Shown here: positions 1 through 47,445 of the stretch, piece by piece | Layout of the letters: each line of letters starts with the position of its first letter | How positions within the stretch are numbered: position 1 is the first letter of the stretch | Assembly: GCA_947165275.1 (NCBI GenBank) | Contig: CAMUZQ010000013.1 | Coordinates: 1 to 47,445 of the forward strand | Length of the DNA stretch: 47,445 nt | Direction of reading: 5' to 3' | Origin: an uncultured Lachnospiraceae bacterium | GTDB taxonomy: Bacteria > Bacillota > Clostridia > Lachnospirales > Lachnospiraceae | Program-made: the position numbers and the translations under genes | The notes under the pieces: generated by a model | What the model was told of the DNA's origin: nothing | Databases searched by the model: none | What the model saw: the letters and a program-made list of their open reading frames with translations, nothing else

Positions 1-836
1 TGGGCAGGTGTGATCTTCACTACGCCGGTACCGAACTCCATATCCACATAATCATCCGCCACTACAGGCATTTCACGGTTCATTATGGGAAGCAGGACCT
101 TCTTTCCTATCAGTCCCGTATATCTCTCATCCGCCGGATTTACGGCAACAGCGGTATCACCGAGCATAGTCTCGGGACGTGTTGTAGCGAAGGTGAGATA
201 ATCATCCGTGCCTTTTATCGGATATTTTATATGCCAGAGATGGCTGGCCTGATTCTGATACTCAACCTCTGCATCGGATATTGTCGTCTGACATACCGGG
301 CACCAGTTTATCATCTTATGCCCCTTATATATCAGTCCCTTGTCGTATAATCTGACGAAGACCTCATTGACCGCCCTGTTACAGCCTTCATCCATCGTGA
401 ATCTCTCCCTGTCCCAGTCACAGGATGAGCCCAGCTTTCTTAACTGGCTTGTGATCCTTCCGCCGTATTCCTTCTTCCATTCCCAGCATTTTTCGAGAAA
501 CTTCTCACGGCCGAGATCCTCCTTGGTGATGCCCTGCTCTTTAAGAGTATTGATTATACGGACCTCGGTAGCTATGCTCGCATGATCCGTTCCCGGCTGC
601 CAGAGCGCATTATATCCCTGCATTCTCTTGAACCTGGTAAGGATATCCTGCATCGTATTATCAAGGGCATGTCCCATATGAAGCTGTCCCGTGATATTGG
701 GCGGGGGCATCACTATGGTAAAAGGTTTCTTCGACCTGTCTGCCTCGGCGTGGAAATATTTTTTATCTACCCATTTCTGATAGAGGCTTTCCTCTATACC
801 CTTGGGATCGTAGGTTTTCGCAAGTTCTCTGCTCAT
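1..836 (-). CDS. valS: Valine--tRNA ligase, N-terminal part (runs off the window)
   Basis: This cytoplasmic class I aminoacyl-tRNA synthetase charges tRNA-Val with valine. About 278 N-terminal residues are present; the rest lies beyond base 1. The translation begins [20 protein letters not shown] and contains the class I HIGH motif as [13 protein letters not shown] (about residues 43-55), followed by the typical [13 protein letters not shown] segment. The editing-domain region then begins ([17 protein letters not shown]). The ATG at 834-836 is preceded by GGGAGAA at a suitable distance and by a consensus promoter. Many Firmicutes control valS with a T-box leader, but here the predicted 5' leader is only about 30 bases, so no T-box fits. 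Identity is certain from the motifs; the missing C-terminus cannot be judged. Confidence 0.96.
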
Positions 837-875
837 GTTTACACACTTCTCCCATTTTTTTACATAATTGGCTAA

Positions 876-904
876 ATTATAAAATTATGTTGACTGCTAG
901 TCAA
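876..904 (-). promoter_or_regulatory. Sigma-A type promoter of valS
   Basis: On the minus strand TTGACT (899-904) is followed by a 17-base spacer and TATAAT (876-881), close to the housekeeping consensus. Transcription would start near 869, giving a leader of about 33 bases before the valS ATG at 836. Confidence 0.75.
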
Positions 905-920
905 GAGAACAACCGGCAAT

Positions 921-1376
921 TTAGAAAAAAACCTTATCAGACAGCATCCACACGGCCAGATTGGCCCCCGAATGCATCAGACACGGAACGCATATCCTGT
1001 GATCGCGGTAATAAAAAAAGCAAAAGATCATTCCCATGATAAAAGCATATATTCCCTGTATCATATTCATATGATATGCTCCGAAGATCAGCGACGAGAT
1101 AACCGCTGCTGAGACAAAGCCTGTTTGGGAATATATCCTGTTATACAAAAAGAACCTGAATATGAGCTCCTCCAGTACCGGCGCCGCTATACAGAAGATC
1201 AGTACCCCTGAGATTATGTCAACCGCAAAGGTCTGTTCTGCAAAATGCTCCTTATAATATGGAAAAATATTGACAAGCGGGCTGTTTAATATGACAAGAT
1301 TAAAGAAAAGACCGCTGACAGCGCCTGCTGCAGAATATCCCGCCAGTCTGGCAGCCTCCGAAAAAATTTTTTTCAT
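921..1376 (-). CDS. CPBP-family intramembrane glutamic endopeptidase
   Basis: This 151-residue polytopic membrane protein belongs to the CPBP (CAAX protease / Rce1-like, formerly Abi) family. The three family motifs are visible: EELIFRFF (the EExxxR motif, about residue 68), GAYHMN (FxxxH-type, about residue 100) and HSGANLAVW (HxxxN, about residue 136). The glutamates and histidines form the proposed active site. Hydrophobic segments occupy most of the chain, with a short basic N-terminus. Family members process prenylated proteins in eukaryotes; in bacteria they include bacteriocin self-immunity and peptide-processing proteins, and the substrate here is unknown. The gene stands alone between valS and the tRNA gene. 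A weak promoter (TTGTCT, 18 bases, TATTAT) may lie upstream. Confidence 0.88.
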   Translation of the reverse strand: MKKIFSEAARLAGYSAAGAVSGLFFNLVILNSPLVNIFPYYKEHFAEQTFAVDIISGVLIFCIAAPVLEELIFRFFLYNRIYSQTGFVSAAVISSLIFGAYHMNMIQGIYAFIMGMIFCFFYYRDHRICVPCLMHSGANLAVWMLSDKVFF

Positions 1377-1435
1377 TCATTCCTTTTCCATAAATTGAAC
1401 ACGGATTGAACACATTTTACCTTTATAATAAGGTC

Positions 1436-1524
1436 ATAGTTTAAGGAAAGACAATTCCAAAAACTATTTCTCCCCCAATTAACTCTCCAGGAAGCGGTCT
1501 CCCCAAGACCGCTTCCACTTTTTT
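1436..1524 (+). ncRNA. Candidate plus-strand small RNA with C-rich single-stranded regions
   Basis: The about 90-base plus-strand stretch lies between divergent gene ends and has no reading frame. A TATAAT sequence at 1424-1429 could serve as a -10 box, and a strong intrinsic terminator ends the unit at 1524. The region between is AT-rich but contains C-runs (TCTCCCCC, CTCTCC) that would be unpaired. Such C-rich regions are used by several Gram-positive small RNAs to pair with Shine-Dalgarno sequences. There is no good -35 box at the normal distance, so the promoter is weakly supported and the assignment is an inference. Confidence 0.35.
1490..1524 (+). terminator. Intrinsic terminator (plus strand)
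   Basis: A perfect 10-bp stem, GGAAGCGGTC (1490-1499) with GACCGCTTCC (1507-1516), is extended by a T-A pair. After two bases comes a run of six T (1519-1524). On the minus strand the hairpin is not followed by a U-run, so it does not serve the tRNA gene well. No annotated plus-strand gene precedes it. Confidence 0.65.
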
Positions 1525-1559
1525 CATCTTAAACTTTCAATCTTTCAGGCAAAAGAAAA

Positions 1560-1643
1560 TGCAGGAGATGGGACTTGAACCCACACGGCCTTGCGGTCAC
1601 AGGCACCTGAAGCCTGCGCGTCTGCCAATTCCGCCACTCCTGC
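1560..1643 (-). tRNA. tRNA-Leu, anticodon CAG
   Basis: The minus-strand sequence folds as a class II tRNA of 84 bases. The acceptor stem is GCAGGAG with CTCCTGC. The anticodon stem-loop is CAGGC-TTCAGGT-GCCTG with anticodon CAG (reads CUG). A variable arm follows (around GACCGCAAGGCC) and then the T-arm with GGTTCAAGTCC. The discriminator base is A at 1560. The 3' CCA is not encoded (the next bases are TTTT), so it must be added by CCA-adding enzyme. Confidence 0.95.
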
Positions 1644-1674
1644 ATTTGTGCACCAGTAACTGATGCACTTATGG

Positions 1675-1683
1675 ATTATATCA
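1675..1683 (-). promoter_or_regulatory. Extended -10 promoter of tRNA-Leu
   Basis: On the minus strand the sequence TGATATAAT gives TATAAT (1675-1680) with an upstream TGn extension. No clear -35 box is seen. The predicted start near 1668 leaves a 5' leader of about 25 bases before the tRNA. Confidence 0.5.
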
Positions 1684-1735
1684 CATTTTCTGTTATCGCA
1701 CTACACGAAATTTTTAATAAATATGATCCGCCTTA

Positions 1736-2089
1736 TCAGATCTTTGATTTTGCAAGTTCCGCAAGATCCTTGAATCCTTCAGCGTCATTTACAGCGATCT
1801 CGGCGAGCATCTTGCGGTTGATATCAACACCTGCAACCTTCAGCCCGTGCATAAGTCTGCTGTAAGTGGTGCCATTAAGCCTTGCTGCCGCATTGATACG
1901 AGCGATCCAAAGCTTCCTGAAATCTCTCTTTCTCTGCTTCCTTCCGGTGAATGCAGAAGTAAGCGCACGCATCACAGACTGCTTTGCCACTCTGTACTGC
2001 TTTGATCTTGCTCCCCTGTATCCCTTGGCAAGCTTAAGTACTCTGTTATGTTTTCTTTTAGCGGTCATTCCGCCCTTTATCCTGGCCAT
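1736..2089 (-). CDS. rplT: 50S ribosomal protein L20
   Basis: The 117-residue protein starts [20 protein letters not shown] and is rich in Arg and Lys, as is typical for L20 (usual length 117-119). It binds 23S rRNA early in assembly of the large subunit. It is the third gene of the infC-rpmI-rplT operon, 43 bases after rpmI. In many bacteria L20 also represses this operon by binding its own mRNA leader. The window has a leader upstream of infC that could be the target, but the L20-binding fold was not identified. Confidence 0.97.
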
Positions 2090-2132
2090 ATCTACTCCCT
2101 TCTCTATAAACGCCTTATGATCACGCTTTTGA

Positions 2133-2330
2133 TCAGATATAAGGTAATATCTTCTTCATGTTCTTCTCATTTGAAGCATCAACCAATGCTGACTTTCTAA
2201 GGTTCCTGATAGTTTTCGGAGCCTTCTTTGTGAGAATATGGCGCTTATATGCCTTGTTCCTCTTAAGCTTCCCGCTTCCGGTGAGCTTGAAGCGTTTTGC
2301 TGCCGATCTGTTTGTTTTCATCTTTGGCAT
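2133..2330 (-). CDS. rpmI: 50S ribosomal protein L35
   Basis: The 65-residue basic protein [20 protein letters not shown] has the standard length and the standard N-terminus of L35, a large-subunit ribosomal protein. It lies 13 bases downstream of infC and 43 bases upstream of rplT, in the conserved operon order. A GGAGGAAAG-type ribosome binding site precedes the ATG. Confidence 0.97.
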
Positions 2331-2343
2331 TTTTCTTTCCTCC

Positions 2344-2853
2344 TTATTTTTTCTCTGCCAGGGTGATCGTCATGGTCCGGCCCTCGATCTTCGGTGCCTT
2401 GTCCACGACTGCCACATCGCTCAAAGCTTCGGCAAAATCATCCAGAATATACCTGCTGTCATTCATACGAGCCATCTCCCTGCCCCGAAATCTCAGGGTG
2501 ACCTTCACGCGGTTTCCCTTGGCGAGGAACTTTCGCGCTGCGCTCATCTTTGTGTTGAGATCATTCCTGTCTATATTCGGAGTCATCCTTATCTCCTTGA
2601 TCTCAACTATCTTCTGTTTTTTTCTTGCGTCCTTTTCCTTGCGGATCTGCTCGTATTTAAACTTGCCGTAATCAACGATCTTGCAAACCGGAGGATTTGC
2701 ATTCGGAGCTATCTTTACCAGGTCAAGTTCCGCTTCCTCTGCAGCCTTAAGAGCTTCCGATACAGACATAACCCCAAGCTGCTCTCCATCAGCTCCAATG
2801 ACACGCACTTCTCTGTCACGTATCTGCTCATTAATAAAATAATCGTTGTTAAT
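2344..2853 (-). CDS. infC: Translation initiation factor IF-3 (ATT start codon)
   Basis: IF-3 binds the 30S subunit, checks start-codon pairing and blocks early subunit joining. The protein of about 169 residues shows the IF3 N-terminal domain ([15 protein letters not shown], then [16 protein letters not shown]) and the C-terminal domain (KTKM-type region [29 protein letters not shown]). An ATG further upstream at 2898 lies inside a terminator hairpin and encodes non-conserved residues. A perfect AGGAGG (2861-2866) sits 7 bases before an in-frame ATT at 2851-2853, giving NNDYFINEQ, which matches the family N-terminus. A non-canonical ATT start in infC is known from enterobacteria, where it allows IF-3 to repress its own translation. 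The start is inferred from spacing. Confidence 0.93.
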
Positions 2854-2876
2854 AGTAATACCTCCTGTTACATAAG

Positions 2877-2903
2877 AAAAAAGACTGCGCAAAAACACAG
2901 TCC
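2877..2903 (-). terminator. Attenuator hairpin in the infC leader
   Basis: On the minus strand GACTGTG and CGCAGTC (2883-2889 and 2896-2902, one G-U pair) form a 7-bp stem with a U-rich loop and are followed at once by TTTTTT (2877-2882). It lies between the promoter at 2991-3019 and the AGGAGG of infC, so it can end transcription before the operon unless it is prevented from folding. This is the arrangement of the ribosomal protein autoregulatory leaders of Firmicutes infC operons. Confidence 0.7.
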
Positions 2904-2990
2904 TTCACTAAGTCCATGATAAAATGAACGCCTGACAGCTGGTAAAAACCGCCTCAGGGTGAGAGCTGCGCTCTGCTTGATAACTAAGAT

Positions 2991-3019
2991 AAAATACTAC
3001 GTAAACACAGCTTTGTCAA
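2991..3019 (-). promoter_or_regulatory. Promoter of the infC-rpmI-rplT operon
   Basis: TTGACA (3014-3019) is separated by 17 bases from TATTTT (2991-2996) on the minus strand. The -35 box overlaps the last codons of the upstream GGDEF/EAL gene. The leader from about 2984 to 2854 is some 130 bases long and contains the attenuator. Confidence 0.75.
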
Positions 3020-4932
3020 TACTTGTTCACGGATTTTTTCATAAGAGCAACGAAATCCCTGGCCGGAAGCGTCCTGGAATAAAAATATCCCTGAAGATAA
3101 TCACATCCCATTACCGAAAGACGTCTCGCCATATCCTTTGTCTCAACACCTACAAGGACTATCTTAAGCTTCTGATTCCTGAACATCTCTATCACATCCG
3201 GCAGAAGCATCGAATCCTTCTCGAAATATGAAATAACAAGTGTTCTGTCTATCTTCACCATGCTTATGGGCAGCTTCATGATATTCTCAAGACTCGAATA
3301 TCCGCTTCCGTATCCGTTCAGAGCAAACTCGGCTCCCACCGCTGCGAGCTTTTTCATATTACTCTCGGCTATTCCGTCCTTATCCGTATCTATGACCTCG
3401 GCTATATCAAAGCTGATCTTCTCCATCGAGACGCCGTTTTTATCTGATATCCCTATGAATTCCTCAGCCATGCCCTCCTGCATCAGCTGCATGACGGACA
3501 GATTTACGCTTATCCTGCCCACTCCGTACATATCAGGCTCCTGTTCCTTGATGAACTCACAGGTCTTTTCGAATATATGCCTTCCAAGCGAGATGATGCT
3601 CCCGTTCTTCTCCGCTTCGGCTATGAATTCCCTCGGAGGGATAAAACCGACATTCCTGTCGAATATCCTGGCAAGCACCTCGACACGCTCCATCTTCTCT
3701 GTGATCGGTGAGAAGATCGGCATGAAATATATCTGGACGCTCTTCTTCTCGATGGATTTTTCAAGGGCGATCTCTATGTCATTTCTCCTCTTGCTGCTTG
3801 TTATGAGCTCCTCGTCTACTATGATATTGCCCTTAAGTCCGGAATCAACACTTTTAAGAGCATAATCAAGGATGCTCTGGGTACGTTTGATGTTATTATC
3901 AAGCATTTCATAGGGAAGCACTATAAACACGACCGAAAAACGGATATGCTCACCGTCGATCACAAAGCCCGAATCGAGACGCTTCCTGCCGGACTCCATT
4001 GATTTATTCACATCATATTTTACCGGAGTGAGAACTATGTATGTATCCTCACTGTATCTGAATATATGCTCATCGGAGTAACTCTTCCTTACATATTCTA
4101 TGGCCTGCTTCAGCGCCCTGCAGGCCTTGTCCTCACCGAATACCGTCTTGACCGATCTGTAATTATCCAGACATATCACCATAAAGGTGTACTCGCTTCC
4201 GCTGCCTGTCAGCTCCTTAAGATATTCGGCATAGCCGTCCCGGTTGAAAAGTCCGGTTTCCTTATCCACATAAAGATCCGGGTTCTGCAATGAAAGATAC
4301 ATTATACACATTGCATAGGCCGAAAAGGCGTTGGTGAGCAGCACCCACGGGAAAAAGAAAGCCTGAAGTACCGCTCCCACGGCCAGCAGGACCATAAGTA
4401 TCACTATACTGTACAAATGCATTTTGGAGATATGCGATCTGTAAACCACCACATAGACTATGGCAAGGATCAGATAAAAGGTATTCAGTATATAATTTGT
4501 AAGAAATGTGGGACCATGCATATACCCCTTTACACTGTCGAAGTAATACAGGGCTCCCGTATACGGAGTTGCGATAGCCATTATGACCATGATCAGATAC
4601 GGCACGCAATATACGCCGAAAAGAGGCGTCTTTACGACATCAAGCTGATCCGTGATCGAAAGGATATAAATAAAAAGCAAAAGCACATCCGTAGCCAATG
4701 CCAGAAAATATATCACATTTACGACATGTATGAGCTCCAGAGGAATAGCCTTCCAGTAGGTATCCAAAAGTCCGGAAACCATATCCATTGCCGTGCATAT
4801 GCAGCCTGCACCCATGGCAAGTATGAAGTACCTGTTCTTCTTGGTCGGCAGATGCCTTTTGGCAAAATAGAACACAAGAAGCAGTACCTCAAATGCCAGC
4901 GCTGATAGCTCGAAATCAAAATTCCACTTCAT
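3016..4932 (-). CDS. Membrane protein with degenerate GGDEF and EAL domains
   Basis: The 638-residue protein has about seven membrane segments (residues 1-215), then a GGDEF-like domain starting at DKETGLFNRDGYAEYL and an EAL-like domain from about residue 385. Both catalytic sites look broken. The GGDEF signature reads SEDTY (RYSEDTYIVL). In the EAL domain the EAL glutamate remains (EVLAR), but the metal-binding DDFG is replaced by NGYG and EGVET by VGVET; GCDYLQGYFYSRTLP and KIDRTLV are preserved. Family knowledge suggests such proteins bind rather than make or cleave cyclic di-GMP, or act as signal partners. It is the last gene before the infC promoter; a SEC-C gene ends 24 bases upstream of it. 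The ATG lacks a clear Shine-Dalgarno sequence. Confidence 0.87.
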   Translation of the reverse strand: MKWNFDFELSALAFEVLLLVFYFAKRHLPTKKNRYFILAMGAGCICTAMDMVSGLLDTYWKAIPLELIHVVNVIYFLALATDVLLLFIYILSITDQLDVVKTPLFGVYCVPYLIMVIMAIATPYTGALYYFDSVKGYMHGPTFLTNYILNTFYLILAIVYVVVYRSHISKMHLYSIVILMVLLAVGAVLQAFFFPWVLLTNAFSAYAMCIMYLSLQNPDLYVDKETGLFNRDGYAEYLKELTGSGSEYTFMVICLDNYRSVKTVFGEDKACRALKQAIEYVRKSYSDEHIFRYSEDTYIVLTPVKYDVNKSMESGRKRLDSGFVIDGEHIRFSVVFIVLPYEMLDNNIKRTQSILDYALKSVDSGLKGNIIVDEELITSSKRRNDIEIALEKSIEKKSVQIYFMPIFSPITEKMERVEVLARIFDRNVGFIPPREFIAEAEKNGSIISLGRHIFEKTCEFIKEQEPDMYGVGRISVNLSVMQLMQEGMAEEFIGISDKNGVSMEKISFDIAEVIDTDKDGIAESNMKKLAAVGAEFALNGYGSGYSSLENIMKLPISMVKIDRTLVISYFEKDSMLLPDVIEMFRNQKLKIVLVGVETKDMARRLSVMGCDYLQGYFYSRTLPARDFVALMKKSVNKY

Positions 4933-4955
4933 ACTTCAGATTAAAAGTTGAAATA

Positions 4956-5462
4956 TCAAACCTGACCGTGACAGTTCTTATACTTCTTTCCGCTTCCGCA
5001 GGGACAGGGCTCATTCCGTCCGATCTTCCTTCCCTCACGGACAAAGGTATGGCTCTTCTTCTGATCCTTTATGAGCCTCTCCTGCTCCTCCTTTGAATAT
5101 ATATCATTCCATTCGGAAAGGCCGTAAAGCCAGTCGGCCTTAGCATCCACCATGTTGCGGAAAAGCTTTTCCTTATCAAATCCCAGGGAAACCTCAGTCT
5201 CCTCCGTCATCTCTTCAAGATCATTTGCAACCTTCAGCGAATCGTTTATTCCGTCGAGGAAGCCTGTCATATACATTATTGAAATGCCGTATTTCTCTGC
5301 AAGCTCGGACACGGTGCCTCTCACCTCTGTATCCGGATCCTTCAGAAGCTCCGCATATATAGCCTTCTCCTTAAGAAAATAATCCTGCCAGAGTCTCTGC
5401 AGGTCACCCTTATTAGCTGTAGCGCTGTACGCCATGTCGCGCCAGTCATTTATTAAACTCAT
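4956..5462 (-). CDS. SEC-C motif protein of unknown function
   Basis: The 168-residue acidic soluble protein ends with a SEC-C zinc-binding motif, [19 protein letters not shown] (about residues 148-166), as found at the C-terminus of SecA and in many small proteins. The remaining part is helical and unrecognised; it opens [20 protein letters not shown]. In SecA the motif binds zinc and contacts SecB or the ribosome; for free-standing members no single role is established. A GGAGGAATAT sequence supports the ATG. It precedes the GGDEF/EAL gene with a 23-base gap, so the two may be cotranscribed. Confidence 0.8.
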
Positions 5463-5595
5463 ATATTCCTCCTGTTTACCTTATTTCCGCCCGCCGAAGG
5501 CGTGGCATAATGGGATGCACCCATGCCAGTGCTCATATCCCCTGTGTTGCCGATACGACAGTCATATTGTAATAATAACTCAAATCAGTCCGGAA

Positions 5596-7374
5596 TTAAA
5601 GCTGTGATATTTTTTCTCCGCTTCTGGCGATACCGGTTATGTCCGGATCGGCTGTCATCGAATAGTTTGTATGATAGATAACATATCCCGGAACTGCCCT
5701 CGCAGGCTTTTTTACATTTTTTATAAGTGTGTAATCAATATCGACCTTACCCTGCTCCCGTCCTGTGCTGTAGTAGGCAGCCAGCCTGCCCGCCTCATTG
5801 AAGGAGGAATCCGGCACAGACATGGGATCCTCTCTTCCCACCACAAGCAGCACATGTGATCCCGGATAGGTCTTCGAATGAAACCACCAGTCATTTCCAT
5901 GTCCCATCCCGAAGGTCAGCTCATCATTCTGGATATTATTCTTACCCACATATACGTCATAGCCGTCCGAGGTGATATAATGCACAGGCTCGCTCTTTTT
6001 CGCCGCCTTGCGGTTCTTCGTATTCACGGGATTCTTTTTTATATACCCCGTTCTCTTTAATTCCTCCGAGATAAGGAGCAGATCCTCTTCAGACTCCGCT
6101 GTCTCAAAGGATGCCTCTATGCTCTTCAGATGGGCAAGCTGTATCCGGCTTTCCTCAGCCTGCTCCATGGCGGCCTTTCTCGTCCTTTTAAGCTTCTCGA
6201 ATCTTGAAAAGTATTTATTTGCATTTTCATGAACGGTAAGCATGGGATCGAGGGGAACCCTTATATCCTTTCCGTCATAAAAGTTCACTGTATCGAAATG
6301 ATCCGAGCCGTCCTTTACATCATACCCATAGGTATTTATCAGCTCCGCATATATCCTGTACCTGTCCATCTTATCGGTATCCTTTATCTGGCCCAGCTGG
6401 ATATCATATTTTTTTGCGGTACGCTCTATCGCATTTGATACGATCCTCCTCAGATCCGAGGATCTCTGCCTCAAATGGTTATATGCGCTTCTTTCAGAAT
6501 AAAAACGCTCTATTACCTCTGATACGGAATCATACCCCCTCCTTTCAAGGTCTGAATACATGGTAAGGGGTATAGGCGCGAATTCTCTGGGAGCACCGTT
6601 TTCATAGACTATCTCGGGAGCAAAACGGCCGTGTTTCATATCATCTGTAAGCCTGATGAAATTATCGTAAAGCTTTTTCAGATCGGACTCCGTGACTGAG
6701 GAGGCGCTGTCATTGCCGTCTATCCCGGATCTGAAGCAGAGCTCGGAGGCCGTTACCGGCGAAAAGCCTGTATATGTCCCGTACAGCGCCTTGATCACAT
6801 TCACGGGTCTTCCGAGGATGTGGTTCCTGAAAAAATCAAAATCCCTTTCGGTAAAAGGATCTGCCTTGTCCTGGGTTTCCGGGATGAAATACCTTTCTCC
6901 GGGAAGTACCGTCCTCACCGAGCTCATGGAGGGAGGCACACGCTTAATGGAATCAATGATCGTATCGTCCTCATTCGCAAATATGATATTACTGTATTTT
7001 CCCATGAGCTCGACGATAAGCTTTTTCCGGACAAGATCACCGAGCTCATTCCTGTGCTCAGCGTGGATTACGATGATACGCTCCAGTGACGGCTGCTCTA
7101 CAGAGAGGATCCTGCCTCCCTGCAGATGCTTTCGCAAAAGCATCGTAAAAGCAGGCGCCTGCACAGGCGCTGTAAGGCTTCTGTCCGTCAGGCAGATAAA
7201 GGGCATTGAAGCGCTTGCGGAAATAAGAAGGCGCTTCATCCCGTGCTCCCTTGTCTTTACGGTGACAAGAAGCTCCCCCTGCTCCGGCTCCGATATTTTA
7301 GATATATATCCTTCTGCAAGAAGCTGTCGCAGCTCACAGGCTGCGGCACATACAGTAACTCCGTCAAATGCCAT
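5596..7374 (-). CDS. rqcH: NFACT-family ribosome quality control factor RqcH (Rqc2 homologue)
   Basis: The 592-residue protein has the full NFACT layout. An N-terminal NFACT-N domain starts MAFDGVTVCAAACELRQLL and includes LIVELMGKYSNIIF near residue 125. A helix-hairpin-helix part (about 180-280) and a coiled coil (about 280-430) follow. The C-terminal NFACT-R domain carries GNDWWFHSKTYPGSHVLL (about residues 494-511). RqcH binds the 50S subunit with a stalled peptidyl-tRNA and recruits tRNA-Ala to add a C-terminal alanine tail for proteolysis. Older annotations call this family fibronectin-binding protein FbpA. The gene starts 11 bases after the ABC permease gene ends, so it may be cotranscribed with the importer. 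Confidence 0.93.
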   Translation of the reverse strand: MAFDGVTVCAAACELRQLLAEGYISKISEPEQGELLVTVKTREHGMKRLLISASASMPFICLTDRSLTAPVQAPAFTMLLRKHLQGGRILSVEQPSLERIIVIHAEHRNELGDLVRKKLIVELMGKYSNIIFANEDDTIIDSIKRVPPSMSSVRTVLPGERYFIPETQDKADPFTERDFDFFRNHILGRPVNVIKALYGTYTGFSPVTASELCFRSGIDGNDSASSVTESDLKKLYDNFIRLTDDMKHGRFAPEIVYENGAPREFAPIPLTMYSDLERRGYDSVSEVIERFYSERSAYNHLRQRSSDLRRIVSNAIERTAKKYDIQLGQIKDTDKMDRYRIYAELINTYGYDVKDGSDHFDTVNFYDGKDIRVPLDPMLTVHENANKYFSRFEKLKRTRKAAMEQAEESRIQLAHLKSIEASFETAESEEDLLLISEELKRTGYIKKNPVNTKNRKAAKKSEPVHYITSDGYDVYVGKNNIQNDELTFGMGHGNDWWFHSKTYPGSHVLLVVGREDPMSVPDSSFNEAGRLAAYYSTGREQGKVDIDYTLIKNVKKPARAVPGYVIYHTNYSMTADPDITGIARSGEKISQL

Positions 7375-7385
7375 TATGTACCAGC

Positions 7386-8354
7386 CTATCTTTTTGACTT
7401 ATCGTATGCTTCACCTAAAGCCCTGGGGGCCTGTGAATTCCCCGCAAGGAATATCAGAAGGACCAGGGTGAGCACATAGGGAAGGATCATGACAAGGTCG
7501 GAATATGCACTTGGCAGTCCGAGCGCCTGAACGATCTGGTAACCCGCCGACCTTGCAAATCCGAAAATAAGGCAGGCCGCCAGGGTCGGCATTATCTTCC
7601 ACCCTCCGAAGATGAGCGCCGCTATTGCCAGATATCCGAATCCCATATAAACAGAGCTCGAGAACTTGGCCGTTATCGAATAAGTAAAGCATATGCCCGC
7701 AAGACCGGACAGAGCCCCCGACATCATGACAGCGAAATAGCGTATCCTGATAACGTCGATACCGGCCGCATCGACTGCCGCGGGATTATCTCCAGCCGCG
7801 CGAAGATGGAGTCCGAAGGATGTCTTATAAAGAATATACCAGGTTATGACCGCAAGGATCACGATTATGATCTCAAACATGTATATATTGGTAAAGAAAG
7901 CGCCAAGGACAGGGATCTCCGAAAGCCCCGGTATGCTGAATCTGTCCATTATCCCCAGCATAAATCCGTCGGAGGCCTCCCCGAATACGTTCTTATTGAT
8001 GACCTTGGTAAAAAATGCAGTCAGTGCCATTGCAAGGATATTTATCACAATACCGCTTATCACCATATCCGCCTTGAAATAATTACACAATAACGCGTGA
8101 AGAAGGGAAAAAAGCATCCCTCCCAGCATAGCGGAGATAAGGGCCAGATATACCGGCACAGGTGAATCAGCTCCGAAATACCCGGCAAGGGAGACGGCCA
8201 CGACTGATCCGGTAAAAGCGCCAAAGCCCTGCAGTCCTTCAAGGGCAAGATTGGTCACACCGCTCCTCTCCGAATAGATCCCTCCTACAGCCATGATAAA
8301 GAGAGGAAGGGCAAATATCATTCCATTGGATATTATATTATTTATAATGTTCAT
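7386..8354 (-). CDS. ABC importer permease, nucleoside (BMP) type, second subunit
   Basis: The 322-residue membrane protein has 8-10 hydrophobic segments and the features of the BPD_transp_2 family, such as GLEGLQGFGAFTG-like and AVDAAGIDVIRIRYFAVMMSGALSGLAG segments (NLALEGLQ near residue 35). It corresponds to the second permease (YufQ/NupQ type) of guanosine or general nucleoside importers, which take up nucleosides for purine and pyrimidine salvage. The ATG overlaps the end of the other permease gene by 4 bases, showing translational coupling. Substrate is inferred from the adjacent BMP-family binding protein and is not proven. Confidence 0.9.
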   Translation of the reverse strand: MNIINNIISNGMIFALPLFIMAVGGIYSERSGVTNLALEGLQGFGAFTGSVVAVSLAGYFGADSPVPVYLALISAMLGGMLFSLLHALLCNYFKADMVISGIVINILAMALTAFFTKVINKNVFGEASDGFMLGIMDRFSIPGLSEIPVLGAFFTNIYMFEIIIVILAVITWYILYKTSFGLHLRAAGDNPAAVDAAGIDVIRIRYFAVMMSGALSGLAGICFTYSITAKFSSSVYMGFGYLAIAALIFGGWKIMPTLAACLIFGFARSAGYQIVQALGLPSAYSDLVMILPYVLTLVLLIFLAGNSQAPRALGEAYDKSKR

Positions 8355-9445
8355 GCCTTTCCCTCCTTTTTTTCCTTACCGTTTCTGATCCTGTTCATCA
8401 CCTGAAGGATATAACCGCTGCAGGCACAGACCAGTATTATAAGTCCGGTGATGACAGAGGTGATCTCGGCATCAAGTCCCATCTGGGAGCTCATATATGT
8501 CGAACCCTTGGAAATGATCATAAGAAAGAAGGTTGAGAAGAAAATACCTGCCGGAGAGCCTCCTCCTACAAGACATACGGCAATGGCATCAAATCCGGTC
8601 GAAGGAAGGACCTTTGGCTGGATCGTTGATACATATCCGAGAAAATACGTTGCTCCGGCAAGTCCTGCAAGCACGCCGGACAGAAGCATTGAAACGACCA
8701 TGGATCTTTTGACATTGATCCCTATATACCTCGCGGCCTCCCGGTTCATGCCCACGGCCTTAAGCTCAAATCCGAAAACCGTCCTGTCAAGAATAAATGC
8801 CACTGCGAAGATCGCGAGCACGGCAAATACGAAGCCGATCGGTATATCATATTTATAAGAACCGATCTTTATCTCGTTGAGAGTAAGCCTTGCCGCCTCA
8901 TTTATATCCTTTGACTGTCTGGACACGGGATCCACATATCTTGTATTGATCAAAAAGCCCGTAATATATGCGGCTATGTAATTGAACATGATGGAAGAGA
9001 CGACCTCGTTTATGTTGAAACGGTATTTCAGATATCCTATAAGAGCGCCTATCGCTCCGCCGCCGGCAGCCGCTATGATCATGACCAGAGGCTTGGCGAT
9101 CCCGGCCGGAAGACTGCTGTATCCGATAAGGACAGTTGCGATAAAGCCTCCCACAAGCATCTGTCCGGAAACTCCAATATTAAAAAGACCTGTCTTTAAC
9201 GCCACAGCAACTGCAAGAGCCGCGAAAAACATCGAGGTAATGAAATCAAGATAATCGGAAAAGTCCGATAATATATTCTTTCCGCCTGCGTATCTTGCCT
9301 TGGGGGCAAGCCCGCAGCCACTTAAAAGACTGTAATAGGCACTGAAGGGATTCTTGCCAAGGATCAGCATTATGACAGCCCCTGCCACAAGCCCAATCAG
9401 CACGGAAACAACCGCCACGATCAACTTGTCATGTTTACTTTTCAT
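8351..9445 (-). CDS. ABC importer permease, nucleoside (BMP) type, first subunit
   Basis: The 364-residue polytopic protein belongs to the BPD_transp_2 permeases (YufP/NupP type). Typical segments are KTGLFNIGVSGQMLVGGFIA (about residue 84) and GMNREAARYIGINVKRSMV (about residue 230), the coupling-helix region that contacts the ATPase. It overlaps both neighbours by 4 bases, so ATPase, this permease and the second permease are translated together. With the BMP lipoprotein they form an importer for nucleosides or related compounds in the cytoplasmic membrane. Confidence 0.9.
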   Translation of the reverse strand: MKSKHDKLIVAVVSVLIGLVAGAVIMLILGKNPFSAYYSLLSGCGLAPKARYAGGKNILSDFSDYLDFITSMFFAALAVAVALKTGLFNIGVSGQMLVGGFIATVLIGYSSLPAGIAKPLVMIIAAAGGGAIGALIGYLKYRFNINEVVSSIMFNYIAAYITGFLINTRYVDPVSRQSKDINEAARLTLNEIKIGSYKYDIPIGFVFAVLAIFAVAFILDRTVFGFELKAVGMNREAARYIGINVKRSMVVSMLLSGVLAGLAGATYFLGYVSTIQPKVLPSTGFDAIAVCLVGGGSPAGIFFSTFFLMIISKGSTYMSSQMGLDAEITSVITGLIILVCACSGYILQVMNRIRNGKEKKEGKA

Positions 9446-10998
9446 ACCTTATCACCCTCGGTCTTATGACCGCCTACGCCCATCATATACGCACCCACCT
9501 CTTTCTCACTGAGCTCCTCTGCAGGCGCTATCCTGCCTATTTCTCCGCTGTAGATGACTGCGATCGTATCTGCCAGATCCATTACCTCATCAAGCTCAAG
9601 CGAGATCAGCAATACAGCTTTTCCGTTGTTTCTTTCCTCGATTATATGATTGTGTATGAGCTTGATCGCCCCGATATCAAGTCCCCTTGTAGGCTGCACG
9701 AACATGATCAGCTTCCCGTTAAGCTCGATCTCGCGGCCGATGATCGCCTTCTGCTGGTTCCCGCCGCTCATCGATCTGACGATCGTATCGGTTAATCTGG
9801 CACTTCTTATATCATATTTATCAATAAGCTCATACGCATATTTATCCGACTGCTTGCCGTCCCTTATCCCCTTTTCGGCGAATGGGTTTTTATAGTACTG
9901 CTTTAGCACCAGGTTATCCCTGAGCACAAAGTCAAGCACAAGCCCGACCTCCTGTCTGTCCTCGGGAATATATGATATTCCGGCTTCGATCCTTTCCCGT
10001 ATCGACAGATCCTTAATGCTCTTCCCGTCAAGAATTATATCTCCGCTCTCTATTTTCATAAGACCGGCGATCGCATTCGCTATTTCCACCTGCCCGTTAC
10101 CTGATACCCCCGCGATCGCAAGTATCTCGCCCTCGCGGATCCTGAAGGATGCCTTCTTTACAACCGGGAATCCGTCCCTGTTAAGTACAGTAAGATCTGA
10201 AACCTCAAGTATATCCCTTCCGAACCCGGCTTTTTTCTTATCTGTCTCAAATACCAGCTGACGGCCAACCATGATCCCGGCCATTTTCCGGGCATCAGTA
10301 CTCTTTACATCCAGTACGGATACAAGCTCGCCCCTTCTCAGGATCGCACAGCGGTCCGCTATACGTTTTATCTCTTCAAGCTTATGAGTGATAAGGATTA
10401 TCGTCTTTCCGTCATCCCTGAGATTTTCTATTATTTTCAGAAGGGAGTCTATCTCCTGCGGCGTAAGTACTGCCGTAGGCTCATCAAATATGAGTATCTC
10501 GGCATCACGGTAGAGCATCTTAAGTATCTCCACCCTCTGTCTTTCGGAAACGCTGATCTCGCTTATCACAGCCTGCGGCGAGACCTCAAGTCCGTACTTC
10601 TCAGAAAGCTGCGCGATCTGTCTCTCCGCGCTCTTTATATCCACATAAGGAAGGAATCCCAGGAGCTTCCCCTCAGGCTCCATTCCCATGATGATATTCT
10701 CTGTGACCGTATAATTCGAAACGAGCTTGAAATGCTGGTGGACCATTCCGATATTAAGCTTCGCAGCGTAACTCGGGCTTAAGATCCTCTCCTTCCTGCC
10801 CCTTATGATGATCTCGCCCTTATCAGGCTCATACATGCCGAACAGCATGCTCATAAGAGTGCTCTTTCCGGCCCCGTTCTCACCCAGGAGAGCGAATATC
10901 TCTCCCTTTTTTATCTGTAAGCTGACATCATTATTGGCTATGACGCCCGGAAACGCTTTGGTGATTTTTTTCATTTCGATTATATATTCATTGTCCAT
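9442..10998 (-). CDS. ABC importer ATPase, nucleoside (BMP) type, two ABC domains
   Basis: The protein of about 518 residues has two ATP-binding cassettes. The first has Walker A GENGAGKSTL, a variant signature ISVSERQRVEIL and Walker B ILIFDEPTAVL. The second has a degenerate Walker A (GVSGNGQVEIA) but a good signature MSGGNQQKA and QPTRGLD. This asymmetry is usual for the sugar/nucleoside ATPases of the MglA/YufO type. An upstream GTG-type start would place eight extra residues inside a terminator hairpin, so the ATG at 10996-10998 (MDNEYIIEMKKITKAF) after GGTGAG is preferred. Expression is probably reduced relative to the binding protein by the terminator upstream. Confidence 0.92.
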   Translation of the reverse strand: MDNEYIIEMKKITKAFPGVIANNDVSLQIKKGEIFALLGENGAGKSTLMSMLFGMYEPDKGEIIIRGRKERILSPSYAAKLNIGMVHQHFKLVSNYTVTENIIMGMEPEGKLLGFLPYVDIKSAERQIAQLSEKYGLEVSPQAVISEISVSERQRVEILKMLYRDAEILIFDEPTAVLTPQEIDSLLKIIENLRDDGKTIILITHKLEEIKRIADRCAILRRGELVSVLDVKSTDARKMAGIMVGRQLVFETDKKKAGFGRDILEVSDLTVLNRDGFPVVKKASFRIREGEILAIAGVSGNGQVEIANAIAGLMKIESGDIILDGKSIKDLSIRERIEAGISYIPEDRQEVGLVLDFVLRDNLVLKQYYKNPFAEKGIRDGKQSDKYAYELIDKYDIRSARLTDTIVRSMSGGNQQKAIIGREIELNGKLIMFVQPTRGLDIGAIKLIHNHIIEERNNGKAVLLISLELDEVMDLADTIAVIYSGEIGRIAPAEELSEKEVGAYMMGVGGHKTEGDKV

Positions 10999-11010
10999 CG
11001 CACTCACCGT

Positions 11011-11039
11011 AAAAAAGGGCACAGAGTAACTCTGTGCCC
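11011..11039 (-). terminator. Perfect intrinsic terminator between binding protein and ATPase genes
   Basis: GGGCACAGAG (11017-11026) and CTCTGTGCCC (11030-11039) form a perfect 10-bp stem with a 3-base loop. On the minus strand it is followed by TTTTTT (11011-11016). It lies 14 bases after the BMP gene and 12 bases before the ATPase ATG, so partial read-through would give more binding protein than transporter core. Confidence 0.85.
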
Positions 11040-11053
11040 CATTGAATTTTTGA

Positions 11054-12181
11054 TCAAAGTCCCTTAAAAGACTCTGGGTTCTCGCCGTTGTAATTGGAGG
11101 CAGGAACTATTTCACCGCTCTTGATCCTTGCAAATGCTTCATCGATCGCCTTGACCGTATCAGATGAAAGCTGATGCCTTCCGTCATTCTTCTCATAACC
11201 TGTGGAATCGGTATCTGCTCCCAGAGTCACGTTTCCGCCCTTAAAGCTGCCGTTCTTTATCTCGTTAAGCTGCTTCTCAACGTTCTTGTCCATGACCTTA
11301 AGCGCAGAGGTAAGAACAACATTACCGCTTCCCTTGACACCGTCATCAAACTGATCTGTATCCACACCGATGAAGTAAACGTCATTGGCTTCCTTTACAG
11401 CCGTGAGCACACCGTTGCCCGAATCACCTGCAGCCGTAAAGATAACATCCACTCCCTGATCTATAAGAGCCTCTCCTACGATCTTTCCTGTAGACTCATC
11501 TCCGAAATCTCCCACGTAATTACCGCCGACATCTGCACCTGTCACATCGGTTCCGGCATAGGATGCTATCTCGACTATCTCGGCATTTGCCCCGCAGTTC
11601 TTGTTGGCATAATTTACACCCGACTCAAATCCCCACTGATAATTCACATTGGAAGGAAATGCTATCCCGTTCACAACTGCGACCTTACCGGTCCTGGTCT
11701 CCAATGCGGCTGCCATGCCTGCGCAGAAGCCGCCCTCCTGCTCCTTGAACTGCATTGCATAGAGGTTGTCGCATTCCACCTCGTTGCCTTCTTCATCGGT
11801 GGGAAAGGAATCGACGAGGATAAATTTAACCTCCGGATTCTCCGCAGACAGAGTTCCGATCCCTGCGAACTGGAAGCCGCAGCATACGATAACATCATAA
11901 TCGGCTACTATGTCTGCGACAGCCTTGACAGCAGCAGCCGTTTCGCCGGTCTCTTCCTTGACGGGAGTAACCGTTGCGTCGGGATTTGCTGCAATAAATG
12001 CCTGGACCCCCTCGTAAATATTCTGGTTAAAGGATCCGTCGTCAACACCGGCAAATGAAGTTACTACAGCGATCTTTAATCCGCCGCCAGCCCCTTTGTC
12101 ACCGGCTCCGGCTCCGCATCCTGCAAGCATCAGAACTGCCATTGCCAGTGTCACCATGAAACAAATGATTCTCTTTTTCAT
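11054..12181 (-). CDS. BMP-family substrate-binding lipoprotein of a nucleoside ABC importer
   Basis: The 375-residue protein starts with a lipoprotein signal peptide, MKKRIICFMVTLAMAVLMLAGC, with lipobox LAGC (Cys22). After a Gly/Ala linker comes the BMP fold: IAVVTSFAGVDDGSFNQNIYEG (about residues 37-58), VDIVADYDVIVCCGFQF, and GDFGDESTGKIVGEALIDQGVDVIF. BMP proteins (PnrA, BmpA, NupN type) bind purine or other nucleosides outside the membrane. It is the first gene of the importer operon, 48 bases downstream of glgA, with a GGAGGG ribosome binding site. The exact ligand cannot be told from sequence. Confidence 0.92.
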   Translation of the reverse strand: MKKRIICFMVTLAMAVLMLAGCGAGAGDKGAGGGLKIAVVTSFAGVDDGSFNQNIYEGVQAFIAANPDATVTPVKEETGETAAAVKAVADIVADYDVIVCCGFQFAGIGTLSAENPEVKFILVDSFPTDEEGNEVECDNLYAMQFKEQEGGFCAGMAAALETRTGKVAVVNGIAFPSNVNYQWGFESGVNYANKNCGANAEIVEIASYAGTDVTGADVGGNYVGDFGDESTGKIVGEALIDQGVDVIFTAAGDSGNGVLTAVKEANDVYFIGVDTDQFDDGVKGSGNVVLTSALKVMDKNVEKQLNEIKNGSFKGGNVTLGADTDSTGYEKNDGRHQLSSDTVKAIDEAFARIKSGEIVPASNYNGENPESFKGL

Positions 12182-12229
12182 ATCTTTTCCCTCCGTGTTC
12201 TGAACAAGATCATTACAAATTTATACGGA

Positions 12230-13672
12230 TCATCCGATGAGCCAGTCGTACATCTCCATATATTTTGATGCGGATACATGCCATGAGAAATCCGCCTCCA
12301 TCGCACGGTCTATTATCTTATTCCATTCACGCTTTCTGTCATAATATATGCGCTCGGCATACCTTATCGCTCCCAGCATCTCGTGGGCATTGTAATTCTT
12401 AAATGAGAAGCCGGTCCCCTTGCTCTCATATTCATTATAAGGCTCCACAGTATCCTTCAGACCGCCTGTCTCCCTGACTATGGGCACCGTCCCGTACCTT
12501 AGGGCCATGAGCTGCGACAGGCCGCAGGGCTCAAAGAGACTCGGCATCAGGAATGCATCCGAGGCCGCATATATCTTATGTGAGAGCTCCTCTGAATAAT
12601 AGATATTAGCCGAAACCTTATTTCCGTATTTCCAGTCAAAGTATCTGAACATATTCTCGTACTTGTCCTCACCTGTACCGAGGACGACTATCTGTACATT
12701 ATCCTGACAGAGCTCCTCCATGACATAGGCAATGAGGTCAAAGCCCTTCTGATCGGTAAGACGGCTGACTATGCCTATCATCATGGTCTTCTCATCCTGC
12801 TCCAGATCAAGCTCCTGCTGCAGGGCCAGCTTGTTTTTCACCTTTTCCTTGCGGAAATTCTTTTTATCATAATTCTGGGCGATGAACTTATCCTTCTCCG
12901 GATTGAAATCCGTATAATCTATGCCGTTCAGTATGCCCCTGAGATCATTGGAGCGGGATCTCAAAAGTCCGTCAAGCTTCTCCCCGTAGAACTCCGTCTT
13001 TATCTCCTCAGCGTAGGTATCGGAGACTGTGGTTATGGCATCTGCAAAGACCAGCCCGCCCTTCAGCATATTGGCATCCTTATATGCCTCAAGCTTGTCA
13101 GGGGTGAAATAATAATCCGGAAGTCCCGACAGTCCTTTGATCGTCTTTACATCATAGGTTCCCTGGAACTTGAGGTTATGTATCGTCATTATGGACTTGA
13201 TATTCCTGAAAAAATCTCCTCCCCTGAAGGAGTCCTTCAGATATACGGGAACCAGTCCGGTCTGCCAGTCATGGCAGTGCACGATGTCAGGCTTGAAGCC
13301 GATGAGCGGCAGTGCTGAAAGAGACGCCTTATCAAAGAATATAAATTTCTCCAGATCATATATGATATCCCCGTAGGGCCTGTCTCCGTTGAAGTAAAAT
13401 TCATTATCAATAAAATAATATCTGATCCCTTCATAATCGGCTTCCAGGACTCCGACATACTCGCTTCTGCCGTTGTAATCCATATAAAAATGAGTCAAGT
13501 ATCTCATCATGTCCTTTTTGTCCTGATACATGCACATGTACTTGGGCATCATGACGCGCACATCAAAGTATTTTTTATCGATACACTGCGGAAGCGAACC
13601 GACTACATCAGCAAGACCGCCGGTCTTGATAAAGGGCACCCCCTCTGATGCGACAAAAAGAATGTTTTTCAT
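12230..13672 (-). CDS. glgA: Glycogen synthase (ADP-glucose type)
   Basis: The 480-residue glycosyltransferase of family GT5 transfers glucose from ADP-glucose to growing alpha-1,4-glucan. The N-terminal ADP-glucose loop reads FIKTGGLADVVGSLP (about residues 14-28, with the KTGGL motif). IVHCHDWQTGLVP and the C-terminal domain motif SLFEPCGLSQLMALRYGTVPIVRETGGL carry the conserved Glu and Gly-rich residues. Length matches the family. No other glycogen genes are in the window. A promoter lies upstream (13762-13791) and an AGGAGGG site 9 bases before the ATG. Confidence 0.96.
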   Translation of the reverse strand: MKNILFVASEGVPFIKTGGLADVVGSLPQCIDKKYFDVRVMMPKYMCMYQDKKDMMRYLTHFYMDYNGRSEYVGVLEADYEGIRYYFIDNEFYFNGDRPYGDIIYDLEKFIFFDKASLSALPLIGFKPDIVHCHDWQTGLVPVYLKDSFRGGDFFRNIKSIMTIHNLKFQGTYDVKTIKGLSGLPDYYFTPDKLEAYKDANMLKGGLVFADAITTVSDTYAEEIKTEFYGEKLDGLLRSRSNDLRGILNGIDYTDFNPEKDKFIAQNYDKKNFRKEKVKNKLALQQELDLEQDEKTMMIGIVSRLTDQKGFDLIAYVMEELCQDNVQIVVLGTGEDKYENMFRYFDWKYGNKVSANIYYSEELSHKIYAASDAFLMPSLFEPCGLSQLMALRYGTVPIVRETGGLKDTVEPYNEYESKGTGFSFKNYNAHEMLGAIRYAERIYYDRKREWNKIIDRAMEADFSWHVSASKYMEMYDWLIG

Positions 13673-13761
13673 GAAAGAAATCCCTCCTCTATAGAGTGCA
13701 GATTACGACAAGGATCCTCTGTTACCATCCGGTATCCCCCGGATCCCAAACAGTTATGTCC

Positions 13762-13791
13762 ATTTTACTATATTTGACCGGATACATGCAA
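13762..13791 (-). promoter_or_regulatory. Probable promoter of glgA
   Basis: TTGCAT (13786-13791) and TAAAAT (13762-13767) lie 18 bases apart on the minus strand. The predicted start near 13755 gives a leader of about 83 bases. Confidence 0.5.
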
Positions 13792-13858
13792 GATATCGTG
13801 ATCAGCAGACGGGGCCGCTGCTGCTGTCCACAGCCTGACCGCACACCTGCTGCGCGGC

Positions 13859-14016
13859 TAGTGTCCTGACACGTTCTTATTCGAACTAATTGCTTGTCTG
13901 ATTTCCATATGCCGCGTTGTCGTTGGTCGCCGGTGCCCGCACCGGCTCCCGCCTCCGCCTTGCATATGAAAACCATCCTGCACAATTAGTTCAGAAATGA
14001 ACGTGTCAGTACACTA
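13859..14016. mobile_element. MITE-like element A, 158 bp with 34-bp imperfect terminal inverted repeats
   Basis: The left end (13859-13892) begins TAGTGTCCTGACACGTTC and the right end (13983-14016), read in reverse complement, begins TAGTGTACTGACACGTTC. Both then continue into an arm ending GAACTAATTG, so about 28 of 34 positions match. Flanking bases extend the symmetry to CTAG. The interior has an inner CATATG pair and a GC-rich hairpin (GCCGGTGC with GCACCGGC, around 13930-13946). There is no transposase gene. The 87-codon open frame across it is not a credible protein. It sits between the end of cytX and the glgA promoter. Confidence 0.75.
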
Positions 14017-14050
14017 GTCCCCGATACATTACGGAAGAGAGGAGAACTCT

Positions 14051-15229
14051 TCAGGGATTCCTGTGGATCAGGCCCGTTTTATTCAGCGCGATACAGATGA
14101 GAATGGTCAGAGCCATATCCGGGAAAGTATTGCCCACCGGTATATCCACCCTCATCAAAAGCCTGTAAATGATAAAGCCCGCGAGCCATATGAGCATATT
14201 GGCGGGATCAAACTCCCTCTCCGTGCTGTCATGGCCGAGTATGAAATGATCAGCTGTCTGAATGGCTGCCATGGGCGCAAAAACGGATCCGATAAGATAA
14301 AGAAAATCTGTGATATCGTCCATAGGAAAAAAAACGGCGCACAGCGTGCCGATGACAGCGGTAAATGCCGCGACCCATTTCCCGCTGACAAGGCTCTGTA
14401 TCGTTTCGCTCGATATCCCTGCGGAGAAAGCATCCAGAAATGTAGTCGTCACCGTCGAGAGGATAATGATAAGAAGTCCGGCAGCTCCCAGCCCCGAACG
14501 CAAAATGATCTGAGCCAGATCACTCTCTCCTGCAAATAAAGCCGCCCCCATGCCGATGATGTACATCCAGCAGCTGACAAGCCCGTATACTGCCGAGCTT
14601 ACGGCTGTCGCAGCCACAGGCTTCTCTGCATTCCGGGTATAATCACTTATCAGCGGCAGCCATGAAAGCGGCATCGCTGCCGCCAGCTCCACTGCAGCCC
14701 CGAAGCTCATGCCCTCACCGGAAGCCTCAGCTCCGCTTCCTCCGAATATCACCGTACAGAGCATGACAGTGAGTCCGAAAAGCAGTATCATTGCCGCAGT
14801 ATTGAGCCTGCCCAGATTCTGTATGCCTATCAGTATCCATATGATTATGAGCACTCCCGTCACCAGGCACCATATCCACCTCCCCGCCGGAAGCACGCTC
14901 TCAGCGGACATGGAGCCGTCATAGATCATTATCGCTGTCCAGCCCACAAGCTGGAGCACATTGAGCAGAGCAAAAAAAACCGCTCCCCTTTTGCCGAAGC
15001 TTCCCTTCACAGTTTCCATAGCGCTCTTTTTTGTCCCGGCTCCTATAAGCCCTGAAGCAAAAAGGATCACGCAGCCTATAAGATGCCCGATGATGACGGC
15101 AGCTGTCCCCTTTGAAAGTCCAAGGGATGCAAAATAAGTTCCCGTCTGTATCTCAGCAAGAGAAACTCCCGCTCCAAACCATATAAGTGCATTTTCAAAT
15201 ACCGATGTTGTTTTGCCGTCCCTGTCCAT
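14051..15229 (-). CDS. cytX: Hydroxymethylpyrimidine transporter CytX (NCS1 family)
   Basis: The 392-residue protein has about 12 membrane segments and the NCS1 (nucleobase:cation symporter) pattern near the N-terminus (FGAGVSLAEIQTGTYFASLG). CytX members are typically found with thi genes under TPP riboswitches and import hydroxymethylpyrimidine (HMP) for thiamine synthesis. Here it directly follows thiD by one base, and ThiD phosphorylates HMP. That fits a salvage operon, because no thiC is in this window. The function is inferred from family and position. Confidence 0.9.
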   Translation of the reverse strand: MDRDGKTTSVFENALIWFGAGVSLAEIQTGTYFASLGLSKGTAAVIIGHLIGCVILFASGLIGAGTKKSAMETVKGSFGKRGAVFFALLNVLQLVGWTAIMIYDGSMSAESVLPAGRWIWCLVTGVLIIIWILIGIQNLGRLNTAAMILLFGLTVMLCTVIFGGSGAEASGEGMSFGAAVELAAAMPLSWLPLISDYTRNAEKPVAATAVSSAVYGLVSCWMYIIGMGAALFAGESDLAQIILRSGLGAAGLLIIILSTVTTTFLDAFSAGISSETIQSLVSGKWVAAFTAVIGTLCAVFFPMDDITDFLYLIGSVFAPMAAIQTADHFILGHDSTEREFDPANMLIWLAGFIIYRLLMRVDIPVGNTFPDMALTILICIALNKTGLIHRNP

Positions 15230-15230
15230 A

Positions 15231-16031
15231 TCATGCCTTCCCCGGATCTGTCCTCAGTGCAAAGCCGTGATCCATCGGACCGCTTCCCGCGCCAAGATCC
15301 AGCATTGCGGAAAGAGCTCCGGATATATATTCCTTGGCTCTGCTTACCGCCTCCTCCATCGGGCAGCCTTTTGCTATATTTGAAGCTATGGCTGAAGAAA
15401 GAGTGCAGCCTGTGCCGTGGGTATTGGGATTGTCAATACGCCTTCCCCTGAACCAGGTCAGCTTCCCTTCAGAATACAGAAGATCATTCGCATCATTAAC
15501 GAAATGCCCTCCCTTAAGGAGTACAGCTGCAGAATATCTCTCTCCTATCTCAGCCGCCGCTTTCTCCATCTCATCCTCATTACCTATATCCATGCCGCAC
15601 AGGACCTCTGCCTCCGGTATATTGGGAGTGAGCACCTTCGCGACAGGAAACAGATATTTTTTCAGCGCTGACACGGCGTCCTCCTTTATAAGCCTGGCTC
15701 CGCTTGTGGATACCATGACCGGATCCACCACTATATTCTCCGCCTTGTAAAAGCTCAGCCTTTCAGCGACAGTCTCCGCGATCTCCGCTGATGAGACCAT
15801 GCCGATCTTCACAGCATCGGGTCTCAGATCGGCAAAAATGCTGTCAAGCTGCAGCGCCACGAATTCCGGTGTGACCTCAAAGATCCCCTGAACCCCCAAT
15901 GTATTCTGGGCGGTAAGGGCCGTGATGACGCTCATGGCAAAAACCCCGTTCACAGTCATGGTCTTTATATCAGCCTGTATCCCTGCGCCTCCGCCGGAAT
16001 CACTGCCGGCGACAGTCAATACCTTTTTCAT
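15231..16031 (-). CDS. thiD: Hydroxymethylpyrimidine/phosphomethylpyrimidine kinase
   Basis: The 266-residue ribokinase-fold enzyme phosphorylates HMP to HMP-P and then to HMP-PP. It shows the N-terminal VLTVAGSDSGGGAGIQADIK and the anion-hole motif NTHGTGCTLSSAIASNIAKG (about residues 210-229). Length is normal. It is separated from the upstream HAD gene by mobile element B copy 1, whose terminal repeat supplies a TATAAT directly upstream of thiD; this could act as a promoter box, but no matching -35 was seen. A GGAGA site precedes the ATG. cytX follows after one base. Confidence 0.95.
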   Translation of the reverse strand: MKKVLTVAGSDSGGGAGIQADIKTMTVNGVFAMSVITALTAQNTLGVQGIFEVTPEFVALQLDSIFADLRPDAVKIGMVSSAEIAETVAERLSFYKAENIVVDPVMVSTSGARLIKEDAVSALKKYLFPVAKVLTPNIPEAEVLCGMDIGNEDEMEKAAAEIGERYSAAVLLKGGHFVNDANDLLYSEGKLTWFRGRRIDNPNTHGTGCTLSSAIASNIAKGCPMEEAVSRAKEYISGALSAMLDLGAGSGPMDHGFALRTDPGKA

Positions 16032-16061
16032 ATTCTCTCCTTATCTCACTCAAAATCGAAA

Positions 16062-16230
16062 TAATATTATAACGTTCGCAAAATAACTGGCCTAATGCGA
16101 CGAATGCTTGCCTGAGAGTGCGTGTCAAAAAACGTAGGCGTAGCGGGCTACGCCGAGGCTTTTTCGGCACGTGCTATCAGGTGAGCAGGCAAGCATTTGG
16201 TCCAGTTATTTAAGATACGTTATAATATTA
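16062..16230. mobile_element. MITE-like element B, copy 1 (169 bp)
   Basis: The ends are perfect 14-bp inverted repeats: TAATATTATAACGT (16062-16075) and its complement (16217-16230). The symmetry continues imperfectly inward through AATAACTGG and GCTTGCCTG blocks. The centre is a GC-rich hairpin (GGCGTAGCGGGCTACGCC, about 16137-16154). The internal sequence is almost identical to the reverse complement of 20991-21206. It lies between thiD and the HAD gene, and its outer TAA forms the HAD stop codon. No coding capacity. Confidence 0.8.
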
Positions 16231-16881
16231 TAGTACAGCCGTCAGCTGCGACAGATCCGTATAATCCGGAAGATACAATCCGGCGGTGTGTCTGAGCTCA
16301 TCCTGCACATCACGACTTGCTTCATCAAAAACTCCCACAGTGACAAATCCTGCATTCTTCGCCGTCCTCAGGGCATGCAGGGCATCCTCAAAGACCAGGG
16401 TCTCCTCCGGGCGGCTTCCTGTTTTTTCTGCTGCCATAAGGTATATAGCGGGCTCCTGCTTTCCTGCTCCCGCATCATCAGCCGTGACGATATCCTCAAA
16501 AAAATCAGCTATCCCGTGCCGGTCAAGAGCCTTCTCTGCAAGCTCCCGCTCCGTCACCGTGGCGATGGCCATGGCTATCCCCTTTCCCTTCAGCAGCTCC
16601 AGAATATCCGTGATGCCCGGCTTTAATCCCACCTCTTCAGCATAAAAACGCCCTGTGATCCTGCGCATCCCCTCCGAGAACTCCCCGGGAGTCAGCAAAA
16701 GAGAATACCTCTTTATCATATATTCCACAGCTTCAGGCACAGTCATGGAAAAAATGATACGCCCAAGCTCCGGCTCCGCCTCTATACCGAGGCTTTCAAG
16801 AAATACCACCGGCGCCCTGTCCCAGAAAGGATTTGAATCGGTTATGGTACCGTCCAGATCGAAGACCGCCCCCCTTATCAA
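16228..16881 (-). CDS. HAD-superfamily phosphatase in the thiamine operon (candidate TMP phosphatase)
   Basis: The 217-residue protein has the HAD signature AVFDLDGTITDSN (nucleophile and acid at Asp8 and Asp10), a cap of the beta-phosphoglucomutase type, the motif ATVTERELAEKALDRHGI (motif II Thr) and LVFEDALHALRTAKNAG with the acidic motif. It overlaps thiE by 4 bases. The operon has ThiE, which makes TMP, and a thiamine pyrophosphokinase, which needs free thiamine, but no ThiL in the window. A TMP phosphatase is therefore the missing step, and HAD enzymes are known to do this in plants and some bacteria. The specific substrate is inference. The stop codon lies inside the terminal repeat of element B, so the last residue or two may have been altered by insertion. 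Confidence 0.85.
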   Translation of the reverse strand: MIRGAVFDLDGTITDSNPFWDRAPVVFLESLGIEAEPELGRIIFSMTVPEAVEYMIKRYSLLLTPGEFSEGMRRITGRFYAEEVGLKPGITDILELLKGKGIAMAIATVTERELAEKALDRHGIADFFEDIVTADDAGAGKQEPAIYLMAAEKTGSRPEETLVFEDALHALRTAKNAGFVTVGVFDEASRDVQDELRHTAGLYLPDYTDLSQLTAVL

Positions 16882-17519
16882 GCCAGAAGCTCCCTTTTCA
16901 CAAGATCAAGCAGTCTCTCTGTCGCAGCCCTCGGATCCTTTGCTGCATAGATCGCGCTTACGACTGCCACTCCGTCTATTCCGGTGCCCTTAAGCTCCAT
17001 GATATTATCAGGGCCGATACCGCCTATGGCGACTACAGGTATGGATACAGCCTCACATATTGCCTTCAGCTCAGATATGCTGACATCATCTGCATCAGCC
17101 TTTGTCCCGGTTGAAAAGATCGATCCGACTCCCAGATAATCAGCGCCGTCTCTTTCAGCCCTGAGAGCCTGCTCTACAGTCTGCGCCGAAACGCCGAGTA
17201 TCATACCGGGATCTATAAGCTCTCTGACCTTTAAGGCCTCCATATCATGCTGTCCGACATGTACTCCGTCCGCAGAGCACCTTATCGCTGTATCCACATC
17301 ATCATTTACAATGAAAGGCACCTTATACCTCTCACATAAAGCCTTGAGCTCCTCTGCCTCCTTCAAAATGCTCTCCGCATCAAGCTCCTTTTCCCTCAGC
17401 TGTATGCAAGTGGCTCCTCCTGCAAGTGCTTCCTCTGTTACCTCATACAATGTCCTTCCGTCAAGCCATGTCCTGTCAGTCACGGCATATACCGGCATCA
17501 TTTTTTTATCGAATCTCAT
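16878..17519 (-). CDS. thiE: Thiamine-phosphate synthase
   Basis: ThiE couples HMP-PP with hydroxyethylthiazole phosphate to form thiamine monophosphate (TMP). The protein (about 213 residues) is a TIM barrel with MPVYAVTDR near the start, GATCIQLREKELD (the QLREK motif), VNDDVDTAIRCSADGVHVGQ (NDDxD and GVHVGQ) and the phosphate loop VVAIGGIGPDNI. The ATG at 17517-17519 (MRFDKKMMPVYAVTDR), with AAGG eight bases before it, is preferred to a TTG six codons further up. It overlaps the end of thiM by 14 bases. Confidence 0.95.
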   Translation of the reverse strand: MRFDKKMMPVYAVTDRTWLDGRTLYEVTEEALAGGATCIQLREKELDAESILKEAEELKALCERYKVPFIVNDDVDTAIRCSADGVHVGQHDMEALKVRELIDPGMILGVSAQTVEQALRAERDGADYLGVGSIFSTGTKADADDVSISELKAICEAVSIPVVAIGGIGPDNIMELKGTGIDGVAVVSAIYAAKDPRAATERLLDLVKRELLA

Positions 17520-18333
17520 ATCTTGCGCCTTTCTCAAGCTGATCTCCGCTCATGTTGCAGACAGCATCGATCAGATAATTCCGGTAAGTCGAATTCCCGT
17601 CCTGCTCTGACAGCCTGCTCCTTGCCACCTCGCCTGCAAGCCCCATGGCGATGGTCGCAGCGCATACCGATTCAAAGCATCTGTCCGGATCCGCCACAAC
17701 AAAAGCAGCAGTCATGGCAGACAGCATGCAGCCTGTTCCCGTCACCCTGCTCATCATGGGATCCCCGTTTTTTATACAGCAGACCTTCTCACCGTCCGTT
17801 ATTATGTCAGTTGCTCCGGTGATGGCCACCACAGCTCCTGTATCCTTTGAGAAGGCCGAGGCAAATGATATGACACTGTCGATATTTGAATCATTTACCT
17901 GATCTGCAGCATCGGCATCCACTCCTCTGGTGGTACTGCTTCCTCCGTATAATGCCTTTATCTCCGAGATATTTCCCCTGATAACCGCCAGCTTCAATTC
18001 CTTTATGAGAGCTGAGGCGGTTTCCGTTCGAAGCCGCGATGCGCCGGCTCCCACGGGATCAAGCAGTACGGGATGCCCCAGCTCATTGGATCTCCTGCCT
18101 GCAAGAAACATGGAGGGGATCGTGTTTTTATTAAGTGTCCCAATGTTGATATTCAACCCTCCGCAGATAGAGGTTATATCCTCCACGTCGCCCTCATCAT
18201 CCGACATTATGGGCGAAGCTCCGCAGGCCAGAAGTATGTTTGCGCAGTCATTGACCGTCACATAGTTTGTGATATTGTGGACAAGCGGCGCCCTGTCACG
18301 CACGTTATCCATGATCTCCTTAAGCTTTATCAT
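17506..18333 (-). CDS. thiM: Hydroxyethylthiazole kinase
   Basis: The 275-residue ribokinase-fold enzyme phosphorylates hydroxyethylthiazole, salvaging the thiazole half of thiamine. Motifs are PLVHNITNYVTVNDCANILLACGASPIM (residues 16-43), VLLDPVGAGASRLR and the anion-hole VTGTGCMLSAMTAAF. It has a strong GAGGAGAGAGAAT site before the ATG, overlaps thiE, and follows the pyrophosphokinase gene after a 116-base gap that holds a hairpin repeat. Presence of ThiM and CytX with no ThiC/ThiG in the window suggests salvage of both thiamine precursors. Confidence 0.96.
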   Translation of the reverse strand: MIKLKEIMDNVRDRAPLVHNITNYVTVNDCANILLACGASPIMSDDEGDVEDITSICGGLNINIGTLNKNTIPSMFLAGRRSNELGHPVLLDPVGAGASRLRTETASALIKELKLAVIRGNISEIKALYGGSSTTRGVDADAADQVNDSNIDSVISFASAFSKDTGAVVAITGATDIITDGEKVCCIKNGDPMMSRVTGTGCMLSAMTAAFVVADPDRCFESVCAATIAMGLAGEVARSRLSEQDGNSTYRNYLIDAVCNMSGDQLEKGARYEIR

Positions 18334-18385
18334 ATATTCTCTCTCCTCTGTAAAATGTAATTATTATCCGGTTTACTCTGTCCGC

Positions 18386-18424
18386 GTCCTACAGGATCCA
18401 CCGCAGGCGGTACCCCTTAAGGAC
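18386..18424. repeat. REP-like hairpin in the thiamine operon
   Basis: The left arm GTCCTACAGGATCCACCGC and the right arm GCGGTACCCCTTAAGGAC are nearly complementary, giving a long imperfect hairpin with a 2-base loop. It shares the core GATCCACCGC...GCGGTACCCCTTA pattern with the hairpin at 41969-42007. It lies between the pyrophosphokinase gene and thiM and has no U-run, so it is probably not a terminator. Confidence 0.55.
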
Positions 18425-18449
18425 AAAGGACGCCGGTGCTTCAGTCAGC

Positions 18450-19076
18450 TCATGCTTTACATTCCCTTGACAACATTATCAAAAGCATCCCCTCCTTCAC
18501 AGAGATCCTTGCCTCCTTCCCGGCCCAGGTATTGCTCACACCGAGAGGATAGGTATCGGTCATTTCGATATCCTCACATTCATATTTTGTTCCCTTTATA
18601 GTGACCCCTCTGCTCCTGTCCGACAAAGAAAACACTGACAGGGACCAGCCAGCCTTTTCCGGTATCACCGTCTCCCCGCAGGTAAGAAACACTGCCCTCG
18701 AATCAGCTCCCGTAAGCATCGTCTCCACCCCTCCTGCTGTAAGAAATGCTCCCGTCTGTATATTTGCCAGTGTATGATCCAGCCTTCCTCCGAAGGCGCA
18801 GCAGATCACTGCTTTTCTGCAGCCCTCCTTTAAGACGGTCCTTGCAGCATGCATGGTATCCGTATCGTCCTTTTCCACCGGAAGGCGGCATACATTGTAC
18901 TGCTCCGGGGGTATTTCCGATGAATCAAAATCCCCCACTATAAGATCCGGAGTATAGCCCAGGGCTTTGGCATATTCCCATCCCCGGTCGCAGGCGATCA
19001 CATGATCAGGCCCGGGGATATCATCCGGAAGCTCACTGAATTCTCCTCCGGAGATGATAAGACACGTTTCATACAT
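18450..19076 (-). CDS. Thiamine pyrophosphokinase
   Basis: The enzyme, about 208 residues, transfers pyrophosphate from ATP to thiamine to make the cofactor TPP. It shows the family pattern CDRGWEYAKALGYTPDLIVGDFDS (about residues 29-52, with the DFDS motif), KDDTDTMHAA (the D-D-T-D motif) and GRLDHTLANI (GGRxDH). A GTG at 19091 overlaps the terminator, so the ATG at 19074-19076 (MYETCLIISGGEF), with GGGTGGA upstream, is chosen. It is the first gene after the TPP riboswitch and terminator. Family numbering varies (TPK, or ThiN in some Firmicutes), so no symbol is given. Confidence 0.92.
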   Translation of the reverse strand: MYETCLIISGGEFSELPDDIPGPDHVIACDRGWEYAKALGYTPDLIVGDFDSSEIPPEQYNVCRLPVEKDDTDTMHAARTVLKEGCRKAVICCAFGGRLDHTLANIQTGAFLTAGGVETMLTGADSRAVFLTCGETVIPEKAGWSLSVFSLSDRSRGVTIKGTKYECEDIEMTDTYPLGVSNTWAGKEARISVKEGMLLIMLSRECKA

Positions 19077-19091
19077 AATAAATCCACCCAC

Positions 19092-19118
19092 AAAAAAACC
19101 TTCCCCTGCAGGGAAGGT
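19092..19118 (-). terminator. Riboswitch expression platform: intrinsic terminator
   Basis: ACCTTCCC (19098-19105) and GGGAAGGT (19111-19118) form a perfect 8-bp stem with a 5-base loop, followed on the minus strand by a run of T (19092-19098). It is between the TPP aptamer and the first thi gene, so TPP binding should cause early termination. Confidence 0.85.
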
Positions 19119-19139
19119 GAATAATATAAATAAATCCGT

Positions 19140-19232
19140 ATCCTCTCCCTACGACGGCATTATCCGTATCAGGTAAAGGGTCGAAGCTTACAGCTTCCTC
19201 TCAGCCTGTCCTACAAGCTCCCCTGTCAAATC
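19140..19232 (-). promoter_or_regulatory. TPP (THI-box) riboswitch
   Basis: On the minus strand the aptamer has the conserved pieces in order: CAGGGGAGC, then GGCTGAGAGG (CTGAGA at 19199-19204), GACCCTTTACCTGATACGG, then GGATAATGCCG and CGTAGGGAGAGG. These form P1, the pyrimidine-binding J3/2 (CUGAGA) and the pyrophosphate-binding arm (GGATAATGCC). It controls the downstream thiamine operon by the terminator at 19092-19118. A repeated ACGGATTT on both sides of the aptamer could help form the alternative structure. Confidence 0.95.
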
Positions 19233-19271
19233 CGTATTTCGTAGTACATCCTATCACATATCACCGGTCAT

Positions 19272-20966
19272 TTACAAGCTTTCCTTCTTAAACTTCGCGG
19301 CCAGCGCAAGCATCTCCTTCGCATTCTCCCGCACTGCATCGGTGACGGCCGATCCGGAAAGCAGCCTGCAAAGCTCCTCGGCCGGCTCATCTCCTTTAAG
19401 CTCCCTGACAGAGGTCTCTGTCGATGAATCATCCGAGTTCTTTTCTATCACAAAGTGATGATCGGCCATAGCCGCTATCTGCGGCAGGTGGGTTATCGCT
19501 ATGACCTGTCTGCTCCTTGAGAGGATGGCAAGCTTCTCGGCTACCTTTTCCGCAGTCCTGCCTGATATCCCTGTATCTATCTCGTCAAATATCAATGTCG
19601 GAATATCATCTGTATCCGCAAGCACTGTCTTCAAGGCCAGCATGATACGTGAGAGCTCTCCGCCGGATGCCACATTCTCAAGAGGCATCAGCTTCTCACC
19701 CTTATTCAGAGAGATCATAAAAGAAACAGAATCATAGCCTGCAGATGACAGCGAACCGGGATCCGGCTCGACCCGGATCTCAAATTCGATATTTTCAAAA
19801 TTAAGATCCACAAGCGCCTCCTTCATCTGCTCCTGAAGCCTGACGGCCGCCCTGCTCCTGACCTCGGAAAGTCTGCCGCAGACTGATAAAAGCTCCTTCT
19901 TTTCCTTATCAAGTCCTGCTTGAAGCTTCTCAAGGTATGCATCATGATCCTCTATCTTCAAAAGCTCCTTCTGCCTTTCCTCAAGAGCTGCATATATATC
20001 CTCGATCGTCCTTCCGTATTTGGATTTCAGATGATTGATAAGATCAAGTCTCTCTTCAGTTTCCCTGAATTCCTCCTCGGAAAAATCCATGCTGCGAAGC
20101 CTGTCACCTATGTCGATCGAAAGATCGCCCACCAGGGCCTCGATCTCCGACAGACGACCGATGATATCATCTGTCTTCTCATCCATACCCTGCAGTCCGG
20201 ACATGCTCTCAGACGCTTTTCCGATGTATCCGGACACGTTGCCTTCCGCATTTTCACTTAAGGCTCCCAGGGCATCCGACAGGCTTTCGGCTATTCTCCT
20301 GGAATTTTTCATCAGGGAATACCTGCTCTCCGTCTCCTCATCCTCACCCTCAAGCAGTCCTGCATTCTCTATCTCCGAAGCCTCGAAGCTCAAAAGATCC
20401 CTTCTCCTGTTTAATTCAGCCGGATCTGATATATCCTGCTCCAGCTCGTCCAGCACTTCCCTGTATTTCCTGTAATGTCCGAGGACAGTGCCCAAAAGCT
20501 CCTCCGCCTCCTCTCCCGCGTATCTGTCGAGGATATGGCAGAGATTCTTTTTTGCCAGAAGCCCCATCTGATCCCGCTGTCCGTGGATATCGATAAGCAC
20601 GGACGCTGCCTTTTTCAATACCGAGGCATTCACTGCACTGCCGTTTATCCTGGCCAGGTACCGCCCGTCCTTTATCCTTCTTGTCATTATCACAAGGCCG
20701 TCATCATCCGTCTCTATATCAAGGGCGGCCATTTCCGCTTTTTCATGATCCGATACAGCCTCAAATACAAGCTCGACCGATGCCTCATCCTCACCATGAC
20801 GGACTATATCCCCCCTTGCCTTTCCGCCGAGAGCCAGCTCCACAGAGCCTATCACCAGGGATTTTCCTGCCCCGGTCTCTCCGGTTATGATATTAAGCCC
20901 CGGCCCGAATTCTGTTTCGGCCTCTCTTATAAGGGCAAGATTCTTTACCTTTTCACTAATCAGCAT
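19272..20966 (-). CDS. recN: DNA repair protein RecN
   Basis: The 564-residue SMC-like ATPase acts early in double-strand break repair by homologous recombination. It has Walker A GETGAGKSLVIGSVELALGG (about residues 29-48), a long coiled coil (about 150-370), the signature VASGGELSRIMLALK and Walker B PTLIFDEIDTGISG, followed by RQVIAITHLPQIAAMADHHF. Length is usual (550-575). It starts 25 bases downstream of mobile element B copy 2 and ends just upstream of the riboswitch. Confidence 0.96.
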   Translation of the reverse strand: MLISEKVKNLALIREAETEFGPGLNIITGETGAGKSLVIGSVELALGGKARGDIVRHGEDEASVELVFEAVSDHEKAEMAALDIETDDDGLVIMTRRIKDGRYLARINGSAVNASVLKKAASVLIDIHGQRDQMGLLAKKNLCHILDRYAGEEAEELLGTVLGHYRKYREVLDELEQDISDPAELNRRRDLLSFEASEIENAGLLEGEDEETESRYSLMKNSRRIAESLSDALGALSENAEGNVSGYIGKASESMSGLQGMDEKTDDIIGRLSEIEALVGDLSIDIGDRLRSMDFSEEEFRETEERLDLINHLKSKYGRTIEDIYAALEERQKELLKIEDHDAYLEKLQAGLDKEKKELLSVCGRLSEVRSRAAVRLQEQMKEALVDLNFENIEFEIRVEPDPGSLSSAGYDSVSFMISLNKGEKLMPLENVASGGELSRIMLALKTVLADTDDIPTLIFDEIDTGISGRTAEKVAEKLAILSRSRQVIAITHLPQIAAMADHHFVIEKNSDDSSTETSVRELKGDEPAEELCRLLSGSAVTDAVRENAKEMLALAAKFKKESL

Positions 20967-20990
20967 AACCTGTCACCTATTATAATAATA

Positions 20991-21206
20991 CTAGTATAAC
21001 GTATCTTAAATAACTGGACCAAATGCTTGCCTGCTCACCTGATAGCACGTGCCGAAAAAGCCTCGGCGGTCTCCGCTTCGCTACGGTCCGTGCTAAGCAA
21101 ACAGCCACTGGCTGTTTAGCACCCCGCTACGCCTACGTTTTTTGACACGCACTCTCAGGCAAGCATTCGTCGCATTAGGCCAGTTATTTTGCGAACGTAA
21201 TACTAG
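20991..21206. mobile_element. MITE-like element B, copy 2 (216 bp, longer centre)
   Basis: Read on the plus strand it is the reverse complement of copy 1, with almost no differences in both arms (TAACGTATCTTAAATAACTG on the left, GGCCAGTTATTTTGCGAACG on the right). The outer ends are CTAGTATAACGT and ACGTAATACTAG. In the centre the small hairpin of copy 1 is replaced by about 51 bases carrying another hairpin (GTGCTAA...TTTAGCAC around 21090-21121). The element fills the recN-nadK intergenic space. Confidence 0.8.
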
Positions 21207-21251
21207 CGTGTTGGAGCGAAAGAGTCTCCGCGAAACATTTATGTTAACCGA

Positions 21252-22094
21252 TCATACTTCATCCTTGAATTTATTATGAAGCACGTTCAAGAAGCTGTCG
21301 TCATGCAGTCTTACTATCTTTGTGATCTTTCCTGATCTGGTTATCCTTACTCCGCCGTCCTCCGGAAGTGATGCTGTCTCCCTTCCGTCAAAGGCTACTC
21401 CTATATCCTTTTTCCCCGTCGAAATATATATCTCATCATCCGCGGAAAGAACTACGGAACGGCTGTTTAAGGTATGCGGACAGATCGGAGTGATGATGAA
21501 AAGCTTTGATCCGGGCTCCACGATGGGACCGCCTGCAGACAGCGAATATGCTGTAGAACCTGTCGGTGTACAGACTATGATACCATCTGCGCGGTAGCTT
21601 TTCAAGAATTTTTTATTGACATACACATCATATTCAACGACCCGCATATTGCCCTGTCTGTGTACGACTATGTCATTAAGCGAGCTGTCGGTACAAAGCA
21701 CCTCCCCGCCTGATACTATATCCCCCGTTATCATCATCCGCTCGTCTACGATATACTTATCCTCGATCAGAGCATCCAGGGCAGGTATTATCTCTTCCTT
21801 TTCCACATCTGTGAGATATCCGAGCCTGCCTGTATTTATACCCAGTATGGGTATGCCCAGATCAGCCACATCCCTGGCTGCCTGTATCAGGGTCCCGTCG
21901 CCTCCGAGCACAAGTATGCACTCCGTATCACCGGGCACAGAGCTGCTGTCGGTATATCTGTCATATTCATTGCACTCTGCAGTCACATTTATACTGTATC
22001 TCAGGCCGCGCTCCTTCAGATATGTCTCTATCCTGTGCGCCGCCGTAAGCCCTGTATCCCTCGTGGGGTTTGCTATCAAATAAAAACATCTCAT
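21252..22094 (-). CDS. nadK: NAD kinase
   Basis: The 280-residue enzyme phosphorylates NAD to NADP. It shows the GGDGTLIQAARDVADLGIP motif (about residues 64-82), NTGRLGYLTDV, and the typical C-terminal glycine-rich segment TGSTAYSLSAGGPIVEPGS (about residues 176-194). Length is normal. It overlaps tlyA by 4 bases. In related genomes an argR gene usually lies between nadK and recN; here only element B and about 45 other bases are there. Confidence 0.95.
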   Translation of the reverse strand: MRCFYLIANPTRDTGLTAAHRIETYLKERGLRYSINVTAECNEYDRYTDSSSVPGDTECILVLGGDGTLIQAARDVADLGIPILGINTGRLGYLTDVEKEEIIPALDALIEDKYIVDERMMITGDIVSGGEVLCTDSSLNDIVVHRQGNMRVVEYDVYVNKKFLKSYRADGIIVCTPTGSTAYSLSAGGPIVEPGSKLFIITPICPHTLNSRSVVLSADDEIYISTGKKDIGVAFDGRETASLPEDGGVRITRSGKITKIVRLHDDSFLNVLHNKFKDEV

Positions 22095-22912
22095 ATCCGG
22101 TCCAGCTCTTCGTGTGCCGCCTTTACGATATCCCCGATATCGATAACGGGACTCTTTCCCTCTCCGGCTCCGCTTGTATTTTTCTTTATATACATCAGAT
22201 ACTCTATATTTCCCTCAGGTCCCTTGATCGGAGAATGATCAAGGCCCAGAAGCATAAATCCATTCTCAGCAGCATATCCGACACAGGCTTCTATGACCTC
22301 CCTGTGAATCTCGGGATCTCTTACAACCCCTTTTTTGCCGACCTTTTCCCTGCCTGCTTCGAACTGGGGCTTGATGAGACAGACCATCTCACCGTCCCCG
22401 GGCAATATATCCCCCGCTGCGGGAAGTATCTTTGAAAGAGAGATAAATGATACATCTACGGATGCAAAATCCGGACTTTCCCCTATATCCTCCCGGGTCA
22501 GGTATCTGAAATTGGTCTTTTCCATGCAGACGACCCGTTCATCGTTTCTGAGGCTCCATGCCAGCTGTCCGTATCCCACATCTATGGCATAAACCCTGAC
22601 TGCGCCGTTCTGCAGCATGCAATCCGTGAACCCGCCGGTGGAGGCGCCTATATCCATACATATGAGCCCGTCAAGCGAAAGCCCGAAGCAGCTGACTGCT
22701 TTTTCAAGCTTCAATCCGCCCCGGCTCACATATTTAAGCTTATCTCCCCTGTATTCGATCCCCGCATTATCGGGAAAGCTGCTGCCTGCCTTATCCTCTC
22801 TGACACCATCCACATAAACGTTCCCCTCCATTATCATGGATCTGGCCCGTTCCCTCGAGGGTGCCATGCCCCGCTCTACCAGAAGCACATCCAGCCGTTT
22901 CCTGTCAGCCAT
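22091..22912 (-). CDS. tlyA: TlyA-family rRNA 2'-O-methyltransferase
   Basis: The 273-residue protein has an N-terminal S4 RNA-binding domain (RLDVLLVERGMAPSRERARSMI) and a C-terminal FtsJ-like SAM methyltransferase domain with CMDIGASTGGFTDCML (motif I, about residues 78-93). TlyA enzymes methylate ribose of 16S and 23S rRNA and confer capreomycin sensitivity in mycobacteria; the older name is hemolysin A. It overlaps nadK by 4 bases and dxs by 8 bases, as in many Clostridia. Confidence 0.93.
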   Translation of the reverse strand: MADRKRLDVLLVERGMAPSRERARSMIMEGNVYVDGVREDKAGSSFPDNAGIEYRGDKLKYVSRGGLKLEKAVSCFGLSLDGLICMDIGASTGGFTDCMLQNGAVRVYAIDVGYGQLAWSLRNDERVVCMEKTNFRYLTREDIGESPDFASVDVSFISLSKILPAAGDILPGDGEMVCLIKPQFEAGREKVGKKGVVRDPEIHREVIEACVGYAAENGFMLLGLDHSPIKGPEGNIEYLMYIKKNTSGAGEGKSPVIDIGDIVKAAHEELDRI

Positions 22913-24794
22913 GCTTTTTCCCGTCAGGATCCATGCTCTGAAGCTTGTTTATTATCCTGCCTGCAACGCTTTCCGGATCCATTCCCAGCTTCTCCCTGAG
23001 TATGTCTATTGAGCCATGAGGCACAAATTCATCCGGCACCGCAATATTCAATATCTCCGTCTGAAGATCATTTACAGCGGCGAATTCCGTGACATGCTCC
23101 CCGTAGCCTCCCGACATGACATTATCTTCAAGTGTCACTATGAGTCTGTGTGTGTCCGTGATCCTGATGAGCATATCCTCATCTATCGGCTTCACGAATC
23201 TGGCATTTATCAGACTGCAGGCATAGCCCTTTTCCTTAAGGATCTCCCGCACCTTTTCCGCAGTCTCCACCATGGCTCCCACGGCAAAAAGAGCGATCCC
23301 CTCTTCCTCAAATATGATCTCACTCTTCCCGTGCTCTATTTCCTCGCGATACTCCTGAAGCCCGCAATAAGCAGTAGCTCTGGGATATCTCACAGCGATC
23401 GGTCCCTCATAGGTGAGAGCGAATTTCATCATATCCGAAAGCTCCCACTTGTTCTTGGGTGCCATGATGGTCATATTGGGCATTGTAGATAGGAATGAAA
23501 GATCAAATACCCCCTGATGCGTCTCTCCGTCAGCCCCTACTATCCCAGCCCTGTCTATGGCGAATATGACCGCCAGATTTCCGATGCAGACATCATGCAG
23601 TATCTCATCATAGGCTCGCTGGAGAAAGGAGGAATAAATGGCGACCACCGGTCTCATCCCGCCTGCGGCAAGCCCGGCGGCAAAGGTGACCGCATGCCCC
23701 TCTGCTATCCCCACGTCAGCAAACCTGTCGGGATATATATTCCTGTATCTCTTAAGTCCGGTCCCGTCAGGCATGGCCGCTGTGATGGCTATGACATTGT
23801 CATTCCTCGCAGCAAGCTTTATCATCACTGTGGAGAAGATATCCGTATAACTCGCCATCCCCGAATGGTTCTTCGGCAGTCCTGTCTGTATATCAAAAGG
23901 TCCCGTCCCGTGAAATCTTGCCGGATGTCTCTCAGCAGGAGCATAGCCCTTGCCCTTCTTGGTGCATACATGGATCATGACAGTATGCTTTATATTCTTC
24001 GCTTCTCTGATCGCTTTTTCCAAAGCTCCTATGTCATGACCGTCCACAGGACCCAGATAGGTGATCCCCATATCCTCAAAAAGCATTCCGGGCACGACAA
24101 GCTGCTTCATGGAGCTCTTGAATTTCTTAAGGCTGTCCAGCACCTTATCGCCCTTCGGCATGCTCTTCAATAAGAACTCCTCCATGTTTATCTTGAAATT
24201 CTGGTATCCGACAGCCGTCCTTATTCCCTGGAGGTATCTGGACATGCCTCCCACATTCTCGGATATGGACATATCATTGTCGTTAAGTATGATTATGAAA
24301 TTAGTCTTAAGCTTGGCTGCATTATTCAGTCCCTCGTAGGCAAGACCTCCTGTGAGAGCGCCGTCGCCGATCACAGATACCACCCTGTAGTTTTCATTTC
24401 TCAGATCCCTCGCCTTTACAAGGCCCAGGCCCGCGGAGATCGAAGTGCTCGAATGCCCCGTATCGAATACATCGCAGTCGCTTTCATGTCTTTTGGGAAA
24501 ACCGCTCATGCCGCCGAACTGTCTCAGAGTGTCAAAGCCCTCCCGTCTGCCGGTGAGGAGCTTGTGAATATAAGCCTGATGCCCTACATCAAAAATGATC
24601 TTGTCCTTCGGAAGCGTCAGCTGTCTGTGCAGGGCTATGGTGAGCTCCACGACTCCCAGATTGCTGCCGAGATGTCCCCCGTTCTCACTTACCTTTTCGA
24701 TCAGAAATTCCCTGATCTCTCCGGCAAGTCTCGGAAGCTCGCTCTTCGAGATCTTCTTTATATCATTTTCCTTATGTATCCTGTCCAGTATCAA
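22905..24794 (-). CDS. dxs: 1-deoxy-D-xylulose-5-phosphate synthase
   Basis: The 629-residue thiamine-diphosphate enzyme condenses pyruvate and glyceraldehyde 3-phosphate to DXP, the first step of the MEP isoprenoid pathway. GDGALTGGLAYEGLNNA (about residues 144-160) is the TPP-binding motif. DVGHQAYIHKLLTGR and the transketolase-like PYR domain (DVGIAEGHAVTFAAGLA) are present. The start MILDRIHKENDIKKI is encoded by TTG at 24792-24794 with AAGGCGG seven bases upstream; a stop lies in frame shortly above. It is consistent with the adjacent isoprenoid gene ispA, and its TPP need links it to the thiamine operon. Confidence 0.95.
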   Translation of the reverse strand: MILDRIHKENDIKKISKSELPRLAGEIREFLIEKVSENGGHLGSNLGVVELTIALHRQLTLPKDKIIFDVGHQAYIHKLLTGRREGFDTLRQFGGMSGFPKRHESDCDVFDTGHSSTSISAGLGLVKARDLRNENYRVVSVIGDGALTGGLAYEGLNNAAKLKTNFIIILNDNDMSISENVGGMSRYLQGIRTAVGYQNFKINMEEFLLKSMPKGDKVLDSLKKFKSSMKQLVVPGMLFEDMGITYLGPVDGHDIGALEKAIREAKNIKHTVMIHVCTKKGKGYAPAERHPARFHGTGPFDIQTGLPKNHSGMASYTDIFSTVMIKLAARNDNVIAITAAMPDGTGLKRYRNIYPDRFADVGIAEGHAVTFAAGLAAGGMRPVVAIYSSFLQRAYDEILHDVCIGNLAVIFAIDRAGIVGADGETHQGVFDLSFLSTMPNMTIMAPKNKWELSDMMKFALTYEGPIAVRYPRATAYCGLQEYREEIEHGKSEIIFEEEGIALFAVGAMVETAEKVREILKEKGYACSLINARFVKPIDEDMLIRITDTHRLIVTLEDNVMSGGYGEHVTEFAAVNDLQTEILNIAVPDEFVPHGSIDILREKLGMDPESVAGRIINKLQSMDPDGKKHG

Positions 24795-24875
24795 TCCAGT
24801 ACCGCCTTTTTGCTATAGTTGATCTCAGATCCTCCTGCCGTCTGCCATACCCCGCCGGGGCAGGCCGTCAGTTTA

Positions 24876-25769
24876 TCAGCTGGTCCTTCCTATCATCGAA
24901 AGGATCAGACCTCTGAGAAATTCGTTGCTCCTTCCTATGCTGTCAAAAAGCTCTGTTGCCTTCTCTGACATTTCCTTTGCATCCTTTTTGGATTCCTCCA
25001 GCCCCTTAAGGGTAACGTATGTTGTTTTATTGTTTTTTTCATCGGAGCCTACACGCTTGCCTATAAGCTTCTCATCACCTTCGACATCAAGTATGTCATC
25101 CTCGATCTGGAAGGCAGTACCTACCAGCAGGGCCACCTGTGAAATTATGTCAACCTCTTTCATGGGTGCTCCCGCAAGCAGGGCCCCTATCTCCATCGAT
25201 GCCTGGATCAAAGCTCCTGTCTTATTCTCATGAATATACATAAGCTCATCAAGGTCCAGCTTTTTTTTCTTCTGATCAGCGTCCACATCACAGGCCTGTC
25301 CGCCTAGCATGCCGTGCAGTCCTGATTTATCTGCAAGCACCCTGAGAGCCCTGATAGTCCTGCCTGTATCCGCCTCTTTTACGTCAAAGGCCTTAAGGGC
25401 AGTCTCAAAAGCAAGATTCAGCAGCCCGTCTCCTGCAAGCACAGCCATCCCTTCCCCGTAGATCACATGGGTAGTCTTGCGCCCACGCCTGAATTCATCA
25501 TTATCCATTGCTTCCAGATCGTCATGAACCAGTGAATAATTATGTATCATCTCTATAGCCGCCATGAAAGGCTCTATGACCTCTCCTTCTCCGCCGAACA
25601 TCTTATATGTCTCATACATGAATATAGGACGGAGCCTCTTGCCTCCTGCCTTCACTGAATAATTTATGGCTGAGACGATCGTAGCCGGATAGCCCTTCTC
25701 CTCCGGCAGATATCTGTATATTATTTCCTCGGCCCTGAGTCTGGCCATCTTCATTTCCGATTCGTTCAT
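24876..25769 (-). CDS. ispA: Geranyl/farnesyl diphosphate synthase (polyprenyl synthetase)
   Basis: The 297-residue prenyltransferase condenses isopentenyl diphosphate with allylic diphosphates. It has the first aspartate-rich motif DDLEAMDND with RRGRKTTH, the second motif DDILD (QIEDDILDVEG) and the KAGGKRLRP motif. The position before dxs and after xseB is the standard Firmicutes order. Product chain length (C10, C15 or longer) cannot be told with certainty; the family is usually FPP synthase. Confidence 0.93.
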   Translation of the reverse strand: MNESEMKMARLRAEEIIYRYLPEEKGYPATIVSAINYSVKAGGKRLRPIFMYETYKMFGGEGEVIEPFMAAIEMIHNYSLVHDDLEAMDNDEFRRGRKTTHVIYGEGMAVLAGDGLLNLAFETALKAFDVKEADTGRTIRALRVLADKSGLHGMLGGQACDVDADQKKKKLDLDELMYIHENKTGALIQASMEIGALLAGAPMKEVDIISQVALLVGTAFQIEDDILDVEGDEKLIGKRVGSDEKNNKTTYVTLKGLEESKKDAKEMSEKATELFDSIGRSNEFLRGLILSMIGRTS

Positions 25770-25871
25770 TATTAAGTCTCCGATCCTTTCCGGAAGAGTT
25801 CCCTCCGTACTGCCTACTCATGTACTGATGCATAAAAGATAATAGTACCACATCGGGTTTCTTATCTCAAA

Positions 25872-26144
25872 TCAGTCAAAATCCTCTTCATTTCCTTCAT
25901 CATCGATGAGCTTTACCTTCTTCTCAACCTCATCCACTGCTTTGGACGCCTGTTTAAGCACCCTCATGCCCTTTTCATACAGCAGAAAGGACTCCTCAAG
26001 AGAGATGTCCGGATCCTCCATCCTGTCAATCACATCATCCAGGTATTCAAAGCTTTCCTCGATGCTCATCTGCTTCTCCTGCCTGCCCCCGGTGTTTTCA
26101 CCTGTTTTCTTCTTCTTTTTTGCCTCTTCCATTTCAAGCTTCAC
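25872..26144 (-). CDS. xseB: Exodeoxyribonuclease VII small subunit
   Basis: The 90-residue protein has the XseB core IEESFEYLDDVIDRMEDPDISLEESFLLYEKGMRVLKQA in the middle, after a Lys-rich N-terminal extension (MKLEMEEAKKKKKTGENTGG). Several copies bind XseA to form exonuclease VII, which degrades single-stranded DNA. It overlaps xseA by 4 bases. Two later methionines (for example MSIEESFEYL, 65 residues) are alternative starts close to the usual family length, so the basic N-terminal extension may not be translated. Confidence 0.9.
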   Translation of the reverse strand: MKLEMEEAKKKKKTGENTGGRQEKQMSIEESFEYLDDVIDRMEDPDISLEESFLLYEKGMRVLKQASKAVDEVEKKVKLIDDEGNEEDFD

Positions 26145-27406
26145 CTTTCTTCCACATCACTGACCTCTGCCTTCACCCTTCCCTTGAGCATATGTATGTT
26201 TATCATGTCGCCCTTTGATAAAAGCGAAGCATCTCTTATATTCCTTCCCTTCTCATCCGATACGTAGGAATATCCCATAGTCAGCTTTTCAAGAGGGGAT
26301 ACGCCCTTGAGCCTTTCCGCATATATCGCGACATCATGCCTGAGATCCGTGATCCTTCCCTGCATTGCATCCGGCATTTTTCTTGAATACTCTGCCAGTC
26401 TCTCCCTGTCTGTCCTGAGTCTTTCCTTCATATGCTCCCTGAGTCCGGCTTCGATATCCGCAAGGCGCATCTTTTTTGAGGCTATGACAGCATCGGGCCG
26501 GTTCTTTTTCAGCTCTGATTCAGCTTCCTTAAGACGCAGCCTGTACCGCATTATCCGGCTTCCGATGGCATCCCTGAGTCCGTCCCTGAAGTGATCCAGG
26601 CTTTCCAGATACTGTCCGTGATCAAAGACTGCAAGCTCCGCTGCGGCAGAGGGCGTGGGCGCTCTGAGGTCCGCTGCGAGATCAGCTATCGTAAAATCGG
26701 TTTCATGGCCCACGGCAGATATGACCGGAGTAGAGGAATTAAAGATCGCCTCGGCCACTATACGCTCATTGAAGGCCCAGAGATCCTCTATAGAGCCTCC
26801 GCCCCTGCCGGCTATTATCACGTCTACCCCGGCGTCATCGAGTGTCCTTATTCCCGCCGCCACCGACTCGGCAGCCCCCTCTCCCTGTACCTTTGCCGGA
26901 TACAGCACTATCTCCACATAGGGATTTCTTCGCTTCGTTATATTGATTATGTCTCTGATGGCAGCTCCGGTGGAAGCCGTCACCACTCCCAGCCTTTTTA
27001 TATATACCGGGATGGGCTGCTTGTATATATCATCAAACATACCCATCTCCTCAAGCTCCTCCTTGAGCTTAAGATACCTCTCATAAAGCTCCCCCCGACC
27101 CTCACGCCGTATGCTTTTGGCATAGATCTGATAGGTGCCGCCCTTTTCATATACTCCTATACTGCCTGTTACCCAGACCTTCATCCCGTCAGTCAGTCTC
27201 AGATCCAGCAGGGCAGCATCTGATGCGAACATTATCCCCGAAAGCGCAGCTCCCTCATCTTTTAAGGTGAAATATATATGCCCTGAAATATGGTATTTGA
27301 CATTCGAAAGCTCTCCGCTTACCGACAGAGAGCCCAAAAGAGGATCCCTCAGCATGAGTTTCCTCAGATATGATGTTATCTGGCTTACCGTATATACCTT
27401 AGCCAT
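26141..27406 (-). CDS. xseA: Exodeoxyribonuclease VII large subunit
   Basis: The 421-residue catalytic subunit has the N-terminal OB-fold (VYTVSQITSYLRKLM ... LSVSGELSNVKYHISGHIYF), the catalytic domain with GRGGGSIEDLWAFNERIVAEAI (about residues 188-209) and VGHETDFTIADLAADLRAPTP, and a long coiled coil. It is 15 bases downstream of nusB and overlaps xseB. Confidence 0.96.
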   Translation of the reverse strand: MAKVYTVSQITSYLRKLMLRDPLLGSLSVSGELSNVKYHISGHIYFTLKDEGAALSGIMFASDAALLDLRLTDGMKVWVTGSIGVYEKGGTYQIYAKSIRREGRGELYERYLKLKEELEEMGMFDDIYKQPIPVYIKRLGVVTASTGAAIRDIINITKRRNPYVEIVLYPAKVQGEGAAESVAAGIRTLDDAGVDVIIAGRGGGSIEDLWAFNERIVAEAIFNSSTPVISAVGHETDFTIADLAADLRAPTPSAAAELAVFDHGQYLESLDHFRDGLRDAIGSRIMRYRLRLKEAESELKKNRPDAVIASKKMRLADIEAGLREHMKERLRTDRERLAEYSRKMPDAMQGRITDLRHDVAIYAERLKGVSPLEKLTMGYSYVSDEKGRNIRDASLLSKGDMINIHMLKGRVKAEVSDVEER

Positions 27407-27421
27407 CAGTATCCTGCGCCG

Positions 27422-27835
27422 TCAGTCCGCCGGCTTATCAGCAAATTTTGCCAGCACCCCGTTCACAAAAGCGCCCGCCTGCTCCTGGCCATATCTCTTG
27501 GCCAGCTCCACAGCTTCATTTATGGCTACTCCGACCGGTATATCATCAAAGACTATCTCATAGACCGCCAGCCGGAGTATCGAAAGCTCGACCTTGCCGA
27601 TACGGCTTATCTTCCAGCCTGTGCTCTTCTCTCCGATCATCGAGTCGATCTCAGGCAGCTTCTCCTCTACCTTACGGAATCTGTCCTCAATATAAGCCGC
27701 GCCCTCATCATCCACAGGCTTTTCAAGACCGTCGAAATAGTTTGAAAACTGCCCCTCCATCTCCTCTGCGGAGTTAAAGAGAGATTCGAACAAAAGCACG
27801 AATACATGCTCTCTTATGGCGCTGCGGCCTGTCAT
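27422..27835 (-). CDS. nusB: Transcription antitermination factor NusB
   Basis: The 137-residue helical protein helps antitermination in rRNA operons together with NusE (S10). It starts MTGRSAIREHVFVLLFESLF and has the typical NusB C-terminal segment RIGKVELSILRLAVYEIVFDD, followed by PVGVAINEAVELAKRYGQEQAGAFVNGVLAKFA. It overlaps the upstream Asp23 gene by 4 bases. Confidence 0.96.
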   Translation of the reverse strand: MTGRSAIREHVFVLLFESLFNSAEEMEGQFSNYFDGLEKPVDDEGAAYIEDRFRKVEEKLPEIDSMIGEKSTGWKISRIGKVELSILRLAVYEIVFDDIPVGVAINEAVELAKRYGQEQAGAFVNGVLAKFADKPAD

Positions 27836-28242
27836 TTATCGTTCCTTATCTCGCTGTTTACGCCAGTGATCCTGATATTGACATCAGTTACATTAAGTCC
27901 TGTCATGGTCTCGATGGAATTCTTTATCTTATCCTGGACCTTTTTGCTCGTTTCCCTTACATTGTGACCATACTTTATGATGATAGCGATATCCACACGG
28001 ACCATATTGCCGGCCACATCCACTCTTACACCCGAGACAGCGCCGCCCTTGATCCCTACGGAATTCATGAATTTGTCACTGATATTACCCGTGATGCCGG
28101 ACACGCCCTCCACTTCGCCTGCTGCGATAGCAGCGATGGTAGCGACCACATCATCAGCAATCTTTACCTCCCCTGTATTGGACGAATCCAGAGTATGTAT
28201 CTTTGTCCTCTTATCTGCGGAAATCTCTTTCTTGGCAGCCAT
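27832..28242 (-). CDS. Asp23/Gls24-family (DUF322) envelope stress protein
   Basis: The protein of about 136 residues shows Asp23/Gls24 family segments IADDVVATIAAIAAGEVEGVSGI and VRVDVAGNMVRVDIAIIIKYGHNV. Members are abundant membrane-associated or envelope stress proteins, and this one matches the YqhY type that sits next to nusB. The real start is ATG at 28240-28242 (MAAKKEISADKRTK), 6 bases after AGGAGG. A longer frame beginning in the ribosome binding site is not likely. It heads the operon to recN. Confidence 0.9.
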   Translation of the reverse strand: MAAKKEISADKRTKIHTLDSSNTGEVKIADDVVATIAAIAAGEVEGVSGITGNISDKFMNSVGIKGGAVSGVRVDVAGNMVRVDIAIIIKYGHNVRETSKKVQDKIKNSIETMTGLNVTDVNIRITGVNSEIRNDK

Positions 28243-28320
28243 TTCTCTCCTCCTCAGCAAATGCCTGTATACTAATGATCGATCACTGAAAACACGGTCA
28301 GCATGAGTATATCACATTTA

Positions 28321-29919
28321 TCATTCATTTTCATTAAACTCTTCAAGTATAAGCCCTTCATTTCGATCCAGGGTCATGCCCACACTCCAGGAATTAACAA
28401 ACAATAAAAGCGGATTCCCCTTGAGATCCCTGATCTTCTTCATATCCGAGGTCCCTGTCACAGCATCCAGATCCACATCCTCATTCTTGATCCATCTGAT
28501 GTATTCATAAGGCAGCTGTTCCATACGGATGTCCACATTATATTCATTATTCAGCCTGTACTTCAGCACCTCAAACTGCAGTACGCCGACGACTCCGACT
28601 ATGACCTCCTCCATGCCTCCCTGAGGCTCCTCAAAGATCTGTATGGCTCCCTCCTGCGCTATCTGCATGATCCCCTTTACAAACTGCTTTCGCTTCATGG
28701 TATCGACCTGCCTTACCCTTGCAAAATGCTCCGGTGCAAAGGTCGGTATCCCGCCGTATCTGAATTTATCCTCAGGCATACAGAGCGTATCCCCTATTGA
28801 ATAGATCCCCGGGTCAAATATGCCGATGATATCCCCGGCATAGGCTTCCTCCACCATATGTCTGTCATCCGCCATCATCTGCTGGGGCTGCGAGAGCCTC
28901 ACCTGCTTCCCGCCCTGTACATGCCACACATCCATACCTGCAGTGAATCGGCCGGAGCATATCCTCATGAAAGCAACCCTGTCCCTGTGTGCCTTGTTCA
29001 TATTTGCCTGTATCTTAAAGACAAATGCCGAGAAAGGCCTCTCCACCGGATCTATGATCCCCTGATCCGACATCCTGGGCAGGGGCGAAGTAGTCATATC
29101 CAGGAAATACTGTAAAAAGCTCTCAACGCCGAAATTTGTAAGAGCGGAGCCAAAAAAAACAGGCGATAGTTTACCATGGGAGACTGCATCCTGATCGTAT
29201 TCGGCGGAAGCTCCGTCAAGCAGCTCCGTCTCTGACATCAGCATCTCATACCTCTCCTCGCCGAGTACTTCCACGAGCCTGTCCCTGTCCTCTATGGGAA
29301 TAAATTCCTCAGTGCCTTCCTTCGTGCCCTTCTGGGTATCGGAGAATAAAACCACCTCTCTTTTATTCCTGTCATAGACACCCTTGAACTCCCTGCCTGA
29401 GCCTATGGGCCAGGTGACAGCCGTGGTTTCTATACCGAGCTCATGCTCCACCTGATCTATAAGCTCAAAGGAATCCAGAGCATCCCTGTCCATTTTATTG
29501 AAGAAGGTAAAGACAGGTATGCCCCGTCTGGCCACTACCTTGAAAAGCTTCCTTGTCTGCGGCTCCACTCCCTTAGCCGCGTCTATGACCATCACCGCGT
29601 TATCGGCTGCCATAAGCGTCCTGTAGGTATCCTCCGAGAAGTCCTGATGTCCCGGTGTGTCCAGTATATTAATGCACTTATCTCCGTATTCAAACTGAAG
29701 CACGGAGGAGGTTACAGATATACCTCTTTCCTTTTCAATATCCATCCAGTCTGATACAGCATGCTTTGCCGTAGCCTTACCCTTGACGGAACCGGCCGTA
29801 TTGAGCTGTCCTCCGTAGAGAAGGAACTTCTCAGTAAGTGTAGTCTTACCTGCATCAGGATGCGATATTATGGCGAAGGTCCTCCGCCTGTTTATTTTTT
29901 CAGCCAAATCAGAGCCCAA
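28321..29919 (-). CDS. prfC: Peptide chain release factor 3 (TTG start)
   Basis: RF3 is a GTPase that recycles RF1/RF2 after peptide release. The protein of about 532 residues has the G domain with P-loop SHPDAGKTTLTEKFL, effector region ISVTSS, LDTPGHQDFSEDT and NKMD (FFNKMDRDA), and the C-terminal domains II and III. The first in-frame start codon (GTG at 29943) is just before the ribosome binding site. A TTG at 29917-29919, 7 bases after AGGAGG and giving the conserved GSDLAEKINRRRTFAIISHP, is the likely start. Gene order around it is not conserved evidence for regulation. Confidence 0.95.
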   Translation of the reverse strand: MGSDLAEKINRRRTFAIISHPDAGKTTLTEKFLLYGGQLNTAGSVKGKATAKHAVSDWMDIEKERGISVTSSVLQFEYGDKCINILDTPGHQDFSEDTYRTLMAADNAVMVIDAAKGVEPQTRKLFKVVARRGIPVFTFFNKMDRDALDSFELIDQVEHELGIETTAVTWPIGSGREFKGVYDRNKREVVLFSDTQKGTKEGTEEFIPIEDRDRLVEVLGEERYEMLMSETELLDGASAEYDQDAVSHGKLSPVFFGSALTNFGVESFLQYFLDMTTSPLPRMSDQGIIDPVERPFSAFVFKIQANMNKAHRDRVAFMRICSGRFTAGMDVWHVQGGKQVRLSQPQQMMADDRHMVEEAYAGDIIGIFDPGIYSIGDTLCMPEDKFRYGGIPTFAPEHFARVRQVDTMKRKQFVKGIMQIAQEGAIQIFEEPQGGMEEVIVGVVGVLQFEVLKYRLNNEYNVDIRMEQLPYEYIRWIKNEDVDLDAVTGTSDMKKIRDLKGNPLLLFVNSWSVGMTLDRNEGLILEEFNENE

Positions 29920-29993
29920 AGTCTCCCCTCCTCTGTAAACCACGTTTTATGCGCCTGATTATCCTATCACATTTTCAACGAATTTGAAACACA

Positions 29994-31592
29994 TCAGGGC
30001 CTGCGGAAATCAAGTGATCCCATATATCTCTCCTGAAAATCCGGATGCTCACTGAGTTCAACTATCCTGCACCTGTCCGTAATGCCCGATATCTCCTTAA
30101 GAGGATCAGCCTCCCTGCTGCATAAAAACCGTATCGCTCCTGCAAGGGAGGTATTGCCTGCGGCGGATATCCGCTCCTTCAGCATTGCCGGGACGAGTCC
30201 GATATTGACAGCCGCAGCGGCATCTGCCGCATACCCCATCCCGCCTGCTATATAGAGTGTACCGATATCCTCAAGATCGACTCCGGCAGTCCTGCACAGT
30301 ATCTCAAACCCTGCCTCTGCAGCTCCTTTTGCAAGCTGGACCTGCCTCATATCCTCCTGCGTGAATAAAACCTTTGACCTGTCCGGATACAGTGCGATCA
30401 CAAGGCCTCTTTCATCCTTAAAGGTCCCGTGTCTGTCGCAAAGCCCGTTGTCAAGCATTACGGATACAGTATCTATGATCCCGGAGCCGCAGATCCCCCG
30501 TATCCGATCATCTCCGCCTATAGTTGAATATCCGATCCTTCCCTGCTCAGTAATAAATACATGATCTATCGCGCCGGGGACCGCACCTGTACCGCAGCTG
30601 ATCCCTCCGCCTTCAAACACAGGGCCGGCAGCTGTAGAGGCGGCATATATCGTATCCCCTGTCACTACAGCCATTTCACCGTTTGTTCCAAGGTCTATGA
30701 GCGCATAGGGCTTCTCAGCTCCGGATCCTTCAAGGTAATACAGTCCCGAGATGATATCGCCTCCCACAAAAGCGGATGCTCCCGGAAAAACAAAACAACG
30801 CGAATCCCTGGTCTCCTCACTTTTAATACCGAGCATCTCACCGGCTGTCCCCTCGACAGCCCCGATATCCACGGGCTTGTAAGGATATTTTCCAAGAGGT
30901 GAGAGGTCATAGCCCATAAGGGTATGCAGCATGGTCGTATTGCCGGAAAGAGCTATGATATCGACCGCTTTTTTTGGTGTTATCCCCTCAGTCTTCTCAG
31001 GGACCGGCTCCTGCAGCAGCCTGAAAACGACAGCTCTTATATCAGCCAGAAGGTTTTCTCTCATTCTCCCTCCGCTGCCCTCCCCGCAGGCTTTTATCCT
31101 TGAAATAACATCCGCTCCGAAAGAAATATTTGAATTGATCCTGCCGCAGGATGCCAGTATACTTCCCCGGTCCCTGTCACATAAGGCTCCGGCTATGGTT
31201 GTGGTACCTATATCTATGGCGATGCCGTATCCCCGGCTTTCCTGTCCAGTCTCCCGCAGTCTTCCCTGACAAGGAGATATCTCCGCCGGCGCGCTCACAC
31301 CACTCTGCCCTGCCTCATACAGCTCCTGACATCCGTCTCGTATGCCGTGCTCCGCCGGCGCGCTCCCATCACTCTGCCCTGCTGCCCTCTCCGGAATCTC
31401 TGTACCGGTCACGATCATATCATCAGGCTGATCCGGCACTTTTATCCGCATCCCGGGCACATATTCCGTCCTGCAGGCAAGCAAAGACGCCCCGCCGTCC
31501 ACGGTCACCCTGCATTTACCGCAGGTACCGTTTCCGCCACAGGGCGCCGAAATATTCACATTATTCCTTCTGAGGTATTCGAGTATATTCAC
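29994..31592 (-). CDS. Iron-sulfur ASKHA-domain protein (corrinoid reductive activator-like, DUF4445)
   Basis: The 532-residue protein has an N-terminal 2Fe-2S ferredoxin domain with four cysteines (CGGNGTCGKC, Cys18, 24, 27 and 40). A Ser/Gly/Ala linker follows (about 70-115). The C-terminal ASKHA ATPase part contains AIDIGTTTIAGAL (about residues 126-138), GADVISRIKA, GLYYLEGSGAEKPYALIDLG and GTNGEMAVV. This is the build of RACo/RamA-type activators that reduce Co(II) corrinoid of methyltransferases using ATP. No corrinoid methyltransferase is in the window. Its substrate may be encoded elsewhere. It overlaps a small membrane-protein gene by 4 bases. The linker has two copies of a 33-bp near-repeat. 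Confidence 0.85.
   Translation of the reverse strand: MNILEYLRRNNVNISAPCGGNGTCGKCRVTVDGGASLLACRTEYVPGMRIKVPDQPDDMIVTGTEIPERAAGQSDGSAPAEHGIRDGCQELYEAGQSGVSAPAEISPCQGRLRETGQESRGYGIAIDIGTTTIAGALCDRDRGSILASCGRINSNISFGADVISRIKACGEGSGGRMRENLLADIRAVVFRLLQEPVPEKTEGITPKKAVDIIALSGNTTMLHTLMGYDLSPLGKYPYKPVDIGAVEGTAGEMLGIKSEETRDSRCFVFPGASAFVGGDIISGLYYLEGSGAEKPYALIDLGTNGEMAVVTGDTIYAASTAAGPVFEGGGISCGTGAVPGAIDHVFITEQGRIGYSTIGGDDRIRGICGSGIIDTVSVMLDNGLCDRHGTFKDERGLVIALYPDRSKVLFTQEDMRQVQLAKGAAEAGFEILCRTAGVDLEDIGTLYIAGGMGYAADAAAAVNIGLVPAMLKERISAAGNTSLAGAIRFLCSREADPLKEISGITDRCRIVELSEHPDFQERYMGSLDFRRP
31281..31382. repeat. Two-copy 33-bp near-repeat in the ferredoxin-ASKHA linker
   Basis: 31281-31313 and 31350-31382 both read CTCCGCCGGCGCGCTC followed by a few mismatches and CACTCTGCCCTGC. 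They encode the linker peptide copies AGQSDGSAPAE and AGQSGVSAPAE, separated by 26 residues or so, which points to a recent local duplication in a flexible region. Confidence 0.6.
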
Positions 31593-31906
31593 CTCTGTGT
31601 CTGCTTACCAAGCGTCCTGGCCACAACCCCTCTGGGATCCTTTATGAGAAGAGCCGCCATCCAGATCACAAGCGCAAAAGCAACCACAGAAAAGCCAAGG
31701 AAAGCGTCATTGAGCATATCTTCCGCAGCAGGAGTGAAATACTCCGCCCCAAGCTCAGCATACTCATATATCGCATCCACGAGCCACATTATCGATGCTC
31801 CCCAGAACATAAAGCAGAGCATGCTTATTTTCAGTTTATCATCCTTTCCGGTATACCATTTATATGTCGCAAATACCGCCGCAAAAACAGTGATCAGCAA
31901 AGTCAT
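31589..31906 (-). CDS. Small membrane protein of unknown function
   Basis: The 105-residue protein MTLLITVFAAVFATYKWYTG has about three membrane segments: residues 1-17, 27-47 and 70-92. Between the second and third lies an acidic stretch with DAIYEYAELGAEYFTPAAED. It overlaps by 4 bases both the gene upstream and the ASKHA gene downstream, which means tight coupling. I do not recognise the family. Its position suggests a role with the iron-sulfur activator, for instance as a membrane anchor or partner, but this is only inference. Confidence 0.75.
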   Translation of the reverse strand: MTLLITVFAAVFATYKWYTGKDDKLKISMLCFMFWGASIMWLVDAIYEYAELGAEYFTPAAEDMLNDAFLGFSVVAFALVIWMAALLIKDPRGVVARTLGKQTQR

Positions 31907-32292
31907 GCCTCTTCACCTCCCTCTGCCCTGCGCCTTAAGATCGCATCCGCAGCTGCACAGACACCTGCCCAGACAGCCGTCACAAGAACTGCCATGGTCA
32001 CTCCTACAGTTGCCATCTCATGAAGCATTTCCGAAGTCGCATCCGGACTGTACATTGCCGTAAGGAAGGGGAAATACGGAACCACCTCACCATGCCATAC
32101 ATGCTCGAACATAAGCAGGACCGCTCCTCCTGTGAGCATCCAGGTAAGCCAGCTGAGCTTGCGGCTTAACGGAATACGGACATCAGCCTGATCACTTCCG
32201 GATGCCTCCGCTGCCGCTTCTCTCTTCTCCTCAACAACCTCAACCACCTTAGTCACCACAGCCTCAGCTGCCGGAACAATAAAACATGCCAT
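31903..32292 (-). CDS. Small membrane protein of unknown function
   Basis: The 129-residue protein opens MACFIVPAAEAVVTKVVEVV, then a charged stretch (EEKREAAAEASGSDQADVR). Two hydrophobic segments follow, around WLTWMLTGGAVLLMFEHVWHG and MAVLVTAVWAGVCAAADAIL. Conserved-looking His, Glu and Trp residues (EHVWHGEVVPYFPF) sit between them. The ATG at 32290-32292 follows AAAGGAGG closely; a longer frame begins upstream without a ribosome binding site. A possible extended -10 box (TGGTAGAAT) lies upstream. It starts the coupled three-gene unit with the ASKHA protein. Confidence 0.75.
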   Translation of the reverse strand: MACFIVPAAEAVVTKVVEVVEEKREAAAEASGSDQADVRIPLSRKLSWLTWMLTGGAVLLMFEHVWHGEVVPYFPFLTAMYSPDATSEMLHEMATVGVTMAVLVTAVWAGVCAAADAILRRRAEGGEEA

Positions 32293-32511
32293 ACTGATAA
32301 ACCTCCTTTTATATACATGACTGCTATCTCTTCTTCTTTTGAATAACGATATAATTCTACCACAGGAACCCGAAAAATGCATCCCATCAGAAAGCCTGAC
32401 ATGTATGGCAAGCAGGGCGACAGCCCGGACTGCGGTCACAGGGCATCGTTTGCGGGAGCGGAGCGACCAACCTTCATATGATGATAGTGCCGGGCAAACT
32501 GTAATGGGAGT

Positions 32512-33477
32512 TTAGTTTATTTTGCTGTATCCGTCAGAATAATCGATATAGATCCCCGGCTGCACATTGTATACAAATTCACAGAAAGAGATCCTGTCAT
32601 CCTCCACGCTTTTAGCCTCCATCAAAACTCCCCTTGAGAGCAGCTCCTTATCAACGAATACCGGTGTCACCCTGTATAATACATGATTTCCCGTATTCTT
32701 TACATATTCCGTGACCTTATCCTCGACATAGGTCATTCCTTCCGCATTGAAATATCTTGTTCCCGTGATGAGATTGTATATGTTCGCATTCTCTCCTGCG
32801 AGCTTATAGGCTATAAGATGGCTTCTGTTATAGAGATACGGAGGATCGGCATCCACTATCCCGTCATACCTTTTCTGGCGCCATCCTGTGGGATGGATCT
32901 CACTTATATCCCCCCTTTTCTCAGTCGGCATCAGCTCTCTGCATACATTTGCATATGCTGTTCCGCAGCGCCCGAGCTCATCAAGGGAGGAATAATACTC
33001 AAATGTCTCCACCGTCATATCCTCATCACTGAAAAAAGGTACCCCGTCATTGATAAGGACATATTTCTTCCCACTATATTCCGGTATATCCTCCGGATCG
33101 AAGCCTTCAGGAAAGAGGGAACCATGAGGAACTACAGCTGCATCAGAAGCCGGGATCTCCTCCTCTGCCCAGGCATCTGACGCGGTCCCGTCTGTATCAT
33201 CCGCAGCCTTCTCTACGGACTTCTGTGCAGACTCTGAAGCGGACTCTGAAGCACTCTCTGCCGGCATCTCTGTCTGAGCCTCTGTACTCCCGGCTGACTG
33301 CTGCGCATTCTCTGAAGCTCCCTCTGAAGCGCTCTCCTCATCATCGGTTATCTCTATAAGCTCCCAATTTCCGGCCCCTGCCTGCTCATCATGTCCTGTA
33401 CCCGGATCCACGCAGGCCGTAAAAAGCAGAGCCCCCAACACTAATATCAGTATAATATTTGCAACCTTACTCTTCAC
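32512..33477 (-). CDS. Secreted lipoprotein DNA/RNA non-specific endonuclease
   Basis: The 321-residue protein has a lipoprotein signal peptide (MKSKVANIILILVLGALLFTAC, lipobox Cys22), a long low-complexity Ser/Glu/Ala-rich stalk (about residues 47-105, with repeats such as SASESASESAQ), and a C-terminal beta-beta-alpha-metal nuclease domain. The active-site segment is YNRSHLIAYKLAGENANIYNL with NLITGTRYFN (His and Asn as in NucA/EndA-type enzymes). It is expected to be anchored outside the membrane and may degrade extracellular DNA, for nutrition, biofilm or uptake. It has no obvious operon partner. Confidence 0.9.
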   Translation of the reverse strand: MKSKVANIILILVLGALLFTACVDPGTGHDEQAGAGNWELIEITDDEESASEGASENAQQSAGSTEAQTEMPAESASESASESAQKSVEKAADDTDGTASDAWAEEEIPASDAAVVPHGSLFPEGFDPEDIPEYSGKKYVLINDGVPFFSDEDMTVETFEYYSSLDELGRCGTAYANVCRELMPTEKRGDISEIHPTGWRQKRYDGIVDADPPYLYNRSHLIAYKLAGENANIYNLITGTRYFNAEGMTYVEDKVTEYVKNTGNHVLYRVTPVFVDKELLSRGVLMEAKSVEDDRISFCEFVYNVQPGIYIDYSDGYSKIN

Positions 33478-33602
33478 GATATTTCTCCCTTCGAATCCCG
33501 GCCGCAGTCAGAGACGGCCTCCCTGTACATTCTTCGCATCGATCCAAATGCTGATCCGGGCATCTCCTCAGAAACGTGCGCCGCCGGGCGCACTATAAGA
33601 AA

Positions 33603-33640
33603 CAGGTGCGGTCCCCTTTTGAGGATCGCACCTGTGTTTT
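33603..33640 (-). terminator. Terminator hairpin downstream of pckA
   Basis: CAGGTGCG (33603-33610) and CGCACCTG (33627-33634) form an 8-bp core that extends by GTCC/GGAT pairs. On the plus strand it ends in GTTTTTAAT, and on the minus strand in TTTCTTATAG, so it may work both ways. It separates pckA from the nuclease gene. Confidence 0.65.
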
Positions 33641-33669
33641 TAATGCTTATTTACCGGCTATATTGCTTA

Positions 33670-35283
<1,614 letters not shown>

Positions 35284-35332
35284 TCTATAACCCTCTCTTT
35301 TTTAAAAAATTTGTGTTAACAACGCAACATAT

Positions 35333-35360
35333 ATTTTACATGATTGAGCCGTAAAATCAA
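35333..35360 (-). promoter_or_regulatory. Probable promoter of pckA
   Basis: TTGATT (35355-35360) and TAAAAT (35333-35338) lie 16 bases apart on the minus strand. The leader of about 45 bases holds a GTTAAC palindrome and an AT-rich stretch. Confidence 0.55.
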
Positions 35361-35420
35361 GACTTAAAGTATTCCTTATGCGTTTTCCGGCCTGATCGGT
35401 TTCCTGACACCTCTTAAGAT

Positions 35421-36635
35421 TCACGCCATTCCAAACAGCTGGTCAAACCCCGTGACTCCCAGGATCTCTTTTATACTGTCCGAATAATTGATGATATGGA
35501 AGTTTCCCACACCGGAAAGCTTCTTGCGCATTGAAAGCAGCACCCTTAAGCCGGCTGATGAGATATATTCTGTTTCAGCCATATCAACGGTTATCTCCTT
35601 GATATCATCCGTCATGTTGTCATTAAAACCGGTAAGCAGATCGGGAGCCGTGATCGTATCCAGTCTTCCTTCCAGTTCACAGATAAGTCTGCTTCCCTCC
35701 ACTCTGATCTCTGCCTTGAATTCCTTTCCCTTTTTTTCATCAGAGATCTTTTCTTTATTTACAGTCATTATCCATATCGGGATATTTTCATACGCTTCCC
35801 TGAGCGCCGACATTTCCTCAGGTGAATCCTTAAGACTCAGAAGATCAGGCACCTTATCCGCATAGGAGATCTCCCTGATATCAAACCCATATCCCGAAAA
35901 AAACTTCTTCGCCTCTTCCGGGGTCCCCTCCTGTATCACGGTGTGATTCTGGGCAATATCGGCAACCTTGGCTCCTCCCTTCAACATCATGCTTCTTATC
36001 ATCTCTCCGTCAGCCCCGGTCAAGGCGTTGTATGTCACTACAGTGCTCTCCAGGGAAAACTTGTCTGCCGTGATCCAGCAGCCGCCATATTCTGCAAGCA
36101 GTCTGCTGATGTTTTTACATACGGAATCCAGCTCCGGCTCATTAAAATACCCCAGCAGTCCGTCCATCAAAATGCATATTTTTCCTTTCACACCCGAAAG
36201 CGCTGATTTCATGGAATCATAATTTGTGGCATCTACTGCCTTATAATTCAGATACTTCTGCTGCTCCTTTGTCGCTATCTTTCTTATAGCCGGCTCCACC
36301 TCCTCAATGACAGCAGGCAGATCAAAGCCGTAAAACGTTTTTTTCATATCTGCTATCGCCAGCCCTCTTGGAACATAACCGCAGGGCAGATCTACTATCA
36401 CATCACAGCCTGATTCCCGGGCCAGTATATTACCAATATGATATCTTGCCTCATTTGAGATCATATATACCCTTGAGATCTCCGGCGGTGTTTTCATTGA
36501 ACCCTTTACCGTCAGATCGATCTCCTCCGCAAGCTGTGCTGCCTCTTTGATCCCTGTGTGCCTTAAAAGTCCAAGACATCCCTTTGCCGTAGCAAAAACG
36601 GGATTCACTGCCAAAAACATCTCATGTCTGTCCAT
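35421..36635 (-). CDS. SAM methyltransferase fused to a STAS domain
   Basis: The protein of about 404 residues joins two domains. Residues about 1-290 are a class I SAM methyltransferase-like domain related to leucine carboxyl methyltransferases, with motif I VIVDLPCGYVPRG. It also has YKAVDATNYDSMKS and ILMDGLLGYFNEPELDSV. Residues about 300-404 are a STAS domain of the anti-sigma-antagonist type (AEIRVEGSRLICELEGRLD and ITVDMAETEYISSAGLRVLL), with the SSAG motif holding the serine that is phosphorylated in SpoIIAA/RsbV. The ATG at 36633-36635 is 8 bases after AGGAGG. Fusion of a methyltransferase with a STAS domain is unusual. No anti-sigma kinase is nearby. Function unknown. Confidence 0.82.
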   Translation of the reverse strand: MDRHEMFLAVNPVFATAKGCLGLLRHTGIKEAAQLAEEIDLTVKGSMKTPPEISRVYMISNEARYHIGNILARESGCDVIVDLPCGYVPRGLAIADMKKTFYGFDLPAVIEEVEPAIRKIATKEQQKYLNYKAVDATNYDSMKSALSGVKGKICILMDGLLGYFNEPELDSVCKNISRLLAEYGGCWITADKFSLESTVVTYNALTGADGEMIRSMMLKGGAKVADIAQNHTVIQEGTPEEAKKFFSGYGFDIREISYADKVPDLLSLKDSPEEMSALREAYENIPIWIMTVNKEKISDEKKGKEFKAEIRVEGSRLICELEGRLDTITAPDLLTGFNDNMTDDIKEITVDMAETEYISSAGLRVLLSMRKKLSGVGNFHIINYSDSIKEILGVTGFDQLFGMA

Positions 36636-36731
36636 AATCATCTCCTCCTCTTTGATAAGCATTTTATCAGACATACACCGGATACTGTAAATGCCTGAAA
36701 TAAAGACGCAACGGTATACTCTTTGGAAAGA

Positions 36732-37832
36732 TCAGGATTTAAAATATCTTTTATAATTATCCACGGTCTCCCTTATGCGTTTTTCCGGCTTTATCAGCTC
36801 CTGTAATGACTCCCCCTTGTTCAGGGTATCTATTATGGCCGCTACATATCTGTTCATACCTACCGATGAGTAGTATTTCTTCTCGAAAAGCTCAGGCTTC
36901 TGATAGATGAGATTTGTCGTGAATATCTTATCAAAGACCCCCTCTTCATAAGCCCTGTCGAATTTTTCAAATCCGTGGGTAAAGAGTCCGAAGGTTGCGA
37001 AAACGAAAATCCTGGCGGCTCCCCTGGCCTTAAGCTGACCGGCCACATCTATCATGCTTCCGCCGGAGGATATCATGTCATCTATAACTACGATATCCTT
37101 GCCCTCCACCGACTCTCCGCAGAAATCATGGGCAATGATCGGATTCACGCCGTTCACTATCACACCGTAATCACGGCGTTTATAGAACATCCCTATATTC
37201 ACCCCGAAAAGCGTCGCCATGAAGACCACCCTTTCCGTCGCTCCCTCATCCGGAGCCACAAACATCAGATGGTCGCTGTCGATAATTATATCCTCATATT
37301 CCGTGAGAAGGCTCTGGGTAAACTGCAGAGCCGGCGATACATTTTCAAGCCCATTCAGGGGTGTGACATTCTGCATTCTCGGATCATGGGCATCGAAGGT
37401 GATCACGCCATGGACTCCCATGGTCTCCAGTTCCCTGAGCATCAAAGCACAGTCCAGGGACTCCCTCATAGTCTTCCTGTGCTGTCTGCTTTCGTACAAA
37501 AACGGCATGATAACGGTTATCCTTGTTGCCTTGCCGTTACATGCCGCTATGACGCGCTTTAAATCCTGATAATGATCATCAGGGGACATTCTGTTAGGCG
37601 CGCCGTCCATTTTATATGTCAGGGAATTATTACATACATCCACAATGATATACAGATCCCTGTCTCTCACAGACTCACGTAATATCCCCTTCCCTTCTCC
37701 GCTGCCAAACCTCGGGCAGTCAGCCTGGATCAGATAATTGTCTGTGCCATACCATTCGCAGAGCACCTCATTTATGCGCTCTCCCGTTTTTCTGGCGGAT
37801 TCAAGTGCTATTATTCCCGGTTTTCCTCTCAT
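36732..37832 (-). CDS. Ribose-phosphate pyrophosphokinase paralogue (divergent)
   Basis: The 366-residue protein has the phosphoribosyltransferase fold of PRPP synthetases. The PRPP loop reads VVIDDMISSGGSMIDV (about residues 240-255), the catalytic lysine region FYKRRDY is preserved, and TFDAHDPRMQN replaces the canonical DLHAGQIQG-type motif. Canonical enzymes make PRPP from ribose 5-phosphate and ATP for nucleotides, His and Trp. The protein is longer than typical Prs (310-320) and has changed loops, so it may be an atypical isozyme. It lies 96 bases upstream of the STAS-fusion gene; whether they share a transcript is not shown. Confidence 0.85.
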   Translation of the reverse strand: MRGKPGIIALESARKTGERINEVLCEWYGTDNYLIQADCPRFGSGEGKGILRESVRDRDLYIIVDVCNNSLTYKMDGAPNRMSPDDHYQDLKRVIAACNGKATRITVIMPFLYESRQHRKTMRESLDCALMLRELETMGVHGVITFDAHDPRMQNVTPLNGLENVSPALQFTQSLLTEYEDIIIDSDHLMFVAPDEGATERVVFMATLFGVNIGMFYKRRDYGVIVNGVNPIIAHDFCGESVEGKDIVVIDDMISSGGSMIDVAGQLKARGAARIFVFATFGLFTHGFEKFDRAYEEGVFDKIFTTNLIYQKPELFEKKYYSSVGMNRYVAAIIDTLNKGESLQELIKPEKRIRETVDNYKRYFKS

Positions 37833-37922
37833 GGCGCCTCCATATGATCACTGCAGTGCGAGTTACAATAAAACATGTTTGAATTGGTTAACATAATATC
37901 CGGATGCAGGCCGCACCCGGTA

Positions 37923-38807
37923 TCATTCCACAATAAAATCAGAAAGCAGCTCCTGCTCCGGGCTCTCCTGGGTCACAAGCCTCGGCGCTGTCCCGAATTT
38001 ATTCTGATATGACTTCGCAAACTCCGTATAGCTTCCGTATCCGCAGGAATAACAAGCATCAGCCGGCGCCGTGCCCTCCTGTATCATCTCCCTGGCCTTT
38101 GTCAGCCTGCGGTTTGATATATATTCCTCCATCGGACACCCAAAGGCTCCCTCGAAATCATTAAGCATCGTCTGCTCATCAATATCAAAATGTGACGCTG
38201 TATCTTTTGCCGATACGCTTTCGCAAAGATTATCATTGACATATCTGAGTATATCCAGCATCATATCCCCCTCCGGAAGATGCAGGGGGACTATAAGAGC
38301 CGAATCCTCTCTGGTCCTTCCCGTCTCTATCAGAAAGCTCATGACGCAGAGTCTGGCCGCCAGATGGGCGGCGTAAGATGAAGAGGCATTCTCCGCCTCT
38401 ATACGCTTCATTATACCTGCGAATCTGTCGCTCTCTCCTCCCCTGGGCCTTATCACATTGCCGCTCGAAGAGGAAAAAAGATCGTAGATGTGACATTCCG
38501 GGATATCAAAATCCTCTATCATGGCTGAGGATATATATAATGTATAACGGTCATACAGCTCCCCCGATGCGAATAAGGGCTGATGAGGCACATTCATCCC
38601 CACAAGGATGATATCCCCCGACATGATATCATAGCACTTCCCGTCTATCATATACCGGCCTGTCCCGTATTTCACAAAGGTCACCTTATAAAAGTCATGG
38701 AAGTGTATGCCCACCCCGGTACCTAATGTATCAGTATTATGGAATAGTCTGAAATCCTCGTGTAGGTAGCCTCTTGCCGTTACCTTCCCATCATCTGAGC
38801 TCATCAT
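37923..38807 (-). CDS. AraC-family transcriptional regulator
   Basis: The 294-residue protein has an N-terminal cupin sensor (GVGIHFHDFYKVTFVKYGTG, with His and Glu-like residues typical of AraC sugar pockets) and a C-terminal double helix-turn-helix (about residues 185-285) with CYSCGYGSYTEFAKSYQNKFG as the second HTH. The ligand is not known. The neighbour upstream is the histidine kinase, downstream the PRPP paralogue; no target genes can be assigned. A consensus promoter precedes it. Confidence 0.92.
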   Translation of the reverse strand: MMSSDDGKVTARGYLHEDFRLFHNTDTLGTGVGIHFHDFYKVTFVKYGTGRYMIDGKCYDIMSGDIILVGMNVPHQPLFASGELYDRYTLYISSAMIEDFDIPECHIYDLFSSSSGNVIRPRGGESDRFAGIMKRIEAENASSSYAAHLAARLCVMSFLIETGRTREDSALIVPLHLPEGDMMLDILRYVNDNLCESVSAKDTASHFDIDEQTMLNDFEGAFGCPMEEYISNRRLTKAREMIQEGTAPADACYSCGYGSYTEFAKSYQNKFGTAPRLVTQESPEQELLSDFIVE

Positions 38808-38883
38808 ATCTCCTGTTATTCCCGCTCCCGTAACCGGCTGCCGGTCGGAATGCTGTGAAAAGCAAATGTCAACATATCACAGA

Positions 38884-38912
38884 ATTATAATCGCATTCAT
38901 ATCCTAAATCAA
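38884..38912 (-). promoter_or_regulatory. Promoter of the AraC-family gene
   Basis: On the minus strand TTGATT (38907-38912), a 17-base spacer and TATAAT (38884-38889) give a near-consensus sigma-A promoter. The leader to the ATG at 38807 is about 70 bases. Confidence 0.75.
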
Positions 38913-39004
38913 GAAAGAGTCTTCTGTCCGAAAAGAACACGGTTTCACTGCCATATCCCAGGGGTAATGCAGGCAGGATTCCGGAGACTGAACCGGAAAC
39001 TTTG

Positions 39005-41566
39005 CTATTGTATATACCTCAGAATATCCTCATATTCGAACTGATCAAAGGCATACCTTATCTTCTTCCAGCGCTCCGCCTCAGCTTCAGGCAGGGAATA
39101 TCCCTCCATCCGCTCGAGGATCTCCTCGAGACGGCTGATATCCATAGCATCTGCCGCCTCCTTTATTTCCTCATATACCGATTCCATCATCTCTGCATCG
39201 GCCTCCGGTCTGGTCTCATCAGGCGTTTCCTCAACAAAGAGAGCCGACAGCGGCTTCTTGAGCCGCATATATTCATCCATAAAGGCCTTATGGTGTTCCC
39301 TGATATAAAGTCCATCCTTTGCCTTGCCGGCATCCTCCAGCTTTTGCGCCATTTCTCCGAGCTCCGGATCACCTATTATCCTTGCAGAGCTCTTGAGGGA
39401 ATGGATCCGCACCGTGTAATCCTCATATGCTTCCTTTATATATGACTCCTCAAGCTCTTCCGATGTCTCATCCATAGATTCATAAAAGACCTTCAATACA
39501 GGAAGATACTCCTTCAGAGTGCCGCAGTTTTTTATCCCGCTTTCCGTATCGATGCCAAAAGCATGCAGCACGGATAATCTTTCCCTTAAATCCCCGCTTG
39601 CTTCTTCAGATCCGTTTTCACTCTTTTGAGCTGACTCGATCTGCTTCTCCTTCGGTAGATAATGCATCAGCATATCCTCCAGCTCAGAAGGATCAACCGG
39701 CTTTGAAAGATAGTCCTCAAAACCCTCTGCCTTATAATAATCCCGGGCTCCCGATAATGCATTCGCAGTAAGACAGATAACGGGCGTATTTGTATTCGGA
39801 CCGTCTGTCTTTTCCTTTAATTCATGCAGCGTTTCAATGCCGTCCTTTTTAGGCATCATATGATCAAGGAATATGATATCGTAAAGGTTCATCGCTGCAA
39901 GCTGAAGTCCCTCTTCACCTCTTTCAGCAGTATCAACCGTTACAAGTGTCTGCTTTATCAGATTCTTAAAAACCATAAGGTTCATCCTGTTGTCATCCAC
40001 GACAAGCACTCTGGCATCAGGCGCTGTGAACTTTGTCCTGTATTTCCTGTGCCCCCGGTCTCCGTTACGATAATGCTCATAGTCGCCGAGCTTTTCCCGG
40101 TCTGTAACCTTCTGTCTTAATGAGAAGGAAAAAGTCGAACCCTCGCCATAAATACTCTCGACCTGAAGTGATGAGCCCATAAGCTCAAGCAGACTCTTCG
40201 TGATACTGAGTCCCAAACCTGTTCCCTCTATATTTCGATTCCTTTTTTCTTCTATTCTCTCAAACTCCGAAAAAAGCTTCGGAAGATCCTCGGATTTTAT
40301 TCCGATACCTGTGTCGCGTACTGCTACATTCAGCATAATGCTGTCAGGATCGTCCGCGCAGCTTTCATATTTGATAACGAAAGCTATGCTTCCCTTACGG
40401 GTGTACTTCACCGCATTCGTCAGGATATTGGTAATGACCTGCTTCACGCGCACTTCATCACCGTACAGGTGCTTCGGTATATTCCTGTCAAAATCAAGCT
40501 CCAGAAGCAGTCCCTTTTCATCGGCTCTTATGGCGATCATATTCACAAGACCCCTTATGACATCCGACAGATCGTACTCAACAGGCAGTATCTCTATCTT
40601 TCCCGCGTCGATCTTTGAAAAATCAAGGACATCATTGATAAGCCCGAGAAGGACAGTACCGGCATTCTGGATATTATCTGCATAGGCGATTATTGTATCA
40701 TCCTCCGCCTCCCTCAGTATCATCTCATTCATACCGAGCACTGTATTTATCGGTGTGCGGATCTCATGCGACATATTTGCAAGGAAATCTGACTTTGACC
40801 TGTTTGCGTCATCAGCAGCCTTTCTGGCAGCCTTCAGCTCCTCCATCGAAGAGAGCAGATTCTGATAGTCAGGCGTCTCGACACCGATATAGAATATGTA
40901 CAGGGCAAGTACGGCGCCGAAATAATTAAAGAGTATCCCGCCGGTTATCCCGAATGTATTCAAAAGCTCAAGCAGTATACTGCCGATCGCAACGAAAAAA
41001 GCAGACATAGAGGTCCAGCGCGCTCTGCGGCTCAGTTTTTTCCTGAAAACGACAAAAATGACCACGACATAGAGCAGAAAATAAAGCTCATACACATATC
41101 CGAGCAGGACGCGGTCCCTGATCGGCACGGTTTCCACGACAGCTTCTCCCTCATAAAGTATGATCTGCCGGAAATAGACCGTCACGACAACCAGTATACT
41201 GGATATGACCAGGAGGGAGTTTATTGCAAGGAAGAGCTTTTTCAGCCTGAACTCCTCAAAGAAGCCTTCCATATATAAAGCCATATAGTAAGTCAGCAGG
41301 ATATTGGCAAGATATACCAGCAGCAGAAGGGCAAGCTTTACCGGCGGCGGTGTGGGATACAACCCGGAATCCCTGAAGATATTATCCAGAATGCTTATCA
41401 GATTGCCTATGACTATGGTGATAGTGAGGGTCCTGAATTTAAGGTTTTTATGCACCTGACCGGAGCCCAGCGCGCATATAAGGATGTACAATACCACGCT
41501 GAAAACAAATGCAGCCAGGCTGAAAGATATATGAAGCAATGTCTCCTGGTTTATGATACCACTCAT
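39005..41566 (-). CDS. Hybrid sensor histidine kinase (7-TM sensor, HisKA, HATPase, receiver, HPt)
   Basis: The 853-residue protein has about seven membrane segments (residues 10-230), then HisKA with the phospho-acceptor His in NMSHEIRTPINTVLG (about residue 267), HATPase (VITNILTNAVKYT, ...DTGIGIKSEDLPKLF and GTGLGLSITKSLLELMGSSL), a receiver domain with VLVVDDNRMNLMVFKN and phospho-Asp in IIFLDHMMPKKDG (about residues 535-650), and an HPt domain with IHSLKSSARIIGD (near residue 728). All four phosphorelay steps are in one chain, so the final response regulator is elsewhere. The signal is unknown; the sensor domain is unlike known ligand-binding folds. Confidence 0.93.
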   Translation of the reverse strand: MSGIINQETLLHISFSLAAFVFSVVLYILICALGSGQVHKNLKFRTLTITIVIGNLISILDNIFRDSGLYPTPPPVKLALLLLVYLANILLTYYMALYMEGFFEEFRLKKLFLAINSLLVISSILVVVTVYFRQIILYEGEAVVETVPIRDRVLLGYVYELYFLLYVVVIFVVFRKKLSRRARWTSMSAFFVAIGSILLELLNTFGITGGILFNYFGAVLALYIFYIGVETPDYQNLLSSMEELKAARKAADDANRSKSDFLANMSHEIRTPINTVLGMNEMILREAEDDTIIAYADNIQNAGTVLLGLINDVLDFSKIDAGKIEILPVEYDLSDVIRGLVNMIAIRADEKGLLLELDFDRNIPKHLYGDEVRVKQVITNILTNAVKYTRKGSIAFVIKYESCADDPDSIMLNVAVRDTGIGIKSEDLPKLFSEFERIEEKRNRNIEGTGLGLSITKSLLELMGSSLQVESIYGEGSTFSFSLRQKVTDREKLGDYEHYRNGDRGHRKYRTKFTAPDARVLVVDDNRMNLMVFKNLIKQTLVTVDTAERGEEGLQLAAMNLYDIIFLDHMMPKKDGIETLHELKEKTDGPNTNTPVICLTANALSGARDYYKAEGFEDYLSKPVDPSELEDMLMHYLPKEKQIESAQKSENGSEEASGDLRERLSVLHAFGIDTESGIKNCGTLKEYLPVLKVFYESMDETSEELEESYIKEAYEDYTVRIHSLKSSARIIGDPELGEMAQKLEDAGKAKDGLYIREHHKAFMDEYMRLKKPLSALFVEETPDETRPEADAEMMESVYEEIKEAADAMDISRLEEILERMEGYSLPEAEAERWKKIRYAFDQFEYEDILRYIQ

Positions 41567-41639
41567 GAGATATTCCCCTGACCAAATGTAACCACGTTTT
41601 GATGTTTATTATAAAACAGCATATCGCTAATAATATAAA

Positions 41640-41740
41640 AAAAGCCACCCAAATGCAAGAAACCTGGCTCATACCTGTCCACCCGGTCGACGCCATATAT
41701 CCAGTACCCCGAACTACGCGGAGATGTTCTCAGGGAGGTG
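41640..41740. other. Unexplained conserved-looking sequence between the kinase gene and repeat region
   Basis: Both strands look structured here. On the minus strand it starts GCCACCTCCC and ends GGGTGGCTTTTTTT, so its ends pair and are followed by a U-run, as for an attenuator or small RNA upstream of the kinase gene. On the plus strand it continues into a mini-frame that reads PYIQYPELRGDVLREVAEEM, which looks protein-like but has no start codon above. I could not match it to a known RNA family (not a T-box, TPP, c-di-GMP aptamer or SRP RNA by eye). Confidence 0.35.
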
Positions 41741-41749
41741 GCTGAGGAG

Positions 41750-41812
41750 ATGTATACTGTAAATGCAGATGTAAATCAGAGAAGTGAAACCTCCATAACT
41801 TCAGACAAATGA
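41750..41812 (+). CDS. Possible 20-residue peptide MYTVNADVNQRSETSITSDK
   Basis: The ATG at 41750-41752 is preceded by GGAGG ten bases away and the frame ends in TGA, directly before an intrinsic terminator. The peptide is hydrophilic with no signal or membrane segment. The same frame is open further up without a start codon (see 41640-41740), so this could also be the last part of a decayed gene. It is the only plus-strand translation unit with a terminator in the window. Weakly supported. Confidence 0.35.
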   Translation: MYTVNADVNQRSETSITSDK

Positions 41813-41819
41813 TAAAGGA

Positions 41820-41857
41820 CGGTACAGGAACCGTTTTAGCTCCTGTACCGCCTTTTT
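41820..41857 (+). terminator. Intrinsic terminator (plus strand)
   Basis: CGGTACAGGA (41820-41829) and TCCTGTACCG (41841-41850) make a perfect 10-bp stem with an 11-base loop, followed by CCTTTTT. It ends the plus-strand unit that holds the mini-frame. Confidence 0.75.
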
Positions 41858-41945
41858 GATCATGTTGCCCGGAGTCATGTTGTCCGGAATCATGTCGCCC
41901 GGAAGTTTGAATTATGTTAACTTGTGAGCTCTAAACAATATAAAA

Positions 41946-42030
41946 ACCGCCGAACCTGACAGGGGTTGGTCATAAGGAATCCACCGCTTCGCGGTACCCC
42001 TTATGACGAATCCCCGTCAAATTCGACGGT
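41946..42030. repeat. REP-like long imperfect inverted repeat
   Basis: The left arm runs ACCGCCGAACCTGACAGGGG then TTGGTCATAAGG; the right arm, read in reverse complement, runs ACCGTCGAATTTGACGGGGA then TTCGTCATAAGG. The centre is CCACCGC-TTC-GCGGTACC, giving a hairpin of about 40 bp. The core resembles the hairpin at 18386-18424. An 18-base part (CCGCCGAACCTGACAGGG) occurs again at 42912-42929. It immediately precedes the pentanucleotide array. Confidence 0.7.
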
Positions 42031-42110
42031 TATCCATCACGAATACGATATTCGGTTTCAAATGCCTCGCAGCCGCAAGACGCAAAAAGGGCGCCGTTAG
42101 CCCTTACTGT

Positions 42111-42164
42111 GCTCTGCTCTGCTCTGCTCTGCTCTGCTCTGCTCTGCTCTGCTCTGCTCTGCTC
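42111..42164. repeat. Pentanucleotide tandem array (GCTCT), about 10.8 copies
   Basis: Ten uninterrupted GCTCT units fill 42111-42160, followed by GCTC. The array is within an open frame of 72 codons that would read ALLCSALLCS repeats, but the frame starts inside the hairpin repeat and lacks a ribosome binding site, so it is likely not a gene. Units of five bases change frame with copy number. Arrays of this kind often vary in length. Confidence 0.85.
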
Positions 42165-42239
42165 CAAGGAGCGTATTTCTATTTCGCATGGCTGTCAAGC
42201 CCTTTCCGTAAATATCCGTGAAGCGAAATGATGAATAGT

Positions 42240-42644
42240 CTAAATCGTCAACACACACTTCTCGCCGTATCCGTCCAACAAGCTGTCGTGGGTGATCATC
42301 GTCATTTCCTCTGTCTTGGCCTGCGCAATCAAGATCCTGTCAAAAGGATCGTTATGCGGCGGTTCTCCATCTTTCCGCTTCAAGCCGCCTACCGCGAGCA
42401 CATGCCTGTTTTCTATGGCCAGCGGCGTAAAGCCCGCCTGAATACACCCGCCTACAAATGCGTCTCCATCCACAGGCATCGCAGTGGGGTTCTTGCTGTG
42501 TTTGATCACGATTTCCCACACGGAAGCACTGCTGAAGAAAATGTCATTCTCCGGGTCATTGATCCATGAGAGTATTTGCGCGGGCAGCTTGTATTCCATA
42601 CACATCGACCAAAACAGAATATGCGTATCCAGCAGTATTTTCAT
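42240..42644 (-). CDS. PIN-domain ribonuclease toxin (VapC-like)
   Basis: The 134-residue protein has a PIN fold with the acidic residues in place: LLDTHILFW (Asp6), SASVWEIVIK (Glu), NDPFDRILIAQA (two Asp) and a final ITHDS (Asp). Toxins of this group cut tRNA or rRNA and are bound by a cognate antitoxin. It overlaps the upstream gene by 4 bases, as expected for a toxin-antitoxin pair. Confidence 0.9.
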   Translation of the reverse strand: MKILLDTHILFWSMCMEYKLPAQILSWINDPENDIFFSSASVWEIVIKHSKNPTAMPVDGDAFVGGCIQAGFTPLAIENRHVLAVGGLKRKDGEPPHNDPFDRILIAQAKTEEMTMITHDSLLDGYGEKCVLTI

Positions 42645-42883
42645 AGGCTCTCACCCATAAACATTGTCGCGATTTCATCATTCAAATCGTCAAAGTGCTC
42701 GTCGAAATCAGCCGGCAGGACAAAATCAGACTTACCGGTCCTCTTAAAGCCGGTTTTATGGGCATCCGGCATAACGGCGGATTCAGAATAGCCGCTCAAC
42801 ATTTTTAACAGATCGACTACAACCTGCTGGCTTCTTACCGGCAGCTTCTCCATCATAGTCGTCGCCTGCTGCACCAATGTCAT
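42641..42883 (-). CDS. Antitoxin partner of the PIN toxin (VapB-like)
   Basis: The 80-residue protein MTLVQQATTMMEKLPVRSQQ is acidic overall with a C-terminal Asp/Glu-rich tail (LPADFDEHFDDLNDEIATMF), like an intrinsically disordered antitoxin tail wrapped round the toxin. The N-terminal part may form the DNA-binding or dimer domain; no motif is certain. The GGAGGTGATTGA ribosome binding site is strong, and it overlaps the toxin by 4 bases. Probably autorepresses its operon. Confidence 0.8.
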   Translation of the reverse strand: MTLVQQATTMMEKLPVRSQQVVVDLLKMLSGYSESAVMPDAHKTGFKRTGKSDFVLPADFDEHFDDLNDEIATMFMGESL

Positions 42884-42911
42884 TCAATCACCTCCGTTTT
42901 TTCACCGCTTC

Positions 42912-42957
42912 CCGCCGAACCTGACAGGGCACACTGTGTTCATCATCACAGTGCCGT
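42912..42957. repeat. REP-like hairpin sharing an 18-base motif with 41947-41964
   Basis: It begins CCGCCGAACCTGACAGGG, identical to the other copy, then forms a hairpin CACTGTG with CACAGTG (around 42932-42951). It separates the two toxin-antitoxin loci. Confidence 0.55.
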
Positions 42958-42958
42958 T

Positions 42959-43575
42959 CTACAGCAGTCTCAAAAGCTGAATCAGTTCATGCGACTCCTT
43001 GTCCTTCCTCTCAGTGGTTCTCCTATCGAAAGGCTGAAACCTGTTATTCCCGTAGAACGAGCGTAGCTTATCATCGTTGTTTGTTTCAAGGAAGATCACC
43101 ATCCCGCCAGCCTGATATTGTAGCAGCTCTATTTGGTTCACCGCCAAGGCAAGAAATTCTGCCCCTGTGATCCTCTCGTTCGCGCCATCCGCATAGTTTT
43201 TGCCAAGCTGAGCTATCAGATAAGCCGCCAGGCTATATGTGTGTTCTTCTTCATTCAACGTGTGACTCTCGACAGCTTCTTTCTGACCGTATTGCTGAAC
43301 GGTTCTCCGCTCACGGTGATCGGCTTGATGGTCAGGGCAAAGTAACCAAGCAACTGTGCATTATCCGTGGCAAACACAAGGTAGGTCACAGACTGATGCT
43401 TATTGGTAAAGTCGATTGCCTGTCGTTTCAGGAAGTCCTCAACATCCTGATTTCGTTCGCAGGAAAACTCGGAGAGCAACTACCTCAGAGTGTCCTCTCC
43501 GAATTGTTCCTCGTCATCCGCATTCTTCAAGTACTCACGAATGTTGATGACAGTAAATTTGTCATCTTGCTTCAT
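42959..43575 (-). pseudogene. GNAT-family acetyltransferase toxin, broken by a stop and a frameshift
   Basis: Three pieces of one protein are seen. The first, MKQDDKFTVINIREYLKNAD (43575 down), ends at an in-frame TAG at 43480-43482. The second, LLSEFSCERNQDVEDFL... GYFALTIKPITV, follows in the same frame and ends with TGA at 43255-43257. The third (NEEEHTYSLAAYLIAQLGKNYAD... MVIFLETN) continues in another frame to 42959. The combined sequence is about 205 residues and looks like the GNAT toxins of type II toxin-antitoxin loci (GYFAL, AQLGKNYAD and FYGNNRF motifs). The gene starts inside the antitoxin gene (14-base overlap). The toxin is most likely inactive. Confidence 0.8.
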
Positions 43576-43753
43576 TCGCTTTCTTCCTCTTCTGCATGAA
43601 CTTCGCTATGTCCTTCGGGTCGGTCAAAACCCTTGCGCTGACCTTGTGGACAGGAGTCTTGTCATTGGCTGCAGCCTCAATCGCATCAGCAAACGCTTCA
43701 ACTTGTTTCTTACCTGATATAACAAAGTTCTTCGTGATACTCGACGTAGCCAT
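43562..43753 (-). CDS. Antitoxin of the broken GNAT toxin
   Basis: The 63-residue protein MATSSITKNFVISGKKQVEA starts at the ATG 43751-43753, six bases after GGGAGGTGA. It is basic at both ends and overlaps the toxin gene by 14 bases. It appears intact, with no stop or shift, although its partner is damaged. The N-terminal half may hold a ribbon-helix-helix domain (SITKNFVISGKKQVEAFADAI), which is a guess. Without a working toxin it could be a relic or still repress its own promoter. Confidence 0.75.
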   Translation of the reverse strand: MATSSITKNFVISGKKQVEAFADAIEAAANDKTPVHKVSARVLTDPKDIAKFMQKRKKANEAR

Positions 43754-43839
43754 TCTGCTCACCTCCCGTTTCCCAGAGTCTACGCTCTTCATTCTTGTAT
43801 CGTCACATTCCCAAAATACTTAACCTCCGAAATTGCACA

Positions 43840-44330
43840 CTATACATATAGATTAAAGCAGAACCCGCGGCTGATTTCAACGGATTTTTCAGAAAATTTC
43901 CTGAACAAGAAACAGGCGAGAACCATCGCCTCGCCTAAAACGGAGTGTATTACAAGCACCTCATAGCCGTCATCCTTCACGACCACCCTGTCCAGGTAGC
44001 GGATGACCAGGTCGTTGTTGAAAGCCTCCATCCGCCCATTCTCTTTTGGAAACGCCCCCTCACATTCTTTCGGCGGCAAATCGGTCAGCGCCTCCCTCCG
44101 GCACCGTGTACTTCGTGCGGCTGAAGAAGTCATCGTAGTCGCGGCAGGCTCCGGTCTCTTCTACAGTTTCTGCCTCCCTCGCCATCCACTCCGGCAGGCT
44201 GTTCTTGACCATCTCGTCCACCAGCTCCAGCAGGAGCCTGATCTGTACCTCTGTGTTTGCGTGCTCATCGTACCAAAAGAACTATTCTCTGATGCCGAGG
44301 CGGAACTTGCAAAATATAAAGAGATATTTG
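43840..44330 (-). pseudogene. Degraded C-terminal fragment of a site-specific (serine) recombinase, probable
   Basis: One frame reads FFWYDEHANTEVQIRLLLELV then DEMVKNSLPEWMAREAETVE and on to a stop. It is preceded in frame by GIRE and a stop (TAG near 44284). The next frame continues with GRMEAFNNDLVIRYLDRVVV and KDDGYEVLVIHS. This type of sequence (RYLDRVVVKDDGYEV followed by a hydrophobic strand) recalls the end of large serine recombinases of conjugative or mobilisable elements, but the catalytic domain is absent. Frameshifts and stops show it is a remnant. The similarity is by recollection. Confidence 0.5.
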
Positions 44331-44350
44331 GTGCTCTGAGTTTCCCACCA

Positions 44351-44391
44351 CAAAAAGCATGACGGGACTTCGCATTATACAAAGCCCCGCC
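44351..44391 (-). terminator. Terminator of the surface protein gene
   Basis: On the minus strand GGCGGGGCTTTG and CGAAGTCCCGTC (44361-44372 with 44380-44391) can pair over 12 bp with several G-U or weak pairs. They are followed by ATGCTTTTTG. It lies about 40 bases after the stop codon of the surface protein. Confidence 0.6.
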
Positions 44392-44431
44392 ACGCCTGTG
44401 AGATGATCAAGGTATCAATTAAGAAGTTTTG

Positions 44432-46879
44432 TCAGTCTTTATAGATCAGGTTGAAAGCATAACCTTCGAAGTTCAGAGGTGATGTGAAAACGAAGGGAAG
44501 TGCGTCCGTATCCTGATAGATATGGATCTGTCCGTATTTATCCATAGCCATGACTGCGTATGTCCTTCCTGTCTTCTGATACTGTCCCGGGATATACAGC
44601 TGGAGTGTCCCGTTCTTGAGTGTGTCGGTATTTGCTCCGCCGTATGACATCGAGAATGAGAAAGCCTCCTTAAAGCCCTGGGGAACATTCGCCGTGAAGG
44701 CTGCCTTGCACAGAGGCCCCTGCTCCTGCTTGCCGAACATCGCCTTAAGGTCCGGTGCTCCGTTTACGATATAGAAGGCCGTGATCGCATCCGGATTAAT
44801 CAATAATCCGTGATTATTATCATCATCATCGTCATCGTCATCATGATGGCTGTCCTTATCGGAATCCTTGTCCTTTACCTTAAGGGTGAAATTTATAACA
44901 CATCCGGATCCGCTCTCATGTCCGTCCGCCGTATAATCTATGGTTACCGAGAACTTGTATTTTCCGGTTTTCTCAGGCTTGCCTTTGATCACAAAGCAGT
45001 CTCCGTGTCTATCTGTCGACTGTACCACCTCAATCCCTTCGGGTACATCTCCGTTCACTTCAAACCTGGAGATCTTGACATTATTGAGATTATCGCCTCC
45101 TTTTTCGGATATGTTGTATTTCATTCCGAATTTTTCATCGATAGTAAGATCCTCTCTGATATCGAATTCATCCCTCTGCCCGGGTTCCGGCTCAGGACCT
45201 GGTTCCGAATTCTTCTTAAATCCTGCCTTAAGCTCTATATTTTCCTTTATATCATTTACGGTAAAGGAAGTTTCTGCCTTCTTTGAATCCTCAAGGCTGA
45301 CACTGCCCTTTACAACTGTCCACTCCGTGAATTCATATCCTTCATCGGCCTCAGCCTTTATATTTACCTTTTCATCCTTCTTTGCCGAGGTTTTGTCCGC
45401 TGATGCCTTTCCTCCCTCATATGCTGTGACGCTTACGCTTACCTCATCTTCCGCAACCTTCTTAAACCCAGCCTTAAGCTCTATATTGTCCTTTATATCA
45501 TTTACGGTAAAGGAGGTTTCTGCCTTCTTTGAATCCTCAAGGCTGACACTGCCCTTTACAACTGTCCACTCCGTGAATTCATATCCTTCATCGGCCTCAG
45601 CCTTTATATTTACCTTTTCATCCTTCTTTGCCGAGGTTTTGTCCGCTGATGCCTTTCCTCCCTCATATGCTGTGACGCTTACGCTCACGCTGCCCTCGGG
45701 AAGCGCCTTGAAGTTTGCTGTAACCGTAACATCCCTTGCAGGCATGTTAAATGATGCTCCTGTTGCAGATGCAGGATTCACAATAGTCACTCCCTCAGTC
45801 TCTGTGGTCCACTTATCAAACTCATATCCTTCTGCCGATGCTGCTGTAAGCTTTACTGTAGTTCCCTCTACAATATCGCTGCTCGGCTCCGCCTTTGCAG
45901 TACCGTTTTCAGCACTTACCTCTACTTTATATGTAACAGGCGAGCCGTCACCTATAACCACATGCTTTGCACCTGCACCATCCTTTTTTATTGTATAGCC
46001 GTTAAACGTATAAGACCCAAGTGTAATTGAATAGCTTTCGCTGCTACCTCCTTCAGGCGTCTGTATGCTTACGTCATCTATTGTTATATTATTTAATGAC
46101 ATGATCGCAACCTGATCATCATGACTTACCTTAGCCTCAAGATTGCCTCCGGTAATGTTCAGCGCCCCAACAGATATCCCGGACACGAGGAACCTTCTGC
46201 CATCGCTGTATTCATGATTGGCTCCTGTGGCTTCGGCATAGACATTTCCACCTGATATATTGAGAGTCATTTGAGAGTACATAGTCCCACTGCGGATTTC
46301 CTGACCGATACCGTAGTCCCCTCCTACAGCCTTTACGGTACCACCGGTGATATTAACGGTCGGTCTGCTCCAGCTTCCGCATCCAAGGGCAGCCTCGACG
46401 GTTCCTCCTGAAATATTTATGGTCCCCGCAGATATTCCTTTTGCACCGGTTTTAAGCGTTCCGCCCTTCATATTGAATGTTCCTCCGCCAAATACCGAAC
46501 CGGCATCATCGTTTTTTATCTCCACATTTCCGCTTTCTATAGTCAATTCAGGTCTTCCGCTGGTAAAAATAGGAGCATTTGTACCGGTAGTGCCTATGGT
46601 CAACTTATGGTTTCCTTCACCTTGTCTTATTGTAAGTTTATCTCCTGCACTCATGACTATTTGTGCTTCACTTGAAAGCGCCAGTGTTTTGTCCTGGTCA
46701 ATGATAAATATTACATCTCCGTTGATATTATACCGAGTGTTGCCATCCAGTGTTGAAACATTATATGTCCCACTGGACAGATCTTGTGTCGCCGCCTTCG
46801 CCTCCTTCGGATTTGCCAACCCGATCAGCAGTCCTGCCATTGCGGCGAGCACTCCAAAAATAACTTTCGATCTTTTCAT
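44432..46879 (-). CDS. Secreted surface protein with beta-helix-like and InlB B-repeat domains
   Basis: The protein of about 815 residues starts with a signal peptide (MKRSKVIFGVLAAMAGLLIG, cleavage probably after EAKAA). Residues about 35-300 are full of ISGGTV / NITGGNL-type repeats (GTINISGGTVEAALGC, TLNISGGNVYAEATG) typical of right-handed beta-helix or carbohydrate-binding surface proteins. Three repeats of the InlB B-type follow (GYEFDKWTTETEGV, then two GYEFTEWTVVKGSVSL). After a Glu/Pro linker comes a region with a D-rich run (KDSHHDDDDDDDDNN) and a C-terminal domain ending NFEGYAFNLIYKD. There is no LPXTG or C-terminal membrane anchor. The ATG at 46877-46879, after GGAGGAGATC, is preferred to a TTG eight codons above. 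Confidence 0.85.
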   Translation of the reverse strand: MKRSKVIFGVLAAMAGLLIGLANPKEAKAATQDLSSGTYNVSTLDGNTRYNINGDVIFIIDQDKTLALSSEAQIVMSAGDKLTIRQGEGNHKLTIGTTGTNAPIFTSGRPELTIESGNVEIKNDDAGSVFGGGTFNMKGGTLKTGAKGISAGTINISGGTVEAALGCGSWSRPTVNITGGTVKAVGGDYGIGQEIRSGTMYSQMTLNISGGNVYAEATGANHEYSDGRRFLVSGISVGALNITGGNLEAKVSHDDQVAIMSLNNITIDDVSIQTPEGGSSESYSITLGSYTFNGYTIKKDGAGAKHVVIGDGSPVTYKVEVSAENGTAKAEPSSDIVEGTTVKLTAASAEGYEFDKWTTETEGVTIVNPASATGASFNMPARDVTVTANFKALPEGSVSVSVTAYEGGKASADKTSAKKDEKVNIKAEADEGYEFTEWTVVKGSVSLEDSKKAETSFTVNDIKDNIELKAGFKKVAEDEVSVSVTAYEGGKASADKTSAKKDEKVNIKAEADEGYEFTEWTVVKGSVSLEDSKKAETSFTVNDIKENIELKAGFKKNSEPGPEPEPGQRDEFDIREDLTIDEKFGMKYNISEKGGDNLNNVKISRFEVNGDVPEGIEVVQSTDRHGDCFVIKGKPEKTGKYKFSVTIDYTADGHESGSGCVINFTLKVKDKDSDKDSHHDDDDDDDDNNHGLLINPDAITAFYIVNGAPDLKAMFGKQEQGPLCKAAFTANVPQGFKEAFSFSMSYGGANTDTLKNGTLQLYIPGQYQKTGRTYAVMAMDKYGQIHIYQDTDALPFVFTSPLNFEGYAFNLIYKD
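45213..45704. repeat. Two near-identical 246-bp tandem repeats in the surface protein gene
   Basis: 45213-45458 and 45459-45704 differ at only a few bases, for example TTTTCC against TTGTCC and GGAAGT against GGAGGT. Each encodes an 82-residue unit with VSVSVTAYEGGKASADKTSA and GYEFTEWTVVKGSVSLED. Such close identity means recent duplication or gene conversion. Confidence 0.9.
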
Positions 46880-47036
46880 GATCTCCTCCTGTCCTCCTGC
46901 CAATTTTAAATCTCATGTTATTTTAATATTCCAGACAGTAATCCCGTCCTTCGGGATGAACCTGGATCCTAGCAGGCAGCATGATACACCCACTATGACG
47001 ACAAGATTTTAAGCTGTCACCCTCTCTCCCACAAGC

Positions 47037-47095
47037 GTCAAATATGCGACATTTACAATTAATATTCATTTCTGTCAGTGTCAAATTAGTGACAT
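47037..47095. promoter_or_regulatory. Twin imperfect palindromes, possible operator upstream of the surface protein gene
   Basis: GTCAAATATGCGACAT (47037-47052) and GTCAAATTAGTGACAT (47080-47095) are a direct repeat with 43 bases between their starts, about four helix turns. Each has GTC...GAC symmetry. They lie 160-215 bases upstream of the surface protein start. No binding protein is known. Confidence 0.45.
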
Positions 47096-47263
47096 ACGTG
47101 TTAATCTCCACGCTTTACGGCTTTATCTCATCAGGTTTTACCTGTATCGATCTTTTTCCGGTCTGTTTTTCTTCACTTATAAAGGATATGGTTTCGAATG
47201 CAGGCAGACTGGCCCACAGTTATTTGATAACGATCGTTGTGCTAATTTGTCTCAAAAAACAAT

Positions 47264-47298
47264 AACACAGCGTTGTGTTTTTATCTCAACGCTGTGTT
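47264..47298 (-). terminator. Intrinsic terminator (minus strand)
   Basis: AACACAGCGTTG (47264-47275) and CAACGCTGTGTT (47287-47298) form a perfect 12-bp stem. On the minus strand it is followed by ATTGTTTTTTG. It closes the transcription unit that enters the window from the right. Confidence 0.85.
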
Positions 47299-47367
47299 AA
47301 ATATCTCAGATGTGCGATGCCGTGGCGGTGTCAGGTGGATGTTCCTTTTGGCACTTAGGGCTCCCTT

Positions 47368-47445
47368 TTACAACCCGACGTCTTCACTGTCATCAATTTC
47401 GCTGTCGTCGGAATCGTCTTACTCATCAGAATCATCGGTGCCTTT
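47368..47445 (-). pseudogene. Asp/Ser-rich C-terminal end of a gene, with an in-frame stop
   Basis: The frame reads KGTDDSDE, stop (TAA at 47419-47421), DDSDDSEIDDSEDVGL, stop (47368-47370). The acidic D/S composition continues after the first stop, so either the gene ends at the first stop and the second part is a leftover, or a stop has split it. Only 78 bases are visible, too little to name a product. Confidence 0.35.

Follow-up and report, generated by a model that had tools for sequence, protein, structure and literature searches.

The HAD phosphatase gene that directly follows thiE in a riboswitch-headed thiamine operon of an uncultured Lachnospiraceae bacterium very probably encodes a dedicated thiamine monophosphate phosphatase (ThMPase) of HAD subfamily IA, a reading to which we assign a probability of nearly nine in ten. 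ThiE makes thiamine monophosphate (TMP), ThiL phosphorylates TMP, and thiamine pyrophosphokinase (TPK) uses free thiamine; with ThiE and TPK alone, the route to TPP has a gap that can be closed only by removing the phosphate from TMP. From the gene order, the catalytic residues, the lack of any thiL or thiC above cut-off in the assembly, and the recurrent linkage or fusion of homologous genes to thiamine genes, we infer that TMP is the likely substrate.

Operon layout and the HAD protein

The window, meaning the whole stretch of 47,445 nt that was analysed, is contig CAMUZQ010000013.1 (labelled C13 in the assembly) of GCA_947165275.1, an assembly of 2.88 Mb that is 96% complete. The operon runs on the minus strand in the order TPP riboswitch, TPK, thiM, thiE and HAD gene, followed after a 196-bp gap by thiD and cytX:

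19129..19234, minus strand: TPP riboswitch aptamer (RF00059; 68.2 bits, gathering score 54.3)
19118-19098: intrinsic-terminator-like hairpin just downstream of the TPP riboswitch
18450..19091, minus strand: thiamine pyrophosphokinase, TPK/thiN (TIGR01378, 132.9 bits, cut-off 76.4; Pfam TPK catalytic and B1-binding domains)
17506..18333, minus strand: thiM, hydroxyethylthiazole kinase (NF006830, 315.3 bits, cut-off 180)
16878..17537, minus strand: thiE, thiamine phosphate synthase (TIGR00693, 228.2 bits, cut-off 145.1)
16878..16881, minus strand: TTGA, four bases shared by the stop end of thiE and the start of the HAD gene, read from the sequence
16228..16881, minus strand: HAD-IA phosphatase, proposed ThMPase, 217 aa, TTG start (PF13419, TIGR01509)
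16061..16231, no strand assigned: palindromic, MITE-like repeat element (fold z -7.15; 35-nt inverted arms; further copies in the genome)
16137-16154, both strands: terminator-like hairpin within the repeat element, in the interval between the HAD gene and thiD
15231..16031, minus strand: thiD, HMP/HMP-P kinase (TIGR00097, 353.4 bits, cut-off 204.95)
14051..15229, minus strand: cytX, putative hydroxymethylpyrimidine transporter (TIGR02358, 376.2 bits, cut-off 309.85)

The RF00059 match and the family scores agree with a preliminary description of this DNA, which had proposed a riboswitch operon of TPK, thiM, thiE, an HAD gene, thiD and cytX, and the four-base overlap that it reported between thiE and the HAD gene is seen in the sequence. 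Each neighbour of the HAD gene in the operon scored above some curated NCBIfam cut-off, ThiM through NF006830, since it fell narrowly below TIGR00694 (249 vs a cut-off of 256.4). thiD is not tightly joined to the genes before it, as the gap (16032-16227) lies ahead of it. If counted from its first possible start, thiE shares 32 bases (17506-17537) with the end of thiM. The HAD gene starts at 16881, with AGGGAG just upstream, inside thiE, and its translation would be coupled with that of thiE.

The HAD ORF scored 87.4 bits against PF13419 (cut-off 23.8) and 59.9 bits against TIGR01509 (cut-off 29.4), and these scores, together with the catalytic motifs and a predicted helical cap, place it in the HAD superfamily, subfamily IA. 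The catalytic residues D8, D10, T108, K141, E165 and D166 are present and conserved. HAD catalysis proceeds via an aspartyl-phosphate intermediate; here D8 would serve as the nucleophile and D10 as the acid/base, with Mg held by D8, D10 and D166. An AlphaFold2 model (83 rows; pLDDT 93.6, pTM 0.87) has a Rossmann-like core, and its residues from about 17 to 83 form a helical cap, placed after motif I and before strand 103-108. The nearest solved structure in a fold search with this model was 3kbb (TM 0.84, query-normalised; 27% identity), and the MtlD phosphatase domain came next (7ocu; TM 0.79, also query-normalised). Both have the same fold as the window HAD but are named for other substrates, at 26-27% identity, and we know of no linkage of either to thi genes. 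Fold and PDB matches were mostly HADs of the sugar-phosphate type, and no match in the fold search named the substrate.

Solved relatives of this type, along with the abundance of HAD-IA paralogues in the sampled genomes, are what would be expected if the gene encoded a passer-by sugar phosphatase of subfamily IA that had entered the operon by chance. Such an accident is barely credible, as the linkage to thiamine genes is repeated over many genomes and is accompanied by fusions, both described below, and as the protein scored far under the equivalog cut-offs for bPGM and sugar phosphatases. Among the best 25 of 36 families, from which the equivalog scores were taken, the candidates rejected in this way were TIGR01990 (66.1 vs 189.4 bits), HxpB (74.0 vs 191) and MtlD (76.6 vs 800). 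The preliminary description had likewise judged a passer-by gene to be the poorer fit, and the recurrence of the linkage supports this.

The window HAD is of a subtype with DSN after motif I, as are 60 of the 120 nearest proteins listed. All linked relatives examined are of the DSM subtype, and the gene context of the DSN subtype is known from the window alone. Source names, carried by six of the 120 proteins listed, read only "HAD family phosphatase" or "HAD superfamily hydrolase (TIGR01509 family)", and a scan of viral contigs found no relative. Specificity residues were sought by comparing linked and unlinked HADs and set aside, as positions conserved in the former are mostly conserved in the latter too; Y27, Y59, A170 and T173 differ most between the groups, a weak signal, and the window HAD has F at position 27.

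thiL, thiC and the proposed route to TPP

The preliminary description had noted that the operon lacks thiL and had named a thiL gene elsewhere in the genome as a result that would tell against its proposal. A genome-wide search with TIGR01379 (cut-off 184.15) was likewise empty above cut-off in the 96%-complete assembly, giving only matches of 90.7 and 34.2 bits. The two sub-cut-off matches were rejected as HypE (395.2 bits against its own family, cut-off 251.6), to whose ORF the best score of 90.7 bits belongs, and PurM (421.6 bits, cut-off 236.35). The same search gave matches in 14/14 control genomes, above cut-off in nine of them. The assembly lacks about 4% of the genome, and a thiL gene could still lie there.

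No thiL above cut-off was found in any of 150 genomes of the family or 196 genomes sampled from the class, and its absence is therefore not evidence special to this operon. The idea that loss of thiL predicts a linked HAD was dropped, because no sampled genome had a thiL above cut-off for contrast and because 65 of the 91 family genomes with thiE have no linked HAD of this type. TPK was above cut-off in 138/150 family genomes and thiE in 91/150. If the thiL cut-off is sound, every thiE-bearing member of the lineage needs some TMP phosphatase. The top thiL score in the class sample, 143.9 bits at G328:C1:317625-318539, came from a match that is nearly full length and under cut-off; this genome is listed as 11% contaminated, and the match may be a true thiL.

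There was no match to thiC in the window's assembly, so HMP must be imported, a role that CytX fits. CytX and ThiD would salvage HMP, ThiM would salvage hydroxyethylthiazole, and ThiE would join the two salvaged moieties to form TMP. With no ThiL to phosphorylate it, TMP would instead lose its phosphate to the HAD enzyme, and TPK would pyrophosphorylate the resulting free thiamine to TPP, which would feed back on the riboswitch. The HAD enzyme would, in this scheme, be the main TMP-hydrolysing activity of the cell.

The assembly holds a second ThiE/TenI-like ORF, on contig C47 (L252 4504-5142), which scored 88.8 bits, below the cut-off of 145.1. It adjoins an ORF that we take to be histidyl-tRNA synthetase, and in the 12 kb around it none of the other thiamine genes of the operon has a match.

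Homologues linked or fused to thiamine genes, and published counterparts

In a single-sequence search of the 150 family genomes, the top match was the window HAD itself, and the next 21 matches, from 20 genomes, all adjoin thiE; below these, linked and unlinked HADs are mixed. An HAD of this type lies beside thiE in 26 of the 91 family genomes with thiE, and none lies within the flanks read in the other 65. Profile A1 derives from 24 linked HADs, and the score gap between linked and other HADs in the family is therefore partly due to construction; the single-sequence ranking and the class sample, in which the window's genome (G000) is the only training genome of the profile, are free of this bias. 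In the class sample, loci were read for the 20 best matches other than the window, for the 12 that followed (one genome's second hit being passed over) and for eight hand-picked matches of lower rank. Thiamine neighbours were found in 19 of the top 20, in one case ThiD only (L229), the exception being L223, which has none. Linkage fell with score, to 5/12 at about 229-254 bits and 3/8 at 188-201 bits.

A further set of named loci was found with the DSM motif and thus leaves out the DSN subtype: among the best 80 of at least 519 confirmed loci, 63 show a match to a thi gene or TPK in flanking sequence of at most 5 kb. The remaining 17 have neither such a match nor a TPP riboswitch at gathering score, and thiE is above cut-off in the genomes of nine of them. 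All these linkage counts are lower bounds, since flanks of unequal length were read (about 1.5 kb for L043-L072, about 3 kb for L073-L123) and contig ends cut some of the thiE loci short. On a tree of 154 HADs, 119 of them linked, the linkage label changes 19 times, compared with 31.8 times in shuffles (0/500 as low). Linked HADs are clustered on this tree, which is a quick one with 60 of its 148 inner branches drawn open, and do not form one clade; a single clean clade was rejected because at least six of the 19 changes are forced by starred branches.

One finding that counts against a ThMPase is that 65 of 91 family genomes with thiE have no linked HAD of this type. At these thiE loci, profile matches reached only 46.5 and 24.3 bits, and some neighbouring genes recur; an HAD of this type is not among them. 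Given that thiL is missing from these genomes too, the linked gene is not universally needed. thiC was not above cut-off in 15/26 HAD-linked genomes vs 18/65 unlinked ones (Fisher p 0.015). This is only a hint that linkage is commoner where thiC is lacking, since the genomes are related; the division into 26 and 65 genomes and the table of thiC matches were compiled by hand from genome lists, and the genomes with partial thiC matches (G090, linked; G134, unlinked) were counted as lacking it.

A contrasting case comes from G079, the only other sampled genome of the window's genus. One of its loci (L253 4892-6206) combines TPK with a TPP riboswitch and a transporter of the ThiT type (94.3 bits against PF09515, short of the NCBIfam cut-off for ThiT) and lacks the salvage genes; the genome has no thiE above cut-off, no thiC and no close HAD (best E 7.7e-10). 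The HAD gene is thus absent where thiamine seems to be imported ready-made, in a comparison of one genome pair.

The best clue to the substrate comes from fusions. Twelve of the 154 HADs share one stop-free frame with ThiE, ThiD or TPK. Frames joining ThiE and HAD occur at L010 and L099 (family genomes), L181 (Eisenbergiella tayi), L219 and L240, those joining HAD and ThiD at L162, L212, L213, L218 and L220, and ThiE, HAD and ThiD matches all fall within one stop-free frame at L231 (2-1759). The twelfth, at L194 (4995-6296), is an HAD-TPK fusion of 433 aa counted from ATG, the one case among the twelve in which the start codon was checked, with both domains confirmed by Pfam; ThiT follows at 6612-7331 (110.7 bits, cut-off 108.45). 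An HAD also adjoins TPK, with no thiE in the locus, at L153, L171 and L189, with a four-base overlap of TPK and HAD at L171. The assemblies of L194 and L171, in which HAD and TPK are joined, yielded no thiE match; both are metagenome assemblies of unstated completeness. As the HAD is joined both to the maker of TMP (ThiE) and to the user of free thiamine (TPK), conversion of TMP to thiamine would be the simplest function.

The HAD-ThiD frames could instead suggest that the enzyme serves as a valve for overflow or damage control by hydrolysing a precursor (HMP-P, HET-P or HMP-PP), with TMP left to general phosphatases. The many thiE genomes that have no linked HAD point the same way, in that some other TMP-hydrolysing activity probably exists there. 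This is improbable, since such a valve would set up a futile cycle with ThiM and ThiD of the same operon and would leave unexplained the HAD-TPK fusion and the linkage to TPK with no nearby thiE (L194, L171, L153 and L189). A highly improbable alternative is a phosphatase for salvage or house-cleaning that acts on thiamine phosphates in general, such as scavenged TMP or phosphorylated analogues, with no mainly biosynthetic role. Joining of HAD to TPK where thiE was not found, the adjoining ThiT at L194 and the commoner linkage in genomes lacking thiC are consistent with this proposal, but the assemblies concerned are the metagenomic ones just described, and the overlap with thiE and the absence of the HAD from the importer-bearing, thiE-less congener better fit a role in biosynthesis.

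A broader version of the ThMPase reading sees in the HAD a portable module for the step from TMP to thiamine, one that has become attached to ThiE, ThiD or TPK. In L194 at least, among the Clostridia assemblies, it would work outside biosynthesis: the HAD-TPK protein beside ThiT, where ThiE is lacking, would make TPP from scavenged or degraded thiamine phosphate. We consider this speculative and rather unlikely. The HAD-TPK fusion next to ThiT is a mild novelty, its assembly having yielded no thiE.

The concept of a TMP phosphatase is not new. A study by Hasnain et al. 2016 reportedly assayed enzymes from Anaerotruncus colihominis, Dorea longicatena and Syntrophomonas wolfei. HAD-IA hydrolases fused to thiamine genes, or in operons with them, have been credited with TMP dephosphorylation (Hasnain et al. 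2016, Biochem J 473:157, doi 10.1042/BJ20150805, as cited in PMC5627462, PMC4921024 and PMC4861732), and a table in PMC4921024 lists HAD-IB among the TMP-dephosphorylating hydrolases as well. The window HAD appears to be a further member of this published kind, sharing subfamily IA, a place in a thiamine operon (or fusion to thiD or thiE) and the proposed reaction. The host pattern for those enzymes, TPK with no ThiL, is found in the window's 96%-complete genome, and their clustering with thiamine genes is found in the overlap with thiE and in the linkage and fusions of homologues. The likeness is drawn from family and gene context, and the window HAD has DSN after motif I where the linked homologues seen here have DSM.

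A close parallel is described for Paenibacillus apiarius, whose thiamine operon holds an HAD-IA gene, with thiE and a putative TPK and no thiL; the authors infer a TMP phosphatase, as reported in PMC5627462. That bacterium has thiC and thiazole synthesis genes, whereas thiC was not found in the window's genome, so that here HMP would come from outside. In plants, TH2/PALE1 is described as a TMP phosphatase of TenA and HAD domains (PMC7868968), which resembles the proposed enzyme in being an HAD-domain phosphatase acting on TMP ahead of TPK and differs in being a TenA-HAD protein of the mitochondrion or cytosol. The preliminary description, in proposing that the HAD enzyme hydrolyses TMP in the stead of ThiL, was thus very probably right on function as well as right on the sequence, given the recurrent linkage or common frame with ThiE, ThiD or TPK, the lack of thiL above cut-off, the contrast with the congener and the same inference in print.

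The window's genome matches the "Ahz" pathway variant of a gut-vitamin reconstruction of 2,228 genomes, which Table 1 of PMC6593275 gives as ThiD, ThiE, ThiM and ThiL/ThiN and assigns to 452 of the 2,228. This source gives "ThiL/ThiN" as the last step of the thiamine route, and in its main text the strings "phosphatase", "ThMP", "dephosphorylat" and "monophosphate" do not occur and "TMP" occurs once. In the sampled lineage, annotation of the TMP phosphatase step could benefit from a profile (A1/A2) of thi-linked HADs.

A palindromic repeat between the HAD gene and thiD

The gap between the HAD gene and thiD consists mostly of the palindromic repeat with its terminator-like hairpin, and thiD-cytX may thus be partly uncoupled from the riboswitch operon. 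The end of the repeat enters the last four bases of the HAD ORF. Eleven other places in the genome match the repeat over about 160 bases or more, one of them a second copy in the window (20988-21205), and there are additional partial copies, several at contig ends. Judged from seven further loci and the second window copy, the ends of the repeat are mostly CTAGTATA and TATACTAG; the copy beside thiD has the end ATAATATTATAACG instead.
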